DNA from: Micromonospora sp. WMMD1082
GTDB taxonomy: Bacteria; Actinomycetota; Actinomycetes; Mycobacteriales; Micromonosporaceae
Assembly (NCBI RefSeq): GCF_029626175.1
Contig: NZ_JARUBM010000002.1
Location: forward strand, 6,589,001-6,653,000
Direction: 5' to 3'
DNA length: 64,000 nucleotides
Shown here: positions 1 through 64,000 of the stretch, piece by piece
How positions within the stretch are numbered: position 1 is the first letter of the stretch
How the letters are laid out: the number at the start of each line of letters is the position of its first letter
Program-made: the position numbers and the translations under genes
The notes under the pieces: generated by a model
What the model was told of the DNA's origin: nothing
Databases searched by the model: none
Seen by the model: the letters and a program-made list of their open reading frames with translations, nothing else

Positions 1-1179
1 TTCCCGGTCAAGAAGCTCGACACGTCCGGGGCGGCGAGCCGCCTGACCCACGTCAACTACGCCTTCGGCAACGTGAGCGAGGACGGGCTGTGCTATGTGG
101 ACGGTGGACCGGGCGAGGGTGACGCCTGGGCCGACTACCAGCGTCCCGTGCCGGCGGAGGAGAGCGTCGACGGTGTCGCCGACGCCTGGGGCGAGCCGCT
201 CAACGGCAACTTCGGCCAACTGGCCAAGCTGAAGGCCAAGCACCCCGGCCTCCAGGTGATGATCTCGTTGGGTGGGTGGAGCTGGTCGACGTACTTCTCG
301 AACGCCGCCCGCACCGACGCCTCCCGCCGCGCGTTCGTCGCCTCCTGCATCGACCTCTACCTGAAGGGCAACCTGCCGATCCTGGACGGTGGCAGCGGCG
401 GCCCGGGTGCCGCCGCCGGCGTCTTCGACGGCATCGACCTGGACTGGGAGTGGCCGAACTGGCCCGGTGAGCCCGGCAACGTGATCCGCCCGGAGGACCG
501 GGAGAACTTCACCAAGCTGCTCGCCGAGTTCCGCCGGCAACTCGACGCGTACGGCCGGCAGACCCGCAAGCACCACCCGCTGACCGCCTTCCTGCCGGCC
601 AACCCGGCGACCATGGACGCCGGCTACGAGGGACGCAAGATCTTCCAGTACCTCGACTTCGCCACCGTGCAGGGGTACGACTTCCACGGCACCTGGGAGA
701 CGGTGACCAACCAGCAGTCGGCCCTGCGGGTACCGAAGGGGGCACCGGACAACCCGGACTTCTCGGTCGAGGTGGCGATCGACGGCTGGATCGCCCGTGG
801 GGCGCCCCGGCACAAGCTGGTCCTGGGCATCCCCTACTACGGCCAGGGCTGGACCGGCGTCACCGGCGGCGGGAACGGCCTGTTCCAGCCCGCGTCCGGG
901 CCCGCGCCGGCCACCCACGCCGCCGGCTACGAGGACTACAAACAGCTGAAGACCCTGGTCCGCGACGGCTTCACCGTCCACCGCGACCTCCGCGGCGGGC
1001 ACGCCTGGCTCTTCGACGGTACGACCTTCTGGACGTACGACGATCCGGCGGTCGTGCTCCAGAAGACGCTCTACATCCGGCTGGCCGGCCTGGGCGGGGC
1101 GATGATCTGGTCGTTGGACGGCGACGACGACAACGCTACGTTGACCAGGACGATCGACCTCGGGCTCACCACCTGGTAG
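1..1179 (+). CDS. GH18 family chitinase, 5' end cut by window
   Basis: Hydrolyses chitin or chito-oligomers, probably outside the cell; any secretion signal and binding module lie upstream of the window. The open frame runs from base 1, so the GTG at 73 is not the real start. The barrel strand HVNYAFG appears at the extreme N-terminus. The catalytic signature DGIDLDWEW (DxxDxDxE, with the acid Glu) lies near codon 147, and the late barrel motif MIWSLDGDD near the C-terminus. A YYGQGW segment is typical of GH18 active-site barrels. About 392 codons are visible, so most of the catalytic domain is present. The gene ends in a strong hairpin and faces the response-regulator gene. Family assignment is firm; exo or endo mode cannot be told. 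Confidence 0.93.
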   Translation, partial: FPVKKLDTSGAASRLTHVNYAFGNVSEDGLCYVDGGPGEGDAWADYQRPVPAEESVDGVADAWGEPLNGNFGQLAKLKAKHPGLQVMISLGGWSWSTYFSNAARTDASRRAFVASCIDLYLKGNLPILDGGSGGPGAAAGVFDGIDLDWEWPNWPGEPGNVIRPEDRENFTKLLAEFRRQLDAYGRQTRKHHPLTAFLPANPATMDAGYEGRKIFQYLDFATVQGYDFHGTWETVTNQQSALRVPKGAPDNPDFSVEVAIDGWIARGAPRHKLVLGIPYYGQGWTGVTGGGNGLFQPASGPAPATHAAGYEDYKQLKTLVRDGFTVHRDLRGGHAWLFDGTTFWTYDDPAVVLQKTLYIRLAGLGGAMIWSLDGDDDNATLTRTIDLGLTTW

Positions 1180-1191
1180 CCGTACTCCCCG

Positions 1192-1231
1192 CTGCCCGCC
1201 GCCGGCGGTGTCCTCGCCCGGCGGCGGGCAG
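1192..1231. terminator. Bidirectional hairpin terminator
   Basis: Perfect 14-bp inverted repeat (CTGCCCGCCGCCGG and its complement) around a 12-base loop. It lies between the convergent chitinase and response-regulator genes. There is no U-tract, as is common in high-GC actinomycetes. It can serve both strands. Confidence 0.75.
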
Positions 1232-1239
1232 CGGACGAG

Positions 1240-1884
1240 CTAGTCCAGGATGCCCTCGTGCAGCGCGCGCAGTACCGCGTTCGTCCGGTCCCGGGCGCCG
1301 AGCTTGGTGAGGATCGTGGAGACGTGGTTCTTGACGGTCCCCTCCGCGAGGAACAGGACCTCGGCGATCTCGCGGTTGCTGTAACCCTGCGCCACGAGAC
1401 GCAACACCTCCCGTTCGCGGTCGGTGAGACCCTGCACGGGTGCCGCTCCCGGGCCGGCCGGTGAGGGCCCGGACCGGATCGCCCGCAGCATGCGGTCGGT
1501 GATCGACGGCGCGATGAGTGTGCCGCCGTCGGCGAGCGTCCCGATCGCCCGGGTGAGCTGCGCCAGCGTCACGTCCTTCAGCAGGTAGCCACGGGCGCCC
1601 GCGCGGAGGGCGGCCAGCACGAGTTCGTCGTCGTCGAACGTGGTCAGCACCAGCACCGGGACGTCGACGTTCTCCGCGCGCAGGCGCTCCAGCGTCCAGA
1701 TGCCGTCGAACCGGGGCATCCGCAGGTCGAGCAGGATCACGTCCGGCGAGGTCCGGTCGACGACCGCGAGGGCGGCGCGACCGTCGTCGGCCTCGCCGAC
1801 GACGTCGATCCCGGCGACCTCCAGCAGCCCGCGGATGCCCTGCCGGATGAGGGTCTGGTCGTCGACCACCACCACGCGGGTCAT
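1240..1884 (-). CDS. NarL/LuxR-family response regulator
   Basis: DNA-binding output half of a two-component system, 214 residues. The N-terminal receiver domain (about 1-120) has the acidic pair D8-D9, the phospho-acceptor D53 in ILLDLRMP, the conserved T near 81 and K103 in YLLKD. The C-terminal LuxR HTH (about 148-210) contains LTDREREVLRLVAQGYSNREIA and GTVKNHVSTILTKL. The ATG overlaps the TGA of the upstream histidine kinase by 4 bases, so the two are translationally coupled and almost certainly partners. The pair is divergent from an ABC exporter (3096-4597), which is the likely target, as in DesKR/LiaSR-like arrangements. The signal is unknown. Confidence 0.93.
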   Translation of the reverse strand: MTRVVVVDDQTLIRQGIRGLLEVAGIDVVGEADDGRAALAVVDRTSPDVILLDLRMPRFDGIWTLERLRAENVDVPVLVLTTFDDDELVLAALRAGARGYLLKDVTLAQLTRAIGTLADGGTLIAPSITDRMLRAIRSGPSPAGPGAAPVQGLTDREREVLRLVAQGYSNREIAEVLFLAEGTVKNHVSTILTKLGARDRTNAVLRALHEGILD

Positions 1885-2984
1885 CGCGCCGGCACTCGCG
1901 CGGTCACCCGGAATCCGTCGCCGCCGTCCACGGCCAGGTCGCCGCCGAGGGTGTGGAACCGCTCGCTGAGCCCGCGCAGCCCGTTGCCGAGGACCACGTT
2001 GCGCGCCCCACGGCCATCGTCCCGGGCGTCGAGAACGGTCCCGTGGTCGTCGGCGGTCACCAAGATCCGCAACTCGCGCGCGTCGGAGTGCCGGATGGTG
2101 TTCGTGACGATCTCCTGGGTCGCCCGGACGAACGCCGCGTTGCCCTCCTCGTCGACGTGTACGCCGGGCGAGACGTCGATCGTCACGTCGAGGCCGGGCA
2201 GATCCCGGGCGACGCCGCGCAGCGCCTGCGCGATGTCGGGGGTCTCGGCGCGCAGCTGCCCCACCGTGGCGCGGACGTCACCGAGCAGGTCGCGGGCGAC
2301 CCGGTTGGCGCGCTCGGTGTGGGTACGGGCGGCATCGCCGTCGAGGTGACGGGCGGTCTCCAGCTCCAGGGTCAGGACGGTCAGTTGGTGGCCGATCAGG
2401 TCGTGCAGCTCGCGGGAGATGCGCAGCCGTTCGGCGGTGCGGGCCGACTCCGAGAGCAGCACGCTGGCGGCCTGCAGGTCGACATGCGCCTCGGCGAGTT
2501 CGCGGCGCATCCGCTGCTCGCGCAGCAGCGTGACCGAGCTGAGCAGCGACGCCAACTGGATGAGCAGGTAGAAGCCCCCGAGCACGGTGACCTCCACCGG
2601 GTCACTGGCGGCCGATCCGGTGCCGAGGATGATCACCACGGTGTTGAGACCGACGACGATCAGGCCCACCCGCAGCGGCACCACGTACACGCTCACGGCC
2701 GCGGTGAGGACCAGCAGCACCGGCAGCAGTCCCAGGCTCGACGCGGACAGCACCAGCACCCAGGCGGCGACGACGGTCGCGGCGAACGCACCGTAGCGCA
2801 GCCGGCCGGACACGCGCGTGCCGACCGCGGCGAGCAGGGCGGCCAGGAAGCCGACGAAGAGCGCGATCCACCAGCCGTGCGGGATCGTGGTCTCCACCGC
2901 GCCGAACAGCCCGGGTGCGGCGACGGCGACCGCCACCACGAGCATCGCGAGGCCGGACCATTCGTCTGTGCCGACGCGTCGCAT
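1881..2984 (-). CDS. Sensor histidine kinase (HisKA_3 type)
   Basis: Membrane sensor kinase of about 367 residues if started at the ATG at 2984. A longer frame reaches 3062 but would run deep into the divergent promoter. The N-terminal half has five or six hydrophobic helices and no obvious extracellular domain, so it probably senses membrane state. The dimerisation helix has the phospho-acceptor His in SRELHDLIGHQLT. The HATPase domain has the N-box NTIRHSD and G-boxes DDGRGA and GNGLRGLSER. The C-terminus overlaps the response-regulator start. Its pairing with a neighbouring ABC exporter suggests control of envelope stress or drug efflux; that role is inference. Confidence 0.9.
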   Translation of the reverse strand: MRRVGTDEWSGLAMLVVAVAVAAPGLFGAVETTIPHGWWIALFVGFLAALLAAVGTRVSGRLRYGAFAATVVAAWVLVLSASSLGLLPVLLVLTAAVSVYVVPLRVGLIVVGLNTVVIILGTGSAASDPVEVTVLGGFYLLIQLASLLSSVTLLREQRMRRELAEAHVDLQAASVLLSESARTAERLRISRELHDLIGHQLTVLTLELETARHLDGDAARTHTERANRVARDLLGDVRATVGQLRAETPDIAQALRGVARDLPGLDVTIDVSPGVHVDEEGNAAFVRATQEIVTNTIRHSDARELRILVTADDHGTVLDARDDGRGARNVVLGNGLRGLSERFHTLGGDLAVDGGDGFRVTARVPAR

Positions 2985-3083
2985 GATCTCCACTCTAGGT
3001 CGGGGGTGTGGCGCCGCGCCCGTGCCGAAAGTAATGCCTGCACGTGATGACTTTCGGGACATGGAATCCGCCCGGCCCGCTCC

Positions 3084-3095
3084 TACCGTCGAGGC
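3084..3095 (+). promoter_or_regulatory. -10 box of leaderless promoter for ABC exporter
   Basis: TACCGT at 3084-3089 ends 6 bases before the ATG at 3096, the spacing expected of actinobacterial leaderless transcripts. No clear Shine-Dalgarno precedes this ATG. The assignment is by spacing and consensus only. Confidence 0.5.
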
Positions 3096-3833
3096 ATGAG
3101 CAGCACCGAGCCGGCGATCCTCGCCGAGAACCTTGCCAAGCGCTACGGCCGGACCCAGGCGGTCGCCGAGGTGAGCCTACGGGTCGAGGTCGGCGAGGCG
3201 GTCGGCGTCGTCGGCACCAACGGTGCGGGGAAGACGACCACGGTCGAGATGATCGCCGGGCTACGCGTACCCGATCGGGGGCGGGTACGCGTGCTCGGCC
3301 TCGACCCGCACCGCGACCGCGCCCGGCTCCGGCAGGTCCTCGGCGTGCAGTTGCAGCACGCCCACCTGCACCACGCGCTGCGCGTCACCGAACTGGTCGA
3401 CCTCTACCGCAGCTTCTACCCCGCACCCCGCCCGACCGACGAACTGCTGGACATGGTCGACCTGACCGAACAGCGCCGGACGATCTTCGACAAGCTCTCC
3501 GGCGGCCAGCAGCAGCGACTTTCGATCGCCCTCGCCCTCGCCGGGCGGCCACGGGTGGTGATCCTCGACGAGCTGACCACCGGCCTGGACCCGAAGGCAC
3601 GGCGGCGGATGTGGGGCACGATCGAGCGGCTCAGATCCTCCGGCGTCACCATCCTGCTCGTCAGCCACGCCATGGAGGAGGTCGAGCGGCTCTGCGACCG
3701 CGTCGCCGTCATCGACGCCGGACGCGTCGTCGCGCTCGACACCCCGGCGGGTCTCGCCGCCCGCGCGGCGACCGCCACCCTCGACGACGCGTTCGTCGCG
3801 TTGACCGGAAAGCACCTGGAGGACGCCGAATGA
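3096..3833 (+). CDS. ABC exporter ATP-binding protein (DrrA-like)
   Basis: Cytoplasmic ATPase of an ABC-2 type exporter, 245 residues. Walker A is GTNGAGKTTT (about 40-49), the signature is LSGGQQQRLS (near 133), Walker B is VVILDE, and the H-loop is VSHAMEE. The usual DEP after Walker B is DEL here, which keeps the catalytic Glu. It lacks the extra C-terminal domain of longer DrrA proteins. The stop overlaps the permease ATG by 4 bases. It is divergent from the histidine kinase/response regulator pair, which probably controls it. The substrate cannot be read from sequence; lipids, peptides or antibiotics are typical. Confidence 0.9.
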   Translation: MSSTEPAILAENLAKRYGRTQAVAEVSLRVEVGEAVGVVGTNGAGKTTTVEMIAGLRVPDRGRVRVLGLDPHRDRARLRQVLGVQLQHAHLHHALRVTELVDLYRSFYPAPRPTDELLDMVDLTEQRRTIFDKLSGGQQQRLSIALALAGRPRVVILDELTTGLDPKARRRMWGTIERLRSSGVTILLVSHAMEEVERLCDRVAVIDAGRVVALDTPAGLAARAATATLDDAFVALTGKHLEDAE

Positions 3834-4597
3834 GTATTGTCGTCGAGGCACGCCGGCCCGGGGTGCGATCCCTGCTCACGCTCATCAGGTGTGAGGCGAA
3901 GATGGTCGTCCGGGACACCGCCGGCCTGGTGGTCCCCCTCTGCCTGCCGCTGCTGATCATGCTGACCAGCGCCTCCTCGGCGAGCCGGACCGTCGTCGCC
4001 AACGGGCGTACGGCGCTGGACCTGTACGTCCTCCCGCTCGTGTTCACCATGGTCATGGCGATCATCGGCATCATCAACATGCCGAGCTTCCTGGCCTACT
4101 ACCGGCGGTCCGGCATCCTCCGCCGGCTCGGGGTGACCCCCGCGTCGCCGGCCATGGTCCTCGCCGCCCAGGCGATCGTCAGCATCCTCCAGGCGACCAT
4201 CGGCATCACCGTCGCCCTGGTCGTCGCGTTCCTGGCCTTCGGCGCGAACCCGCCCGTCGACGTCGGCGTCGCACTCGGCGTACTGGCGCTGGCGATGGCG
4301 GCGATGTACGGCGCCGGGATGATCGTCGCCGCGGTCGCGCCCACGCCGAACTCCGCCGTCGCCATCGGTCTGGTCGCCTTCTTCATCCTCGGCGCCCTCG
4401 GCGGCATGTTCGGCGGACGGGACGCCCTGCCCGAACCGGTCGCCGAGGTCGGCGGCTGGCTGCCCTTCGGCGCCGCGGTCGACGCCCTGTCGTCGGCGTG
4501 GGCCGGCACGGCGGTGCAGGCTCCGCAGCTGGTCGGCCTCGGCGCGACGGTCGTCGTCGGTGCCCTGGTCGCGGGCGCCCTGTTCCGGTGGGAGTGA
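3830..4597 (+). CDS. ABC-2 type exporter permease
   Basis: Membrane half of the exporter with the preceding ATPase. The ATG at 3830 overlaps the ATPase stop (ATGA), giving 255 residues; an open frame extends upstream but only antisense to coding logic. Six hydrophobic stretches are visible, among them LVVPLCLPLLIMLTSASS, LYVLPLVFTMVMAIIGII and AVAIGLVAFFILGALGGMF. The last contains the Gly-rich turn typical of ABC2_membrane proteins. The gene ends before a perfect hairpin terminator. Confidence 0.88.
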   Translation: MSIVVEARRPGVRSLLTLIRCEAKMVVRDTAGLVVPLCLPLLIMLTSASSASRTVVANGRTALDLYVLPLVFTMVMAIIGIINMPSFLAYYRRSGILRRLGVTPASPAMVLAAQAIVSILQATIGITVALVVAFLAFGANPPVDVGVALGVLALAMAAMYGAGMIVAAVAPTPNSAVAIGLVAFFILGALGGMFGGRDALPEPVAEVGGWLPFGAAVDALSSAWAGTAVQAPQLVGLGATVVVGALVAGALFRWE

Positions 4598-4605
4598 CGC
4601 ACCGA

Positions 4606-4635
4606 CCCGCCGGCCGGGCCAACCCGGCCGGCGGG
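4606..4635. terminator. Bidirectional hairpin terminator
   Basis: Perfect 13-bp stem (CCCGCCGGCCGGG) with a CCAA loop, between the convergent permease and NYN-domain genes. No U-tract. Confidence 0.8.
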
Positions 4636-4640
4636 CGGGG

Positions 4641-5726
4641 TCAGGGCGGCGGCGCGGTGAGCAGGTAGTCGTCCGCCTCGGCGCTCCACCGCAGGCCGAC
4701 CGCGCCGCCGGTGGCGGCGGCCGTGCAGAACTGGAGGAAGCTGCGGTAGCCGAGCTTCTTCTCGCTGAAGTCCGGCCGGACGCGCCGGAGCTGGTTCTTC
4801 AGCCCGGACAGGGCCACCTCGCCGGTCTCACCGGCGAGGTCCTGCACGACGGTACGCAGCAACGCGAAGTCGGTCTCCCGCTCGCCGTGTTCCGGCAGGG
4901 AGACCTCCGGGTCGCCCTTGGCGGGGCCCTCCGCCAGCTCGACCACCCGGTGCCCGGCGAGGTGGCGCAGCAACTCGCCGAAGGTGCGGAACCCGTAGTC
5001 CGACTCGCTGAAGGTCGGATCCTTGCGCAACAGGGTGCGCTTCAGCCTCGACGCGGTCACCTCCCCGCCGGAGCCACCCTGGAGGCCGGCCACCGTCTGG
5101 GCCACGAGGACGGCGAGCGCGTCCACGTCGCGGGCCGGTTCCACGACCGGTGGCGCCTCCGGCTCCAGCTGCTCCACCTGCTCCGCCGGCTGCGGCTGCG
5201 GCTCGGGCAGCCGGGCCGGACGGGCCCGCCGACCCCGCGTCGGCAGGATGTCGACCCCCTCCAGGCGGTCGTAGTAGAGGAACTCGTCGCACGCCGGTGG
5301 CAGCAACGCCGAGGTGGACTTCTCCACACCGACGCCGATGACCTGCTTGTTGAGTTCGCGGAGCTTGTGGACCAACGGGGTGAAGTCGCTGTCGCCCGTG
5401 CAGAGCACGAACGTCGAGATGTAGTCGCGTTCGAACGCCAACTCGATCGCGTCGACGGCCATCTTGATGTCGGCCGCGTTCTTGCGCGTGGCGCCCATCC
5501 GCTGCGGTATCTCGATGAGTTCCACGTGCGACCGGGTCAGCATCCGCCGGTCCTCGTCGAAGTACGACCAGTCGGCGTACGCCCGCCGCACCACCACCCG
5601 CCCGCGCTCGGCCAGCGCGTCGGCGATGGGCCGGAAGTCGAACATCGCGCCGCCCCGGTGATCACGCACCCCCAGCGCCAGGTTCTCGTAATCCAGGAAC
5701 AGGGCGATCCGGTCTTCTGGCTCCAC
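4641..5726 (-). CDS. NYN-domain protein with two OST-HTH/LOTUS domains
   Basis: Predicted RNA-binding nuclease-like protein, 361 residues. The N-terminal NYN (PIN-like) domain (about 5-155) keeps the acidic residues: D12 in FLDYENL, D86 in NAADIKMAVD and D112/D114 in TGDSDF. A Pro/Gln/Glu-rich linker (about 165-205) follows. Two OST-HTH repeats come next, marked by SRLKRTLLRKDPTFSES..GFRTFGELL and SGLKNQLRRVRPDFSEK..GYRSFLQFC. The architecture matches LabA/MARF1-like NYN-OST-HTH proteins that act on RNA. It is monocistronic. The substrate is unknown, but intact acidic residues argue for an active metal-dependent nuclease. Confidence 0.85.
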   Translation of the reverse strand: MEPEDRIALFLDYENLALGVRDHRGGAMFDFRPIADALAERGRVVVRRAYADWSYFDEDRRMLTRSHVELIEIPQRMGATRKNAADIKMAVDAIELAFERDYISTFVLCTGDSDFTPLVHKLRELNKQVIGVGVEKSTSALLPPACDEFLYYDRLEGVDILPTRGRRARPARLPEPQPQPAEQVEQLEPEAPPVVEPARDVDALAVLVAQTVAGLQGGSGGEVTASRLKRTLLRKDPTFSESDYGFRTFGELLRHLAGHRVVELAEGPAKGDPEVSLPEHGERETDFALLRTVVQDLAGETGEVALSGLKNQLRRVRPDFSEKKLGYRSFLQFCTAAATGGAVGLRWSAEADDYLLTAPPP

Positions 5727-5804
5727 CCGAGCAGCGTACGTCGGTGGTGTTCGCTACGACGGTAGGCCCCACGGCGCCGACACCGTCCGGTCAGCGGCGG
5801 CGGC

Positions 5805-5816
5805 TACCATCGCCCG
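5805..5816 (+). promoter_or_regulatory. -10 box of leaderless promoter for nucleosidase
   Basis: TACCAT at 5805-5810 lies 6 bases before the ATG at 5817, with no Shine-Dalgarno between. This is consistent with a leaderless mRNA. Confidence 0.5.
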
Positions 5817-6383
5817 ATGGATCTTCGCGGCACGATCAGCCCGGACCGCCCGCTCCTCGTCCTGGCCATCGCGGAGGAGGCCGCGTACCTCGATCCGGAG
5901 CTTCCGGTGCTGCTCACCGGGATGGGAAAGGTCAACGCGGCGGCCGCCCTCGCGACGACGCTGGCCCGCTCCCCACTGCCGTCGGTGGTGGTCAACCTCG
6001 GCACCGCCGGAGCGCTGCACGCCGGCTGGACCGGCACCCACGAGGTGGGCGCCGTCCTCCAGCACGACCTGGACACGGAGTTCATCCGCAGGCTGACCGG
6101 CCAGACCGTCGGCGCACCGCTGACCTTCGGCGACGGCCCCGTGCTGGCCACCGGCGACCAGTTCATCGCCGACGACGAGGTACGCGCCGCGCTGGCCCGA
6201 CGCGCCCAGCTGGTGGACATGGAGGGCTACGCGGTGGCGTCGACCGCGCGGCGGTTCGGCGTACCGGTCCGCCTGGTCAAGCACGTCAGCGACGAGGCCG
6301 GGGCCGGGGCGGATCTCACCTGGAAGGAGTCGGTGGACGGCTGCGCCCGACTGCTCGCCGAGTGGGTACGGGAACAGCTCTGA
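5817..6383 (+). CDS. Nucleosidase / purine phosphorylase superfamily (MTAN-like)
   Basis: Small cytoplasmic nucleosidase, 188 residues, against about 230 for typical MtnN. The phosphorylase-fold signatures are LLTGMGKVNAAAAL, VNLGTAGAL, VDMEGYAVAS (nucleoside-binding Met-Glu) and VSDEA with the catalytic Asp. It probably cleaves the N-glycosidic bond of methylthioadenosine, S-adenosylhomocysteine or a related nucleoside. The N-terminus is short and lacks the usual MtnN start IGIIGAM. The exact substrate is therefore uncertain and futalosine hydrolase-like activity is not excluded. It is convergent with the monooxygenase gene, 15 bases away. Confidence 0.8.
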   Translation: MDLRGTISPDRPLLVLAIAEEAAYLDPELPVLLTGMGKVNAAAALATTLARSPLPSVVVNLGTAGALHAGWTGTHEVGAVLQHDLDTEFIRRLTGQTVGAPLTFGDGPVLATGDQFIADDEVRAALARRAQLVDMEGYAVASTARRFGVPVRLVKHVSDEAGAGADLTWKESVDGCARLLAEWVREQL

Positions 6384-6398
6384 CCCCGCCGCGCGCGC

Positions 6399-7298
6399 TC
6401 AGCCGCGTTCCCGCTCGACGATCTCGCGTACCGCCGGTGCCACCTCCGCGGCGAACCGTTCGGTGATGGTGTGGTCGTCGCCGCCGATGAGGAAGGCGGT
6501 GACGCCGTGGGTGAGGGCGAGATCGGCGAGCTGCTCCACCCACTGGGCGGGTGGACCGCCCAGCAGGCCCCGGCCGGCGGCGGAGAACTCGACGTTCATG
6601 ACGTTCATCAGCCGGCGTACCGCGGCCGGCGGACGGCCCGCCTCGGTGGCGGCCTCGTCGATGCGGGCGTTGAGTTCGGGTAGCGAGGCGACGCCCTGGG
6701 GCAGGTACTCGATCGTGGGCAGCCAGCCGTCGCCGAGCGCACCGGTCAGGGCCAGCATCTTCGGCTTGTACGCGCCGACCCAGATGCCGATGTCGTGCGC
6801 CGGCCGCGGTCCCCGCTTGGCACCGGTGACGTGGTAGTAGCGACCGTCGTGGCGTACCGCGCCGCGGGTGTCGGTGTCCCACAGGTCCCGGATGATCGCG
6901 ATCGCCTCGCGGAGGGCGCCGACCCCCTGGCCCGCGGTGAGCCGGCGGCCGCCCATCGCGGCGATGCCGTCCCAGAACGCTCCGGCGCCGATGCCCAGCT
7001 CGAACCGGCCGCCGCTGAGGATGTCGAGCGAGGCCGCGGCGCGGGCGAGCACGGCCGGCGGGCGCAGCGGGAGGCTGAGGACGTTGCCGCTCAGCCGTAC
7101 CCGGGTGGTGCGCGCGGCGACGTAGGACAGCAGCGTCCAGGTGTCCAGGAACGCCGGCTGGTAGGGATGGTCCTGGAACGTGACCAGGTCCAGCCCGACC
7201 CGGTCCGCGGTGACCGCGAGGTCGACCGCGTGTTCCGCGCCCTGCGCACCGGGGGTCACGAAGGTGCCGAACAGCAGGTCGTGTCCGTAGTCGGTCAT
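6399..7298 (-). CDS. LLM-class (F420-dependent type) oxidoreductase
   Basis: Luciferase-like TIM-barrel flavin or F420 oxidoreductase, 299 residues. Start ATG 7298 overlaps the stop of the upstream gene by 4 bases (ATGA), which decides the start. Visible motifs are FGTFVTPGAQ at the N-terminus, TFQDHPYQPAFLDTWTLLSYVAARTTRVRLSGNVL, and RFELGIGAGAFWDGIAAMGG, typical of the LLM core. The segment GIWVGAYKPKMLALTG marks the second half. It is coupled to an unusual LLM/FAD-oxidase fusion, so the two probably act in one oxidative step. The substrate is unknown. Confidence 0.88.
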   Translation of the reverse strand: MTDYGHDLLFGTFVTPGAQGAEHAVDLAVTADRVGLDLVTFQDHPYQPAFLDTWTLLSYVAARTTRVRLSGNVLSLPLRPPAVLARAAASLDILSGGRFELGIGAGAFWDGIAAMGGRRLTAGQGVGALREAIAIIRDLWDTDTRGAVRHDGRYYHVTGAKRGPRPAHDIGIWVGAYKPKMLALTGALGDGWLPTIEYLPQGVASLPELNARIDEAATEAGRPPAAVRRLMNVMNVEFSAAGRGLLGGPPAQWVEQLADLALTHGVTAFLIGGDDHTITERFAAEVAPAVREIVERERG

Positions 7299-9487
7299 GG
7301 CGTGGCCTCCTCGTTCGTCGGCCCGGTGACGGGCGGCCCGGCCGGGGCGCCCCGCTGCGGGTCGATGTTGAAGTTGTCGCGGAACAGATTGTCGGGGTCG
7401 TAACGCCCCTTGAGCCTCCGGAGCCGGGCCAGGGTGTCGGGCGGGAAGGCGTCGCCCAAACGCTCGGGACGCAGGTCCGTGTCGAAGCTGAGGTAGAGGC
7501 CGTCGAAGTGGTGCGCGAGGCCGTCCCACGCGGCGTCGAGCGCGGCGCGGTCCGCGCCCATCGCCGTCACCTGGAAGGCGGGCGTACGATGCGCGAACGC
7601 CGTCGCGTCCGGCGGCGTGTCCGCGATCGCGCCGCCCATGCTGCGCAGCTGGAAGAAGTAGACCCGGCCGCTGCGCAGCAGCCGGGCGGCGTCGCGCGCG
7701 AACTCGGCCGTCAGCACCGGCAGGAACGCGGACCTGGAGACCGGCTCGCCCGCCCCCTGGTGACCGTCGGGACCGACGTCGACAGCCTGGTCCATGACGT
7801 CCCGGTACCGGGTGAGCACGACCTGCTGTTGCGCGAGCAGACCCAGCGCCGTGAACGGGGTGAGCCGGTCGACGATCACGTCGGGATCCTGCGCGTCGAC
7901 GATGGCGTACAGCTGCACCGCCGACTGGCCCTGACGCGGTCGCCCGGTGACGAGGAAGGCCGTCGTGTCCCGGGGCGCCGTGCTCGCCAGCTCGCCGAAG
8001 CGACGCAAGGTCCCCTCGATGTCGGCACTGACCATGACGAGCTGGGCCCAGCCGATCTCGCGCAACTCGTCGACCTCGAACTCGAAGGCCGTGGCCACAC
8101 CGAAGTTCGCGCCGGCGCCGCGTACCGCCCAGAAGAGGTCGGGATTCTCGGCCTCGCTCGCCCGTACCCGGGTGCCGTCGGCGAGCACCAGCTCGACGGC
8201 GCGCAGATGGTCGATGGTGAGTCCATACTTACGCGACAGATACCCGATCCCGCCCGCGGTGGCCAGCCCGCCCACCCCGACCCCACCGTAGTCACCCGAG
8301 CCGAGGGCCCAGCCGTACGGGTCCAGCGCGGCCGCGACCTGCTTCCACGTCGCGCCCGGACCGATCCGCACCAGACGCCGGTCCTCGTCGAGGATCTCGA
8401 TCCGGTTGAGCCCGCCGACGTCGATGACCAGCCCGCCGTCGTTGGTGGAACGACCGCTGATGCCGTGCCCACCGCTGCGCACGCCGAGCGGAACATGCCG
8501 GTGGCGGCGCGCGAACGCGACGGCGTCCGACACCTCGGCCGGTGTGCGGGGCCGAAGCACCAGCCCGGGTGCGCCGCCGCGAAGGTAGGTCGACGCACTG
8601 CCACGGTACGCCGGGTCACCGGGCTCGATCGCCGTATCGGTCAGGGACGCCGGCACCCCGTCGTAGTCGATGCCGGCCCGCCGTCGCGCACGGACGGCCG
8701 CCGTACGTCGGGGTGGGCCGCCCCGCTTCAGCTCGCCCGCCAGGGCGGTCAGCCGATCCACGTCCGCTTCCGTGCGCACGGGCACCACCACCGGCAGCCC
8801 ACCCTCGGCCAGGGCACACAGCTCGTCGCGCCCCATCCCGATGGCACCGGCTTTTCCGGTTCCGGCGGACGCGATACCGGCAGACGCGGTGCCGGCAGAC
8901 TCGGTGCCGGTGGACGCGGTGCCGGCGGGCGCGGTGCCGGCGGGCGCGGTGCCGGCGGACGCGGTGCCGGCGGAGGCCATCACCCAGGCCGACTCCGACG
9001 TGATCAGCCTGGTGCCGGCCAGGATGTCGAGACTCTGGTGCGCCTTGGCGACCACGGTGGGGTACGCCGCCTGCGGATCGACCGGATCGACGGAACCCGC
9101 CGGGTCGGTCGGGTCGGTCACGGCCGCCCGGTCCGTCGCGCCCGGCGGATCGGTCGCGGCCGCCGGGCCGGTCAAGCCTGGCGGATTGGTCACGGCCGTC
9201 CGGTCGGTCGCGGCCGGCGGGTCGGTCGGGCCTGGCGGGTCGGCGTGGGAGACCGGCGTGGCGGCGACGCCGATCTGGATGTGCTTGGTCCGTCCGGCGA
9301 GCCAGGCCGCGGTCGTCCACGCATCCAGCCCGTGCGGTCCGTCGCGCGTGCCGTCGTCGCGCAGGACGACAAGGTCCAAGCCGCCCGTCTCGGCACGGCG
9401 CGCCAGGGCGGCAGCGGCCTTGGGATCGGCCTGCACCCTGACGAGATCCAGCGCGATCCCCAGCTCCACAGCCATCCAACCCTCCAT
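7295..9487 (-). CDS. Fusion: degenerate LLM-like N-terminus + FAD-linked (BBE-type) oxidase
   Basis: A 730-residue protein. Residues about 5-75 and 140-170 resemble pieces of a luciferase-like monooxygenase (GIALDLVRV, HIQIGVAATPVS, KAHQSLDILAGTRL). They are separated by a Pro/Asp/Thr-rich repeat tract and followed by a pentapeptide repeat tract rich in SAGTA/PAGTA. Residues about 275-725 form a PCMH-type FAD oxidase: VRSGGHGISG carries the His expected to bind FAD covalently, then GVGVGGLATAGGIGYLSRKYGL, and the C-terminal BBE segment RYDPDNLFRDNFNI. The Cys of bicovalent BBE enzymes is absent (GSGDYGG), so single-site FAD attachment is likely. It ends overlapping the F420-type monooxygenase. 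The N-terminal barrel looks too eroded to be active. Confidence 0.85.
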   Translation of the reverse strand: MEGWMAVELGIALDLVRVQADPKAAAALARRAETGGLDLVVLRDDGTRDGPHGLDAWTTAAWLAGRTKHIQIGVAATPVSHADPPGPTDPPAATDRTAVTNPPGLTGPAAATDPPGATDRAAVTDPTDPAGSVDPVDPQAAYPTVVAKAHQSLDILAGTRLITSESAWVMASAGTASAGTAPAGTAPAGTASTGTESAGTASAGIASAGTGKAGAIGMGRDELCALAEGGLPVVVPVRTEADVDRLTALAGELKRGGPPRRTAAVRARRRAGIDYDGVPASLTDTAIEPGDPAYRGSASTYLRGGAPGLVLRPRTPAEVSDAVAFARRHRHVPLGVRSGGHGISGRSTNDGGLVIDVGGLNRIEILDEDRRLVRIGPGATWKQVAAALDPYGWALGSGDYGGVGVGGLATAGGIGYLSRKYGLTIDHLRAVELVLADGTRVRASEAENPDLFWAVRGAGANFGVATAFEFEVDELREIGWAQLVMVSADIEGTLRRFGELASTAPRDTTAFLVTGRPRQGQSAVQLYAIVDAQDPDVIVDRLTPFTALGLLAQQQVVLTRYRDVMDQAVDVGPDGHQGAGEPVSRSAFLPVLTAEFARDAARLLRSGRVYFFQLRSMGGAIADTPPDATAFAHRTPAFQVTAMGADRAALDAAWDGLAHHFDGLYLSFDTDLRPERLGDAFPPDTLARLRRLKGRYDPDNLFRDNFNIDPQRGAPAGPPVTGPTNEEATP
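8856..8975 (-). repeat. In-frame 15-bp minisatellite, eight units
   Basis: Eight consecutive 15-base units of the form GCGGTGCCGGCGGAC (plus strand), some identical, encode SAGTA/PAGTA pentapeptides in the linker of the fusion oxidase. The unit keeps the frame, so copy number can change without breaking the protein. Confidence 0.9.
9078..9243 (-). repeat. Degenerate in-frame repeat tract
   Basis: Imperfect repeats of GGTCGGTCGGG/GGTCACGGCCG type encode a Pro-Thr-Asp-Ala-rich stretch (DPPGPTDPPAATDR and variants) inside the LLM-like N-terminal part of the fusion oxidase. The tract interrupts what would be a continuous barrel. Confidence 0.7.
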
Positions 9488-9601
9488 CGATCTTCTTTAC
9501 CTCAGATCATATGCTGCCAAGACGATCTGCCCAACAGCCGATACCAGCGCCATATTCCACCCCAGCTCGCCCGCCACCCGCACACCCACTCCGAAACCTG
9601 C

Positions 9602-9650
9602 AGATCTTGGACAGTTCCCGTTCGGGCGAAACGGAAGCTGTCCAAGATCT
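9602..9650. repeat. Dispersed palindromic element, copy 1
   Basis: Long near-perfect inverted repeat starting AGATCTTGGACAG and ending CTGTCCAAGATCT; pairing continues inward to a small loop. A second, diverged copy with the same ends and the same internal ACGGAA lies at 44825-44873. Here it sits between the divergent fusion oxidase and GNAT genes. Confidence 0.8.
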
Positions 9651-9699
9651 CGACACGTACGCCGGTCGGTCGGCGGTGGGGCAGCCCGACAATGGGCCG

Positions 9700-10281
9700 G
9701 TGAACGCGCTGATCATCCGCGACCGCGAACCCACCGACCTGCCCGGATGTGTCGGGCTGCTGGCCGAGGTCCACCGGCATGACGGCTATCCGCTCAACTG
9801 GCCGGCCGATCCGTACCGATGGCTGCACCCGCCGGAGCTGTGTCACGCCTGGGTCGCCGAGGCCGACGCTGCCGGCCTGGTGGGACACCTCGCCGTCCAT
9901 CTCACGAACGGCGACCCGGACCAGCCGGACCACGCCGACCAGGACTCCACCGGCCAGGACTCCACCGGCCCCGACCGCGCTGGGCCAGACCGCGCCGGTC
10001 CTGAACGCGCGGAGGTGGCCCGGCTGTTCGTCTCGCCCGCCTTCCGTCGCCGCCAGGTCGCCATCGGTCTGCTCCGTGCGGCCCGACGGTGGGCCACCGA
10101 CCGACGGATGGACCTGACGCTGGAGGTCGTCGACCGGCAACGGTCGCCCGCCGTCGCGCTGTACGAACGCGACGGCTGGCGACACGCCGCCACCGTCACC
10201 GCCGACTGGACCGCCCCGGACGGCGCTCCGGTCACCCTGCGTCGCTACCTAGCCTCCGCAGACCCGCCCCGGCGGGCATGA
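9700..10281 (+). CDS. GNAT-family N-acetyltransferase
   Basis: Acetyl-CoA-dependent acetyltransferase, 193 residues from the GTG at 9700. The open frame upstream crosses the palindromic element and is not credible coding sequence. The conserved core is VARLFVSPAFRRRQVAIGLLRAARRWA (motif A, acetyl-CoA pyrophosphate binding) and LEVVDRQRSPAVALYERDGWR (motif B). Between strands lies a duplicated acidic linker with repeats of DSTGQ and DRAGP, from 15-bp tandem duplications at about 9946-10010. The substrate is unknown. It is convergent with the ABC-F gene. Confidence 0.85.
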   Translation: MNALIIRDREPTDLPGCVGLLAEVHRHDGYPLNWPADPYRWLHPPELCHAWVAEADAAGLVGHLAVHLTNGDPDQPDHADQDSTGQDSTGPDRAGPDRAGPERAEVARLFVSPAFRRRQVAIGLLRAARRWATDRRMDLTLEVVDRQRSPAVALYERDGWRHAATVTADWTAPDGAPVTLRRYLASADPPRRA

Positions 10282-10336
10282 CCGAGCCGCCGGGTGTCAC
10301 TCGACCAGGCCCGCGGCGGGACCGCAGTTCCTGCGC

Positions 10337-11974
<1,638 letters not shown>

Positions 11975-11995
11975 CGCAGAGACCTCGGAAGGATG

Positions 11996-12019
11996 CCCGG
12001 GACGCGAGCGGCGCCCCGG
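11996..12019 (-). promoter_or_regulatory. Hairpin between leader ORFs and ABC-F gene
   Basis: On the minus strand CCGGG-GCG is followed by CGC-GT-CCCGG, a GC stem with a short bulge, located after the leader stop codon and before the ABC-F ribosome-binding site. It could act as an attenuator terminator or sequester translation. There is no U-tract, so the role is inferred. Confidence 0.4.
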
Positions 12020-12033
12020 TCAGGCAGACAGGG

Positions 12034-12087
12034 CTATGACACGACAGGCCACCCCGGCGTCGGCCAGGTAGGTGGCGGGTTGCTCAC
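12034..12087 (-). CDS. Putative proline-rich leader peptide (second leader ORF)
   Basis: A 17-codon ORF that starts GTG inside the stop of the preceding leader ORF (GTGA overlap) and ends TAG 59 bases before the ABC-F ATG. The peptide is VSNPPPTWPTPGWPVVS. A run of three prolines and six prolines in all would slow ribosomes, as expected of an attenuation sensor. There is no independent Shine-Dalgarno, so it would be read by coupling. Confidence 0.45.
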   Translation of the reverse strand: MSNPPPTWPTPGWPVVS

Positions 12088-12116
12088 CCCGAGATGTCGT
12101 CGTCCCCCGACAGCAT
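12084..12116 (-). CDS. Putative leader peptide upstream of ABC-F gene
   Basis: A 10-codon ORF, MLSGDDDISG, starting at ATG 12116. A good Shine-Dalgarno, GAGGAG, sits at the right distance upstream. The stop overlaps the start of the second leader ORF. Antibiotic-resistance ABC-F genes are often preceded by such short ORFs; here the evidence is position, ribosome-binding site and coupling. Confidence 0.5.
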   Translation of the reverse strand: MLSGDDDISG

Positions 12117-12218
12117 GTCGCGCTCCTCGTCTCAGCGCGGTTCTCCCGCGCGGGCACCAGCCTAACAGCTCTCCCGAGGGCCGACGCCGATCCGCGGCAC
12201 GCCCACCGGCCGGCGGGA

Positions 12219-13490
12219 TCAGGCGGGAGTTCGGCCGCGCAGCCGCAGGTAGAGCAGGGCCGCACCGGTGACCACCACCGGCCAGAGCAGGTAGACCCCG
12301 GTCATGGCCAGCAGGAACAGCACCACCCCGATGGTCGCCGCGGCGGCGTACCAGGCTCGGCCGCGCCGAGGTAGCAGGCGCAGCGCCGCCGCGACCCCGA
12401 TGACGTAGACGGTGATGAAGGAGGCGGTGGTGACCAGGACCAGCGGCCGGAGGCCCAGACCGGCGGCGAGCACCACGGCCAGGGCCGCGAAGGCCATCGT
12501 GGCCATGACCGCGAGGCTGCGGCGGGGCACCTCGCCGGCCACGCTGCCCCGGGTGAACCAGCCGGGCAGCGCCCCGTCGCGGCCCAGCGCCGCGCCGAGC
12601 TTCGCCGCACCGGCGTAGTAGGCGTTCATCGTGCCGAAGGTGAGCAGCAGCGCGGCACCGGCCGCCAGCCAGCGGGCGTCGCCACCGAGCGCGGCGGCGA
12701 ACAACTCGCCCAGCGGCGCGTCGGACCCCGCCGCCGCCGAACCGAGCACCGCGACGGTGGCGAAGGCCACCGCCAGGTACAGGGCACCCACCACCACGAC
12801 CGCGGCGATGGTCGCCCGGGGCAGGTCCCGCGCCGGCCTGCGGAACTCCCCGGTCAGGTGGGTGATCGCCTCCCAGCCGACGAAGCTCCACATCAACAAC
12901 GCGGCCGCCGGGCCGACGGCCGTCCAGCCGTGCGGGGCGAACGGCCGAAGGTTGTCCGCCGAGGCGTGCGGCAGGGACAGCAGCACCGCGAGCAGCAGAA
13001 AGGCGACCAGGACGCCGGCCAGGGCAAGCTGCACCCGCCCGGCCAGTTGCACGCCGGCATGGTTGGTCACGGTGACCGCGGCCATCAACAGCACGGCGGT
13101 CACCGCCACGGTGACCGCTCCGCCGCCGACCGCCGCCTCGACGTAGGCGGCGCCGAACAGCGCCGCCGCCGCGGCACCCGGCGGCACCGCGAAGTAGAAG
13201 CACCAGCCGACGATGGCCGCCGCCCGCGGCCCGAAGGCCATCCGGGCGTACGTCGACACGCCGCCCGCGTCCGGGTAGCGGGAGCCGAGCGCGGCGAAGG
13301 TCGCCGCCAGCGGCGCGGAGACCACCACGAGCAACAGCCAGGCGAGCAGCGACGCGGGGCCGGCGGTCTCGGCCGCCAGCGCGGGGAGCGCGATCACTCC
13401 GGTGCCCAGCACGGCGCCGACGTACAGTGCGGTCCCCTGGGCGGCGGTCAGCCGGCCACCGGTCATCGGCGTGGGGTGGGTCTGAGTCAT
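12219..13490 (-). CDS. APC-family amino acid permease
   Basis: Inner-membrane amino acid or amine transporter, about 423 residues from ATG 13490. About 12 hydrophobic helices are visible. The first carries the APC motif GAVLGTGVIALPALAAETAGPASLLAW, and a conserved segment YPDAGGVSTYARMAFG follows. It is related to the YjeH/APC exporters and importers. It is divergent from the GlxA-type regulator at 13561, which may respond to or control its substrate. Substrate and direction are not determined. Confidence 0.85.
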   Translation of the reverse strand: MTQTHPTPMTGGRLTAAQGTALYVGAVLGTGVIALPALAAETAGPASLLAWLLLVVVSAPLAATFAALGSRYPDAGGVSTYARMAFGPRAAAIVGWCFYFAVPPGAAAAALFGAAYVEAAVGGGAVTVAVTAVLLMAAVTVTNHAGVQLAGRVQLALAGVLVAFLLLAVLLSLPHASADNLRPFAPHGWTAVGPAAALLMWSFVGWEAITHLTGEFRRPARDLPRATIAAVVVVGALYLAVAFATVAVLGSAAAGSDAPLGELFAAALGGDARWLAAGAALLLTFGTMNAYYAGAAKLGAALGRDGALPGWFTRGSVAGEVPRRSLAVMATMAFAALAVVLAAGLGLRPLVLVTTASFITVYVIGVAAALRLLPRRGRAWYAAAATIGVVLFLLAMTGVYLLWPVVVTGAALLYLRLRGRTPA

Positions 13491-13548
13491 GTGATCACCC
13501 TCGCCGGGCACGGCCGGACGGGACAGCCGGATTGGCGCCGCGCTGCGC

Positions 13549-13560
13549 TAGATTTCTGCC
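13549..13560 (+). promoter_or_regulatory. -10 box of leaderless promoter for GlxA-type regulator
   Basis: TAGATT at 13549-13554 ends 6 bases before ATG 13561, with no Shine-Dalgarno. Confidence 0.5.
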
Positions 13561-14550
13561 ATGCGTACGCACGTCGTCGCGGTGGCGGTGACCGACAACC
13601 TGCCCATCTTCGAGCTGGCGGTGCCCCAGGAGGTCTTCGGCACCGACCGGCGGGACATCGTCGACCCCTGGTACGAGCTGCGCCTGTGCGCGGCCGAGCC
13701 CGGCCCGCTGCGCACCACCGTCGGCTCCTGGCTCGACCCGGCGTACGGCCTGGCCGACCTCGTCGAGGCGGACACCGTGCTGGTGCCGGGCTGCGCCCGC
13801 CCGGCCCAGATCGATCCCCCACCCGCCCTCGTCGAGGCGCTGCGGGTGGCGTACGCCAGGGGCAAGCGCATCGTGGGCATCTGCACCGGCGCGTACGCGA
13901 TCGCCGCGGCGGGCCTGCTCGACGGCCGTCGCGCCACCACGCACTGGATGAACGCGCAGGACTTCGCCGGCCGGTTCCCGCTGGTCGACCTCGATCCACA
14001 GGTGCTGTACGTCGCCGAGGACAACATCTACACCTCGGCCGGCACGGCCGCCGCCATCGACCTGTGCCTGCACCTGGTCGGGCAGGACCACGGCGCCGCG
14101 GTGGCCAACGAGGTGGCCCGGCGGATGGTGGTCGCCCCGCAGCGGGCCGCCGACCACAGCCAGTACCCTCAGCCGCCGGTGCGGGGTGCCTCCCCCGCCG
14201 ACCTGAGCCCGGTGCTGGAATGGGCGCGTGGGCACCTCGACCAGCCGCTGTCGGTCAACGACCTGGCCCGCGAGGCCCACCTGAGCCCCCGCACCCTCAC
14301 CCGGCGCTTCCGGGACACCCTCGGCACGACGCCGTTGCAGTGGCTGCTGGAGCAGCGGGTCCGGCTGGCGCAGGAGCTGCTGGAGACCACCGACGACCCG
14401 GTGGAGCGGATCGCCCACCGCACCGGCTTCGGCAGCGGCGCCAACCTCCGCCAGCACTTCAACCGGGTCAGCGGCATGACCCCGCAGACCTACCGTCACG
14501 TCTTCCGCTACCGGGTCGCGGCGGCGCGTCACCCGCAACCGGTCACCTGA
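13561..14550 (+). CDS. GlxA-family AraC-type transcriptional regulator
   Basis: Transcription regulator, 329 residues. Residues about 5-180 form a DJ-1/PfpI (amidotransferase-like) domain with the nucleophile-elbow segment IVGICTGAYAIAAAGLLDGRRATTHW. Residues about 215-315 carry two HTH motifs of AraC type (LSVNDLAREAHLSPRTLTRRFRD and DPVERIAHRTGFGSGANLRQHFN). These regulators often sit beside amine or amino-acid catabolic genes. Here the divergent neighbour is an APC permease, the most likely target. Confidence 0.9.
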   Translation: MRTHVVAVAVTDNLPIFELAVPQEVFGTDRRDIVDPWYELRLCAAEPGPLRTTVGSWLDPAYGLADLVEADTVLVPGCARPAQIDPPPALVEALRVAYARGKRIVGICTGAYAIAAAGLLDGRRATTHWMNAQDFAGRFPLVDLDPQVLYVAEDNIYTSAGTAAAIDLCLHLVGQDHGAAVANEVARRMVVAPQRAADHSQYPQPPVRGASPADLSPVLEWARGHLDQPLSVNDLAREAHLSPRTLTRRFRDTLGTTPLQWLLEQRVRLAQELLETTDDPVERIAHRTGFGSGANLRQHFNRVSGMTPQTYRHVFRYRVAAARHPQPVT

Positions 14551-14557
14551 GCATCGC

Positions 14558-14593
14558 GGTCAGCCGCCGGGGCAGCCCCGGCCGCCGCTGACC
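14558..14593. terminator. Hairpin at convergent gene ends
   Basis: Inverted repeat with outer arms GGTCAGC/GCTGACC and inner arms CGGGG/CCCCG. It begins 8 bases after the GlxA-type gene stop and overlaps the stop of the converging membrane-protein gene. Confidence 0.6.
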
Positions 14594-14967
14594 GGAATGC
14601 ACTGGGTGATGCGGGGTGCCGGCTCCTCGTCGGCTGGCGTCCAGCCGATCAACGGCCCGGTGGCGGCGTTGCCGGCGAGCGCGACGAGGCACCAGATCAC
14701 CGCCATCCCCGCCAGTGACCAGGTGAAGTGGCGCTTCCAGTATCGGTCGTCGGCGAGCGCGGCGAGCAGTATCCCCGCCAGCGGGACGATCAGGCTGAGG
14801 ATCAGCCCGGCGGTCAGGATGGTGTCGGTGGTCGCGCCGAACTCCTGTGCCGCCGCGCGGGTCGCCAGGTACGGCGACGAGGTACGCCGGATCAGTCCCA
14901 CGATGAGCAGGAACGGTACGCCGTAGAGCCCGGCGAGGAACAGCACGCCGAATCCGATGCGCTTCAT
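14560..14967 (-). CDS. Small membrane protein, function unknown
   Basis: 135 residues with three clear hydrophobic helices (FGVLFLAGLYGVPFLLIVGLI, TAGLILSLIVPLAGILLAALA and WSLAGMAVIWCLVALAGNAA) and a short Cys-containing tail (QCIPVSGGRGCPGG). The ATG overlaps the previous gene's stop by one base (ATGA). It is the last gene of a three-gene coupled set behind an AraC regulator. No family recognised. Confidence 0.7.
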   Translation of the reverse strand: MKRIGFGVLFLAGLYGVPFLLIVGLIRRTSSPYLATRAAAQEFGATTDTILTAGLILSLIVPLAGILLAALADDRYWKRHFTWSLAGMAVIWCLVALAGNAATGPLIGWTPADEEPAPRITQCIPVSGGRGCPGG

Positions 14968-15314
14968 CACGCACCCTGCCAGAGCAGGCCCGCCGCAGCC
15001 ACCAGCACGACGCTGGCCAGCGCCGACAGCGTGCCGATGACGAACGGTGAGGAGATCCAGCGCGCGAACAGGGCGGCGACCACCAGCGTGACGCACAGCA
15101 GGCCCACGAGCACCGGCGCGCTGACGATCAGGAGCAGCCCGATCGACTCCAGCGGCGTCAGGCAGCTGAACACCGCCGAGCAGTCCCGGTCCGGCGCGGC
15201 CGGCGCTCCGGACCAGCCGACGAGGACCGCGACGATGACGGTGGCGTACCACCCGATGGCGACGGCGAGACTCAACCCGAACAACCGCAGGCGCGGCGAA
15301 TGACCACCATTCAT
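14967..15314 (-). CDS. Small membrane protein, function unknown
   Basis: 115 residues, three hydrophobic helices (LFGLSLAVAIGWYATVIVAVLV, IGLLLIVSAPVLVGLLCVTLVVAALFA and a C-terminal Ala/Val-rich helix). Two Cys lie in the first loop (DRDCSAVFSCL), possibly a disulfide outside. The ATG at 15314 overlaps the stop of the AraC regulator and the gene's own stop overlaps the next ATG. All three are thus one translation unit. No family recognised. Confidence 0.65.
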   Translation of the reverse strand: MNGGHSPRLRLFGLSLAVAIGWYATVIVAVLVGWSGAPAAPDRDCSAVFSCLTPLESIGLLLIVSAPVLVGLLCVTLVVAALFARWISSPFVIGTLSALASVVLVAAAGLLWQGA

Positions 15315-16321
15315 GTCCGGGAATCTGCCACCGGACCGGAACCCGGCGCATCCGCATTCGTACTCATCCGCCATCGCGTCGGGGTCACCCCGTGGTCGGC
15401 GCGAAACCGCTTGATGAAGTAGCTGACGTCGGGATAGCCGACCCGGCGGCTGACCGCCGCCACGGTCAGGTCGGTCTCGGTGAGCAGCAGGCGGGCCTGC
15501 TGCATCCGGCGCTGCGCGATCCACTGCTGTACGGTCCGGCCGGTCTTGCGGCGTACCACGGTGGTGAGGTGACCGGCGGTGAGCGCGAGTTCGGCGGCGA
15601 CGTCGGCCAGCGAGATGGGCTCCTGGTAGCGCTGCTCGATGGCGTCGAAGACGGCCGCGAGCGGCGGCTCGTCGGCGGACCGCAGCTGGTCGGCGACGCT
15701 GGTCGACAGGCGGGCCGCGGCGACCAGCAACAGGGTCAGGTGGGCGAGGGCGGCTTCCTGGTGGCCATCGCGCCGGGCCCGAAGTTCGGCGTCGAGCGCC
15801 GTGAAGCGCTCGACCCAGCCCGGCCGGTCCTCCGCTGGGATGCGTAGCCGCTGCGCCCGGTCGGTGCCCCGGGCGAACGGGAAGAGCAGCGGGTGTGCCC
15901 GCCACGACGAGTAGGGCCCGGCCGTTCCGGGTCGCACCACGTCGGCCGGGAACCACACCGTCCAGCCGTCGGTGACGATCGCCTCGTGCGGATCGACGAA
16001 GGCGACGACCTGCCCCGCCGCGATGACGAACAGGTCCCCGTCGGTCACCGTCCACGCGCGACCGTCGATCAGCACCGTTCCGTCGGCGTGATGCGCGTAG
16101 AAGAGCACCAGGAAGTCGTGCGTGTGCGCCCCGACGGCGGCCGGCCCGGCCGGCGCATCCCCGGCGACGCGGGCCACCGCGACCGGGGCGACTCCGGGCA
16201 GGTGGCGGAAGCCGATGACCGGTACGCCCTGCCCGGTCGTTCCCACCGAGCGCGGCGCGGTAGCCAAACTTTGTCGCATCCGGTCCACAGTTCCGCCCTT
16301 GTCCGCGTTGTCGCGCCGCAT
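15311..16321 (-). CDS. AraC-family transcriptional regulator
   Basis: 336 residues. An N-terminal cupin-like ligand-binding region (DGRAWTVTDGDLFVIAAGQVVAFVDPHE) is followed by a C-terminal AraC HTH pair. The second half contains EPISLADVAAELALTAGHLTTVVRRKTG and TDLTVAAVSRRVGYPDVSYFIKRFRADHGVTPTRWR. An internal ATG at 16279 is an alternative start. It is coupled to two small membrane proteins downstream and divergent from a methyltransferase gene. Confidence 0.88.
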   Translation of the reverse strand: MRRDNADKGGTVDRMRQSLATAPRSVGTTGQGVPVIGFRHLPGVAPVAVARVAGDAPAGPAAVGAHTHDFLVLFYAHHADGTVLIDGRAWTVTDGDLFVIAAGQVVAFVDPHEAIVTDGWTVWFPADVVRPGTAGPYSSWRAHPLLFPFARGTDRAQRLRIPAEDRPGWVERFTALDAELRARRDGHQEAALAHLTLLLVAAARLSTSVADQLRSADEPPLAAVFDAIEQRYQEPISLADVAAELALTAGHLTTVVRRKTGRTVQQWIAQRRMQQARLLLTETDLTVAAVSRRVGYPDVSYFIKRFRADHGVTPTRWRMSTNADAPGSGPVADSRT

Positions 16322-16359
16322 GAGGCTGAGAGTAACTTCATCGGATACCGGAGCGTGAC

Positions 16360-17010
16360 ATGACCGAACGGGTTAACACCGGCCGCGAGCGGGACTACCT
16401 GCCCGCCATGGGCAAGCACTGGCTGCTGCCCCTCTACGACCCGCTCACCCGACTCGCGGGCGTCGGGCGCCTTCACGAACAGCTGCTGGACCGCGCGGAC
16501 CTCCGGCGTGGGCAGCGCCTCCTGGAGATCGGCTGCGGCACCGGCAACCTCCTGCAGGCGCTCGGGCGTCGCCACCCGGACATCGACGCGCTGGGCATCG
16601 ACCCGGACCCGGCCGCGCTGCGCCGCGCCCGCCGCAAGGCGGCCCGGCGCAGGCTGCCGATCCGGTACGAGCGCGCCTATGCCGGCGAACTACCGTTGCC
16701 CGACGACAGCCTCGACCGGGTGCTGTCCGCGTACATGCTGCACCACCTCGACGACGACGAACGGACGCGCGCGCTACGGGAAGTCCGGCGGGTGCTGCGC
16801 CCCGGCGGCCAACTGCACGTGCTCGACGTCGACGGCACGCCGTCCGGGCGGGAATCGGGCCGGGCGCACCGCCATCCGCGGGTGGCCGGCAGCCTGCCCG
16901 AGCGGGTGCTGGCCGCCCTGGCCGACGCCGGCCTGACCGGCGTCGCGGAGAACGGTCGCGGGAAGGGCCGCTTCGGCGGCTACATCTTCTACCGCGCCGA
17001 GGCTTCCTGA
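16360..17010 (+). CDS. Class I SAM-dependent methyltransferase
   Basis: 216 residues. The Rossmann SAM-binding motif LLEIGCGTGNLLQAL (about 46-60) is followed by the acidic LGIDPDP (motif II), LPDDSLDRVLSAYMLHHL (motif IV region) and EVRRVLRPGGQLHVLDVDG. It resembles UbiE/Methyltransf_11 small-molecule methyltransferases. A GGAG sits 6 bases before the ATG. The substrate is unknown. Confidence 0.88.
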   Translation: MTERVNTGRERDYLPAMGKHWLLPLYDPLTRLAGVGRLHEQLLDRADLRRGQRLLEIGCGTGNLLQALGRRHPDIDALGIDPDPAALRRARRKAARRRLPIRYERAYAGELPLPDDSLDRVLSAYMLHHLDDDERTRALREVRRVLRPGGQLHVLDVDGTPSGRESGRAHRHPRVAGSLPERVLAALADAGLTGVAENGRGKGRFGGYIFYRAEAS

Positions 17011-17043
17011 CCACCACACCGCAGGGACGTTGCGGAACGGACC

Positions 17044-18234
17044 CTACCCGCGCCGGGCGGGGGGTGGCGGGGTGCCGAGGTGGGTGGCGAGCACGACGAG
17101 CAGTTCCAGGCGGGTGGTGGGGTCGTCGAGGTCGGCGCCGTAGATGTCGCGTAGGCGCTTGAGCCGGTAGCTGACCGTCTGCGGGTGGACGAACAGCTCG
17201 GCGGCGACCTCCGCCCGCGAACCCCAGTGCCGCAGCCAGGCGTGCAGGGTCACCAGCAGGCTGTCCCGCTGCGCCGGGCGCACGTCGGCCAGCGGTGCCA
17301 GGCGGCGGGCGGTGAGCACCGCCAGGGCGCGCTGCTCGCCGCGCAGCGTCAGCGCGATCAGGTGGTCGTCGACGAAGACCGGACCCGGGTCGGGACCGGC
17401 CAGCCCCGCGGTCAGCTCGGCGAGCCGGACGCCCGCCGGCACCTGGGGCCAGTCCAGCTCCGGGCCGACCACCGCCCACCGCCCGGCCAACGCCTCGGCC
17501 AGCGGGGCACGGGTGGCCCGGGGGCCGGCCCGCAGCAGCAGCACCGCGTCGCGCCCACGTTCGATGACCAGGCCGTCGGCGCCGTACCGGAACCGCGCGT
17601 CGCGGGCCTGGTCCAGCGGCAGCAGGACGGGCACCACGGCGTCGAGGTCGGGCCAACCGATCCGGGCGGCCGCCGCCTCGACGGCGCTGGGCATGCCGTC
17701 ACCGCGCAGCAGCAGCTCGGCGAGCTGCCGGCGCCGGTCTCCCTCGCCGGCCTGCTCGCGCAGTTGCAGGGCGTACCCGTCGGTGCTCGCGGCGGCCAGC
17801 TCGGCGACGTACGCGCTGACCGCGTCGGAGAGGTCGATCAGCTCCTCGGTGTCGATCGGTCGCAGCCGGGCCAACGACTGCGACGCGGTACGCAGCAGCA
17901 GCCGTGCCGCCGTCCGGAGCGCGGCCAGCAGCGCCTCCGGCCCCCGGTCCTCGCGCGCCTCGGCGGCGCCCAGCCCGACGAAGACCGCCCGGAAGCGGGG
18001 CGGCAGCGCGGGCTCCTCGGTGCCCACCAGGTCGAGGAAGCGGTCAAGGGCGACCTGGACGGCGCTCTGCACGTCCCGGGCGAACTTGTCGTCGGCGATG
18101 GCGGCGAAGGCGGGCGTCGCCTCGGTGACCGCGACCGCGACGGCGGCCACGGTCGCGGGCAGCTGCGGGCGCATCGCGGTGGCCAGATCGGCGGGCAGGC
18201 GCCGCCAGGGGGCCGTGGACACGGGCGCGCTCAC
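17044..18234 (-). CDS. PucR/CdaR-type transcriptional regulator
   Basis: 396 residues. A long N-terminal alpha-helical region and a central GGDEF-like CdaR fold are followed by a C-terminal HTH_30 (LVTLHAWLRHWGSRAEVAAELFVHPQTVSYRLKRLRDIYG). Such regulators switch on neighbouring catabolic operons in response to the substrate. It is divergent from the aldolase-aminotransferase/FGGY kinase genes with a 143-base shared upstream region, so it is the likely regulator of that cluster. Confidence 0.87.
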   Translation of the reverse strand: MSAPVSTAPWRRLPADLATAMRPQLPATVAAVAVAVTEATPAFAAIADDKFARDVQSAVQVALDRFLDLVGTEEPALPPRFRAVFVGLGAAEAREDRGPEALLAALRTAARLLLRTASQSLARLRPIDTEELIDLSDAVSAYVAELAAASTDGYALQLREQAGEGDRRRQLAELLLRGDGMPSAVEAAAARIGWPDLDAVVPVLLPLDQARDARFRYGADGLVIERGRDAVLLLRAGPRATRAPLAEALAGRWAVVGPELDWPQVPAGVRLAELTAGLAGPDPGPVFVDDHLIALTLRGEQRALAVLTARRLAPLADVRPAQRDSLLVTLHAWLRHWGSRAEVAAELFVHPQTVSYRLKRLRDIYGADLDDPTTRLELLVVLATHLGTPPPPARRG

Positions 18235-18377
18235 CCGGCGATTTTGTCACGGCGGGATAAGAAGAGCCCAGATTCTCGCTGCCGGCGGGAGGGTGTTTCG
18301 ACGCGAGGGCCCGCGCGACGATGGACCCACCGTGCGGCACCACCCCGACGCCGCCGGCCGAGGGCCGAGGAGGCGCC

Positions 18378-20669
18378 GTGCAGCACCGACTGTCCCGCCA
18401 GCACGTTGTCGACATGTGCCGGACCATGCTCGCCCGGGGCTACCTCAAGGCGACCGAGGGCAACGTCTCGGTCCGGGTTCCCGGCCACCGCCGGTACGCG
18501 GTGACACCGAGCAACTACGACTACGACCGGATGCGCGTCGAGGACATCTGCATCGTCGACTTCGACGGCCGGCACGTGCCCGACGACTCGGGCGCCGACC
18601 TGAAGCCGTCGATCGAGTGCGGGATGCACGCCAACATCTACCGCGAGCGTCCGGACGTCAACGCGATCGTGCACACCCACCAGCCGTACGCCTCGGCGCT
18701 GGCCTTCCTGCGCAGGCCGATCCCGGCGCTCACCGACGAGCAGGTGCGCTTCCTGGGCCGGCAGGTGGCGATCATCGACTACGCCCCGTCGGGCACCGGA
18801 TTCCTCGCCCGCAACGTGCAGAAGAAGGTCGCCGGCGGGGACAACGCGTTCATCATCGCCAACCACGGGGTGGTCGCCGTGGGCACCGACCCGGACCGGG
18901 CGGTGTTCAACATGGCGCTGCTGGAGAAGGTCTCCATCGCCTACCTGTTGGCGCTGACCAGCGAGGCGGGGAAGGTCTACACCATTCCGGCCGCGATCCG
19001 GGAGATCGCCTTCGGCAAGCTGCGGGCCGACGAGAAGCGGATCGCCGCGCAGATCACCGAGGCGGTCGAGCCGCTGCGGGTACCAACCGACGAAGAGCTA
19101 CCCAGCGCCGACCGGCTCGCCGCCGAGGTCTCCCCCGGCGAGGCGGCAGGAGACAAGGCGGCAGGAGACGAGGCGCCCGGCGACGCAGCTGGGGACGAGG
19201 CGCCCGGCGCCGAGTCGGCCCGGCTCGGCTACGCCATCAGCGAGTACCCGGACGTCAACGACGTGATGCGGCGACTCAGGGCGCTGACCGCGCAGCCGGT
19301 CCGGGGGCTGCGCCACGACGCGCTGCTCGACGTGCTGAACTACTTCGACACCAAGTGCCGGGCCAGCAGGGAGATCACCGACCGGGCCAGGCGGCGGATC
19401 CCCGGCGGCGTGCAGCACAACCTGGCCTTCAACTACCCGTTCCCGCTCGCCATCGAGAAGGCCGAGGGGGCGTACCTGGTCGACCGCGACGGCAACACGT
19501 ACATCGACTTCCTCCAGGCCGGCGGGCCGACGATCCTGGGCAGCAACTACGGCCCGGTCAACGAGCGGGTCGCCGAGGTGGTCCGCGACTCGGGGCCGGT
19601 GACCGGCCTGTTCCACGAGTACGAACTCAGGCTCGCCGAGATCATCCACCGGTTCATGCCGCACGTGGAGATGTACCGCTCCCTCGGTTCCGGCACGGAA
19701 GCGGTGATGGCCGCCGTCCGTGGCGCCCGCGCCTACACCGGCCGGAAGATGGTGATCAAGGTCGGCGGCGCCTACCACGGCTGGTCCGACACGATGGTGT
19801 ACGGGCTGCGGGTGCCCGGGACGTACCGGATGAACGCCAAGGGCATCCCGTTCGGCGCCACCAGCCGCACCCGGGAGTCCTTCCCGCACGATCTCGGGCA
19901 GCTCCGCCGCAAGCTGATCGAGAACCGGCTGCGCGGCGGCACCGCCGCCGTCATCGTCGAGCCGGTCGGCCCGGAGTCCGGCACCCGGCCGGTGCCCCGG
20001 GACTTCAACGCCCGGGTCCGCGAGCTGTGCGACCAGTTCGGCGCACTGCTGATCTTCGACGAGGTGGTCACCGGCTTCCGGCTCGGCCTGGGCGGCGCGG
20101 CCGGCTACTTCGGCGTCATCCCCGACCTGACCGTGTTCGGCAAGGCGGTCTCGGGCGGGTATCCGATGGCCGGCGGCGTCGGCGGCCGGGCCGACGTGAT
20201 GGCGGTCTTCGGTTCCGGGCTGGACGGCCGCAGCGGCGCGCACATCCAGGTCGGCGGCACGCTGTCGGCCAACCCGCTGTCCTGCGCGGCCGGCTACTTC
20301 GCCATCGAGGAGATGGCCCGCACCAACGCGCCGGTGATCGCCGGCCGCGCCGGTGACCGGCTCACCCGTGGCCTGCAACGGCTGATCGACTCCTACGGCC
20401 TGCCGTACGTCGCGTACCACCAGGGCTCGATCGTGCACCTGGAGTGCAGCGGCGTGATGCTGCTGGACATGCGCAACCCGGTCAAGCTGCTGCGGGAGAA
20501 CAAGGCCCGCAAGCGGCTGATGGAGCAGATGGGCGCCGCGTACACCGCGCACGGCATCGTCACCCTGGCCGGCTCCCGGATGTACACCTCGATGGCCGAC
20601 ACCGACGAGGTCATCGACGACGCCCTCGCCCGGTTCGACCAGGTCTTCGCGCTGGTCGAGGGGGTCTGA
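18378..20669 (+). CDS. Fusion of class II aldolase and class III aminotransferase
   Basis: 763 residues from GTG 18378, chosen for the GAGGAGG ribosome-binding site 6 bases before it. Residues 1-230 are a class II aldolase/adducin domain: metal ligands H99 and H101 (VHTHQPY) and H163 (ANHGVV), with E80 as candidate acid/base. Residues about 250-280 are a duplicated linker (AAGDEAPGD repeats). Residues about 330-763 are a PLP-dependent class III aminotransferase like glutamate-1-semialdehyde aminomutase: GSGTEAVMAAVRGARAYTG, AYHGWSD, LLIFDEVVTGFR (D561) and Schiff-base lysine K589 in FGKAVSGGYPMAGG. Both sites look intact. Fusing C-C cleavage to amination/transamination suggests handling of an unstable amino-carbonyl intermediate; that is inference. 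Confidence 0.88.
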   Translation: MQHRLSRQHVVDMCRTMLARGYLKATEGNVSVRVPGHRRYAVTPSNYDYDRMRVEDICIVDFDGRHVPDDSGADLKPSIECGMHANIYRERPDVNAIVHTHQPYASALAFLRRPIPALTDEQVRFLGRQVAIIDYAPSGTGFLARNVQKKVAGGDNAFIIANHGVVAVGTDPDRAVFNMALLEKVSIAYLLALTSEAGKVYTIPAAIREIAFGKLRADEKRIAAQITEAVEPLRVPTDEELPSADRLAAEVSPGEAAGDKAAGDEAPGDAAGDEAPGAESARLGYAISEYPDVNDVMRRLRALTAQPVRGLRHDALLDVLNYFDTKCRASREITDRARRRIPGGVQHNLAFNYPFPLAIEKAEGAYLVDRDGNTYIDFLQAGGPTILGSNYGPVNERVAEVVRDSGPVTGLFHEYELRLAEIIHRFMPHVEMYRSLGSGTEAVMAAVRGARAYTGRKMVIKVGGAYHGWSDTMVYGLRVPGTYRMNAKGIPFGATSRTRESFPHDLGQLRRKLIENRLRGGTAAVIVEPVGPESGTRPVPRDFNARVRELCDQFGALLIFDEVVTGFRLGLGGAAGYFGVIPDLTVFGKAVSGGYPMAGGVGGRADVMAVFGSGLDGRSGAHIQVGGTLSANPLSCAAGYFAIEEMARTNAPVIAGRAGDRLTRGLQRLIDSYGLPYVAYHQGSIVHLECSGVMLLDMRNPVKLLRENKARKRLMEQMGAAYTAHGIVTLAGSRMYTSMADTDEVIDDALARFDQVFALVEGV

Positions 20670-20673
20670 GCCG

Positions 20674-22287
20674 GTGGCCGCCACACCACCGCAGATCCTC
20701 GCCATCGACCTCGGCACCTCGGCGATGAAGGCCGCCCTCGTCGCCGCCGACGGCACGGTCACCGGCTGGGCCGAGCGACCGGTCCCGCTGCGGGTGCTGC
20801 CCGGCGGCGGCGCCGAACAGGACCCCCTCGCCTGGTGGGCGGCGCTCGGGCAGGTCGCCGCCGAGCTGGGCCGGGCCCACCCGGAGCGGATGTCGGCCGT
20901 CGGCACGGTCTGCGCCTCCACCCAGGGCGAGGGGACCATCGCGGTGGACGCCGCCGGGCAGCCGCTGACCGGGTGCATCAGCTGGCTCGACATGCGCGGC
21001 GCCCCGCACCTGCGCCGGCAGTTCGGCGGCTTCCCCGCGTACCAGGGAATGTCGGTCCGCCGGATCGCCCGCTGGCTGCGGCTCACCGGCGGGATGCCCT
21101 CGCCGACCGGCAAGGACCCCGCCGCCCACATGCTGCTGGTCCGCGACGAGCTGCCGCAGGTGTACGCGCGGACCGCGTCGTTCCTCAACGTGCTCGACTG
21201 GATCAACCTGAGGCTGACCGGGCGGACGGTGGCCACCGTCGACTCGATCCTCACCTCGTGGGTGACCGACAACCGGCGGCCCGGGGACATCCGCTACTCC
21301 CCCGCCCTGGTGGCCGACTGCGGCATCGACCGCGACAGGCTGCCGCCGATCGTCGCCTGCACCGACGTGATCGGCACGCTGACCCCGGCCGCCGCCGCGC
21401 ACCTGGGCCTGCCCGAGACGGTCCGGGTGGTCGCCGGGGCGATCGACACCACCGCGGCCGCGATCGGCGCCGGCACCACCGGCGACCGCCAACCGCACCT
21501 GTACGTCGGCACCTCCTCCTGGATCGCGGCCCACGTGCCCCGGAAGAAGACCGACATCGCCGCCGGCATCGCGTCGGTGCCCTGCGCCATCGGCGACCGC
21601 TACCTGATGACCGCCCTACAGGCCACCGCCGGGGCCAACCTGACCTGGCTGCGGGACAAGATCGTCGAGTACGACGATCCGCTGCTCGGCCCCGGCCACC
21701 TCAGCCGCGACGAGGGCACGATCTTCGACGCCTTCGACCGGATCATCCCGACGGTGCCGCCGGGCGCGCGCGGCGTGCTCTACACCCCCTGGCTGTACGG
21801 CGAGCGTGCCCCGGTGGACGACCCGAACCTGCGTGCCGCCTTCGTCAACATCTCCCTCGACACCAACCGTTCGGATCTGCTGCGGGCGGTCTTCGAGGGC
21901 GTCGCCGTCAACACCCGCTGGCTCACCACGGCGGTGGACCGGTTCCTCGGCACGCCGGTCACCTCGATGTCCATCACCGGGGGCGGGGCGCTGTCGGACT
22001 CGTGGTGCCAGATCTTCGCCGACGTGCTCGGCGTCGAGATCCGGCGCGACGCCCAGCCCCTCGCGGTCAACGTCCGGGGGGCGGGCTGGATCGGCGCGGT
22101 CGGCACCGGGCAGCTCACCTTCGCCGACATCCCCACGCTGATGCGTACCGACCGGGTCTTCGCCCCGACGCCGGCGCACCGGGCGACGTACGACGAGCTC
22201 TACGCGACCTACCGGGAGCTACACCAGCGGCTGGCCCCGGTATACCGGCGCCTCAACCGCCCCAGGCGCCCCACCGGAGCGGGCTGA
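20674..22287 (+). CDS. FGGY-family carbohydrate kinase
   Basis: 537 residues, starting GTG 4 bases after the aldolase-aminotransferase stop, so co-translated. The N-terminal phosphate-1 motif is AIDLGTSAMKAALV, the inter-domain hinge is VVAGAIDTTAAAIGAGTTGD, and the C-terminal FGGY signature region is SMSITGGGALSDSWCQIFADVLGVEI. It is closest in style to xylulokinase/ribulokinase-type enzymes. It would phosphorylate a sugar or polyol (unknown) that the adjacent class II aldolase could cleave. Confidence 0.9.
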   Translation: MAATPPQILAIDLGTSAMKAALVAADGTVTGWAERPVPLRVLPGGGAEQDPLAWWAALGQVAAELGRAHPERMSAVGTVCASTQGEGTIAVDAAGQPLTGCISWLDMRGAPHLRRQFGGFPAYQGMSVRRIARWLRLTGGMPSPTGKDPAAHMLLVRDELPQVYARTASFLNVLDWINLRLTGRTVATVDSILTSWVTDNRRPGDIRYSPALVADCGIDRDRLPPIVACTDVIGTLTPAAAAHLGLPETVRVVAGAIDTTAAAIGAGTTGDRQPHLYVGTSSWIAAHVPRKKTDIAAGIASVPCAIGDRYLMTALQATAGANLTWLRDKIVEYDDPLLGPGHLSRDEGTIFDAFDRIIPTVPPGARGVLYTPWLYGERAPVDDPNLRAAFVNISLDTNRSDLLRAVFEGVAVNTRWLTTAVDRFLGTPVTSMSITGGGALSDSWCQIFADVLGVEIRRDAQPLAVNVRGAGWIGAVGTGQLTFADIPTLMRTDRVFAPTPAHRATYDELYATYRELHQRLAPVYRRLNRPRRPTGAG

Positions 22288-22336
22288 CCAGGCGAAACGC
22301 CAACGCGGAGCGGCGCGGGTGGGCGAGACTGACGCC

Positions 22337-23050
22337 ATGGTCGACGTCAGACGCTACGTAGCCGAGTTCATCGGCACGTTCCTGCTGGTGTTCTTCGGTG
22401 TGGGCAGCGCCATCGCGGCCCAGGTCGAGGGCCGGGTGGTGGTGGTCTCGCTGGCGTTCGGGTTCGTCATGCTCGCGTTGGTCTACACCATCGGCCAACT
22501 CTCCGGCAGCCACGTGAACCCGGCGGTGACCCTCGGCGTCCTGCTCTCCGGCAAGATCTCGCCGATCGGCGCGGTGGCGTACTGGATCGCTCAGTTCGCC
22601 GGAGCCGTCGTGGCGGCCTTCCTGCTCTGGGTGCTCGTCCGGTGGGGTGGGGTGACCGACCAGACCGGCGTGCTGGGCACCAACGGCTACGGCACGCACA
22701 TCAACGCCGGTGGCGCGATGCTGTTGGAAACCGTGCTGACGTTCCTGTTCGTCCTGGTCGTGCTGGTGGTCGGCAAGCGCAGCACGGATCTGTCGGGCTT
22801 CGCCGGGCTGGCGATCGGCCTGGCGCTCGGCGTGGCGAACCTGGTCGGGGTCGCGCTGACCGGGGCGGCGGTGAACCCCGCACGAGCCCTCGGGCCGGCC
22901 CTCTTCGAGGGTGGCTCCGCACTCCGGCAGCTCTGGGTGTTCATCGTCTTCCCCCTGCTCGGTGGCGTCCTGGCCGCGCTGGTCGCGCCACTGGTCGAAC
23001 ACGGCTCCGGCTTCACCAAGGCCGGCTCGCCCCGGCCGGCCGGGCGCTGA
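22337..23050 (+). CDS. Aquaporin / MIP-family channel
   Basis: About 237 residues from ATG 22337; a GTG 18 bases earlier is possible. Six hydrophobic helices and two NPA boxes (SHVNPAVTLG and GAAVNPARALGPA) define the family. The ar/R arginine after the second NPA is present (NPAR). It lies 49 bases downstream of the FGGY kinase on the same strand, so it may admit a polyol substrate for that pathway. The sequence alone does not separate water from glycerol channels. Confidence 0.9.
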   Translation: MVDVRRYVAEFIGTFLLVFFGVGSAIAAQVEGRVVVVSLAFGFVMLALVYTIGQLSGSHVNPAVTLGVLLSGKISPIGAVAYWIAQFAGAVVAAFLLWVLVRWGGVTDQTGVLGTNGYGTHINAGGAMLLETVLTFLFVLVVLVVGKRSTDLSGFAGLAIGLALGVANLVGVALTGAAVNPARALGPALFEGGSALRQLWVFIVFPLLGGVLAALVAPLVEHGSGFTKAGSPRPAGR

Positions 23051-23056
23051 CCCCGC

Positions 23057-24532
23057 TCAGCGGTCGGAGCCCATCGGCTCGCGGACCAGGGCGCCGTCGA
23101 TGTAGCAGTAGCGCCAGTCCTCGCCCGGCTCCAGCGAGCGGATCAGCGGGTGGCCGGTCTGCCGGTAGTGCTCCTCGGCGTGGTTGTTGACCGAGTCGCT
23201 GCAACAGCCCACCGCGCCGCACGTCAGGCACATCCGCAGCTGCACCCAGTCGTCGCCGCTCTCCACACACTGCGGGCACACGTCGACGTCGGATTCGGTG
23301 ATGTTGATCCGGTCCAGGTGGGTGCAGGCGGTGCTGATCGTCTCCTCCCGCACGTACCGCCAGCTCGAGTGCAGCAGCCGGTCCGGGAGGATCCGGGCGA
23401 GGTAGCGCGAGTTCGCGGCGAGCAGCGGACACGCCACGGCCAGCACCAGCACGTACAGGGCGATGAACGGGCCGAGTCGGGCGTCGAGGCCGGCGGTGAG
23501 CGCGAGCGTGGCGAGGATCAGCGAGAACTCGCCACGACCCAGCACGGTCAGGCCGACGTTGGCCGCGCCGCGCTGGTTGAGCCCGAAGAGCCGGCCGGCG
23601 ACCAGCCCGGCCAGCACGTTGGTCACCAGGGTCAACAGGACCGCCAGCAGCACCGGCACCGCCACCGTGCCGATCTCGCTGACGTTGATGCTCAGCCCGA
23701 ACGCCACGAAGAACACCGCCGCGAAGACGTCGCGCAGCGGCAGGACCAGGCGTTCGACCCGCTCCCGGATGGGGGTACGGGCCACCACCAGGCCGATCAT
23801 CAGCGCGCCGATCGCGTCGGAGACGCCGATCTCGGCCGATACGCCGGCGACGAGCACCACCAGGCCGACCATGAGGATGGCCAGCAGCTCGTCCTCGTTG
23901 CTGTCGATCACCTTGCTGACCAGGCGGGCGCCGTACCGGGCGACGGCGAACAGCACGACCAGGTAGGCGAAGCTGAGCCCGATCCGCAGCGCGAGTTCCC
24001 CGGCGGACCCGGCGCCGGACAGCAACGGAGAGAGCAGCGCCAGGTACAGCGCGAGGAAGAGATCCTCGATCACGATGATGCCGAGGATGACCGGCGTCTC
24101 CGCGTTGGCCAGCCGGCGTAGCTCGATGAGCAGCTTGGTGACGATGGCCGAGGAGGAGATGCCGAGGGCACCGGCGATCACGAACGCCTCGTAGCCGCCC
24201 CAGCCCAGCGCCAGCCCGAAGAGCAGCCCGGCACCCACGTTGAGGACGATGTACGAGCCGGCCGCGACGAACAGTCGCCGGCCGCTGCCCAGCACCTGCT
24301 CGACCGGGAACTCGACGCCCAGATGGAACAGCAGCAGCACCAGGCCGAGGGAGGCGAGCAGGCTCAGATCCTCGGGGTGGGCGATCAGCACCGGGCCGGG
24401 GGTGCCCGGCCCGAGCAGGATGCCGGCGAGCATGAAGAACGGCACGGTGGGCAGGTTGATCCGACGGCCCGCGCGGGCGAGCAGGCCCGCGATCAGCACG
24501 AGGGCGCCGAAGCCCACGAGGTCAGCGTGCAC
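23057..24532 (-). CDS. CPA2 cation:proton antiporter with C-terminal UBP zinc finger
   Basis: 491 residues. Residues about 1-390 are a Na_H_Exchanger membrane domain with about 12 helices; the ion-site region is GALGISSSAIVTKLL and IIVIEDLFLALYLALL (Glu-Asp pair). Residues about 405-490 are a ZnF-UBP-like domain with paired cysteines and histidines: CTHLD, CPQC, CLTCGAVGCC, HAEEHYRQTGHPL and WRYCYID. It is coupled with a KhtT-like subunit upstream, which suggests a KhtTU-type K+ or cation efflux system. The zinc finger replaces the usual cytosolic RCK domain, a rare arrangement. Confidence 0.9.
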   Translation of the reverse strand: MHADLVGFGALVLIAGLLARAGRRINLPTVPFFMLAGILLGPGTPGPVLIAHPEDLSLLASLGLVLLLFHLGVEFPVEQVLGSGRRLFVAAGSYIVLNVGAGLLFGLALGWGGYEAFVIAGALGISSSAIVTKLLIELRRLANAETPVILGIIVIEDLFLALYLALLSPLLSGAGSAGELALRIGLSFAYLVVLFAVARYGARLVSKVIDSNEDELLAILMVGLVVLVAGVSAEIGVSDAIGALMIGLVVARTPIRERVERLVLPLRDVFAAVFFVAFGLSINVSEIGTVAVPVLLAVLLTLVTNVLAGLVAGRLFGLNQRGAANVGLTVLGRGEFSLILATLALTAGLDARLGPFIALYVLVLAVACPLLAANSRYLARILPDRLLHSSWRYVREETISTACTHLDRINITESDVDVCPQCVESGDDWVQLRMCLTCGAVGCCSDSVNNHAEEHYRQTGHPLIRSLEPGEDWRYCYIDGALVREPMGSDR

Positions 24533-24583
24533 GGTGAGGACTCCTCAGGTGGGCGGGAGGGACCGGGTGGGACGCGGGTCCGG

Positions 24584-24811
24584 CTAGTCGGAGAAGTAGG
24601 TGCCGGTCAGCAGCGCGCCGACCTTGCGGGCCTGTTCCTCCGACATCTCGATGACGGCCACCGGATCATCCTGTCCGGCGGCGAAGACGTACAGGTCGCG
24701 GGTGCCCTCCCGGCGTACCACGATCGAGATGCGCTGGGTGTTGCTGCCCAGGTCGACGTCGTACCGTTTGCCGATTCCCGGCAGGTCCTGCACGTAGATC
24801 CCCTTGCCCAT
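24584..24811 (-). CDS. KhtT-like antiporter regulatory subunit (N-lobe only)
   Basis: 75 residues from ATG 24811; the GGGAGGGG ribosome-binding site immediately upstream rules out the ATG at 24829, which overlaps it. The segment VQDLPGIGKRYDVDL and IVVRREGTRDLYVF match the N-terminal lobe of KhtT-type regulators. The RCK_C half that binds nucleotides in KhtT is missing (full KhtT is about 165 residues). It is 51 bases upstream of the antiporter on the same strand. Its partner is very likely that antiporter. Confidence 0.75.
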   Translation of the reverse strand: MGKGIYVQDLPGIGKRYDVDLGSNTQRISIVVRREGTRDLYVFAAGQDDPVAVIEMSEEQARKVGALLTGTYFSD

Positions 24812-24895
24812 GATCCCCTCCCGCTGCACCGTCCACCGATCTCGGCGTAATCGTACGAGCCCACCCTCCGGTCGGTGTCCGGCGCACCGGCATGG

Positions 24896-25768
24896 TCAAC
24901 TCGGCGGCCCCTGGTCGAGGAGGTCGAGGAAGTCGCGCACCAGCGGGACCACCTCGTCCAGATGGGTCTCCAGCAGCCAGTGGCCGCCGTCGAGCAGGTG
25001 CAGCCGCGCCTGCGGCAGGTCCCGCAGGTACGCCCGGGCCGCCCCCGCCGGCATGTAGCCGTCGTGCGGCCCCCAGACGATCAAGGTCGGCGGCTGGTGC
25101 GTACGCAGGTAATCCTGCTGGCGGGCGAACCACTGCCGGGTGTGCCGCTGGTCGGCGAGCAGGCTGGTCAGGTGTTCCCGGCGCTCCGGGGTGCCGAGCA
25201 CCGCCCAGGACAGGGTCCACAGGTCGGGGCTGACCCGCTCGGCGACGGGCGGGGGCAACTCGCCGACGAACTCGTCGCGGAAGCCCGCCAGGCTCACCGC
25301 CTCGGCCAACCGCCGCCGCCCGTCGGCCGTCGGGTTGTCCCAGAACTCCTTCAGCGGGGCGTACCTCGGGCCGTGCTGATCCTCGTAGATGTCCCCGTTC
25401 TGGATGATCAGCCCGGCGACCCGCTCCGGACGCGCCATGGCCAGCCGCAGTCCGTGCTGCGAACCGTAGTCGTGCAGGTAGATCACGTACCGGTCGAGCC
25501 CGAGCGTGTCGACGAACCGGCGCAGGAACTCCGCGTGCCCGTCGAAGGTGTACGCGAAGTCCGCCGGGGTGGCGCTGTAGCCGAACCCGGGAAAGTCGGG
25601 GGCGATCGTGCGCCACCGGTCGGCCAGGGCGGGCATCAGCCCTCGGAACTGGAACGACGAGCAGGGGTAGCCGTGCGGCAGCAGGACCACCGGGGCATCC
25701 GGCGGCCCGGCCTCCCGGTAGAAGGTGTCGATCCCGCCCACGTCGATCCGCCGGTACGCGCTGGTCAT
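24896..25768 (-). CDS. Alpha/beta hydrolase, epoxide hydrolase/dehalogenase type
   Basis: 290 residues from ATG 25768. The oxyanion motif is PHGYPCSS (about 31-38) and the nucleophile is D100 in LHDYGSQHG. An Asp rather than Ser at this position is typical of epoxide hydrolases and haloalkane dehalogenases. The catalytic His is in LLDGGHWLLE near the C-terminus. A Trp two residues after the HGYP/HDYG motifs, diagnostic of dehalogenases, is not evident, so epoxide hydrolase is the better guess. It is monocistronic. Confidence 0.82.
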   Translation of the reverse strand: MTSAYRRIDVGGIDTFYREAGPPDAPVVLLPHGYPCSSFQFRGLMPALADRWRTIAPDFPGFGYSATPADFAYTFDGHAEFLRRFVDTLGLDRYVIYLHDYGSQHGLRLAMARPERVAGLIIQNGDIYEDQHGPRYAPLKEFWDNPTADGRRRLAEAVSLAGFRDEFVGELPPPVAERVSPDLWTLSWAVLGTPERREHLTSLLADQRHTRQWFARQQDYLRTHQPPTLIVWGPHDGYMPAGAARAYLRDLPQARLHLLDGGHWLLETHLDEVVPLVRDFLDLLDQGPPS

Positions 25769-25911
25769 GCCCTCACTATCGCCGCCGGCCACCGCCTCGC
25801 GCAGCGCTTCGTTCGGCGGGTACGCATGGTGGCCCCGCCGCGGCCGACCCTTCGGCCGGTTCCCGCGACGGGGCCGAAGGCCCGGCAGGCTGGGCTAGGA
25901 GGTCAGGCGGG

Positions 25912-27366
25912 CTAGGAGGTCAGGCGGAAGGTGGCGTCGTTGCGCCCCGCCGCGTCGCTGATCGGGTCGAGCCGGAGCAGGTAGTTGGAGTGCCGGATGT
26001 ACCGGTCGGGGTAGTTGTGCGACTGGAACGACGACCAGGCCGCGTTGCCCAGCCCGGCGACCTGCCGGAAGGTGGCGTCCGCGGCGAAGACCGAGCCGCC
26101 GTCGTTGGCGGCCAGCACGAAGTCGAATCCGTAGTGCCGCAGGTAGTACCCCGGGAAGTTGACCGACTCGAACGACACGTTCCCGGATCCGCCGGCCAGG
26201 CCGGGCACCACCCGGAACTGCGCGTCCTGGGCGGGGCTGACGTTCGCGTCGATGCGTACGTCGAAGTTCGCGTGCCGCACGTACCGGTCCTGGTGGGTGT
26301 ACGCCTGGATCCGGTTCACCGGGGTGGTGGCACCCCAGCGGCCGAGCACCGCGCTCTCCTCGGCGGCGGTCAGGCTCAGGATCGAACCGTGCCGCTTGCG
26401 GGTGGCGCCCATGGCGTAGTCGGAGCGGGTCCGGAAGTTGTTGACGCTGCCCAGATTCGTCGAAGTGATCGGCAGGTAGCCCCGACCGGTGGCGTACTGG
26501 TCGAGCCAGAGCGCCCACTCGTTGCGGCCGTTGAACTGCGCCCACATCGGCCCCTCCACGACGTTGCCGCCACCGGTGCCGTTGGAGATGCCCAGGTGGG
26601 ACAGGTTCCCCAGGGTCGTCCAGGAGCCGAGGATCGAGTTGCTGGCCTCGATGGTGATGTGACCGTCGGCGGACGCCCGGTAGTAGCGGTAGCCGCCGAC
26701 GCTGTTCGGCACCTCGACGATCTGGGTGTCGATGATCCCCTGCGTGCCGGGGCGCTCGATGTAGAGCTGGGGGGCGGTGAAGGTGCGGAAGTCGCTGGTG
26801 CGCACGTACCAGATGCGGTGTTTGGTCACGCCGTTGCGCGCGGAGTTGGTGGCCCAGTAGACGACGTAGTCGCCGGTGGCCTGGTTGTAGATCGCCTCGG
26901 GTGCCCAGGCGTTGCCGGCGCCGGGAATCGCTCCGGCGACATTGATCAGCCAGGGGGCGGACCAGTTCACCAGGTCGCGGGACTCCCAGACGACCAGCGA
27001 CGTGCTGCCCCGGTTCGCCGCGTCGTTCCACGAGGTGCCGCTGGCGATCCGCAGGTCGGTGGCGACGATCCAGTACCGGTCACCGGCCGGCGAGCGGACG
27101 AGGGAGGGGTCACGCACGCCCCGGGTGCCGAGCGTGGAGAGCAGGACGGGCGCTCCGTTGTTCAGGTCGCGCCAGGTCAGCCCGTCGCGGCTGTGGGCCA
27201 GATAGACCTGCTCGCCGTTCGCCGACTCCCCGGTGAAGTGCGTCATCAGGTATCCGGTGAACGGGTCGAGGTCGGCCGCCTCGGCGCGGGGTGCCTGCGC
27301 GGCGGGCAGCAACAGCAGGCAGACGGCGGCGAGCAGTGCGCTCACCCTGGCTAGGACTCTCGGCAT
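25912..27366 (-). CDS. Secreted GH43-type glycosidase with AbfB domain
   Basis: 484 residues from ATG 27366 (AAGGAGA ribosome-binding site upstream). A signal peptide (about 1-30, ending RAEA) marks export. The five-bladed propeller (about 34-335) has GVRDPSLVRS, the acidic NAWAPEAIYN and VVEGPMW expected of GH43 catalytic residues. The C-terminal AbfB/CBM42 beta-trefoil (about 345-484) has repeated YTHQDRYVRHANF, FPGYYLRHYGF and YPDRYIRHSNY motifs that bind arabinofuranose. The likely action is release of arabinose from arabinan or arabinoxylan. A LacI-type operator lies upstream at 27408. Confidence 0.88.
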   Translation of the reverse strand: MPRVLARVSALLAAVCLLLLPAAQAPRAEAADLDPFTGYLMTHFTGESANGEQVYLAHSRDGLTWRDLNNGAPVLLSTLGTRGVRDPSLVRSPAGDRYWIVATDLRIASGTSWNDAANRGSTSLVVWESRDLVNWSAPWLINVAGAIPGAGNAWAPEAIYNQATGDYVVYWATNSARNGVTKHRIWYVRTSDFRTFTAPQLYIERPGTQGIIDTQIVEVPNSVGGYRYYRASADGHITIEASNSILGSWTTLGNLSHLGISNGTGGGNVVEGPMWAQFNGRNEWALWLDQYATGRGYLPITSTNLGSVNNFRTRSDYAMGATRKRHGSILSLTAAEESAVLGRWGATTPVNRIQAYTHQDRYVRHANFDVRIDANVSPAQDAQFRVVPGLAGGSGNVSFESVNFPGYYLRHYGFDFVLAANDGGSVFAADATFRQVAGLGNAAWSSFQSHNYPDRYIRHSNYLLRLDPISDAAGRNDATFRLTS

Positions 27367-27699
27367 CGGCGGTCTCCTTCGCGGCGATGGCGCATCGGGA
27401 TAGATTGATGTGAGCGCTAACATCTCTGCCCGTTTGATCGGCAACGATCAGTGTTTCGGGCTTGTTTCGAAGTGTCGACTTCGGACCGCCGCCTGTCAAG
27501 ACGGCAATGCGGCTTCCGCGACCGTCAGGCACACGCTCGGGTGTGAACGTGAACCACAGTGCTCGCGCGACGGCGTACCTCCGACGTCAGCCCGGGCGTC
27601 GGTCGTGGGCTCGTCGGATTCCGGCGAAACGGCCCGCCGCCCGGGTGGTCAGGGCGATTCTGAGGGGCGGCACCATCGACCGGAAGGGGAATCACGGCC
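27367..27699. other. Intergenic region between divergent GH43 and hydrolase genes
   Basis: 333 bases without a supported gene. It holds the LacI-type operator at 27408-27423 and AAGGGGA before the hydrolase ATG. I see no other structure. Confidence 0.6.
27408..27423. promoter_or_regulatory. LacI-family operator upstream of GH43 gene
   Basis: ATGTGAGCGCTAACAT is a 16-base near-perfect palindrome with the central AGCGCT typical of LacI/GalR operators. It is 42 bases upstream of the GH43 ATG, so a repressor here would block transcription until sugar is present. Confidence 0.7.
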
Positions 27700-28524
27700 A
27701 TGGCAGACAGCAGCAGGCCCGACACCGTCGTCCTCGTGCACGGCCTCTGGATGACCCCCCGCAGTTGGGAGCAGTGGATCCAGCACTATCGGTCGCGCGG
27801 GCTGACCGTCCTCGCGCCCGGTTACCCCGGCTTCGACATCGAGGTCGAGGCGCTGCGCAGAAACCCGGACCTGATCGCGAACCTGACCGTCGCCGAGACC
27901 GTCGACCACCTCACCGACGTCATCCGGCAGCTGCCCAGGCCGCCGATCATCATCGGCCACTCCTTCGGCGGCACCCTCACCCAACTGCTGCTCGCCCGGG
28001 GCCTGGGCTGCGCCGGGGTCGCCATCGACTCCGCGCCCACCGAGGGCGTACGGGTCACCCCGATCTCGCAGGCCAGGTCGCTCTTCCCCGCGCTGAAGAA
28101 CCCCGCCACCCGGCACCGGGCCGTCGGCTTCACGCCCGAGGAGTTCCACTACGCCTTCACCAACACGCTGACCGAGGCGGAGTCGCGGGAGGTCTGGGAC
28201 CGGTACCACATCCCCGCACCCGGCTACTGGATCTGGGAGTACGGCCTCCTCGCCAACCTCAAACCCGGCCACCAGGACACCTGGGTCGACTACGCGGCCG
28301 ACCGGGCCCCACTGCTGTTCATCGCCGGCGCGGAGGACCACATCATGCCGCCGTCGGTGAACCGCGCCAACGCCCGGCACTACGACCGCTCCCCCGCCGT
28401 CACCGACTACCACGAGTTTCCGGGGCGGGACCACTGGACCTGCGGCGCGCCGGGTTGGCAGGCCGTGGCGGACCACGCCCTGGAGTGGGCGCTGCGTAAC
28501 GCCCGGGTCACCCGCCCCGCCTGA
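27700..28524 (+). CDS. Alpha/beta hydrolase (serine nucleophile)
   Basis: 274 residues. The N-terminal strand is VVLVHGLWMTPRSW. The nucleophile elbow is GHSFGG with S88, the acid D213 in FIAGAEDHIMPP and the base H245 in FPGRDHWTCG. It resembles non-heme esterases of the MenH/chloroperoxidase-like group common in actinomycetes. An AAGGGGA ribosome-binding site precedes the ATG. The substrate is unknown. Confidence 0.85.
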   Translation: MADSSRPDTVVLVHGLWMTPRSWEQWIQHYRSRGLTVLAPGYPGFDIEVEALRRNPDLIANLTVAETVDHLTDVIRQLPRPPIIIGHSFGGTLTQLLLARGLGCAGVAIDSAPTEGVRVTPISQARSLFPALKNPATRHRAVGFTPEEFHYAFTNTLTEAESREVWDRYHIPAPGYWIWEYGLLANLKPGHQDTWVDYAADRAPLLFIAGAEDHIMPPSVNRANARHYDRSPAVTDYHEFPGRDHWTCGAPGWQAVADHALEWALRNARVTRPA

Positions 28525-28600
28525 CAGATCAGGTCCCATCGGCCCGTCGGGCGCGCGGGGATGGCGCTACCGCGATGTGGACGCTGGCACACTGGCCGCG

Positions 28601-29377
28601 ATGTCGATCCGGGCCCCGGAGGTGCCGTCCATGCCGACCGTCGAGCGTGTCCAGCCGAACGAGACCACCGTGCCGCTGCTGCACTGCGTGGACGTGGACC
28701 AGACGATCGCGTTCTGGACGGCGCTCGGCTTCGCGGTGACGTACGAGCAGCGCAAGCCGTACGTCTATCTCGCCCTCCGGTGGAGCGGGTTCGAGCTGCA
28801 CTACGGCCGCGCGCCACGCGACCTCGACCCGGCGGCCGAGAACACCGGCGGCTGCCTGGTCATGGTCGACGCGGTGGCGCCCTACCACGCGGCGTTCACC
28901 ACGGCGATGCGCCAGGCGTACGGCAAGGTGCTCGCCCGGGGGTTGCCCCGGATCACCCGCTACCGGCCCGGCGCGTCGCGGTTCAGCGTCGTCGACCCGT
29001 CCGGCAACACCATCATCTTCATCGCCCGGGACGAGCCGGAGGAACTGGAGTACGGCGGCTCCCCGCAGTTGAGCGGGCTGGCCCGGGTGCTGGACAACGC
29101 GCGGATCCTGCGGGAGTTCAAGAGCGACGACAAGGCGGCCTTCCGGGCGCTCAACTCCGGCCTGCGCCGCCACGGCGAGACGGCATCCCCGGTCGAGCAG
29201 GCATTGGCGCTCGCCGGGCTGATCGAGTTGTCGATCGCGTTGCAGGAGCCCGAGCGGGTGCCCGACTGGGGCGCCCGGCTCCAGGCACTCACCCTGACAT
29301 CAGCGGAGCGCGACCAGGTGCGGCAGGCCGTCGCCGACCCCGACATCCTCGACCCCTGGCTACCCGACCCGTCCTGA
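28601..29377 (+). CDS. VOC-family protein (glyoxalase/bleomycin-resistance fold)
   Basis: About 258 residues from ATG 28601; starts at 28577 and 28631 are also possible. Residues about 15-135 form one VOC module (PLLHCVDVDQTIAFWTALGF, RWSGFELHYG and SRFSVVDPSGNTIIFI). The C-terminal 110 residues are helical and not part of the VOC fold. It resembles bleomycin-binding-type proteins more than metal glyoxalases. It could sequester an antibiotic or act on a small substrate. Confidence 0.78.
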   Translation: MSIRAPEVPSMPTVERVQPNETTVPLLHCVDVDQTIAFWTALGFAVTYEQRKPYVYLALRWSGFELHYGRAPRDLDPAAENTGGCLVMVDAVAPYHAAFTTAMRQAYGKVLARGLPRITRYRPGASRFSVVDPSGNTIIFIARDEPEELEYGGSPQLSGLARVLDNARILREFKSDDKAAFRALNSGLRRHGETASPVEQALALAGLIELSIALQEPERVPDWGARLQALTLTSAERDQVRQAVADPDILDPWLPDPS

Positions 29378-29485
29378 ATCCCACAGCGCCGGTCCACGGA
29401 TCTGCCGTCCTCACCACGGTCCTTGCGCCCCTCTGTCGTTACTGAGGAGCCCGTTGCCGCGGGATCCCGAGCCTGCTCGGAGCTG

Positions 29486-29866
29486 CTACTGCTCTGGGTT
29501 CAAGGAGTCGATGAGTCCTTGGAGGGCGGTGCGGGTGCTGAGGAGGCTGGCGATGCGTTCGTCGTAGGCTTGGAGGTGCTCAACGAGGGTGGGCACGGCG
29601 CAGGGTTCGAGCCGGCCGGGTTCGTGGATGCACTCCAGCAGCTCGGCGATCACACGAGTCGGCAGGCCGGCCCCCAGCAGAAGCCGGATGGAGCGGACCT
29701 GCTCTACCGCCGAGGCCTCGAAGAGTCGCTGCCCGGTTGCAGAGCGCTCGGTGGCCAGCAGGCCTTGGTTGTCGTAGTAGCGCAGCAACCGCGGGCTCAC
29801 CCCCGTGCGGGAGGCCAGCTCACCAACGCGCAGCAACTGCCTGTCCTGGACGCTTGCCTTTGACAC
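29486..29866 (-). CDS. MerR-family transcriptional regulator
   Basis: 126 residues from GTG 29866. The N-terminal winged HTH is RVGELASRTGVSPRLLRYYDNQGLLATERSATGQRLF (about 10-45). A dimerisation coiled coil follows (EHLQAYDERIASLLSTRTALQGLIDSL). There are no Cys metal ligands, so it is probably not a metal sensor. It is divergent from a class IV aminotransferase gene 25 bases away, the probable target. A palindrome overlaps its start codon. Confidence 0.9.
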   Translation of the reverse strand: MSKASVQDRQLLRVGELASRTGVSPRLLRYYDNQGLLATERSATGQRLFEASAVEQVRSIRLLLGAGLPTRVIAELLECIHEPGRLEPCAVPTLVEHLQAYDERIASLLSTRTALQGLIDSLNPEQ

Positions 29867-29874
29867 TGGTGTCA
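29861..29874. promoter_or_regulatory. Palindrome in MerR/aminotransferase divergent region
   Basis: TGACACTGGTGTCA: 6-base arms around TG, overlapping the MerR start codon and a TTGACA. It is a good candidate for the MerR dimer site, but a -10 at MerR spacing (19-20 bases) is not clear. Confidence 0.5.
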
Positions 29875-29891
29875 GCTCCTACGTTCCTGGC

Positions 29892-30695
29892 ATGGCCGTC
29901 TCGCTCACTCATCTCAACGGTAAGCCCGCCACCGCCAAGGACCTCGCACCGCTGGCGTTCGCTGGCTACGCCCACTTCACCGCCATGCAGGTCCGCGATC
30001 GGGCTGTCCGGGGCTTGGATCTCCACCTGGAGCGCCTACGCCGGGCGAGCGAGGTGCTGTTCGGTCAGCGCCTATCCAACAGCCGGGTCCGCGAGTACCT
30101 GCGCGCGGCCATCGACGCGGGTGGACCGGACGTGTCGCTCACCTGCTTCGTCACCACCCGGCCAGCGGAGTTCATGCCCACCAGCCCTGGCCTGAGCCTG
30201 GATACGCTCATCAAGATCACTGATCCGGCCCAGCCGCCTTCCGGGCCGGTCGCCTTGGACATCGTCCACCATCAGCGGCACCTGTCTGGCATCAAGCACG
30301 TCGGCGAGGTCACCAAGACCTTGTACCTCCGGCAGGCTCAAGCCCGCGGCTTCGACGACGCCGCTTTCGAGGACAGTGCGGGCCGGTTGAGCGAAGCGAC
30401 CATCTGGAACCTCGCCTGGTGGGATGGCGAGCAGGTTATCTGGCCCCGTGCTGACATCCTGCCCGGAGTAACCATGCAGATCATCACCCGCCAACTCCAG
30501 AACGTCGGCGTTCGTCAGCAGACTCGCGAGATCCGCAGAGCCGACCTGAACAAGGACATGGCCGCCGTCATCATGAACTCTTGGACCCCAGCCATTCCTG
30601 TCTCTCGCCTGGGAGACAGGCAGCTCGCGAACGACGCCAACTTCACCCAACTCCTGCACGACGCGTACCAGTCCGAGCCCTCGACCCAGCCCTGA
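29892..30695 (+). CDS. Class IV aminotransferase family protein
   Basis: 267 residues from ATG 29892. Fold-type IV PLP enzyme pattern: LDLHLERLRRASEVLF near the N-terminus, VGEVTKTLYLRQAQARGFDDAAFED with the candidate PLP lysine (K in VTKTLY), RLSEATIWNLAWWDGEQVIWP and ILPGVTMQIITRQL. Related enzymes are branched-chain aminotransferases and aminodeoxychorismate lyase. The Lys context differs somewhat from the canonical IKT/SGN pattern, so the reaction is uncertain. It is divergent from MerR. Confidence 0.8.
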   Translation: MAVSLTHLNGKPATAKDLAPLAFAGYAHFTAMQVRDRAVRGLDLHLERLRRASEVLFGQRLSNSRVREYLRAAIDAGGPDVSLTCFVTTRPAEFMPTSPGLSLDTLIKITDPAQPPSGPVALDIVHHQRHLSGIKHVGEVTKTLYLRQAQARGFDDAAFEDSAGRLSEATIWNLAWWDGEQVIWPRADILPGVTMQIITRQLQNVGVRQQTREIRRADLNKDMAAVIMNSWTPAIPVSRLGDRQLANDANFTQLLHDAYQSEPSTQP

Positions 30696-30863
30696 AACCA
30701 GTGTGAGCAGGTAGTTGACCGCCATCCGCCATCGGGTGAACACGTGGCCCCGGCGGACTACCGTTGCTCCGCATGACTCGCGCCGACACCACAGTCCCGG
30801 CTCACCAGCGCGAACAGCGGCATGAGCGTGTACGCGATCAAGGGTGGCGCGTAGGTTGGATAC

Positions 30864-31781
30864 GTGCTTGAACTTCCCTCGGACATCGAAGCGGCGCGGC
30901 TGTTGGAGCATCTGGGGGCGTCGTCTGAAGACCGAGACGAGACGCTGTCGGCGCGACCCGATCCGCAGGAGCATCCGGATCTGTGGCGGACCTTGGAGCG
31001 CTGCTATCACGACTTGAGGTCAAGTATGGGTTCAGGGCTTCATCCGTCGAACGGATACCGTGGCTTCCCGGCGATGTCGGCTGATGCTGACTCGGTCGCC
31101 CTTCACCTCTACGTATGGCTCTATCTTGCCGTCCTCCCGGAGACGCTCCGCTACCACGCCGAGCGCGGCATCGACCGTCGACGGTCCTGGGAGACGTTGT
31201 CGAGCCTGGGGCCCATGATGGCTGAACATCGATCCGTTCACGGGCTCGGCGGGATCGGGAGATTCGAACAGTGGTGCCCGCCGTTGACGTTCCAGGGGAC
31301 CGAGTATCGGCTCGGCCGACTTGACTACGACCGTGCCCGCGGCAAATGCCCAGACGGCGCGACTAGATTTCTGCTGAACATGCACATCCCGTCCGGTGTA
31401 TCCCTATCACCTGAGTCCTGTGACGAATCACTTGACCTGGCCCGCACATTCTTCGTGCGTCATTTCCCTGACGAACCGGTCTCGCACTTCACATGCCACT
31501 CGTGGCTACTCGACCCCCAACTCACCGAATACCTCCCCGAGCAGTCGAACATCGTACGCTTTCTCCACCGCTTCGACCTGGAGCCGCTGACGTCCCACGA
31601 TCAGAATCATGCCGACGGCGACATGTTGGAGTACATCTTCGGCCAACCCGGCCAGAGCGGTCCGGTAGCCGCGAACCAACTCGCGGACCTGCCACAAGCC
31701 ACGTCCCTACAAAGGGCGTACGTGGCCCACCTCCGTTCCGGACGGAACTGGCGCGCACGCACTGGCTGGATCGCCTACTGA
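30864..31781 (+). CDS. Probable acyltransferase-domain protein (GNAT-like C-terminal fold)
   Basis: 305 residues from GTG 30864; a TAGGTT box 9 bases upstream suggests a near-leaderless transcript. The segment LYVWLYLAVLPETLRYHAERGI and the C-terminal FHCHSWLLDPQLTEYLP-like stretch (FTCHSWLLDPQLTEYLPEQ) match what I recall of DUF5596-type acyltransferase proteins with N- and C-terminal halves. No catalytic residue is assigned with confidence. It stands alone at the start of the accessory region. Confidence 0.55.
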   Translation: MLELPSDIEAARLLEHLGASSEDRDETLSARPDPQEHPDLWRTLERCYHDLRSSMGSGLHPSNGYRGFPAMSADADSVALHLYVWLYLAVLPETLRYHAERGIDRRRSWETLSSLGPMMAEHRSVHGLGGIGRFEQWCPPLTFQGTEYRLGRLDYDRARGKCPDGATRFLLNMHIPSGVSLSPESCDESLDLARTFFVRHFPDEPVSHFTCHSWLLDPQLTEYLPEQSNIVRFLHRFDLEPLTSHDQNHADGDMLEYIFGQPGQSGPVAANQLADLPQATSLQRAYVAHLRSGRNWRARTGWIAY

Positions 31782-32100
31782 CCAGGCCAGGAATTCGCCC
31801 GAGATACACTGAGGGCTCAATCCACCCAGGCTGGTACGGTCGCGCTGCACGTCGGGCCCGCTCCACCTGGACCAATCCCAGCGGCGTGATGATCGGGCCC
31901 GACAGCGGTCTCCCGGTCGACACGACGAGGCCGCGGCAAGGGAGTTCCGGCTCGCGCGACAAACCCGAACGAGCCTCGGCCCGAAGCAAGATCGAGTGCA
32001 CGCTCGTCGGCACGATCGCGCTGGGCTCTGCCGTCCTCGGTCACGTACTGTGACGCCCGCTCGGCGGCAGATCCGGATGTCGGCGGGCGATGTACTGATT
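31782..32100. other. Non-coding gap with motif copy A
   Basis: 319 bases without a credible gene. Its 3' end holds GTCAC-GTACT-GTGAC and a CGCCCGC/GCGGGCG inverted repeat that encloses one copy of the recurrent GCGGCARAT motif. Confidence 0.55.
32064..32082 (+). repeat. Recurrent intergenic motif, copy A
   Basis: GCGGCAGATCCGGATGTCG, enclosed by a 7-bp inverted repeat (CGCCCGC...GCGGGCG). It shares its core and much of its 3' half with copies at 32702, 37526, 37938, 38408 and 39445, all on the same strand and all between genes. Confidence 0.6.
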
Positions 32101-32622
32101 TCACAGCCAGGTGGCCGTCACCGCTCGCAGCAGTCCGGGATCGATCTCCAACGGGTCGGTCCCGCGGAGAGCATGCTCCATGGTGATCGCCGTGTCCCGT
32201 TCGGGCGAGTTGGCGTGACACGCGCAGTCCAGCCATTCGGCGGCTGAGTAAGCGTCGCCGATTACGCCGCCGGGATAGTCGAGGTCCGGGGCGAGCCGCG
32301 CCAAGAATCGGATCGCCGCGAACTCGTCGGCCTGGGGTCGTTCAGCTGTAACCGGACCCACCAGACGCGCGATCACGTTGCTGGACTGCTCTATGGGCAT
32401 CTCCCGAATGCCAAGTTCGACCAGCAGTTCAGGCACCAGCTGGTCGACACGCCAGGGCGACCCCGCCCTCGGCAGGCCGGCGAGCTCGCAGACCGCTTCC
32501 CCTTCGGCTCCCTGCGCGACCAGATGAGCGGCTACATGCGGCCAATCGCTGCTGAGGATGAGGCCGAGGCGCTGTGCCGCGCCAACCAACCGGCGTTCGT
32601 CACTGGTGAGCACCCCGTTCAT
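32101..32622 (-). CDS. Hypothetical protein, accessory region
   Basis: 173 residues from ATG 32622 (ATGAACGGGGTGCTC); an upstream ATG at 32646 is possible. Acidic and helical, rich in Leu/Ala/Glu, no membrane segment, no signal peptide and no motif I recognise. It is flanked by motif copies A and B, like a single-gene cassette. By context with CPCC, DUF4265 and Imm35 genes it may be an immunity or defence accessory protein, but sequence gives no function. Confidence 0.55.
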   Translation of the reverse strand: MNGVLTSDERRLVGAAQRLGLILSSDWPHVAAHLVAQGAEGEAVCELAGLPRAGSPWRVDQLVPELLVELGIREMPIEQSSNVIARLVGPVTAERPQADEFAAIRFLARLAPDLDYPGGVIGDAYSAAEWLDCACHANSPERDTAITMEHALRGTDPLEIDPGLLRAVTATWL

Positions 32623-32701
32623 GACCGCGCCTCCCAGCTGCTGCACAACTCAGCCGACGGCCGATCGCTAGCGTCTCATCCAAACATGAAATCCGCGCCT
32701 C

Positions 32702-32720
32702 GCGGCAGATCCGTGCACCT
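32702..32720 (+). repeat. Recurrent intergenic motif, copy B
   Basis: GCGGCAGATCCGTGCACCT in the 218-base gap between the hypothetical gene and the TPR-PIN gene. The first 13 bases agree with copy A apart from one position further on. Confidence 0.55.
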
Positions 32721-32864
32721 GATCTTGACGATGGTCCCAGTAGTTGAACGGGCCGTCGACGGCATGTTCGGACTTCTCCGGTCTACAGTCGACATAGCTG
32801 GTAGCCCGCAGCTCCATACCGGCAGGGCTAACGGCAACCTGTGAGTGGTTGAACTGTCGTTGCT

Positions 32865-35800
32865 TCAGTCGCGATGGGTCAGAATCACCCGCGAAGCCGT
32901 CGCCTTGTCGGACTCCGGCAACAAGGCGACGAGGGCCAGCATCATCGACATGGCAAAGGCATGTCCGTGCTTGGCGACCAGATTGCGGTGAACGCCAGTG
33001 GCCACGGCCTCGAACGGGTCAGTGGCCGGCGGCCGTTCGCCGATTCCCGCTCGTACACCGCGCAACACTGCCGGGAGCCTATCGGCGTTCATCCACGGCT
33101 GCGTCATGCACCGAGTCAGAAGGGCTTGCAGGTTGGCGCTGGCACCGCGGTCGTCTTCGGTGATGCGAACCAGTCCGATGGCGGTCGCGGACACCCAGAC
33201 CTCGATCTGGTCCGGTCCGGCGGTCGCGGCGTGCGCCAGCATGGCGAGCACGAATTCGATCACCGCGTTAGGGTCGGTCCAGGTCGCAGGCCGGGTCAGC
33301 GCGAACGCCACCCCGCGCGGCACCTGGCCGTCGATCGTCGCGGCCAGGTCGAACGTGACCCGGTCGAATCCGAGGTCGGTGAAGTAGTTGGTAAGCAGGA
33401 CCGCCTCGGCCGCTGTGCGAAGCTCACGCGGGATCTGTCCCCGGCTCTGCAGGTGCCGGATGAGGTCTACCGTGCCGAAGGCCGGGACGCCCATATCGGC
33501 AGCGACCGAACGCAGACGATGGTCGTCGCACCAGAATGCTGTGCTTTGAGCAGCCGCCATATCGAGCGATGACAGCCACTCGAATCCCTGGTCGGCATCG
33601 CGGAATCTCGTCAGCCGCGGCCACGGCCGGCGTGTTGCTTGACGCAGGATCGAGCAGACCAGCGTGGACTTCTCGGCAAGTGCGTCGGCGACGGACTCCT
33701 CGATTGTCGTGACGGTCGGGCGCTGCTCGACGGGATCCCAGCCGGGCGACGTGGTCGAGCGCATGCCGAGTGACTCCTGCCCACGGATCGCGTCGTGGTA
33801 GGCGTCGTCGGTGGCGCGGACCTGTCCGAAGCCAGAGAGCAACTGCGAGCGCAGCTGCGGTTCGAGCAGGGCCAGCGTGTGAGCGGCGGTGATGTCGATA
33901 ATCACGGCGCTGTTCAGGGCGGCCTCGGCTACCGCCCTGCCGTGTGCCTCTGTCGCCGGGGAATGAGCGCTGATGAAGCCGGCGTCGCGTTTCAGCGATG
34001 CCTCGGTGTAGGAGGAGCCGTAGGCGGTGGCGAAGACGCCCAGGGGCAAGTTGGCGAGGTCGAGCTCCTTGACCGCTTCGCTTAGTGATTCGTAGCGTGC
34101 GCGGATAATCGGTGCGAGTGAGCCGAGCGGATCCTCGTTCGAGATCGTCACCTTACGAAACACGGTGCTGTCGGGAAAGCGCTCGGCGTAGTCGAACATG
34201 GCGGTGTGCAGCGCGGCGAGGTCCTCGTCGGTCGTGGAAAGCCCTTGCCGCTGCAGACCGAAGAAGATCTGAGCGATGAAGACCCCCATCAGCTGCTCGT
34301 CGTCCGGCCATCGGGCCATCGTGGACAGCGCGCGGGACACGAACTGGGTGCTGGTATCGAATCGGGCGACCAGGCCGATCCAGGTGCGGGCGTCGTGCCG
34401 GTCGCGGGGGGCGAACGGATCGCCGTCAGGGGTAAGGGCGTTCCACGCACCGTCTCTATCATTGCGGCGGACCAAGGCGTGTACGAGTGCCCAGCGGGCA
34501 TTTGCAGCGTTGGGATCGAGCGTGACCAGGTTGCGGGCCTGCTCGATCGCCAGGTCCCACTGCCCGTCGTCGACGTGGATTTCGAAGATCAACGCGCGCG
34601 TGTCGAATTGGCCAGCCCACTCGGGGCCGCCCATTGTCAACGCGCGTTCGGCGGTCCGAATCGCTGCTTCGGGCTCGCCTGCGGCCCGCAGGTGGGTTGC
34701 TGACGCGAGCATCGAGCCTGGATCGTTCCACCGGTGTGCGCTGTCGTTGAGCACGTCGGCGGCCAGCTGATGCTTCTCCTCGTGCCCGTATCGCTCCGCG
34801 AGCAGCACCGCGAGCGCCAGGTGTTCGGTGGCGCCGGCGCGCAGGGCTTCGATCGTTCCGCCGCCGGCACCCATGGCGCGGTGAATGGCCTTGATCTCGT
34901 CGACCAACCGCGGGTGCTGCTGTTCCATCTCGGTGAGATCCGGCAGATCACCTCCAGTGTGGGCCAGCCCTCGGACCGCAATAAGGAAGTCCGTGCCGGT
35001 CTCCGCGGCGTCCAGGGCGGTCTGCCACGCTGCGGCGGCGACCGAGTCTTCGGCGGTGCTGGTCAGCACCACGGCCTCGATCTCGGCCACGACGAAAGGG
35101 TTGCCGATCTCCGCGGCCAACGAGCGGGCCTGGTCGTGCTGGCCGGTTGTGGCGAGCAGCTCCGCCTTCTCCCTTCGCAGCCTGAGGTCAGTGGCCTCGT
35201 GTGGCCAGGCATCACCCTCGGGTGCCGGCTCGATGAGCGCCCGCGCTTGCCTCACTTTGCCGCCGAGCCGGCGCGCCTTGACCGCAATGACGGTCGCTTT
35301 GACGCTGTCGCCGTGCCACGATCGTTGGGCGTTGCGTGCCGTGATTGCTAACGCGGCCGCCTGTTCAGTGTCGGCCAACCGGTGGACGGTCTCCCCGTAT
35401 TGCGCTCGGTAAAGCAGCAGCTCGGCGGCGTAGAGCGCTGGCCCGCTCGCGCCCTCGATATCGGCGGCCTCGAGCGCGTACTTGATCCCCAAGTTCAGGT
35501 TGTCCGCCCGGGCATGCAGCCGCGCAAGCAGCTGCAGCCGCATCGCCTCGTCGGCGTTCGACGACGTCTGCCACCCTGCCAGAACGTCGATGGCCAGATC
35601 CCACTTCTGACGGTGGACGAGGAGTAAGGCATGAGCAAACACATGGTCCCCGGCCGCGCCAGCGAGGAGCTCGTCGACCTCAGCGACGGCCTCCTTAGGC
35701 AGAGCCATTGCCTGCCGCGCCTTCCAATATCCGATCGGATAGGCACCACGCTGCACGGCAATAGCGAACAGCCTCGCCGCCGTAGGGTTCTGGCCGTAAT

Positions 35801-36401
35801 CGGATGCCAGTTCCGCCAGCCAGCAGATCACCTCCACGGGCGCCAGGGAGAACCAGGCCGGCGGCTGCTCGCCCCACTGTCGAAGGACAGCGCCACGATC
35901 ATCCGCCGTGACAATGCTATGCACCAACTGCTCCACGACCGGCCACGAATCACGGATCTCAATGGCCCGATCGCGGCGCCACGGCTGGAGCATGCCCACC
36001 TGGTCGTCGAACGCCCGGGTCGTTGACATCCGGCTCAGGATGGAATGGGTGCCATCCTCCACCGCCGCGCAAGTGGACGACGCCGCGGCACGTATGTGTT
36101 CGACCTGCCGAGCCTCTTGCTGCTCGCTGTCCACAGAGTCAAGATGCCTGGAGATCAGCCGGACGCCGGTCAGACACACGACGGCCACGACGCCGAGCAC
36201 GCCCAGCATGAGGGTGACGTTGCTGGTGAACAGGTTGAGCACCACGGCGACGACGGCCTCGCACGCTGCGGTGACCACAATCGCGACCGCCCACAGGGGC
36301 AGCCTTGGGCCGCGGCCCCTGCTCGGGTACGCAGGACTGCCGCCCGGCGGCGAGCCAGCCCCCGCATCGGTGGCGGCCAGCCGACCAAATCTCCGCAACA
36401 T
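32865..36401 (-). CDS. Membrane-anchored TPR protein with probable C-terminal PIN domain
   Basis: 1178 residues. Two transmembrane helices lie at about 35-57 and 62-83 after a basic N-terminus. Residues about 140-760 are a helical solenoid with TPR-like units (e.g. GQWDLAIEQARNLVTLDPNAANARWALVHALVRR and AAGEPEAAIRTAERAL). Residues about 830-985 look like a PIN nuclease: D836 in AVIIDITAAHT, D865/D866 in VRATDDAYHDAI, and D959/D960 in FWCDDHRLRSVAADMGVPAFGTVDLI. The last 190 residues are helical and unassigned. The layout recalls TPR-(GreA/B-C)-PIN conflict proteins, with membrane anchoring as an addition. It is divergent from a DUF4265 gene. The PIN call is by eye. Confidence 0.7.
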   Translation of the reverse strand: MLRRFGRLAATDAGAGSPPGGSPAYPSRGRGPRLPLWAVAIVVTAACEAVVAVVLNLFTSNVTLMLGVLGVVAVVCLTGVRLISRHLDSVDSEQQEARQVEHIRAAASSTCAAVEDGTHSILSRMSTTRAFDDQVGMLQPWRRDRAIEIRDSWPVVEQLVHSIVTADDRGAVLRQWGEQPPAWFSLAPVEVICWLAELASDYGQNPTAARLFAIAVQRGAYPIGYWKARQAMALPKEAVAEVDELLAGAAGDHVFAHALLLVHRQKWDLAIDVLAGWQTSSNADEAMRLQLLARLHARADNLNLGIKYALEAADIEGASGPALYAAELLLYRAQYGETVHRLADTEQAAALAITARNAQRSWHGDSVKATVIAVKARRLGGKVRQARALIEPAPEGDAWPHEATDLRLRREKAELLATTGQHDQARSLAAEIGNPFVVAEIEAVVLTSTAEDSVAAAAWQTALDAAETGTDFLIAVRGLAHTGGDLPDLTEMEQQHPRLVDEIKAIHRAMGAGGGTIEALRAGATEHLALAVLLAERYGHEEKHQLAADVLNDSAHRWNDPGSMLASATHLRAAGEPEAAIRTAERALTMGGPEWAGQFDTRALIFEIHVDDGQWDLAIEQARNLVTLDPNAANARWALVHALVRRNDRDGAWNALTPDGDPFAPRDRHDARTWIGLVARFDTSTQFVSRALSTMARWPDDEQLMGVFIAQIFFGLQRQGLSTTDEDLAALHTAMFDYAERFPDSTVFRKVTISNEDPLGSLAPIIRARYESLSEAVKELDLANLPLGVFATAYGSSYTEASLKRDAGFISAHSPATEAHGRAVAEAALNSAVIIDITAAHTLALLEPQLRSQLLSGFGQVRATDDAYHDAIRGQESLGMRSTTSPGWDPVEQRPTVTTIEESVADALAEKSTLVCSILRQATRRPWPRLTRFRDADQGFEWLSSLDMAAAQSTAFWCDDHRLRSVAADMGVPAFGTVDLIRHLQSRGQIPRELRTAAEAVLLTNYFTDLGFDRVTFDLAATIDGQVPRGVAFALTRPATWTDPNAVIEFVLAMLAHAATAGPDQIEVWVSATAIGLVRITEDDRGASANLQALLTRCMTQPWMNADRLPAVLRGVRAGIGERPPATDPFEAVATGVHRNLVAKHGHAFAMSMMLALVALLPESDKATASRVILTHRD

Positions 36402-36526
36402 ACAGACTGCTCGCCTTCAGTTCGACTCCCCGCCGCACAATCCAGCCTTGGAGCGTGCAGCGGTACCCTACGACGGTAGGCGACGCTGGAGTGGGCTCGG
36501 CGGTACCCAGGACGGTGGGGTTTCAC

Positions 36527-37030
36527 GTGGCATCGGGTTCGGTCGACGTCCATGCTCAGCGGGAAGCTGAGGACATCAAGGTCTGGTTCCGGTTCGTACC
36601 ACGGGAGGGCTGGTTGCCCTTCGACACGGAAGGGTTGTGGGCGACACGGGTCGGCGAGGATCTGGCCCGGGTCCGCAACGTGCCGTTCCTGCAGGACGGA
36701 GTAGCTGAGGACGACGTCGTGCGTTTCGTGACGGACGCCGACGGGCTGCACTGGTCTGTAGAACAGGTTCAAGCCTCCGGCAACTGCACCGTGCGTGTCC
36801 TCCCGAATCCCGATGGACCACTCGGCCGGTCGGCGCAAGCCGTGCACGCCGAGTTCACGGCATTCAACCTCGGCGGCGAGGTCTTCAGCGAACAGTTGCC
36901 ACTGGTGGCGTTCAACATCCCGGCCGACGCGGATCTCACCGCTATCAAGATGTTGCTGGAACGTGGCCAAAACAATGACTGGTGGCACTACGAGGTGGGA
37001 TCCGGAACCCCACGATGGTGGGACGCCTGA
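36527..37030 (+). CDS. DUF4265 domain-containing protein
   Basis: About 167 residues from GTG 36527 (GGTGGGG upstream as ribosome-binding site); GTG 36515 is an alternative. The segments KVWFRFVPREGWLPFDTEGLWAT, RVRNVPFLQDGVAEDDVVRFVTD and VQASGNCTVRVL match the DUF4265 pattern (WA..., nPFf..gia.gDvV, SGn.TvRV). This family is small, cytosolic and often found next to toxin or immunity genes. Divergent from the TPR-PIN gene; 125 bases separate the starts. Confidence 0.75.
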   Translation: MASGSVDVHAQREAEDIKVWFRFVPREGWLPFDTEGLWATRVGEDLARVRNVPFLQDGVAEDDVVRFVTDADGLHWSVEQVQASGNCTVRVLPNPDGPLGRSAQAVHAEFTAFNLGGEVFSEQLPLVAFNIPADADLTAIKMLLERGQNNDWWHYEVGSGTPRWWDA

Positions 37031-37090
37031 CACTCATCGATTCACGATGCGCCGCCGGGCGACAACTCGCACGATCAGCGGCAGAAGCCG

Positions 37091-37135
37091 ATGCCGGTAG
37101 GGTCCCGTATGTCGAGCTGCGGTTCCTACCGGCAT
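37091..37135. terminator. Hairpin between convergent genes, with motif fragment in loop
   Basis: Perfect 11-bp inverted repeat ATGCCGGTAGG/CCTACCGGCAT around a 23-base loop. The loop carries CCGTATGTCGAG, the 3' half of the recurrent motif, and GCGGCAGA, its 5' half, lies just before the stem. It overlaps the stop of the minus-strand gene. Confidence 0.6.
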
Positions 37136-37368
37136 AGCCAGAAACCGTCGCCGTCGTGACGGACCACGTCTCCATCTGGCTGCCGGACAAAGACCGCCGC
37201 GCCCTCGATCCATACCTCGTCGCCAACGTGCAGGATGAGAGGACGCGGAAGCTCCACCGCCCAGTCGCCAGCCTCAACCATGGTCATGATCGTTAGACGA
37301 GTCACTGGCGTGGGGTCGGTCCGGATAACTCCGGTGGAGTCATCACCTTTGCCGAGGCGCATCTGCAC
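37126..37368 (-). CDS. Small hypothetical protein
   Basis: 80 residues from ATG 37368. The C-terminal half (LHVGDEVWIEGAAVFVRQPDGDVVRHDGDGFWL) reads as a short beta-sheet protein. No motif recognised. Its stop lies in a strong hairpin, which supports it as a real gene. A shorter form from the internal ATG at about codon 28 is possible. Confidence 0.45.
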   Translation of the reverse strand: MQMRLGKGDDSTGVIRTDPTPVTRLTIMTMVEAGDWAVELPRPLILHVGDEVWIEGAAVFVRQPDGDVVRHDGDGFWLCR

Positions 37369-37525
37369 GGACCGAGACTACCGAGCTGGGTAATCCGTGC
37401 TGTTCAGCATAATCGGGCACAAAACGCCTCCGAGGGCGCCGACAAGTTGGCAAAAGCGCTGGACCCGCACAGCAGCATAGCCGGAGCATACGGGACAATC
37501 GGTCACCATCTTTCACGCCCGATTC

Positions 37526-37534
37526 GCGGCAGAT
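37526..37534 (+). repeat. Recurrent intergenic motif, copy C (core only)
   Basis: GCGGCAGAT followed by GAGCGCGTC; only the 9-base core is conserved. It lies 37 bases before the next gene's ATG. Confidence 0.4.
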
Positions 37535-37570
37535 GAGCGCGTCTCACCCGTCGTCGTGGATCATCGGTGG

Positions 37571-37891
37571 ATGGGCATTCAAGTCGAGCTGCATTCGGCC
37601 GGCCAGCGGCTGGAAGCATTGCCAGACCCCGACGGCGGGTCCTTCGACGCAGCCGGTGACTTCGACCGGTTGATCCCTCGTGACGACCCGGCCTTTCCGC
37701 TGCTAGGCCAGGTCGACCCGTACGGCGAGACTCATCTCGGCCCTACTGATATGGGTTCCCTCATAACGGAAGTCGACCGATTGCTCAGTCGCGCGAAGCC
37801 TGGCCCGGAGTACCGCGGGCTGATGCGACTGCGGACGATGGCAATTCACTGCTCCACCGAGCAACAGCAACTCGTGTTCATCGGCGACTGA
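37571..37891 (+). CDS. Small hypothetical protein
   Basis: 106 residues from ATG 37571; GTG 37556 is also possible. Acidic, soluble, with GSFDAAGDFDRLIPRDDPAFPLLGQVDPYGET in the centre. This resembles small immunity-like proteins in style, but I recognise no family. It is flanked by motif copies C and D. Confidence 0.6.
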   Translation: MGIQVELHSAGQRLEALPDPDGGSFDAAGDFDRLIPRDDPAFPLLGQVDPYGETHLGPTDMGSLITEVDRLLSRAKPGPEYRGLMRLRTMAIHCSTEQQQLVFIGD

Positions 37892-37923
37892 CACCTGCCG
37901 CCCCATCGTGAACTAGGCACAAC

Positions 37924-37958
37924 CTGCCGCACGGTGTGCGGCAGATGCATATGTCGAG
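37924..37958 (+). repeat. Recurrent intergenic motif, copy D, with hairpin
   Basis: A perfect 9-bp hairpin CTGCCGCAC-GGT-GTGCGGCAG whose right arm contains the motif start, followed by ATGCATATGTCGAG. This copy shows best the hairpin-plus-tail structure and shares TATGTCGAG with the fragment at 37107. Confidence 0.65.
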
Positions 37959-37986
37959 ACGGCATCACTCCTGGCACCCTAAGCCG

Positions 37987-38343
37987 GTGGACAGCTCACC
38001 CGTGCAGCGTCATCCGAACGATGATCCCTCTCTGTCAGACGATGAGCTGGTTCGTCGGCGAGTCGCGTGGTTCGACGCCTACACGGCACAGAAGAACGTC
38101 CTGGCCCCGGCTGGAGAGTCTCTCTACACCTGTCCGTGCTGCGGACACCTCACCTTGTCCGAGCGCGGCGGGTACGAGATCTGCGATGAGTGCGGTTGGG
38201 AAGACGACGGGCAAGATGATCACGATAGTGCTGTCGTGAGGGGTGGACCAAACGGGAGACTCAGCCTCGACGCCGCACGCGCTGGTTACATCGACGGTGG
38301 CGGGATTCGGCAGGTTCACCGACCACCCCGTGAGCCGGTATAA
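37987..38343 (+). CDS. CPCC-family cysteine-rich protein
   Basis: About 118 residues from GTG 37987; ATG codons at 37945 and 37951 lie inside motif copy D and are less likely. The signature is YTCPCCGHLTLSERGGYEICDECGWEDDGQDD, with two CxxC pairs for a zinc knuckle, followed by DAARAGY. This is the CPCC family of small proteins often found near polymorphic toxins as immunity-like genes. Its target is unknown. Confidence 0.82.
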   Translation: MDSSPVQRHPNDDPSLSDDELVRRRVAWFDAYTAQKNVLAPAGESLYTCPCCGHLTLSERGGYEICDECGWEDDGQDDHDSAVVRGGPNGRLSLDAARAGYIDGGGIRQVHRPPREPV

Positions 38344-38407
38344 CGCCAACGGAACATGTGCGCCCAGGCGGAGACGCGTCGGGTCGCCCTTCCGGCACGA
38401 CCGCTAA

Positions 38408-38420
38408 GCGGCAAATCAGG
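38408..38420 (+). repeat. Recurrent intergenic motif, copy E
   Basis: GCGGCAAATCAGG, preceded by the palindrome CCGCT-A-AGCGG that includes the motif start. It lies between the converging CPCC and ATP-grasp genes. Confidence 0.45.
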
Positions 38421-38453
38421 ATTCCTCGCCGTGGGTACACACACATACGGCAG

Positions 38454-39314
38454 TCAGAGGGTGCGGGTGAGCAGTGCGGTGATCAGTGTGCTGGGTTCGG
38501 TGGTGGTTGGGCGGTCGCTGACTTGGCCGTCGCCGATCTCGATGATCCGCCAGACTCCGTCGTCGCGGAGGGCGAGGTCGACCGTGGTGAACGGCAGGCC
38601 GAGTGCGGCGATGACCGGTGTGACCGCGTCTAGGTCCACGTCGAGGTGCGGAACGTCGTTCGGGGTGTCCGGATGCGCACCGACCAAGACACAGACGCCG
38701 TTGACCCACCAGGTACGCGCCTCGGCGGAGATGAACCGCTCATAGCGGCGTAGGACGAACCCACCGACGAAGTCGTCCTCACGCAGGTGCCGCAGGCGGC
38801 TTGCCACCTTCCACGCCGTCTCGCCATCGGCGAGGTCGGGAATGAACGCCGCCTCGTACCAGTGGTGCTTCATCGACTTGGTGTAGTCACGCAGGACTGC
38901 CGGGCCAGTGCCCAACTCGACGCGCACCCGATCGAAATCGGCTCGCAGGTCGCCCCTGGTCCACACCGACGTAGGGGTGAGCGCCACCACGGCGCCGTAC
39001 CAGCCGGGCATCTCGTGGGCCCGCCGGTACTGCTCAGGCGAGGTTCGCAGTGTCACGCCGCGCCGGGCCAGCGCCTCAGCGAGGGCTGCGTACTGCTCGC
39101 TACGCAGCATCCAGCCCCGGTAGACCGCCTCACCGCCAGCAGGCACCAACGCCACCGCCTCATCCACACGACCCGGCCTGGTCAGCGCATCGTGGTCCAC
39201 CACCGCCACGTCAAGTCCGGCCTCACGAGCAGCCACCGCCTCCGCCTTGAAGTGCTCGTCGGGACGACGCGGTCGCAGTGGATCCGCAGGAACCAGCAGC
39301 ATCACACCCTGCAT
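38454..39314 (-). CDS. ATP-grasp domain protein (R2K-like)
   Basis: 286 residues from ATG 39314 (MQGVMLLVPADPL). The C-terminal ATP-grasp features include VLRDYTKSMKHHWYEAAFI (lysine region), GGFVLRRYERF, WWVNGVCVLVGAHPD and DDGVWRIIEIGDGQVSDRP, where the acidic Glu and neighbouring Asp would bind metal. N-terminal half: RGWMLRSEQYAALAEALARRGVTLRTSPEQYRRAHEMPGW. This resembles the R2K clade of ATP-grasp enzymes; such enzymes form amide or similar bonds using ATP. The substrate is unknown. Flanked by motif copies E and F. Confidence 0.75.
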   Translation of the reverse strand: MQGVMLLVPADPLRPRRPDEHFKAEAVAAREAGLDVAVVDHDALTRPGRVDEAVALVPAGGEAVYRGWMLRSEQYAALAEALARRGVTLRTSPEQYRRAHEMPGWYGAVVALTPTSVWTRGDLRADFDRVRVELGTGPAVLRDYTKSMKHHWYEAAFIPDLADGETAWKVASRLRHLREDDFVGGFVLRRYERFISAEARTWWVNGVCVLVGAHPDTPNDVPHLDVDLDAVTPVIAALGLPFTTVDLALRDDGVWRIIEIGDGQVSDRPTTTEPSTLITALLTRTL

Positions 39315-39355
39315 CGTGCCCGACCCGGCCAGCAACCTCCACGCCATATTCCGGG

Positions 39356-39422
39356 CTGTCTCGTTAACGGAGACCTCTCTGCTGCCGACGGGTTGACAAG
39401 AGAGGTGCCGTTAGCGAGACAG
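39356..39422. repeat. Long imperfect inverted repeat (about 24-bp arms)
   Basis: Left arm CTGTCTCGTTAACGGAGACC and right arm ending GGTGCCGTTAGCGAGACAG pair over about 24 positions with one base difference and a small bulge, around a loop of 18 bases. It lies just upstream of the ATP-grasp gene and next to motif copy F. It is far more perfect than a normal terminator and AT-richer than its surroundings. It may be a small mobile (MITE-like) remnant or an operator. Confidence 0.7.
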
Positions 39423-39444
39423 GCCCCGCGATTTTACACGGGGA

Positions 39445-39464
39445 GCGGCAAATCCGTACGTCAG
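39445..39464 (+). repeat. Recurrent intergenic motif, copy F
   Basis: GCGGCAAATCCGTACGTCAG, close to the full consensus, preceded by CCCCG...CGGGG pairing. It separates the ATP-grasp and Imm35 genes. Confidence 0.6.
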
Positions 39465-39496
39465 CCTGGGAACGGCGAGGCGTCGTACCGGCGCGG

Positions 39497-39823
39497 TCAG
39501 CCCACATCGGTAGTCAACCCGCCGTGTCGGGGCTGGATCTGGTCTTCGATGGGGTTGCCAGAGGCGCCGAGATACGGCGGCTCACCCGACTTGGGCACGA
39601 CGACCGGACCGTTACCGACGAGAGACGCCAGAAGCTCCATGCCCTGCAAGAACCGTCGCGTGTTGTAGCCGAAAACCCAAGCGGTCGGGAATTCCTGACA
39701 AGAGCAGATGACGACGTCGACACCGCATTGCGGACGCACCACCCGATCAAGCAGATCCTGGGCCGCCTCGTAGGCGTCCTGCATCACGATCCCTTGAAAT
39801 GGCCACGACCGATTCATGTGCAT
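39497..39823 (-). CDS. YrhB/Imm35-like immunity protein
   Basis: 108 residues; ATG 39784 (MQDAYEAAQDLLDRVV) is the likely core start and 39823 the longest. The pattern EFPTAWVFGYNTRRFLQG, GNGPVVVPKSGEPPYLGASGNPIEDQI matches the Imm35 (YrhB) fold: helical start, WvF.Y strand, GNgP.vv, G..p.e. Such proteins neutralise toxins of polymorphic systems. No toxin gene lies nearby, so it is an orphan here. Confidence 0.68.
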   Translation of the reverse strand: MHMNRSWPFQGIVMQDAYEAAQDLLDRVVRPQCGVDVVICSCQEFPTAWVFGYNTRRFLQGMELLASLVGNGPVVVPKSGEPPYLGASGNPIEDQIQPRHGGLTTDVG

Positions 39824-39995
39824 ACCCCCTGCGGGCTGTCTCCGCTGATCCGGTTATCGCCGCGTTATCATCGCATCCTGCGCGGGCACTGAGGCATCCG
39901 CTCATCGGCATGACAGTGCACGTGGCGCCAGTAGGAGCCCTGCGAGTTGGCGTGGTCGGTCACGGCGACGGTCGGCGGAGGAACGGTCACTGGTG

Positions 39996-40733
39996 TCACT
40001 CTGGCGGCGGCCCGGCATTGACGTCGGCGTAGGACGGTAGGTCGGGGCGTATGGGGAGGCCGTCGCGGACGGCTACCGCGGTGTCCACGGCGGCGGCGAG
40101 GGCGGTGCGGAAGAGCAGGGATCCGGTGCTGATCCGGCGTACTCCCAGGTTTGCCAGGGCGGCGACGGTGTGCTGGCCGGGCAGGAACAGGACGTTGACC
40201 GGCACGTCGACCGCCGCCACGATGCGGACGATGTCGGCGGGCTCCGCCAGGCCGGGTATGAACACCCCGTCGGCGCCGGCGTCCGCGTAGAGGCGTACCC
40301 GACGGAGGGTTTCGGCCAGGTCTCCGGGGCGCTGCCAGTGGGTGTCGGTCCGGGCGTTGACGAACAGGTGCGGCACCTCCCGCTTCACCGAACGGATCAA
40401 CGCCGCGTGCGCCTCGGCCGGGCCCATGGCGTCTTCCATGTTGACGCCGACCGCACCGGCCTCGGCCACGGCGACCGCGGTGCCGACCGAGCCGGTCTCG
40501 ATGTCGACGGTGAGGTGGATCGGGAGGTTGGCCAGGCTGCGGGTGAGGCGCAGCGTGTCGGCGTCGGTGGCGCCGACGCCGTCTGGCCGGCCAGCGGCGG
40601 CCGCGACGCCGAGGCTGGTGGTGCCGAGCGCGGGAAAGCCCGCCTCGACCAGGCGCCGGGCTGACGCGACGTCCCACACGTTCGGCAGTACGAGTGGGTC
40701 GCCGCTGCGGTGCAGGGCGGCGAACTCCTTCAC
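39996..40733 (-). CDS. Isocitrate lyase / PEP-mutase superfamily enzyme
   Basis: 245 residues. The segments LVLPNVWDVASARRLVEAGFPALGTTS, VDIETG and GAVGVNMEDA are the PEP mutase/isocitrate lyase pattern with metal-binding acidic residues; VLFLPGQ and GVRRISTGS follow. The CKxxH loop of true isocitrate lyases is absent, so it is a carboxyphosphonoenolpyruvate phosphonomutase/oxaloacetate-type member. The start overlaps the stop of the P450-like gene by 4 bases, so they are co-translated. The reaction is unknown. Confidence 0.88.
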   Translation of the reverse strand: MKEFAALHRSGDPLVLPNVWDVASARRLVEAGFPALGTTSLGVAAAAGRPDGVGATDADTLRLTRSLANLPIHLTVDIETGSVGTAVAVAEAGAVGVNMEDAMGPAEAHAALIRSVKREVPHLFVNARTDTHWQRPGDLAETLRRVRLYADAGADGVFIPGLAEPADIVRIVAAVDVPVNVLFLPGQHTVAALANLGVRRISTGSLLFRTALAAAVDTAVAVRDGLPIRPDLPSYADVNAGPPPE

Positions 40734-41392
40734 GCGAGGGCTCCTTCGACGAGGGCGAGGGCGTGCTCGCGTCCGGGGCAGCGGCGGGGTCCGGACCCGA
40801 ACGCCAGATCGCCCGCCAGGCGTACCCGTACCACCTCGCCGGCGTCGACCGTGACGTCGCCGACGGTGGTCCCGACGAGCGCCTGCCGCTTGGTCGCCGG
40901 GACCGGCGGATCATCGCGCAACACGTCGTCGACGGGGCGGCCCCGAGTCCGTTCGATCAGGGCGATGGTGGGCTGGTACGCCTGCACGAGGACCCCGATG
41001 CGGGCCGCGGTCGGCTCGTCGAAGGCGCCACCGAGGACCGCGACCAACCGATCGACCGCCGCGTCCGCCCGGGGCTCGTCGCCGGTGTCCGGTTGGTACG
41101 CCTGCGCGACGTCACGCACCAGGTTTACGACGGGCTCGCCCACGCCCATCTCGCGGGCGAGTACCGCCACCGGGTGCACCGGGCCCTGGTCGCAGAGGGA
41201 CTCCAGCGGGATCGCGTCCAGGATCGCGCTCGACAGTGCGCGGCGGCGCTGGTGAGCTTCTCCGCTGCTGAACCGGCCGACCGTGGCACGTAGCCAGGCG
41301 ACGCCCGCGGACGCGGGTGGGACCGGTGGCACCACGAAGGTCGGGTCGTTCAGGACGGCGAGGGCGGCGTCGCGGCCGTTGATCTGCTGCAT
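40730..41392 (-). CDS. Miniature cytochrome P450-like protein
   Basis: 220 residues from ATG 41392; the open frame upstream is antisense to the ArsR gene. P450s are about 400 residues, so this is half length. The heme loop is intact: FGSGPRRCPG with the axial Cys. A K-helix-like DVLRDDPPVPATKR precedes it, with Asp in place of the Glu of ExxR. An I-helix-like stretch is present (ARIGVLVQAYQPTIALIERT), but the canonical A-G-x-x-T is gone. It is coupled to the PEP-mutase-like gene. It may be a heme-binding protein with altered chemistry rather than a monooxygenase. Confidence 0.78.
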   Translation of the reverse strand: MQQINGRDAALAVLNDPTFVVPPVPPASAGVAWLRATVGRFSSGEAHQRRRALSSAILDAIPLESLCDQGPVHPVAVLAREMGVGEPVVNLVRDVAQAYQPDTGDEPRADAAVDRLVAVLGGAFDEPTAARIGVLVQAYQPTIALIERTRGRPVDDVLRDDPPVPATKRQALVGTTVGDVTVDAGEVVRVRLAGDLAFGSGPRRCPGREHALALVEGALA

Positions 41393-41443
41393 GCGGCGAA
41401 CGTACGGCCGGGATCGTTCGGCGGTGGCCGAAAGGTGACGACC

Positions 41444-41455
41444 TAGGCTGGGTGG
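41444..41455 (+). promoter_or_regulatory. -10 box of leaderless promoter for ArsR regulator
   Basis: TAGGCT at 41444-41449 lies 6 bases before GTG 41456. Confidence 0.45.
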
Positions 41456-42154
41456 GTGACCTCGGCCTCGGACCTGGCGTCGCTCGCAAGCCTGCTGGCC
41501 GACGAGACGCGGGCGGCGATGTGCCTCGCGCTGCTCGACGGCCGCGCGTGGACGGCGGGCGAGTTGGCGGCGCACGCCCGGGTCGCGCCCTCGACGGCGA
41601 CCGAGCACCTGCACCGGCTCATCGGTGGCGGGCTGCTCGTCGAGCGGCGCCAGGGCCGGCACCGGTACGTACAACTCGCCGGTCCTTCCGTCGCGCAGCT
41701 TCTCGAGGACCTGGCGGCCCGGGTCGAACCTCGCCCGGCCCCGCCCCGGGGATTGCGGGCGGCGACCGCGAGCGCGGCCCTGCGACGCGGCCGCACCTGC
41801 TACGACCACCTCGCGGGACGGCTCGGCGTCGCCGTGACCGACGCGATGACCGGTGCCGGACTGCTGGACCAGACCGGCGGCTTCGCCATCACCACCGCCG
41901 GCCTGACCTGGCTGACCGACACGCTCGGCCTGAGCCCGGAGAGCCTGCGGCCCGGCAGACGACCCCTCGCCCGCGGCTGCCTCGACTGGACCGAGCGGCG
42001 CCCGCACCTGGCCGGGCTGGCCGGAGCAAAGCTCTGCGAGACGCTCCTCGGCAACGGCTGGGTGATCCGGATCGGAACCGGCCGGGCGGTGCGGCTCACC
42101 CCGCACGGAAAGGCGGCGCTGCGGGACCGTCTGGGACTCTCCGACGTCGATTGA
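41456..42154 (+). CDS. ArsR-family transcriptional regulator
   Basis: 232 residues from GTG 41456. The N-terminal winged HTH (about 8-75) is LASLLADETRAAMCLALLDGRAWTAGELAAHARVAPSTATEHLHRLIGGGLLVERRQGRHRYVQL. The rest is a longer C-terminal domain with RLTPHGKAAL, as in ArsR-type regulators of about 230 residues seen in actinomycetes. No Cys-rich metal site is visible. Divergent from the miniature P450/PEP-mutase pair, which it probably represses. Confidence 0.87.
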   Translation: MTSASDLASLASLLADETRAAMCLALLDGRAWTAGELAAHARVAPSTATEHLHRLIGGGLLVERRQGRHRYVQLAGPSVAQLLEDLAARVEPRPAPPRGLRAATASAALRRGRTCYDHLAGRLGVAVTDAMTGAGLLDQTGGFAITTAGLTWLTDTLGLSPESLRPGRRPLARGCLDWTERRPHLAGLAGAKLCETLLGNGWVIRIGTGRAVRLTPHGKAALRDRLGLSDVD

Positions 42155-42179
42155 CGGGCGTACCTGCGCGGTTGCGTAG

Positions 42180-42758
42180 CTAGCCTGCGCGGGCCGACAG
42201 GATCGCGGCGAACGCCGCGCGGACGTGATCGGCGACCCCGCCGCTCGCCCCCGCCTTCAGCTTGCCGTCCAGGTACAGGTAGGCCAGCCCGTGCGCCAGG
42301 GCCCAGCCGGCGGCAGCCAGCTTCTCGGCGTCGCCAGCGGGGAAGACGTTCGACATGGCGAGTTCGAGCAGCTCGTGGATCTCGGCCGCGGCCGCGACTC
42401 GCTCCTCGTCCCCCTCGTCGCAGGCGTTGCCGAACATGAGCCGGAACAGGGCGGGGCGACGGAGCGCGAACTCGACGTACCCGACCGCCAGCTCGCCAAG
42501 GTCATCCGGCGACGTCGGGCGCGCGCGGCCCTCGGTCAGGTCCGCTTTCAGGTCGCGCAGACCCTGCACGGCCAACGCGGACTCCAGGGCGTCGCGGTCG
42601 GTGAAGTGCCGGTACGGCGCGGTCGCCGAGACGCCCGCCTCGCGCGCCACGGCGCGCAGCGAGAACGGCTCGCCGGCTTCGAGCATGCCCATCGCCGTAG
42701 CCAGCAACGACGCCCGCAGGTCGCCGTGATGGTAGCCACTTTTCGCCGAAGTTGACAC
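42180..42758 (-). CDS. TetR/AcrR-family transcriptional regulator
   Basis: 192 residues. The N-terminal HTH (about 10-55) contains MLEAGEPFSLRAVAREAGVSATAPYRHFTDRDAL, and a helical ligand-binding C-terminal domain (TetR_C_33-like, with RPALFRLMFGNACDE) follows. Divergent from the old-yellow-enzyme gene with 62 bases between starts, so it should repress that gene. A TATGT...ACATA pair in the gap is a candidate operator. Confidence 0.9.
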   Translation of the reverse strand: MSTSAKSGYHHGDLRASLLATAMGMLEAGEPFSLRAVAREAGVSATAPYRHFTDRDALESALAVQGLRDLKADLTEGRARPTSPDDLGELAVGYVEFALRRPALFRLMFGNACDEGDEERVAAAAEIHELLELAMSNVFPAGDAEKLAAAGWALAHGLAYLYLDGKLKAGASGGVADHVRAAFAAILSARAG

Positions 42759-42820
42759 TGCTTACATTCCCTCCTACGCTTATGTGAGCGTCGTAAACAT
42801 ACTGCGTTCCAGGAGCAGCG

Positions 42821-44107
42821 ATGTCATCCGCAGTCCCCACCTCCGCCACCTCACCCACAGCCACCCCAAACGTCTCACCGGTCTTCACGCCGTTCACCCT
42901 CCCCAACGGGTCAATGCTCGCCAATCGCCTGGTCAAGGCCGCTATGGAAGAGAACATGGCCGCGTACGGCCAACTCCCGGACAAGGCTCTGTTCCGGCTC
43001 TACCGCCGCTGGAGTCACGGCGGGGTCGGCCTGATCATCACCGGCAACGTCATGGTGCACGCCGAGGCGCTCACCGGCCCGGCGGGCGTCGTCCTCGACG
43101 CTCACGTCCCGTTGGAGCCCTTCCGGCAGTGGGCAGCTGCCGCCAAGAGCGGTGGCGCGCGAGTGTGGATGCAGATCAACCACCCCGGGCGGCAGGTTCG
43201 CGCCGACATGCCCGGCGTCGCCTGGGGACCTTCGGCGATCCGCGTCAACCTCGGCAGGAACAGCAAGCGGTTCGCCGAGCCGGTCGCGATGACACGGGAC
43301 CAGATCGAGCAGACGATCGCCCGGTTCGCGACCACCGCCAGGCGCGCCTACGAGGCCGGCTTCGACGGCGTGGAGATCCACGCCGCACACGGGTACCTAC
43401 TCTCCCAGTTCCTCTCTCCGCTGGCCAACCAGCGCACCGACCGGTGGGGCGGCAGCCTGGAGAACCGGGCCCGGTTGCTCCTCGACATCGTCCGCGCAGT
43501 GCGTGCCGTCGTCGCTCCAGAGTTCGCCGTGGCCGTCAAGCTCAACTCGGCCGACTTTTAACGCGGCGGCTTCGACGCCGACGACGCCCGGTCGGTCATC
43601 GCGATGCTGGCGCCACTTGGCGTGGACGTCGTGGAGCTGTCGGGCGGCAGCTACGAGAGCCCGGCCATGACCGGGCAGTCCGGTGACGACCGCACCCGCG
43701 CCCGAGAGGCCTACTTCCTGACCCTCGCCGAAGAACTCGTGCGGACAAGTGAGATTCCGTTGATGCTCACCGGTGGCGTGACCCGACGCCCCGTCGCAGA
43801 AGAAGTAGTGGCCAGCGGTGTCGACCTCGTCGGCGTGGGCAGCGCCCTGGCCATCGATCCGGACCTGCCGACCAGGTGGCGGCACGACGCGGATGCCAGG
43901 GTCCAGCTCAAGCCGGTTCGCATCAAGGACAAGGCGGTGGCCTCCGCCGCGAGCATGGCGCGGGTACGCCACCAGCTACGCCGCCTCGGCGCGGGACGGC
44001 GGACGAGACCCGGCATCAACCCCACGTTCGCACTCGCCAAGGAGACGGCACTGCAGGCGTTCGCGCTACGCCGCTACCGCACCTGGCTGCGCAGCCGGCC
44101 CGCCTGA
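42821..44107 (+). pseudogene. Old yellow enzyme (NADH:flavin oxidoreductase) with in-frame stop
   Basis: Starts ATG 42821 after GGAG. Reads as an OYE-family flavoenzyme: VFTPFTLPNGSMLANRLVKAAM, MQINHPGRQ, FDGVEIHAAHGYLLSQFLSP, DRWGGSLENRARLLLDIV. At 43559 a TAA interrupts SADF|RGGFDADDA; the frame then continues without shift to 44107, with LTGGVTRRP and DLVGVGSALAIDPDLP. Relatives have Gln in the stop position (ADFQRGGF), so TTCCAA would have become TTTTAA, two adjacent C-to-T changes. The protein is cut at 246 residues and would lack FMN-binding strands. Recent inactivation or a sequencing error; a true start for the second half is not supported. Confidence 0.85.
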
Positions 44108-44220
44108 CTCGATCGTGCTGCGCGAAGGGACATCCTGGGCCTGACCGGCCGGCGTTCTGCCCTGAGCCCCTGCCTCGCAAGCGGTACGTACGTCCGCTGG
44201 TCTAGGGTTCCTGGGTGGTC

Positions 44221-44769
44221 ATGAGCGCGCAGGACGTTGTGGGCGTGATCGAGTCAGACCCGGGAGCAATGCAAATCCTTCGGGCCACGGCCGACCTTGG
44301 ATTACCGGACTGGTGGATCGGTGCCGGCTTCGTACGCAACCGCGTCTGGGACGCGATCAGCGACCTCCCGGTCTCGCCGGAGCGCGACGTGGATGTCGCC
44401 TACTTCGACCCGGAGAAGCTGGACCCACGCGAAGACGCGCGCGCCGAAGCCCTAGCCACCACGGCCCTGCCTGGGGTGCCGTGGGAGATCCGCAATCAAG
44501 CACGGATGCATCTGCGCGATGGCGACGAGCCCTACACGTCCACCCTGGACGCGATATCGCGCTGGCCGGAAACGGCAACTTGCGTCGCGGTCACCCTGCG
44601 AGGTGACTCTGTTCGCCTGGTGTCCTGCCACGGGCTGGCTGATCTCGTGGGAATGGTTGTCCGCCCCTCGCCAGCCTTCAATACCGTAGCGGGCCGCGCG
44701 AAGGTACAGCACCGCGTAGGGGCCAAGGGATGGCGCGACCGATGGACCGGACTACGGCTGGAGATCTAG
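44221..44769 (+). CDS. Nucleotidyltransferase-fold protein (NTP_transf_6/DUF925-like)
   Basis: 182 residues from ATG 44221; GTG 44215 is also possible. The polymerase-beta-like core is WWIGAGFVRNRVWDAI followed by RDVDVAYFD with the D-x-D metal motif; a third acidic region and DGDEPYTSTLDAISRWPETATCVAV follow. It would transfer a nucleotide to an unknown target. It lies alone downstream of the broken OYE gene. Confidence 0.82.
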   Translation: MSAQDVVGVIESDPGAMQILRATADLGLPDWWIGAGFVRNRVWDAISDLPVSPERDVDVAYFDPEKLDPREDARAEALATTALPGVPWEIRNQARMHLRDGDEPYTSTLDAISRWPETATCVAVTLRGDSVRLVSCHGLADLVGMVVRPSPAFNTVAGRAKVQHRVGAKGWRDRWTGLRLEI

Positions 44770-44824
44770 TGCCTCGCCACGCAACCTTGAACCGGTAATC
44801 CGGGTCCCACTACGCAGCCGGTCC

Positions 44825-44873
44825 AGATCTTGGACACTTCCCGTGAGCGCCGAACGGAAACTTTCCAAGATCT
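44825..44873. repeat. Dispersed palindromic element, copy 2
   Basis: Starts AGATCTTGGACACTTCCCG and ends CTTTCCAAGATCT; same ends, length (49 bases) and internal ACGGAA as the copy at 9602-9650. The arms pair imperfectly, with compensating positions. The two copies are about 35 kb apart. Confidence 0.8.
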
Positions 44874-45049
44874 CGCGTCCGCATCTCATTTCTTGAGAAG
44901 TTCGCGCCGACCCGCCTCGGCTACTTCCAGATCTCCGGCCCGAACGTGCGGTGTCCGTCTTCCGGGAGTCGCCGGGTCAGTTCAGGCCGGGACCGGCTAC
45001 GGGTGGTCCTGCCTGCCTTGGCGGTGCGGCGTCGACTCGACGGCGGGCT

Positions 45050-45086
45050 ACAACTGACCATGTATTTGATCTGATACAGTAGTTGT
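45050..45086 (+). promoter_or_regulatory. Leaderless promoter with nested palindromes for PadR operon
   Basis: An outer inverted repeat ACAACT...AGTTGT (45050-45055 and 45081-45086) encloses TGTAT...ATACA (45061-45077). The -10 TACAGT (45075-45080) ends 7 bases before GTG 45088. A PadR dimer bound here would cover the -10 and start. Confidence 0.6.
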
Positions 45087-45087
45087 C

Positions 45088-45492
45088 GTGGTTGATAAGT
45101 CCGTCCTCGCCGACGACGAGGTGCTCGCCGCCGACCTGCTGCGCGGTCACACCGACACGATCGTGCTGGGCATCCTGCGCCGCACCGACAGCTACGGCTT
45201 CGAGATCTTCAAGTGGATCCGGGACAGCACCGGTGGCCGTCACGAGATCAAGGAAGCCACCCTCTACGCCAGCTACCGCCGCCTCGCCCGCGACGGGCTC
45301 ATCGAGTCGTACTGGGGCGACGAGACCCAGGGCGGCCGGCGCAAGTACTACCGGATCACCGACGCCGGCCGGGCCGTCTACCACCGCAACGTGGCGGCCT
45401 GGTCGGTGACCCGCGACCTCATCGACACCCTGCTCGACCTGGCCGACCGCTCCGGCCACCCCGACACATCTGCTGGAGGGCAGTCCGCATGA
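45088..45492 (+). CDS. PadR-family transcriptional regulator
   Basis: 134 residues from GTG 45088. The N-terminal winged HTH contains ILRRTDSYGFEIFKWIRDST, EIKEATLYASYRRLARDGLIESYWG and RRKYYRITDAGRAVY, the PadR hallmark. The stop overlaps the next ATG by 4 bases. It likely autorepresses this two-gene operon. Confidence 0.92.
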   Translation: MVDKSVLADDEVLAADLLRGHTDTIVLGILRRTDSYGFEIFKWIRDSTGGRHEIKEATLYASYRRLARDGLIESYWGDETQGGRRKYYRITDAGRAVYHRNVAAWSVTRDLIDTLLDLADRSGHPDTSAGGQSA

Positions 45493-46394
45493 CCACCGCA
45501 CGCTCGACCCACGATGCCGCGCTGGACGTCCATCGCCTCCTCGACGAGGCGTTCGCCGGCGCCGAGATGAGCCCCGAACGGCAGGATCTCAAGGAGGAGA
45601 TCCGGGCCAACCTGGTCGCCCGCGTCGGCGAGTTGGTCGACACCGGGCTGCACCCCGCGACCGCCGCCCGCCAGGCCATGACGGAACTCGGCGACCTCGG
45701 TCCACTGCTCGACGCCGCCCCGGCCGGCGACGGCGGGTCACCGGCGCCGGAATGGGCCCGCCACCGGGTCCGCCCGGCACCCGGATTCCTGGTGCGCACG
45801 GCGTTCCTGGCCACGCTCGGCGTCGCCGGGCTCGTCCTCGTGGCGCTCGCGGCGACCGGCACGGCCGTACCGTCGGGTTGGTTGCTCGTCGCGGTCGCCG
45901 CCGTCGCGGTCGGTGCCGGCGCCGGCACCGCCGACGCCCTGCGCCAGGAGACCTCGACCAGCTACCCGATGCCCACGCCCCGAGCCGCCGGGTACGGGCT
46001 CGCCGTCGCCCTCGGGCTGGCCGCGCTCGGCGCGGGATGGCACTACCTGACCAGCGACGCGCTGCCGTGGCTGCTCGGTGGTGCCCTCGCGGTGGTCGCC
46101 TCGGTGGTGCTGTTCACCTATCTCGGCGGCACCCAGACCAACCGACACAAGCCGTGGGTGCTGCGCATCGAGGCGACGCACCGCGACGGCGTCGACCGCT
46201 TCACCCAGGATCCGGCCGCCGCCGCCCGGTTCGGGCTCTACACGGCCACCACCTGGTTGATCGCCATCGCGGCCTTTGTGGTGCTCGGCGTCACCGTCGG
46301 CTGGGTCTGGTCCTGGCTCGCCCTGCTCGCCGGCACCGCCGCCATGCTGGTCATGCTCGCCCGCATGCAGTTCGGTCAGCGCCACCCGGCCTGA
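45489..46394 (+). CDS. Permease prefix-domain membrane protein
   Basis: 301 residues. Residues about 1-75 match the permease-prefix-domain pattern (DVHRLLDEAFAGAE..RQDLKEEIRANLVARVGELVDTGLHPATAARQAMTELGD). Seven or so hydrophobic helices follow. No ABC or permease catalytic motif is visible. In other actinomycetes such proteins sit beside PadR regulators and respond to membrane stress or antibiotics. Function unknown. Confidence 0.8.
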   Translation: MTTARSTHDAALDVHRLLDEAFAGAEMSPERQDLKEEIRANLVARVGELVDTGLHPATAARQAMTELGDLGPLLDAAPAGDGGSPAPEWARHRVRPAPGFLVRTAFLATLGVAGLVLVALAATGTAVPSGWLLVAVAAVAVGAGAGTADALRQETSTSYPMPTPRAAGYGLAVALGLAALGAGWHYLTSDALPWLLGGALAVVASVVLFTYLGGTQTNRHKPWVLRIEATHRDGVDRFTQDPAAAARFGLYTATTWLIAIAAFVVLGVTVGWVWSWLALLAGTAAMLVMLARMQFGQRHPA

Positions 46395-46544
46395 CGGTGC
46401 CAGCGCCAGCGCGCCGACCGCCGGGGGCTATGCCGGCCGGCGATAGCACAGGTGATTCAGCTCGACAGGGCGCGCAGGGAAGCCACCGAACCCCGGCCAC
46501 CGAACCCGGCCACCGCACCGACCGGCGCGGCGGCCGGGGGATCG

Positions 46545-48275
46545 CTAGAGCTGGTCGGGGGCGTCGATGCCGAGCAACCCCAGGCCGATACGCAGGGTGT
46601 CGCCGGTGAGACGACAGAGCGCGAGCCGGTTGCCGCGCCACGGTTGCTCGGCACGCAGCACGGGGCAGCGTTCGTAGAACGCGGTGAAGGTCTGCGCCAA
46701 CCGGTACAGGTAGGCGCAGAGCCGGTGCGGCTCGTAGCCGGCGACGACCTCGGTGAGGGTGTCGGCGAAGGCGTCGAGGTCGAGGATCAGCGCCCGCTCG
46801 GCCGGTTCCAGCGCGGCGGTCGGGTCGACCGTCGCGTCGGCACCCCCGGCCCTGGCCAGGATGGAGCGGACGCGGGCGTGCGCGTACTGGAGGTAGACGC
46901 CGGTGTTGCCGGTCAGCGCCAGCATCCGCTGCGGATCGTAGGTGTAGTCGCGGGTACGACCGGTGGCCAGGTCGGCGTACTTGACGGCGCCGATGCCGAC
47001 CTGCCGGGCCCGCTCGTGCAGCGCCGCCCCGGTCAACCCCGGGTTCTTGGCGGCGACCACCTCGCGGGCCCGGTCGACCGCCTCGGTGAGCAGGTCGACC
47101 AGGCGTACGGTGTCGCCGGCCCGGGTCTTGAACGGCCGTCCGTCGGGGCCGAGGACGGTGCCGAAGGCCACGTGCACGGCGGGCACGGCCGACGGTAGCC
47201 AGCCGGCCCGCCGGGCGGTGTCGAAGACCATCCGGAAGTGCAGCGCCTGCCGGGCGTCAACGACGTACAGCAGCCGGTCGGCGTGCAGCTCGGCGACCCG
47301 CTGCCGCAGCGCCGCGAGGTCGGTCGCGGCGTAGCCGAACCCGCCGTCGCGCTTGCGGACGATCAGCGGCGTCGGGTCGCCGTCCGGCCCGCGTACGTCA
47401 TCGAAGAAGACGCAGAGCGCACCGTCGCTGGTCACCGCGACCGCCCGGCGCTCCAGCTCGGCGGCGACATCGGGCAGCGCGGTGTTGTACGCGCTCTCCC
47501 CCACCGCGTCGGCGCCGGTCAGCCGCACGCCGAGCCGGTCGTAGACGTCGGTGAAGTAGCGGGTGGACTCGGCGACGATGTCCCGCCAGGCGGCGACGGT
47601 CGCCGGGTCACCGGCCTGCAACGCCACCACCCGCCGCCGGGCCCGGTCGGCGAACGCGGGGTCGGCGTCGAACTCCGACCGGGCCTGCCGGTAGAGCGTC
47701 GCCAGCCGGCGCATCGTGGCGGCGTCGTCCGTGGTTTGCGGCGCGGGGTGCTCGACCTGGTACTGGATGAGCATGCCGAACTGGGTGCCCCAGTCGCCGA
47801 TGTGGTTGCGGCGCACCACGGTGCCGCCGAGGTGTTCGAGGATCCGCACCAGCGCGTCCCCGATGATGGTGGAGCGCAGGTGGCCGACGTGCATCTCCTT
47901 GGCGATGTTCGGCTGCGAGTAGTCGATCACCGTGACGACGCCGGCCTCGGGGGTGCCGACGCCCAGCCGGGGTGCGGCGAGCCGGCCGGCGAGCTGCGCC
48001 AGCAGCGCCCGGTCGGTCAGGTCCAGGTTGACGAAGCCCGGCCCGGCCACCCCGGCGGCGGCCACGGGACCGTCGGCGGGCAGCGCCGCGACGACCTCCG
48101 CCGCGACGTCGCGCGGGCTGCGCCGCAGCAGCCGCGCCGCCGCCAGCACCCCGTCGGCCTGGAAGTCGGCGTGCTCCGAGCGTCGGACCTGCGGCGCGAG
48201 GTCCGGCAGCCCGAGTCGGGCCGCCGCGGCGGTGACGGTGTCGGACAACGACGAGGCCAGCGAGGGCACGGTCAC
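46545..48275 (-). CDS. argS: Arginyl-tRNA synthetase
   Basis: Charges tRNA-Arg with arginine using ATP. 576 residues from GTG 48275, which has a GGGGAG ribosome-binding site; the frame is open further upstream but that part is not credible. The N-terminal arginyl-specific domain is followed by the class I HIGH motif as HVGHLRSTIIGDALVRILEHLG. The KMSK region is replaced as in most ArgS (FKTRAGDTVRLVDLL). The C-terminal DALR anticodon-binding domain has YLQYAHARVRSILARAG and YRLAQTFTAFYERCPVL. An essential enzyme; monocistronic. Confidence 0.95.
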   Translation of the reverse strand: MTVPSLASSLSDTVTAAAARLGLPDLAPQVRRSEHADFQADGVLAAARLLRRSPRDVAAEVVAALPADGPVAAAGVAGPGFVNLDLTDRALLAQLAGRLAAPRLGVGTPEAGVVTVIDYSQPNIAKEMHVGHLRSTIIGDALVRILEHLGGTVVRRNHIGDWGTQFGMLIQYQVEHPAPQTTDDAATMRRLATLYRQARSEFDADPAFADRARRRVVALQAGDPATVAAWRDIVAESTRYFTDVYDRLGVRLTGADAVGESAYNTALPDVAAELERRAVAVTSDGALCVFFDDVRGPDGDPTPLIVRKRDGGFGYAATDLAALRQRVAELHADRLLYVVDARQALHFRMVFDTARRAGWLPSAVPAVHVAFGTVLGPDGRPFKTRAGDTVRLVDLLTEAVDRAREVVAAKNPGLTGAALHERARQVGIGAVKYADLATGRTRDYTYDPQRMLALTGNTGVYLQYAHARVRSILARAGGADATVDPTAALEPAERALILDLDAFADTLTEVVAGYEPHRLCAYLYRLAQTFTAFYERCPVLRAEQPWRGNRLALCRLTGDTLRIGLGLLGIDAPDQL

Positions 48276-48582
48276 GGGTACTCCCCAGGACGGGACGGGA
48301 TCGTCACGAAGGCCGGCCGGCCGCACGGCGGGTGCGGGCACGACGGGCGGAGCGCGCGAGAAAGGACGGACGACTATCGTCGTCGCAGGCGCGAGCGGCG
48401 GACGGCGACCAGCACCGAATCCATCTCCACCGCCTCGAACGCCAGGGCCGCGAACCGAGCGCGACCAGATGCCCGGCAGTGTACGCGCCGCGCCGGGCTG
48501 TCGGTCATCCGCCGGTACGCCGCGTGACGTCATAGGAAAAACCCTGATTCCCCGGTGGCAACGACTCTCTAGGGTCGGTCGC
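48276..48582. other. Intergenic region between divergent argS and lipoprotein genes
   Basis: 307 bases, no credible gene. It holds the perfect palindrome TGACGTCA at 48526-48533 and a -10 box TAGGGT at 48570-48575, 7 bases before ATG 48583. I see no terminator or RNA. Confidence 0.5.
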
Positions 48583-50058
48583 ATGGTGCGCAAGGTTGTC
48601 TCGGCTGTCCTCACGGTGACGCTGCTGCTCGCCGCGACGGCCTGCACCGGCGGGTCGCCGGTCGATCCGGCCGGCACGGTCGACGAGGACCCGTACAGCG
48701 AGTCCGCGCTGCGGTACGGGATGGCGCCCGCACCGCATCCCGACCTGACGTACCAGCCCGACGTGGTCCTCGTCGGCGGCGGTGGCCGCTCGGTCCGGTC
48801 GGTCACCGCCGATGGGCTGACCTGGCGGATCGACGGCGCCGCGCCCCGCGCCGGTGACCTGGCCCCCGGCAAGGTCATGTTCGTCACCGGTCGCGGCGTC
48901 GGCCGGGTGCTCGACCTCCAGCACGAGGGAGGCGATCTGCTCGTCACGATCGGGCCGGTCACCGTCACCGACGTGATCCGCGACGGCGTCCTGGAGATGC
49001 GGGACATCGCGATCGAGGACCCGGTGATCTACCAGGCCGGTGAGCCGATCTGGGCGACGCCCGAGGAGGAGGCCGACGAGGCGCTACCCACCCCGTCCGG
49101 CCGGGCCGGCCGCAGCGCGCCGCTGCGGCTCGCCCCGCTGCCGCCCCGCCCCGCGCAGCCGGCACCGATCCGCGGCGGCGGCGAGGTCAGATCGGTCGTC
49201 GCCAACTTCTCCACCGGCGTCAGCCTCAACAGTGGCGCCGGGGTCAGCTTCAACTACGACCACAACGGTACGAAGCTGTTCGGGCGGGCCACGCTCACCT
49301 TCGCGCAGCCGACGGCGGGCTTCTATCTCAGCATCAAGGGCGGCTCCATCGGCCGGGCGGAGCTGTCGGTCAGCGGTGGCTTCGGGGTCCGGTACTCGTT
49401 CGAGGCCGGCATCCGGGACGGGCAGAACATCAGGGCGGTGCTCCCCATCCCGGTGGAGTTCAGCATCCCGCTGGGCACCGTGCTCGGCGTACCGCTGGCG
49501 CTGACCATCAGCCAGACGGTCAAGGTCACCACCGCGTTCGGCGCGAAGGTGGGCACCATCAAGGGCCAGGGCGAGTTCTCGCTCGCCGGTTCGCTCGGCT
49601 ACGGGTACGCCAACGGCAGGTTCGGCCCGCAGGTCAGCAAGAACTTCCAGCGCAAGGAGAGCCTGATCAATTCCCTGCGTGGGGTGCCGGTCGGGGTGAT
49701 GGGATTGCTCATCGAGCACCGGGTCCGGTTCGATGTCGGGTTCAGCGCGTTCGTGCTCAAGGCCGGCCTCTTCTTCGAGGTGTCGACGGCCTACGGGACG
49801 ACGATCGGTTCGGCGCTGGGTGCCCCGCTGGCGGTCTGCCGGGGGGTGGGGATCGGCGTCCGGGGCTCGTACGGCATCGGCTACACGATCCTGGCCCCGG
49901 TGGTGAACGTGATCAACAAGTTTCTCAACCTGATCAACGTCAAACCGATCAACTCGTCCGGCAAGCTGGGGCCGCCGCCGTACCTCATCCACAGCGCGGA
50001 CGAGGTCATCCCGCCCGGCACCAAGCTCTGCGGCACCCCGCAACCAGCCGGCGACTGA
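48583..50058 (+). CDS. Large putative lipoprotein, function unknown
   Basis: 491 residues. The N-terminus MVRKVVSAVLTVTLLLAATAC ends in a lipobox-like ATAC, so lipid attachment to Cys is likely. Residues about 50-160 are a beta-rich region; a Pro/Ala/Arg-rich linker follows at about 165-200. Residues about 205-440 are repetitive beta strands with alternating Gly, Phe and Ser (e.g. SFNYDHNGTKLFGRATLTF and GGFGVRYSFEAGIRDG), beta-barrel or beta-prism in style. No domain is recognised. It is convergent with a VOC gene, 30 bases away. Confidence 0.8.
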   Translation: MVRKVVSAVLTVTLLLAATACTGGSPVDPAGTVDEDPYSESALRYGMAPAPHPDLTYQPDVVLVGGGGRSVRSVTADGLTWRIDGAAPRAGDLAPGKVMFVTGRGVGRVLDLQHEGGDLLVTIGPVTVTDVIRDGVLEMRDIAIEDPVIYQAGEPIWATPEEEADEALPTPSGRAGRSAPLRLAPLPPRPAQPAPIRGGGEVRSVVANFSTGVSLNSGAGVSFNYDHNGTKLFGRATLTFAQPTAGFYLSIKGGSIGRAELSVSGGFGVRYSFEAGIRDGQNIRAVLPIPVEFSIPLGTVLGVPLALTISQTVKVTTAFGAKVGTIKGQGEFSLAGSLGYGYANGRFGPQVSKNFQRKESLINSLRGVPVGVMGLLIEHRVRFDVGFSAFVLKAGLFFEVSTAYGTTIGSALGAPLAVCRGVGIGVRGSYGIGYTILAPVVNVINKFLNLINVKPINSSGKLGPPPYLIHSADEVIPPGTKLCGTPQPAGD

Positions 50059-50088
50059 GCCGGCGGGGCCGGTTGCCCGGCGCACCGG

Positions 50089-50553
50089 TCACGAAGGGTC
50101 GGTGCCGAAGCCGTCGAGCGTGGCCCGCTCGTCGAGCGTGCGCAGCTCCTGGAACACGGTGATGTGCAGACCGGCCGAGGCGTCGAGGCGGGCGTTGACC
50201 GACTGCCACGGCGTGGTGGTGGGTGGTGCCAACTGCGCGGCGCCGCCGGCGACCAGCCGATCGGTGGTGGCGGCGGTGTCGTCGACCTCGAACGCCACCC
50301 GGATGCGCGGTGCGACCTGTCGCCCCACCTCGACCTCGTCGATCATCCGCTTCTGCGCCGGATTGGCGATCTCCAGCGTCGCGCGGCCGGCGTCCAGGAT
50401 CACCACCCGGGCGTCGTCGCCGCTGGAGAACGCCGCCTGTTCCGGCAGGCCCAGCACGTCGCGGTAGAACCGCACCGCCGCCTCGTAGTCGTCGGCCTCC
50501 ACCACGAGCCGCAGTTGGCGTACCGGCGACGCGGGCACCTCGGGTGAACTCAT
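50089..50553 (-). CDS. VOC-family protein
   Basis: About 154 residues from ATG 50553; ATG 50565 is also possible, but its ribosome-binding site is too close. The single VOC module has VRQLRLVVEADDYEAAVRFYRDVLGL at the N-terminus, then GRATLEIANPAQK and AFEVDDTAATTDRLVAGGA. The metal His/Glu set is incomplete (no early His), so it may bind rather than catalyse. It lies 31 bases downstream of the MarR gene and probably shares its transcript. Confidence 0.82.
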   Translation of the reverse strand: MSSPEVPASPVRQLRLVVEADDYEAAVRFYRDVLGLPEQAAFSSGDDARVVILDAGRATLEIANPAQKRMIDEVEVGRQVAPRIRVAFEVDDTAATTDRLVAGGAAQLAPPTTTPWQSVNARLDASAGLHITVFQELRTLDERATLDGFGTDPS

Positions 50554-50584
50554 TGCCGTCAACATCCTCTCCGGAAGGACCCGC

Positions 50585-51034
50585 TCAGTCGGGCAGGTCG
50601 GCGATTCGGGTCGAGAGCCTGCGCAGCGTCGCGAGCTCGTCGGCGCTGACGTGGGCGAGGAAGCGGGACCGCACCGAGACGAGATGGTACGGCGCCGCCT
50701 GTTCGAGGACCCCGAAGCCGTCGTCGGTCAGGTGCAGGATGCAGCCCCGCGCGTCCTGCGGATCGGGCTCCTTCTCGATGAGCCCCCGGGCCTGCATGCG
50801 GGCCGCGTGGTGGGACAGCCGGCTGCGCGACCATTCCATCTTGGCGGCCAGGTCCTTGAGCGCCCACCGACGGTCCGGCTTCTCCGACAGGGTGCTCAGC
50901 ACCTCGTAGTCCGCCGGCGACAGCCCCGAGTCGCGGGCCAGGTCCCGGCCGATCCGCGCGGGCAGCGCGACGAGCAGGCGCCGGAAGGCCCGCCACGCCC
51001 GCTCCTCGTCCTCACTCAGCCAGGCGGTGTCCAC
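50585..51034 (-). CDS. MarR-family transcriptional regulator
   Basis: 149 residues. The winged HTH (about 40-105) contains LSPADYEVLSTLSEKPDRRWALKDLAAKMEWSRSRLSHHAARMQARGLIEKEPDPQDARGCILHLTDDG. It is divergent from the FMN-reductase/GNAT gene, with two operator-like palindromes between them, so it probably represses both sides. Confidence 0.92.
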   Translation of the reverse strand: MDTAWLSEDEERAWRAFRRLLVALPARIGRDLARDSGLSPADYEVLSTLSEKPDRRWALKDLAAKMEWSRSRLSHHAARMQARGLIEKEPDPQDARGCILHLTDDGFGVLEQAAPYHLVSVRSRFLAHVSADELATLRRLSTRIADLPD

Positions 51035-51052
51035 CCGACCACCCTACCCCTC

Positions 51053-51096
51053 GTTGACACGTCACAGAAAGCCCTCGTACTATCGTTGACATGTCA
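51053..51096 (+). promoter_or_regulatory. Promoter with two MarR-type operators
   Basis: TTGACA (51054-51059), an 18-base spacer and TACTAT (51078-51083); ATG 51091 is 7 bases later, a leaderless start. Two related palindromes, GTTGACACGTCA (51053-51064) and GTTGACATGTCA (51085-51096), lie 32 bases apart, about three helical turns, one on the -35 and one on the start. The binding protein should be the divergent MarR. Confidence 0.75.
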
Positions 51097-52215
51097 TCGA
51101 ACAACTCCGGCGCGCCGCTGCGCCTCCTCGTCATCGTCGCCAGCACCCGCCCCGGCCGTCTCGGACCGGCGATCGCCGACTGGTTCGTCCGGACGGCCAC
51201 GCCGGACGCTGACCGGCCGGACGCTGACCGGCCGGGCGCCACACCCGACGGGATCACCGTCGACGTGGCGGATCTGGCCGACATCGGGCTGCCGCTGCTC
51301 GACGAGCCCGAGCACCCCGCCAGCGGCAGCTACCTGCACGAGCACACCCGCCGGTGGAGCCGGCGGGTGGCGGCGGCCGACGCGTTCGTGGTGGTGACAC
51401 CGGAGTACAACTTCGGCATGCCGGCGGTGTTGAAGAACGCCCTCGACTTCCTCTACCACGAGTGGGCGTGGAAGCCGGTGGCCTTCGTCAGCTACGGCAA
51501 CACCTCGGCCGGCACCCGGTCGGTGCAGATGGCGAAGCAGGTGGTCACCACCCTGAAGATGATGCCCATCGGCGCCACCGTCGCCCTGCGCATCGCGGAG
51601 AGCACCCGCGACGGCCGGGTGGTCGCGTCGGCGGCACTCGATCGAGCCGCCCGGGGCGTGCTGGTGGAGCTGAGCCGGGTGGCCTGCGCGCTGCGCCCCC
51701 TGCGCACCGGGGCCGGCGGGAACGACGCCACCGTCGGTGGGCCGGTAGAGGGCCTCACGCTGGCCGAGGCCCGGCCGGCGGACCTGGCCGAGCTGCTCGT
51801 CCTGCAGCGATGCTGCTGGGTGCAGGAGGCGTTCGCCAACGACACCCTCGACCTGCCGCCGCTGCGGGAGACCCTCGACGACCTGCGCGCCTCGCTGTCG
51901 ACCTGGCGGCTGTGGTGCGTACGTCGCAACGGTCGCCTGGTCGCGGCGGTGCGCGCCCGGACGGACGAGCGGGCGTGGCTGATCGGTCGTCTGATGGTGG
52001 CGCCCGACCAGGCGGGCAACGGCATCGGCTCCTGGTTGCTCGCGTACGCCGAGGGGCAGGCCCCCGCGGAGACCACGCACTGCGCGCTGTTCACCGGGCA
52101 CCGCAGCACCCGCAACATCCGGCTCTACCAGCGCGCCGGCTACACCCTGAGCGCCACCGCCGACGACACCCCGGACATCGTGCACCTCACCAAGGAACGG
52201 CAGCTGACCGCCTGA
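51091..52215 (+). CDS. Fusion: NAD(P)H-dependent FMN reductase + GNAT acetyltransferase
   Basis: 374 residues. Residues about 10-205 are a flavodoxin-like FMN reductase: LLVIVASTRPGRLGPAIADWF (phosphate loop), VVTPEYNFGMPAVLKNALDFLYHEW (flavin-ring motif) and SYGNTSAGTRSVQ. Residues about 215-374 are a GNAT domain with IGRLMVAPDQAGNGIGSWLL for acetyl-CoA and HRSTRNIRLYQRAGY near the end. A 15-bp tandem duplication (DADRPDADRP) lies in the first domain. Both halves keep their key motifs. Regulated by the divergent MarR. Confidence 0.87.
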   Translation: MSSNNSGAPLRLLVIVASTRPGRLGPAIADWFVRTATPDADRPDADRPGATPDGITVDVADLADIGLPLLDEPEHPASGSYLHEHTRRWSRRVAAADAFVVVTPEYNFGMPAVLKNALDFLYHEWAWKPVAFVSYGNTSAGTRSVQMAKQVVTTLKMMPIGATVALRIAESTRDGRVVASAALDRAARGVLVELSRVACALRPLRTGAGGNDATVGGPVEGLTLAEARPADLAELLVLQRCCWVQEAFANDTLDLPPLRETLDDLRASLSTWRLWCVRRNGRLVAAVRARTDERAWLIGRLMVAPDQAGNGIGSWLLAYAEGQAPAETTHCALFTGHRSTRNIRLYQRAGYTLSATADDTPDIVHLTKERQLTA

Positions 52216-52256
52216 GCCCTGTCCGCCACGGCGCCGATGTGGTGTGATCTCCAGGC

Positions 52257-53201
52257 ATGAGGGTCCGGGTCATCGGTGCCGGTGTCGTCGGCCTGACCAG
52301 CGCGCTCCGCCTGGCACAGGCCGGTCATGACGTCGACGTGGTCGCCGGGAAGGTCGGCGACAGCACCACGTCGGCTCTCGCCGCGGCGCTCTGGTATCCC
52401 TACCGCGCCTACCCCGAGGCGGACGTGACCCGATGGTCGTCGCTCACCTACGCGACGCTGTGCGGCCTGGCCGCCGACCCGTCCACCGGGGTCCGGCTGC
52501 GTCTCGGGCGGGAGCTGTTCCGCTCGCCCGCCCCCGACCCGTGGTGGCGCGACGCGGTTCCCGAGCTGGGTCGGCCGACCGACGAACGGCTACCCGCCGG
52601 CTACCTCGACGGTTACGAACTGACCGTGCCGGTGGTGGACATGGCGGTGCACCTGCCCTGGCTGCTCGGCCGGTTGACCGAGGCAGGGGTCGCCGTGCGC
52701 GGCGGACAGGTGGACGATCTCGCCGGGGCGTTCGCGGGCGTGGACGCCGTGGTGAACTGCACCGGGCTGGGAGCCAGGAAACTGCTCGGCGACGGATCCC
52801 TCACGCCGGTACGGGGACAGGTGGTCGTCGTCGCGCAGGTCGGCCTCAGCGAATGGCTGCTCGACCAGACCGACCCCGGGCGCCTGACCTACATCGTGCC
52901 CAGGAGTGACACGGTGCTGCTCGGCGGCACCGCCGACGAGGGCGACGAGGATCTGACCGTCCGGCCGGGCACCGCCGCCGGCATCCTGGACCGGTGCGCC
53001 GCGCTGGTGCCCGCGCTGCGCGGGGCACGCGTGCTCCGTCACCGGGTCGGCCTGCGGCCCGGTCGGCCCCGCGTGCGGCTGGAGGCCGAGGTCGTCGAGC
53101 GTGGTCCGGTCGTGCACTGCTACGGCCATGGCGGCGCCGGGGTGACCCTCTCCTACGGCTGCGCCGACGAGGTGGCCGAACTCGTGTCAGGGCTGTCCTG
53201 A
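52257..53201 (+). CDS. FAD-dependent oxidoreductase (D-amino-acid oxidase type)
   Basis: 314 residues. The N-terminal FAD Rossmann motif is VRVIGAGVVGLTSALRLAQAGHDVDVV. Also visible are ALWYPYRAYPE and the DAO family C-terminal segment HRVGLRPGRPRVRLEAEVV..VVHCYGHGGAGVTLSYGCADEVAELV, with the conserved Arg and Gly-rich FAD contact. It would oxidise D-amino acids to keto acids with H2O2, although the precise substrate is unproven. It follows the FMN-reductase fusion by 41 bases. Confidence 0.88.
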   Translation: MRVRVIGAGVVGLTSALRLAQAGHDVDVVAGKVGDSTTSALAAALWYPYRAYPEADVTRWSSLTYATLCGLAADPSTGVRLRLGRELFRSPAPDPWWRDAVPELGRPTDERLPAGYLDGYELTVPVVDMAVHLPWLLGRLTEAGVAVRGGQVDDLAGAFAGVDAVVNCTGLGARKLLGDGSLTPVRGQVVVVAQVGLSEWLLDQTDPGRLTYIVPRSDTVLLGGTADEGDEDLTVRPGTAAGILDRCAALVPALRGARVLRHRVGLRPGRPRVRLEAEVVERGPVVHCYGHGGAGVTLSYGCADEVAELVSGLS

Positions 53202-53244
53202 CCGGATCCCGCCGCCGGCGCCGGAACCCACCTGCCCGCGCACG

Positions 53245-54048
53245 TCAGGCGACATGCGTCAGGTAGCCGGCGATCGCCTCGTCGAGCACCGCGCGGCCCG
53301 GCCGCGACCACACCTCCTCGGCGAAGACCTCCACCTCCACCGGGCCGGTGTACCCGGCGGCGTCGACGGCCTCCCGGAAGCGGCGCAGCTCGACGCTGCC
53401 GCTGCCGGGCAGGCCACGGCCGAGCAACACCCCGGCCGGCAGCGGCGTCACCCAGTCGGCGACCTGGAAGCAGGCGATCCGGTTCTCCCGGCCGGCCCGC
53501 GCGATCTGCGCCCAGACCTGGTCGTCCCACCAGAGGTGGTACGTGTCGACGACCACGCCGACCGTCTCCGGCGGGTACGGCTCGACCAGGTCGAGGGCCT
53601 GACCGAGGCTGGCGACCACGCACCGGTCGGCGCAGAACATCGGGTGCAGCGGCTCGACGGCGAGCCGCACGCCCGCCTCCTGGGCGTATGGCACGAGCGC
53701 CTCGATCGACCGGCCGACGTGGGCCCGGGCGGCGTCGAGGTCGCGGCTGCCGTCGGGTAGCCCGCCGGAGACCAGCACCAGCACCGGGGCGCCGAGCGCC
53801 GCCGCCTCGTCGATCGCCCGCCGGTTCTCGTCTTGCCATCCGGGGACGTTGAAGAAGCCACCCCGGCACAGCGAGGTGACGGTGAGGCCGGCGTCGCGGA
53901 CCAGCGCCGCCGCCTCCGCGACGCCGTGCGCGGCCAGGTCCTCGCGCCACAGCCCCACACCGGAGACGCCGGCGTCGGCGCAGCCCGCCACGAGCTGCGG
54001 CAGCGGCCACCGCTTCGTCGTCGCGGAGTTGAGGGCGAACCGCTTCAC
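53245..54048 (-). CDS. Sugar phosphate isomerase/epimerase (AP-endonuclease-2 fold)
   Basis: 267 residues from GTG 54048, overlapping the DUF993 stop by 4 bases. TIM-barrel of the xylose-isomerase-like/IolE-type family: LVSGGLPDGSRD, RLAVEPLHPMF (metal Glu), VGVVVDTYHLWWDD (metal Asp and His), ACFQVADW and GPVEVEVFAEEVWSR (last metal Glu). Enzymes of this fold isomerise or dehydrate sugars and inosose. Last gene of the oxidative carbohydrate operon. Confidence 0.85.
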   Translation of the reverse strand: MKRFALNSATTKRWPLPQLVAGCADAGVSGVGLWREDLAAHGVAEAAALVRDAGLTVTSLCRGGFFNVPGWQDENRRAIDEAAALGAPVLVLVSGGLPDGSRDLDAARAHVGRSIEALVPYAQEAGVRLAVEPLHPMFCADRCVVASLGQALDLVEPYPPETVGVVVDTYHLWWDDQVWAQIARAGRENRIACFQVADWVTPLPAGVLLGRGLPGSGSVELRRFREAVDAAGYTGPVEVEVFAEEVWSRPGRAVLDEAIAGYLTHVA

Positions 54049-55196
54049 TGCGTCACCCCCGCGGTCGTCATGAACGCCCGCGCCCGCTGCGCGGCCCGCT
54101 CGGCGTCGGGCAGCAACCCGGCCGCGTCGGCGAGCCGGAGCAGCCGCCCCAGGTGCGCCGGTGACCGCCCGGACTGCAGGCCGCCGACCATCGTGAAGTG
54201 GTCCTGGTGGCCGGCGAGCCAGGCCAGGAAGACGATGCCCGTCTTGTAGTAGTAGGTCGGCGCGCCGAACAGGTGCCGGGCCAGTGGCAGCGTGGGCGCG
54301 AGGATCTCGTCGTACGCCGCGACGTCGCCGTGATCCAGGGCGCGCAACGCGGCCGCGGCCGGTGGCGCGATGGCGGCCAGCACCCCGAGCAGCGCGTCGG
54401 AGTGGCCGGTGCCGTCGCCACGGATCAGCGCCGGGTAGTTGAAGTCGTCCCCGGTGTAGAGCCGCACCCCGGACGGCAGCCGCCGGCGCAGCGCCACCTC
54501 GAACTCCTCGTCGAGCAGCGACACCTTGATGCCGTCGACCCTGGCGCTGTGCGCCTCGATCAGCGCGACCACGATGTCGGCGGCCCGGACCGGATCGGCG
54601 TCGCCCCAGTAGCCGGTCAGCGCCGGGTCGAACGCCGGGCCCAACCAGTGCAGGACCACCGGGCCGTCCGCCTCGTCGAGCAACCGGCCGTAGATGTCCA
54701 GGTAGTCGTCGGCCGAGCGGGCCGCCGCCGCCAGGTGCCGGCTGCACATGAGCACCGGCGTGGCGCCGGCGTCCTGCACGTCGGAGAGCTGCTCGGCGTA
54801 CGCCTTGCGGATCTCGTCGAGCGTGGCCGGGCCGGCCGGCAACTGGTCGGTGGCGACGCCCGCGCAGATCGCGCCGCCCTCGGCCCGGGCGGCCCGCGCC
54901 GAGCGGCGCACCAGCTCCCGTGCGGTCGGATAGTCCAGACCCATGCCCCGCTGCGCGGTGTCCATGGCCTCGGCCACCCCGAACCCGTACGACCAGAGGT
55001 GCCGGCGGAACGCGAGCGTGGCGTCCCAGTCCACGGTGGCCGGCGCACCGGGCACGTTCTCCGCTCGCGGGTCGGCCACCACGTGCGCGGCGGCGTACGC
55101 GATCCGGCCGGTGAAGCGGGCACCGGGTGTCGCGTGCTCGCGCCCGGCGCCGGAGAGCGTGAGGGGCCCGTCGGGCAGGCCGACCGTACGGCTCAC
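54045..55196 (-). CDS. DUF993-family protein (dihydrodipicolinate-synthase-like barrel)
   Basis: 383 residues from GTG 55196; its start and stop overlap its neighbours by 4 bases. Segments such as GAICAGVATDQL, VLMCSRHLAAAARS, VVLHWLGPAFDPALTGYWG, DGIKVSLLDEEFE (candidate Lys) and RLYTGDDFNYPALI are of DUF993 type. The fold is a TIM barrel akin to Schiff-base aldolases. It is placed between a Gfo/Idh/MocA dehydrogenase and a sugar isomerase, so it may cleave or rearrange a keto-sugar; that is inference. Confidence 0.82.
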   Translation of the reverse strand: MSRTVGLPDGPLTLSGAGREHATPGARFTGRIAYAAAHVVADPRAENVPGAPATVDWDATLAFRRHLWSYGFGVAEAMDTAQRGMGLDYPTARELVRRSARAARAEGGAICAGVATDQLPAGPATLDEIRKAYAEQLSDVQDAGATPVLMCSRHLAAAARSADDYLDIYGRLLDEADGPVVLHWLGPAFDPALTGYWGDADPVRAADIVVALIEAHSARVDGIKVSLLDEEFEVALRRRLPSGVRLYTGDDFNYPALIRGDGTGHSDALLGVLAAIAPPAAAALRALDHGDVAAYDEILAPTLPLARHLFGAPTYYYKTGIVFLAWLAGHQDHFTMVGGLQSGRSPAHLGRLLRLADAAGLLPDAERAAQRARAFMTTAGVTQ

Positions 55197-56347
55197 GGGT
55201 GCAACTCCTCGACCTCGATGCGGCGGCCCTCGCGCGCCGACTGCAGGCCCAACTCGGCCAGTTGCACGCCGCGCGCGCCGGCCCACAGGTCCCAGGTGTA
55301 CGGGGCGTCCTCGGCGACGTGACGCAGGAACATTTCCCACTGCGCCTTGAAGCCGTTGTCGTACGTCTCGTTGTCCGGCATCTCCTGCCACTGGGACCGG
55401 AAGTCGTCGGTGGAGGGCAGGTCGGGGTTCCAGACCGGCTTCGGGGTGGTGGCGCGGTGCTGCACGCGGCAGCGGCGCAGCCCGGCCACGGCGCTGCCCT
55501 CGGTGCCGTCGACCTGGAACTCCACCAGCTCGTCCCGGTTGACCCGGACCGCCCAGGAGGAGTTGACCTGCGCCACGATGCCGCCGTCAAGTTCGAAGAT
55601 GGCGTACGCGGCGTCGTCGGCGGTCGCCTCGTAGGGCTGGCCGTCCTCGTCCCAGCGTTGCGGGATGTGGGTGGTGACATGTGCGGTGACCGCCCGCACC
55701 GGGGCGAAGATCTGCTCCAGCACGTAGTGCCAGTGCGGGAACATGTCGACCGCGATGCCGCCCCCGTCGGCGCTGCGGTAGTTCCAGCTCGGACGCTGCG
55801 CCTCCTGCCAGTCGCCCTCGAAGACCCAGTAGCCGAACTCGCCGCGTACCGACAGGATCCGGCCGAAGAAGCCGCCCCGCACCAGCCGGTCGAGCTTGCG
55901 CAGACCGGGCAGGAAGAGCTTGTCCTGGACCACACCGTGCCGTACGCCGGCCGCGTCGGCGGCCCGGGCCAACTCGACCGCGCCGGAGAGGGTGGTCGCG
56001 GTCGGCTTCTCGGTGTAGATGTGCTTGCCCGCCCCGATGGCCAGGCCGATCGCCTTCTCCCGCTCGCTGGTGACCTGGGCGTCGAAGTAGATCGACACGT
56101 CCGGGCGGGCGAGCGCGGCGGCGAGATCGGTGCTCCACTCGGTCAACCCGTGCCGGGCCGCCACGTCGCGCAGTTTGGCCTCGTTCCGCCCGACCAGCAC
56201 GAGCTCCGGCCAGAGCCGGGCGCCGGTGCGCAGCGGCACGCCGCCCTGCTCCCGGATCGCCAGCAGAGACCGGACCAGGTGTTGCCGGTAACCCATCCGC
56301 CCGGTCACACCGTTCATGACGATCCCGATCGGGACACGTGCCGTCAT
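55193..56347 (-). CDS. Gfo/Idh/MocA-family oxidoreductase
   Basis: 384 residues. The N-terminal NAD(P) Rossmann domain (IGIVMNGVTGRMGYRQH..), catalytic-lysine motif HIYTEKPTATTLSGA and C-terminal GFO_IDH_MocA_C domain with DGGGIAVDMFPHWHYVLEQIF define the family. The last two His would serve as general base. It oxidises a sugar or cyclitol hydroxyl to a ketone using NAD(P). A GGAGG ribosome-binding site precedes ATG 56347. First gene of the coupled trio after an internal hairpin. Confidence 0.9.
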   Translation of the reverse strand: MTARVPIGIVMNGVTGRMGYRQHLVRSLLAIREQGGVPLRTGARLWPELVLVGRNEAKLRDVAARHGLTEWSTDLAAALARPDVSIYFDAQVTSEREKAIGLAIGAGKHIYTEKPTATTLSGAVELARAADAAGVRHGVVQDKLFLPGLRKLDRLVRGGFFGRILSVRGEFGYWVFEGDWQEAQRPSWNYRSADGGGIAVDMFPHWHYVLEQIFAPVRAVTAHVTTHIPQRWDEDGQPYEATADDAAYAIFELDGGIVAQVNSSWAVRVNRDELVEFQVDGTEGSAVAGLRRCRVQHRATTPKPVWNPDLPSTDDFRSQWQEMPDNETYDNGFKAQWEMFLRHVAEDAPYTWDLWAGARGVQLAELGLQSAREGRRIEVEELHP

Positions 56348-56380
56348 CGCCTCACCCTCCAGGTACCACTTCCTCCGGCC

Positions 56381-56397
56381 GCCCGACTCTTTCGGGC
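56381..56397 (-). promoter_or_regulatory. Small hairpin upstream of Gfo/Idh gene
   Basis: GCCCGA-CTCTT-TCGGGC, a 6-bp stem with a 5-base loop, 34 bases before the Gfo/Idh ATG. It may stabilise the mRNA 5' end after processing. Confidence 0.35.
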
Positions 56398-56416
56398 GCC
56401 GCGACGAGCCTCGTCA

Positions 56417-56465
56417 CCGGTCCGGCGGGAGGACGGCGGCGCTGCCGCCCTCCCCACCGGACCGG
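56417..56465 (-). terminator. Strong intra-operon hairpin
   Basis: 49-base hairpin with outer arms CCGGTCCGG/CCGGACCGG and inner arms GGGAGG/CCTCCC and GGCGGC/GCTGCC. It begins 1 base after the sugar-dehydrogenase stop and ends 70 bases before the Gfo/Idh start. No U-tract; either a partial terminator or a processing barrier. Confidence 0.65.
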
Positions 56466-56466
56466 G

Positions 56467-58563
56467 TCAGGCCGGCTTCCCGGTCACCGTCAGGTGACGC
56501 AGGCGGCCGACGTTGTCGAACGAGCCGAACCCGACCCGTCCGGAGCCGAATGTGCTGTCCTTCGCGGTCATCAGCGGGTCCTTGCGTCCGTCGACGTAGA
56601 CCGCGATCTCGCCGGTGGCCGGCAGGTGCACGACCCGCACCCGGTGCCAGTCGGCGTCGACGATCGCCGGGTCGGCACCGCGCGAGCGCCCGTTCCACTG
56701 GTAGTCGATGCGCTCCCGGTCCGCGTTGTCGACCTTGAAGATGCCGTTGTGCGGATAGATCGTGTTGTCGGTGGAGAGGTGGGCGTAGTAGAACTCCGTG
56801 TCCGAGCGCCAGCCGAACACGATGATCACGTCGCGGTTGCTGACCTCCACCGGCGTGTCCAGCCGGACCTGCGCCTCGATCTGCACCGACGACCACCGGG
56901 GTCCGGCCGTCACGACCGCGTACTCGAACGGCCGGCGCGGGCCGGGCCGGCTCACGCCCTCCTCGGCGAGGATCACCTCGTCCTTGCGGAACCGCCACTT
57001 CGACGGGGTGACCGGCGTCCAGTCCCGCAGGCCCGAGGGCTTGTGCAGCCTGACCCGGCCGACGTCGCCGCTGGCGAAGACCCGGGTGCCGGTGACCTTC
57101 CAGATCTTCCCGTTGGCCTTGGCGAGGATGTAGAGCTCGCCGGCGGCGTCGGTGCCGAAGCGCAGGTCGACCCGCTCCGGGTTGCCGGGCGCGCCGGGGG
57201 CGGAGAGGTCCTGCATCCGCACCGGATTGCCGGCCGGGTCGAACAGGGCCAGCTTGTGCAGCGGGGCCGGATCCGCGCCCCGGCGCATCCGGTTCGCCTC
57301 GGTGTAGAAGACCTGACCGTCGACCAGGTCACCGAAGACGTACTTGCCCTTCAGGGCGGGCAGGCTCCGGCCCCGGTAGACGAAGCCGCCGGCCACCGCG
57401 ACACCCACGTCCGAGGTGCAGTCCCAGCCGGGAGCGGGGTTGTGGTCGTACGCGGCGACCGGGTACGTGTAGCCGAAGTCCGCGTCGTTGGGCGGCAACG
57501 GAAGGAGCTTGTCGCAGGCGCCGGCCGCCCTGTCGAAGACGAACGCGCCCTCCCGCTCGCTCCAGCCGAAGTTGTCGCCGGCGCGCACCTCGTAGATCGC
57601 CTCGATGGCGTGCTCACCGATGTGCCCGAGGTACATCCGCCCGGTGGCCCGGTCCCAGCTGAACCGGTGCGGGTCGCGGAAGCCCACCGCGTAGAGTTCG
57701 CCGAGGGCGCCGGCCTGGCCGACGAACGGGTTCGTCGGCGGGATGCCGTACCGCCCGTTGGCCGAGTTGGTGCCGCGCGGGTCGATCCGCAGCAACTTGC
57801 CGTGCACCATGCCGAGGTTCTGCGGCTCGGTGTTGCGTACGCCGGTGCCGCCGTCGCCGACCGCCAGGTACAGCAGCCCGTGGTCGGCGTCTCCGCGCTT
57901 CGCGGTGGGGTTGAAGTTGATCTCCTGGATGCCGTGGATCTGGCCGGCGAAGCCGATCCGGAGCACCTCCCGGCGGCTGCCGGCGAAGGTGTCGGCGGAC
58001 GGGTCGGTCGCCGTCCACTCGGTGATGACGCCGTGGAAGATGCTGTTGGCCTGGGCGAAGTCCGGCACCGCCGTGGTCGTCGCGGCCTGCTCGGTGTGGA
58101 TCGTGTAGAAGCGGCCGTTGGCGCCGAACTGCGGGTGGAACGTCACGTAACCGAAGCCCTGCCCGAGGCCCCGGCCGGAGAAGAACTGCGGCGCGAAGGT
58201 CGCGGCCACGTCGAGGTAGACCTGCGGCACGCCGTCTTTGACCAGGTAGAGACTGCCGTTGAGGTCCGGCACGGCTCGCCGGCCGGAACCGTCGGGCACC
58301 TCCATGATCGTGTTGATCCGGGCGGTACGCATGAGCCGCTCGTCGACCGGGGCGGGGTTCGGAAAGGACTGCGGGAAGCTCGCGTACTCGGTCAGGACGA
58401 GCCCGAGCCGGGACTGGGTGGGCATCTCGATGATCGGGTCGTGGACCGGCTCCGCGGCCCGGGCCGGGCCGGCGACCAGGGTGGACAGGACGAGGACGGC
58501 GGCCGTGAACCCGGCCGTCAGCGCGGATCTGCGGATGCTGCCGGTGTTGCGGATGCTACGCAC
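56467..58563 (-). CDS. Secreted glucose/sorbosone dehydrogenase-type propeller with C-terminal lectin-like domain
   Basis: 698 residues. A signal peptide (about 1-36, ending ARAAEP) marks export. The six-bladed GSDH propeller (about 50-480) shows GRGLGQGFGYVTFHPQF, LLYLAVGDGGTG, GKLLRIDP, AVGFRDPHRFSWD, GHIGEHAIEAIYEVRAGDNFGWSE and KYVFGDLVDGQVF. The last domain (about 500-698) is a LamG/DUF1080-like beta-sandwich (SSVQIEAQVRLDTPVEV, RVRVVHLPATGEIAVYVDG and VGFGSFDNVG). It probably oxidises an external sugar using PQQ or a similar cofactor. It follows the LamG gene on the same strand. Confidence 0.85.
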   Translation of the reverse strand: MRSIRNTGSIRRSALTAGFTAAVLVLSTLVAGPARAAEPVHDPIIEMPTQSRLGLVLTEYASFPQSFPNPAPVDERLMRTARINTIMEVPDGSGRRAVPDLNGSLYLVKDGVPQVYLDVAATFAPQFFSGRGLGQGFGYVTFHPQFGANGRFYTIHTEQAATTTAVPDFAQANSIFHGVITEWTATDPSADTFAGSRREVLRIGFAGQIHGIQEINFNPTAKRGDADHGLLYLAVGDGGTGVRNTEPQNLGMVHGKLLRIDPRGTNSANGRYGIPPTNPFVGQAGALGELYAVGFRDPHRFSWDRATGRMYLGHIGEHAIEAIYEVRAGDNFGWSEREGAFVFDRAAGACDKLLPLPPNDADFGYTYPVAAYDHNPAPGWDCTSDVGVAVAGGFVYRGRSLPALKGKYVFGDLVDGQVFYTEANRMRRGADPAPLHKLALFDPAGNPVRMQDLSAPGAPGNPERVDLRFGTDAAGELYILAKANGKIWKVTGTRVFASGDVGRVRLHKPSGLRDWTPVTPSKWRFRKDEVILAEEGVSRPGPRRPFEYAVVTAGPRWSSVQIEAQVRLDTPVEVSNRDVIIVFGWRSDTEFYYAHLSTDNTIYPHNGIFKVDNADRERIDYQWNGRSRGADPAIVDADWHRVRVVHLPATGEIAVYVDGRKDPLMTAKDSTFGSGRVGFGSFDNVGRLRHLTVTGKPA

Positions 58564-58600
58564 GCGGGTCTCCTTCTCGGTGGGACGGTGCCGAGGGTGG

Positions 58601-59557
58601 TCAGCGGGCCAGGTAGCGGTACTGCTTCGCGACGTCGCTCGCCGAGATCACGCTGTCGAGGAACATCAGCCCGTCCATGCGGCAGTCGCACGGGTTGCGC
58701 TCCAGCGTGTTCTGCGGGAAACTTCCGCCGATCTTGATGCCCCGGGGGTCGGAGGCGGTGGTCACGTGCGGGCCGGGCCCCGACACGAGCCACGGGTCGT
58801 CGGTGCGGGTGTAGAAGCCGTCCAGCGGCTTGCCGTCGCGGTAGAGCGCCATCGCGCCGGTGGTGAAGTCGAAGGTGGCGGCGAGATGCACCCATTTGCC
58901 CTTGGGCAGCAGGGTGCGCCAGTCCTCGCTAGCGGCGAAGGTCTGCGACTGGCCGCCGTCGAGGCGCCGGCCGAGCGCCACCAGCCGCAGCTCGCCGTCG
59001 ACGTCGATGAGTTCGAGCAGCGCCCGGACGCCGTGGCCGTCGGAGTCGCCGGTCAGGATGCCGGCCAGCCCGATGGCGTTGAACCGGTCGGCCGGGTCGG
59101 TGGTGGTGGAGTCCGGTGCCGGGACGTCCATCTGCAGCTTGAACCAGCCCATCACCGTGGTACCCCCGGTGCCGGCGAACGGGCGCAGGGTCCGTACGCC
59201 GCTGGCCGACCAGGTGCCGGCCTTCCAGTCGTCGTTGCCCGCCCGGTCGGGGTCGACCTGCCGGGTCTGCAACGCCCGGCCGCTGCCCGGGTAGGCGCGG
59301 TCGGCCACCCGCATGGCGGCGCCGCCGTTGACCAGTTCGATCTCGGTGCCGGACCGGCCCTGGTCACGTTCGAGCGCGGGGTCGCCGGGCACCGGATGGT
59401 CGAAGTCGTAGAACGCGACCAGGTGCGACCGCAGGTGCGGGTGGACGTCGCGCGGGTGCTGCCGATTCGCCTGGGCGGCGGGTGTCGCGACGACCGCCAC
59501 CAGGCCGGCCGCCAGCAGGGCGGCGGTGGTGACGACGACGCGTCTGGTTCTGGTCAT
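58601..59557 (-). CDS. Secreted LamG/concanavalin-fold protein
   Basis: 318 residues. Signal peptide about 1-30 (VVVTTAALLAAGLVAVVATPAAQA). A single LamG-like beta-sandwich occupies most of the rest (LVAFYDFDHPVPGD, TVMGWFKLQMDVP, WVHLAATFDFTTGAMALYRDGKPLDGFYTR and DGLMFLDSVISASDVAKQY), the typical LamG_3 pattern. Two Cys in NPCDCRMDG. It is likely a carbohydrate-binding or hydrolytic partner of the following secreted sugar dehydrogenase. Confidence 0.82.
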   Translation of the reverse strand: MTRTRRVVVTTAALLAAGLVAVVATPAAQANRQHPRDVHPHLRSHLVAFYDFDHPVPGDPALERDQGRSGTEIELVNGGAAMRVADRAYPGSGRALQTRQVDPDRAGNDDWKAGTWSASGVRTLRPFAGTGGTTVMGWFKLQMDVPAPDSTTTDPADRFNAIGLAGILTGDSDGHGVRALLELIDVDGELRLVALGRRLDGGQSQTFAASEDWRTLLPKGKWVHLAATFDFTTGAMALYRDGKPLDGFYTRTDDPWLVSGPGPHVTTASDPRGIKIGGSFPQNTLERNPCDCRMDGLMFLDSVISASDVAKQYRYLAR

Positions 59558-59563
59558 CGCGCG

Positions 59564-60322
59564 CTACACCTCGTTTCGCGGGGATGGGGCGGTGGGCTCG
59601 GCGGGCCGGCCGCCGAGGTACAGCTCGCCGAGTTGGGGATCGGCCAGCAGCTGGGCCGCCGGCCCGGAGATGTGTACGCGCCCGAGGTCGAGCACGCACC
59701 CGAGGTCGGCCGTCTCCAGCGCCCGCCGGGCGTTCTGCTCCACGAGCAGCACCGCCGTGCCGGCGTCGCGCATCCGCACCACCTGTTCGAACACGGTGCT
59801 GGTCGCCTTCGGGTCCAGGCCCATCGACGGCTCGTCCAGCAGCACGACCTTGGGGTCGACCATCAGGGACCGGGCGAACTCGACCTGCTTCTGCTGGCCG
59901 CCGGAGAGCAGCCCGGCGAGCGACTCCCAGCGCTGCGCGACCACCGGGAAGAGGTCCCGGACGAAGGCCGTCCGCTCGGCGATGAGCGCCTTGTCCTTCA
60001 GCGTGTAGCCGCCCAGCAGGACGTTCTCCGCCACCGTCATCTCCCGGAACACGCTGTGCCCCTGTAGGACGTGCGCGACGCCGGAGGCGAGCATCCGCTG
60101 CGGCCCCTGGCCGGTGACGTCCACGCCTCCGACGAGAATCCGCCCGGAGCGGGGCCTGAGCAGCCCGCTGGCGACCTTCAGGACGGTCGACTTGCCGGCG
60201 CCGTTGGGACCGACGAGGCAGACGATCGTGCCCGCGGGCACCGAGACGGTCAGGCCGCGCAGCACCGGCGCGGCGCGCCCGTAGCCGGCCTGGATGTCGA
60301 CGAGTTCGATCTCAGACGCCAA
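59564..60322 (-). CDS. livF: Liv-type ABC transporter ATP-binding protein
   Basis: 252 residues. Walker A GPNGAGKST, signature LLSGGQQKQVEFA, Walker B VVLLDEPSMGLDP. The LivF branch is indicated by its short length and GRAAPVLRGLTVSVPAGTIVCLVG. The start overlaps the livG stop. With livG it powers import; the operon context points to a carbohydrate-type substrate rather than branched-chain amino acids, so the symbol names the family only. Confidence 0.88.
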   Translation of the reverse strand: MASEIELVDIQAGYGRAAPVLRGLTVSVPAGTIVCLVGPNGAGKSTVLKVASGLLRPRSGRILVGGVDVTGQGPQRMLASGVAHVLQGHSVFREMTVAENVLLGGYTLKDKALIAERTAFVRDLFPVVAQRWESLAGLLSGGQQKQVEFARSLMVDPKVVLLDEPSMGLDPKATSTVFEQVVRMRDAGTAVLLVEQNARRALETADLGCVLDLGRVHISGPAAQLLADPQLGELYLGGRPAEPTAPSPRNEV

Positions 60323-61052
60323 GGTATGCCCCCAGCACGCGTTCGTCGGAGCGGATGAGCGACGGCGGGCCCTCGGCGATCGGGCGGCCCCGGTCGAACA
60401 CCACGATGTGGTCGCTGACGCTCATCACCAGGTCCATGTTGTGCTCGACGATCACGAAGGTTCTCCCCTCGGCGTTCAGCTCGCGGACCAGGGTGCCGAT
60501 CCGGTCCAGCAGCGCCGGGTTCACGCCACCGGCCGGCTCGTCGAGCAGCACGGTCTCCGGGCCGCTCATCAGCACGCCGGCGAGTTCCAGCAGCTTCTGC
60601 TGGCCCCACGACATGTTGCGTGCCTCCACGTCGGCCAGGTGTTCGATGCCCAGGCGGGTGAGCCAGCCCCGGGCCTGGTCCACCTCCGCCCGGGCGCGGG
60701 CCCCCCGCAGCTGGCCGAGCAGGCCGGCCGGGCGGACGGCCGCGAGCACGTTGTCCAGCGCGGTCATCCGGGGGAACACCCGGCACAGCTGGAAGGTGCG
60801 GCCGATGCCGGCGCGGACGATGGCGTGCGGCGCCCTGCCGGTGATGTCCCGCCCCCGGTAGGTCGTCCGCCCGCTGTCCGGCCGGATCATCCCGGTGACG
60901 CAGTTGAAGAACGTGGTCTTGCCCGACCCGTTCGGCCCGATCAGCGCGTTGACCTGGCCGTGCCGGAACTCGACGGTGGCGGCGTCGATGGCCACCACGC
61001 CGCCGAACGCCTTGGTCAGGCCCTCGGTCGTCAGGCTGCGTACCTCGGTCAT
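60312..61052 (-). CDS. livG: Liv-type ABC transporter ATP-binding protein
   Basis: 246 residues. Walker A GPNGSGKTT, Walker B VLLDEPAGGVNP and the LivG-typical ALDNVLAAVRPAG region; the signature appears as MSWGQQKLLELAG. The Gln-for-Gly change in the signature (WGQQ) is usual for LivG. Overlaps livM and livF. Cytoplasmic ATPase. Confidence 0.88.
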   Translation of the reverse strand: MTEVRSLTTEGLTKAFGGVVAIDAATVEFRHGQVNALIGPNGSGKTTFFNCVTGMIRPDSGRTTYRGRDITGRAPHAIVRAGIGRTFQLCRVFPRMTALDNVLAAVRPAGLLGQLRGARARAEVDQARGWLTRLGIEHLADVEARNMSWGQQKLLELAGVLMSGPETVLLDEPAGGVNPALLDRIGTLVRELNAEGRTFVIVEHNMDLVMSVSDHIVVFDRGRPIAEGPPSLIRSDERVLGAYLGV

Positions 61053-62212
61053 GGGGTTCCCTCCCTGCCGCCGGTGGCGTGGCCGGCGTCGACCGGCTCG
61101 CGCTCCGGCGCCGTCTCGGCCCGCTGGTCCCGCAACTGCGCGGCGGTGACCTCACGGATCGAGTTCTGCGCCGGCCGGAACACCCGGTTGAGCACGCCGC
61201 CGATGGCCGGCAGCACCCCGTCGGGCATGAAGAGCACGACCAGCGCGAGCAGCAGCCCGGTCGCGACCAGGTGCAGCTGCGTGTCGCCGAACTCCACCTT
61301 GAAGTACTCCAGGGCGACGCCGACCACCACGGCGCCGACCAGCGGGCCGAACAGGTGCCGGACGCCGCCGAGCAACGCCATCAGCACCATGTAGGAGCCG
61401 GTGAGGATGGAGAACTGGAAGACCGGGTCGAGGTCGCCGAACCAGAGCGCGTAGAGCCCGCCGGCCAGGCCGGTGAAACCGGCCGAGACCACGAAGACCA
61501 CCAGCTTGTACGCGAAGGTCGGGGTGCCCAGCGCCTCCGCCTTGTCCTCGTCCTCGCGGATCGCCTTGAGTCCGAGACCGAACCGGGAGCGGTCGATGAG
61601 CCACCAGGCCAGCAGGGCGAGGCCGAGCAGCGCGGCGAAGAGGAAGTAGAAGACCCGGTGGTGCTCGGGGCGCAGCAGCCCGGGGAACGGTCGCGGCACG
61701 ACCAGCCCCCGCGACCCGCCGGTCAGGGCGGCCCAGCTCTGGAAGACCAGCAGCAGGATCAGTACCAGCGCGATGGAGACGATCACGAACGAGGCGCCCC
61801 GTACCCGCAGCGCGGCGACGCCGATCGGCACCGCCAGCGCCGCCACCAGCAGTGCCGAGACCGCCAGGGCCACGAAGCTCGGCAGCCCGGCCTTGGTGAC
61901 CAGCAGCGCGGTGCCGTAGGCGCCCAGCCCGGCCAGGGCACCGTGGCCGAGGGAGATGTAGCCGGTGAACCCGCCGACGAAGTTCCACGACGTGGAGAGC
62001 ACGGCGTAGTTCAGCACCACGATGCCCGCGGAGAGGATGTACGGGTTGGGTGCCAGCGAGGGGAACGAGAGCACCGCGGCCGCGAGCACGACGACCGCCA
62101 CCACGCGGAGGCCGCGGCCGATCGGGTTGGCCGTGCTGGCCGTGCTGGCGGGTGCGGCCGTGCTGACCGGGGTGCCCGGGTCGGCCGTCGACTGCTCAGA
62201 AGCGCTGGGCAA
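61049..62212 (-). CDS. livM: Liv-type ABC transporter permease
   Basis: 387 residues; the first about 40 are low-complexity Ala/Ser/Thr. About eight hydrophobic helices follow, with GYISLGHGALAGLGAYGTALLVTKAG and the coupling segment GLKAIREDEDKAEALG typical of LivM. The start overlaps the livH stop and the end overlaps livG (ATGA). Confidence 0.9.
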   Translation of the reverse strand: MPSASEQSTADPGTPVSTAAPASTASTANPIGRGLRVVAVVVLAAAVLSFPSLAPNPYILSAGIVVLNYAVLSTSWNFVGGFTGYISLGHGALAGLGAYGTALLVTKAGLPSFVALAVSALLVAALAVPIGVAALRVRGASFVIVSIALVLILLLVFQSWAALTGGSRGLVVPRPFPGLLRPEHHRVFYFLFAALLGLALLAWWLIDRSRFGLGLKAIREDEDKAEALGTPTFAYKLVVFVVSAGFTGLAGGLYALWFGDLDPVFQFSILTGSYMVLMALLGGVRHLFGPLVGAVVVGVALEYFKVEFGDTQLHLVATGLLLALVVLFMPDGVLPAIGGVLNRVFRPAQNSIREVTAAQLRDQRAETAPEREPVDAGHATGGREGTP

Positions 62213-63083
62213 GGCGACCTCCGAAGAATCCTTGTGGCCGGAAGGCCAGGGTCGCGAAGAGGGCGAGATAGAAGACCGTCTGCGCCCAGGTCGTACCCAG
62301 CGGGATCTGCAACAGGCTCTGCGCCAGGCCGAGCACCATGGCGGCGATGGCCGCTCCGGGCACGCTGCCGAGGCCGCCCACCACGATGATGGCCATCAGC
62401 GGGCCGATCCAGTGCCAGTGCAGGGACGGGTAGATGGTGGTGTCCAGGGCCAGCGCGGTGCCGCCCACCGCGGCCGTGGCCAGGCCGATGCCGAAGCCGT
62501 ACCCGGCGATCCGTTCGGTCTCGATGCCGACCAGCCGCGCGGCGTCGCGGTGCTGGATGGTCGCCCGCAGCGCCCAGCCGAACGACGTCTTCTTCATCAG
62601 CAGGTAGAGGGTGAGCAGGGCGATGGCCGCGAGGCCGAAGGCGATCAGCTTGACGACCGCGATCCGGGCCCCGAAGAGGCCGAGGCTCGCCGAGCCGTAG
62701 CCGAGCTGGATGCGCCGCTGGGTGCCGGTGAACGCGTACCCGAGCAGCCCCTCGATGGTGACCGCGATCGCGAACGTCAGCAGCACCGACATCATGGTCA
62801 GGGTGGCCGGTCGCAGCCGGGCCAGCAGCCCGCGTTGCAGCAGCACCCCGAAGCCGAAGAAGAGCGGCACCGTGACGATCATCGACAGCAGCGGGTCGAT
62901 GCCCAGCCGGGTGTGCGACCACCAGGCGAGGTAGGCGGCGAGGATGAGGAACGCCGAGTGGGCGATCATCACGACCCGCATGATGCCGAAGTAGAGGGTC
63001 AGGCCGGCCGCCAGGAGGGCGTAGAGCCCTCCCAGCAGCAGACCCAGGATCACGCTCTGGAGGAGCAGAGGACCCGAGGGCAT
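62196..63083 (-). CDS. livH: Liv-type ABC transporter permease
   Basis: 295 residues, about eight hydrophobic helices. The N-terminal VILGLLLGGLYALLAAGLTLYFGIMRVVMIAHSAF and the coupling loop RATIQHRDAARLVGIETERI are the LivH hallmark. Six bases downstream of the binding-protein gene. Confidence 0.9.
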   Translation of the reverse strand: MPSGPLLLQSVILGLLLGGLYALLAAGLTLYFGIMRVVMIAHSAFLILAAYLAWWSHTRLGIDPLLSMIVTVPLFFGFGVLLQRGLLARLRPATLTMMSVLLTFAIAVTIEGLLGYAFTGTQRRIQLGYGSASLGLFGARIAVVKLIAFGLAAIALLTLYLLMKKTSFGWALRATIQHRDAARLVGIETERIAGYGFGIGLATAAVGGTALALDTTIYPSLHWHWIGPLMAIIVVGGLGSVPGAAIAAMVLGLAQSLLQIPLGTTWAQTVFYLALFATLAFRPQGFFGGRLAQRF

Positions 63084-63089
63084 CGGCGC

Positions 63090-64000
63090 CTACCAGGCCG
63101 GCTTCGGGTAGAGCAGGTCGGCCTCCTTGGCCTCGGCCGGCAGCACGATCTTGATCTCGCCGCCCAGCCACTGCTGGATCATGTGGGCGCCCGTCGGCTT
63201 GCCCGTGTCGTCCCAGGAGAGCGGGCCGACCACCGTCTCGACGGTGTTGCCGCGTACCCAGTCGACCAGCTTCTGCTGGCACTCCCCCTGCTCGGCGCAG
63301 CCGACCGCGGTGACCGCCGCCGCGACGACCTGACCGGTCGTGTAGGCGTTGGCCTCGTCCTCCTCCGGCGGCGAGCCGAACTGCGCGGTGTACTTCTCGA
63401 CGAACTCCCGGTTGCTCGGGTACGGCGCGTCCTGCGCGTAGCCGGTCGGCGCCAGGATCCCCTCGGTCTTGTTGCCGATCGCGGCGGCGAACTCGGGGTT
63501 CGTCGGCGCGGTCGAGAAGGCGGCGAGCTTCGGCTGGTACTGCAGTTGTTGCAGGGCGACGATCAGGTTCACGCCGTCCTGGTACTGCGAGCCGCCCACC
63601 ACGATGTCCGCCCGGGAGGCGGCGATCTTCGCCGCGATGCTGCCGAAGTCGGTGGTGTTGGGCGGGTAGACCTCGTCGACCAGGGTGCGGACACCGCCGG
63701 CCTCCAGCTTCTCCTTCAAGCCGTACGCCGTGCCCTGCGCGAAGGGATCGTCCATGGCGGCGTACGCGGCGGTGGCCGGCCGTTGGCCCTCCGGCAGCGC
63801 GAGAATGTACTCGGCCAGGTGGTTGTAGTGGTCGTCGGCCACCGCGGGGGCGGCGTAGAAGAGGTTCTTGAACCCCTGCTCGAAGACCTCCTTCGCCGCG
63901 CCCGCGGGCTCGACGAAGAGCATGCCGTACTCCTCGGCGACCCGGGCCGCCGGCACCACGAGGCGGGTGGAGAACGGGCCGACCACCAGGTCGACCTGGT
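63090..64000 (-). CDS. Liv-type substrate-binding protein, 5' end cut by window
   Basis: Periplasmic-binding-fold type I protein (Peripla_BP_6), about 303 codons visible; the N-terminus with its signal sequence lies beyond base 64000. The segments VGPFSTRLVVPAARVAEEYGM, FYAAPAVADDHYNHLAEYIL and GTAYGLKEKLEAGG are of this family. A Cys pair (VGCAEQGECQQK) is present. It captures the substrate for LivHMGF; the identity is unknown but the operon suggests a sugar-like compound. Confidence 0.88.
   Translation of the reverse strand, partial: QVDLVVGPFSTRLVVPAARVAEEYGMLFVEPAGAAKEVFEQGFKNLFYAAPAVADDHYNHLAEYILALPEGQRPATAAYAAMDDPFAQGTAYGLKEKLEAGGVRTLVDEVYPPNTTDFGSIAAKIAASRADIVVGGSQYQDGVNLIVALQQLQYQPKLAAFSTAPTNPEFAAAIGNKTEGILAPTGYAQDAPYPSNREFVEKYTAQFGSPPEEDEANAYTTGQVVAAAVTAVGCAEQGECQQKLVDWVRGNTVETVVGPLSWDDTGKPTGAHMIQQWLGGEIKIVLPAEAKEADLLYPKPAW

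Follow-up and report, generated by a model that had tools for sequence, protein, structure and literature searches.

The locus described here raises a simple question, namely why one short word should recur on a single strand at the boundaries of genes that themselves point in both directions. The window, a 64-kb stretch of Micromonospora sp. WMMD1082 (positions 6589001-6653000 of contig C2, which is 7.43 Mb long), contains copies of GCGGCARAT that an earlier note had read either as a new recombination site or as a dispersed repeat tolerated near non-essential genes. The comparisons presented below make it very probable that the sites in the window form an orphan array belonging to an integron-like gene-cassette system of Actinomycetota, with an Xer-like recombinase encoded in relatives. 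By a cassette we mean a short piece of DNA that extends between successive GCGGCA cores and mostly carries one or two genes, in either direction. A passage in PMC9024848 describes integrons in Actinobacteria as extremely rare, notes that a complete one has not been found there, and calls the lack of integrons in certain clades intriguing; a parallel cassette system would fill this gap. A search by title of the cassette and integron literature, preprints lying outside its scope, found no earlier description of such an actinobacterial system among the papers listed.

An array of sites in the window

All six copies of GCGGCARAT first reported (the cores of sites 2, 3 and 5 to 8 in Table 1) are present on the plus strand, and the window has seven in total, where shuffling predicts 1.11 and never gave more than 4. 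Similarly, the 19-mer consensus with up to 3 mismatches matches three times, against 0.05 expected. The statement that the motif always lies between genes holds for the six copies and fails for the seventh, at 31339, which is inside a gene and scores as a non-site, at 3.9 bits compared with leave-one-out scores of 16.0-33.2 bits for the other six. The array itself proved longer than first described, because three additional sites, at 30817, 37078 (weak) and 39905 (weak), extend it to nine same-strand sites between 30817 and 39905. Site 4 occupies the gap separating the DUF4265 gene from an 80-aa frame, and the CPCC gene probably starts within site 6, at 37951. The GC content of the array is 65%, versus 71-72% around it and 71% beyond site 9. 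An Rfam scan at the gathering threshold and a tRNA scan of the window gave no matches, which makes a tRNA-integrated element unlikely here.

Table 1. Sites, cassette genes and related features of the window array (window coordinates)
Feature	Position	Strand	Evidence or remark
Recombination site 1	30804..30834, core GCGGCA 30817-30822	+	right arm TGA, 25.8 bits; detected left array end
NAT_N/GNAT_C acyltransferase cassette gene, 305 aa	30864..31781	+	Pfam PF18164 3.4e-41, PF18082 2.9e-26
Upstream TCGGCA sub-site	32007..32012	+	direct orientation, 57 bp before core 32064
Recombination site 2	32051..32081, core 32064-32069	+	34.4 bits
Hypothetical cassette gene, 181 aa	32101..32646	-	no Pfam match at E 0.01
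Recombination site 3	32689..32719, core 32702-32707	+	26.3 bits
Large cassette protein with PIN-TPR-GreABC domain, 1178 aa	32865..36401	-	PF20698 1.6e-11
DUF4265 cassette gene, 167 aa	36527..37030	+	PF14085 4.8e-34
Recombination site 4, weak	37065..37095, core 37078-37083	+	right arm GAAGCC, 15.9 bits
Possible cassette gene, hypothetical, 80 aa	37126..37368	-	open frame; no Pfam match
Recombination site 5	37513..37543, core 37526-37531	+	33.7 bits; left end of 98.2% duplication
Two-cassette block	37526..38413	+	duplicated at C2:3545705-3546592 (-), 98.2% identity
Hypothetical cassette gene, 111 aa	37556..37891	+	no Pfam match
Recombination site 6	37925..37955, core 37938-37943	+	31.3 bits
CPCC protein cassette gene, 130 aa	37951..38343	+	PF14206 7.8e-18 (longer frame from 37936)
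Recombination site 7	38395..38425, core 38408-38413	+	27.5 bits; right end of duplication
ATP-grasp R2K_3 cassette gene, 297 aa	38454..39347	-	PF14243 1.4e-43
Recombination site 8	39432..39462, core 39445-39450	+	21.8 bits
Imm35 cassette gene, 108 aa	39497..39823	-	PF15567 2.2e-13
Possible terminal site 9, weak	39892..39922, core TCGGCA 39905-39910	+	right arm TGACAG, 18.0 bits

Across the genome, the 19-mer with up to 2 mismatches matches six times; three matches belong to the window array (+) and the other three to a second array, at C2:3546162-3558131 (-), each array keeping to one strand. The remaining 7 genome matches have 3 mismatches, one of them within the second array; since a read-backwards control gave 7 matches in all, 3-mismatch matches alone carry no evidence. 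With a profile that includes both right-arm types described below, the second array comprises 17 sites, from 16644 to 39291 in reversed coordinates, a count that omits two TCGGCA words scoring 13.6 bits. A search of the window and of the 65-kb second region found no copy of the recombinase encoded in relatives, and the best recombinase match anywhere in this genome reaches 2.1e-36. Both arrays are orphan arrays.

Architecture of the site

The conserved stretch reaches further left than the original motif, as deduced from a profile of array copies from this genome, G141, G146, G126 and G020, for which 36 of 40 copies were kept in the weight matrix and four non-site 9-mers removed. Nine array-2 sites entered the alignment displaced by 5 bp and nevertheless fell into register, with gaps at their ends. 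The site so defined is 31 bp long and consists of a left arm, TGACGCGCGGWTC, a nearly invariant GCGGCA and a right arm, GATCCGGATGCC, the arms being imperfect inverted halves (CGGATC/GATCCG). A second type of right arm, TGA/TGT, has the same strand bias near recombinases, with strand counts for GCGGCATG[AT] of 54 versus 9 in 41 loci and 71 versus 8 in 38 loci. The core reads GCGGCA in 222 of 239 sites, in a scan that admitted solely GCGGCA-like and TCGGCA-like cores.

This architecture differs from that of integron attC sites. The absence of attC boxes pointed out in the earlier note was confirmed, as GTTRRRY is missing from the site profile. The perfect 9-bp hairpin described for one copy (D) is real, but the sites as a class form no hairpins (z about 0): in foldings with RNA energies of 60 of the 239 sites, from -100 to +30, mean z was 0.00 for the top strand and -0.03 for the bottom strand, compared with -0.07 for 60 random segments.

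A further element is found upstream of many sites. The word TCGGCA occurs at -95 to -31 in 58 of 239 sites, compared with 9 that have it downstream, at +30 to +95, and the inverted partner that was sought by analogy with attC, TGCCGA, occurs at -95 to -31 in 9 of 239. The distance from the upstream word to the core, TCGACA included, falls into two clusters, 57-61 bp (29 sites) and 74-83 bp (23 sites), that are separated by about two helical turns, and the upstream TCGGCA has arms of its own, with CGCACT before it and CCGGACG after it.

Cassette homologies that end at the core

Alignments show that cassettes have been duplicated and are common to different species, with breakpoints in the 6-bp core. 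Within this genome, the identity between window positions 37526-38413 and a block of the second array begins at the GCG of one site and stops at the last base of GCGGCA of another, and both ends of this duplicated two-cassette block lie inside cores in both copies. The CPCC cassette is present in G141 too (89%), where, as in the present genome, it ends at -10 and +18/+19 of the cores, and two G141 arrays have in common a 1045-bp stretch (99%) that ends at -11 and +16 in both. Homology between the ATP-grasp cassette and its homolog in G020 begins at the core in both genomes. An array-2 cassette is also found in Micromonospora zingiberis (L144), with identity from GCGGCA to the last base of GCGGCA, the left array-2 site of this cassette being weak (14.6 bits). 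Another array-2 cassette occurs in Actinoplanes sandaracinus (L149), its left end at -4 in both, and the right end of the homology coincides with a site (+7) only in array 2. A pair of Propioniciclava contigs has 1383 bp in common (99%); the right end is at +5 in both, and the left end meets a scored site in one of the pair.

The left flank of the window array has a match in 3 of 150 further genomes from this genus (G235, G309 and G247). Positions 29429-30822 are 92% identical to G235 up to the last GCGGCA base, 30822, past which the window has the acyltransferase cassette and G235 has other genes plus the recombinase. After the flank block, G309 continues with different DNA that includes one TCGGCA-core site, and G247 with different DNA and no site nearby, both by the first matrix.

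An all-against-all comparison outside the recombinase gene gave 53 homologous stretches, not all of them independent, with 103 usable ends. Thirty-eight of these ends are at the core, an end being counted when it falls within -20 to +25 in one partner or both; under a null of 200 shifts of the site maps, the mean was 3.7 and the highest count 10. The sequence letters at eight sets of ends bear this out. The other 65 ends lie away from the GCGGCA core; six are at the upstream TCGRCA, and the remaining 59 were judged by eye to lie mostly inside older homologies, transposons or repeats. Left out of the count were L187 (Micromonospora deserti NZ_POUB01000004.1, which is the contig of G235), repeats internal to L184 and to G020c, any stretch that was <200 bp, <80% identical or in overlap with the recombinase gene, and 3 ends that lay no more than 15 bp from the end of a sequence.

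These observations bear on the proposal that the motif is a dispersed repeat, or a protein-binding site between genes, and that exchange reflects ordinary homologous recombination or chance. The sites are short and mostly intergenic (83 of 97 near recombinases), as would be expected of such a repeat. However, a dispersed repeat leaves unexplained why blocks should break within a 6-bp core at either end, as well as the leader-to-cassette junction beside the recombinase and the strict strand bias described below, and is the least probable of the explanations weighed. The earlier note had reasoned that the idea of a recombination site would suffer if the motif were equally common in coding regions, or if comparisons between strains gave no breakpoints at the motif. 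Only 14 of the 97 sites near recombinases fall in called genes, versus 66% of bases, and homologies do break at the core. A new recombination site bounding cassettes is strongly supported by core-ended duplications, by cross-species homologies, and by a recombinase that has an attI-like site of its own.

An Xer-like recombinase and its attI-like site

The arrays of G126, G146 and G140 carry four copies of one tyrosine recombinase, all damaged to some degree. That these first four copies are damaged, and that neither array of the present genome has a recombinase copy, counts against the preferred explanation. In relatives, the recombinase, an Xer-like protein of about 305 aa, is encoded inside arrays. 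It belongs to the tyrosine recombinase superfamily (Phage_integrase PF00589, 4.6e-26), and its best solved relative is XerD (1a0p, 3e-21). Residues R157, K183, H247, R250 and Y282, which we take to be catalytic, are invariant in 27 homologs, and 93 residues lie between the two box arginines, a spacing that resembles that of XerD (about 99) rather than that of IntI1 (about 134). The predicted structure is poor, with a mean pLDDT of 52.8 from 27 similar sequences. Large tyrosine recombinases, found at loci with two or more of them, were also considered for the cassette enzyme and set aside, the 305-aa clade fitting better.

Sites and recombinase stand in a nearly fixed orientation to each other. 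All 38 listed sites, from 20 of the 30 best-relative loci, are opposite in strand to the recombinase gene. Strand counts were also made at 79 named loci, in most cases with as much as 10 kb of flanking sequence; for sites of at least 20 bits, 97 are on the opposite strand versus 2 on the same strand in 41 loci (at least 76% identity), and 29 versus 3 in the 38 more distant loci. Of the 9-mers around the recombinase, GCGGCAGAT shows the strongest strand bias in the near set, and in the distant set GCGGCATGA ranks second and GCGGCAGAT fourth.

The same loci revealed an attI-like junction. At 13 of 30 loci, a site of at least 14 bits lies 44-50 bp upstream of the recombinase start, as extrapolated from the query; the 17 loci with no scored site at this distance are explained in part by the first matrix, which ignored the TGA/TGT arm. 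When 26 loci were aligned on the start-nearest core, leaving out those that were <78% identical or whose right flank was repeated, a common leader was evident (36 of 46 positions at 73% or more), followed by GCGGCA (in all, by selection) and the right arm, and then, from +18, by agreement of 27-54% per position. GCGGCA is the commonest leader hexamer, in 36 of 47 near-set and 18 of 34 distant-set distinct leaders, with its reverse in 1 of 47 and 4 of 34; in all, 54 of 81 distinct leaders contain it and 27 of 81 are without it within 110 bp. The hexamer lies 39-50 bp upstream of the start in 34 of 36 near-set leaders, and at 28-85 bp in the distant set. A conserved leader and core followed by divergent DNA is the expected appearance of an insertion point that takes different cassettes, and an insertion junction beside the recombinase gene, as in integron-type attI, is evident from the sequence.

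In a tree that also took in 17 tyrosine recombinase frames from this genome, the 32 cassette recombinases, which represent twelve named actinobacterial families, form one group (92/80); nearest to it are L036, a long-branched fragment, and L020, an Xer-like protein, both placements being unsure. Copies or fragments are present in 75 of the 354 genomes of Micromonosporaceae (best E <=1e-57, among the matches listed). Most of the weaker matches in this family are 40-45% identical and were taken for housekeeping Xer, and a few are short clade fragments. A scan of genome contigs gave 79 loci for the best 80 of 150 relatives, and these include Micromonospora, Actinoplanes, Dactylosporangium, Propioniciclava, Tessaracoccus, Terrabacter, Knoellia, Cellulomonas, Kineococcus, Nocardia, Actinomadura, Kribbella and others. 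Among plasmid records there was no match to the recombinase at E 1e-30; among phage records 52 matched at E 1e-20, all at <60% identity. The best match among tyrosine integrases of Arthrobacter and Gordonia phages, with which the Brujita integrase is reportedly counted, is 48.9% identical over 93% of the query. Unlike the cassette recombinase, these integrases serve a whole phage genome, and we know of no cassette arrays associated with them.

Integrons, dif modules and the cassette system

Passages in PMC9668308 and PMC8618304 define the integron by an IntI integrase with an extra domain together with folded attC sites, and one in PMC8138268 states that IntI carries an insertion. If the arrays were true integron remnants (CALINs), they would be attC clusters moved by such an integrase. 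Both systems have a divergent recombinase gene, an attI-like insertion site near its start, sites on one strand, mostly one- or two-gene cassettes, orphan arrays and cassettes common to different species. In contrast to integrons, the recombinase is Xer-like and far under the IntI cut-off (53.1 and 52.1 bits for two members with the NCBIfam model integrase_gron, TIGR02249, cut-off 265), the 31-bp arm-core-arm site with its GCGGCA core has neither attC boxes nor a hairpin excess, a direct copy of TCGGCA often lies upstream, and genes point both ways (113 along the site and 139 against it). IntI over the curated cut-off was found in 0 of 150 Micromonosporaceae genomes, a search of undemonstrated sensitivity, since 14 control genomes also gave 0. 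Because IntI score, attC boxes and folding all failed, the system would work like an integron without being classed as one; an ordinary integron or CALIN was rejected, and remnants of a true integron are very unlikely.

C/D and D/C sites alternate around pdif modules, small gene modules that raise a second alternative, in which Xer/dif-like modules (as the pdif modules of Acinetobacter) are exchanged by housekeeping XerC/XerD. According to a passage in PMC12907356, the dif site has two 11-bp arms around a 6-bp centre, 28 bp in all, and Acinetobacter pdif modules bear C/D and D/C sites. The arm, 6-bp centre and arm described here are compatible with this plan, though imperfectly inverted, the enzyme is likewise Xer-like, and a housekeeping Xer could serve the orphan arrays of this genome. 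Unlike dif and pdif, however, the system has a different core and a dedicated, array-encoded recombinase clade with its own attI-like site; two members score 116-121 bits with the XerC and XerD models of NCBIfam, against cut-offs of 335 and 330, and the strand counts above give nearly all sites the same orientation in place of the alternation of pdif. Exchange of dif-like modules by housekeeping enzymes is accordingly very unlikely.

For the preferred integron-like cassette system, a recombinase would bind both arms of the 31-bp site and exchange strands within GCGGCA on double-stranded DNA. Cassettes would leave as circles, and excised cassettes could then insert at the attI-like site or at other sites of an array. 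Arrays without a recombinase, including the two of this genome, may be fossils or may be served in trans. The upstream TCGGCA, at about 58 or about 79 bp, may act as an accessory or alternative point of exchange. Six cassette homologies stop 2-12 bp past the start of the upstream TCGRCA; at these ends like genes precede segments that differ up to the next core, and in G126 the upstream word at such an end reads TCGGTT. We read the upstream word as a putative second exchange point on this pattern of homology.

On balance, we favor the broader proposal that Actinobacteria have independently built a counterpart of the integron, with an Xer-like recombinase, double-stranded GCGGCA sites, a distribution over at least ten families and a module swap at TCGGCA. 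If true, exchange at TCGGCA would let a gene swap its recombination-site module, a route to the birth of new cassettes, and the arrays would give a place to test how cassettes acquire recombination sites. Furthermore, the arrays would offer a cassette system whose site is no single-stranded DNA hairpin, and antibiotic-producing genera would hold many cassettes of unknown function.

Cassette content

The 172 between-site intervals have a median length of 1285 bp, and 116 of them hold one or two called genes and 29 hold none, with genes called by a simple GC-frame script. Intervals of <250 or >5000 bp were dropped, as were proteins sharing >15% of 6-mers with an earlier one, and 229 proteins were kept. 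After removal of three of them (a transposase, the recombinase frame of G235 and a frame of 75 aa) and addition of the window CPCC protein, 227 proteins were scanned (117 + 110). The commonest Pfam families hold 2 to 6 members each (best 25 of 90 and of 72 families), and the leading families are acetyltransferases, methyltransferases, mycothiol/DinB, MFS, sigma-70 region 4, SUKH, transposases and DUFs. The special link to defence and immunity proposed for the window array found no support in this comparison, as at most 7 of the first 117 cassette proteins scanned match a PADLOC model and the Pfam content is diverse. PIN, NACHT and caspase genes do merit a conflict label, which does not extend to the arrays as a whole.

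The left flank of the window array

By sequence comparison, the block at 29429-30822 of the window has counterparts, 83-92% identical to it, in three further genomes of the genus, and in one of the three its right end coincides with the site core at 30817. The block holds a class IV aminotransferase gene and a regulator gene whose sequence reads as MerR-like. The rest of the window's left flank gave no additional match in the compared stretches of those three genomes.

Gene content of the second array and of related arrays

In the second site array of this genome (array 2), the caspase-domain and NACHT genes are conflict-type genes carried in cassettes; the EACC1 match of the caspase-domain protein's neighbour is weak, below the cut-off. 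The same array includes an exact duplication, with a site contained in the duplicated segment and a DDE transposase gene between the two copies. Elsewhere, two arrays of a single genome carry between sites a two-gene unit, 96% identical in its two occurrences, which we take from gene lengths and sequence to be HicA/HicB-like.

Coordinates of features (L015, stretch of C2 with array 2; L073 and L089, extracted loci; L036, this genome)
Feature	Locus	Genome	Remark
Duplicate, copy 1	L015:3520-3978	C2:3555520-3555978	exact, 459 bp
Duplicate, copy 2	L015:5749-6207	C2:3557749-3558207	exact, 459 bp
DDE transposase gene	L015:4091-5737		array 2
NACHT protein gene	L015:6446-9634		array 2
Caspase-domain protein gene and neighbouring gene	L015:13294-15098		array 2; neighbour with weak EACC1 match
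Two-gene unit	L073:15626-16230
Two-gene unit	L089:10840-11444
Tyrosine recombinase fragment	L036	C2:6824537-6824755
Tyrosine recombinase cluster		G010:C1:3260651-3262986
Tyrosine recombinase clusters		G126:C39 and C50
Tyrosine recombinase cluster		G020:C1:7253209-7263778

Relatives of the cassette recombinase and other recombinase clusters

In a search of phage records, integrases of Arthrobacter and Gordonia phages reached a best identity of 48.9% to the cassette recombinase, of which they are possibly a source or an offshoot. The L036 fragment was placed in the tree next to the cassette recombinase clade on a long branch, and could be a decayed relative of it. Three other genomes (G010, G126 and G020) also contain clusters, each of at least two tyrosine recombinases, whose reading frames are long, at about 400 and 760-900 aa; these clusters resemble RIT trios, and one of them, that of G010, has a single site match nearby (G010:C1:3258590).
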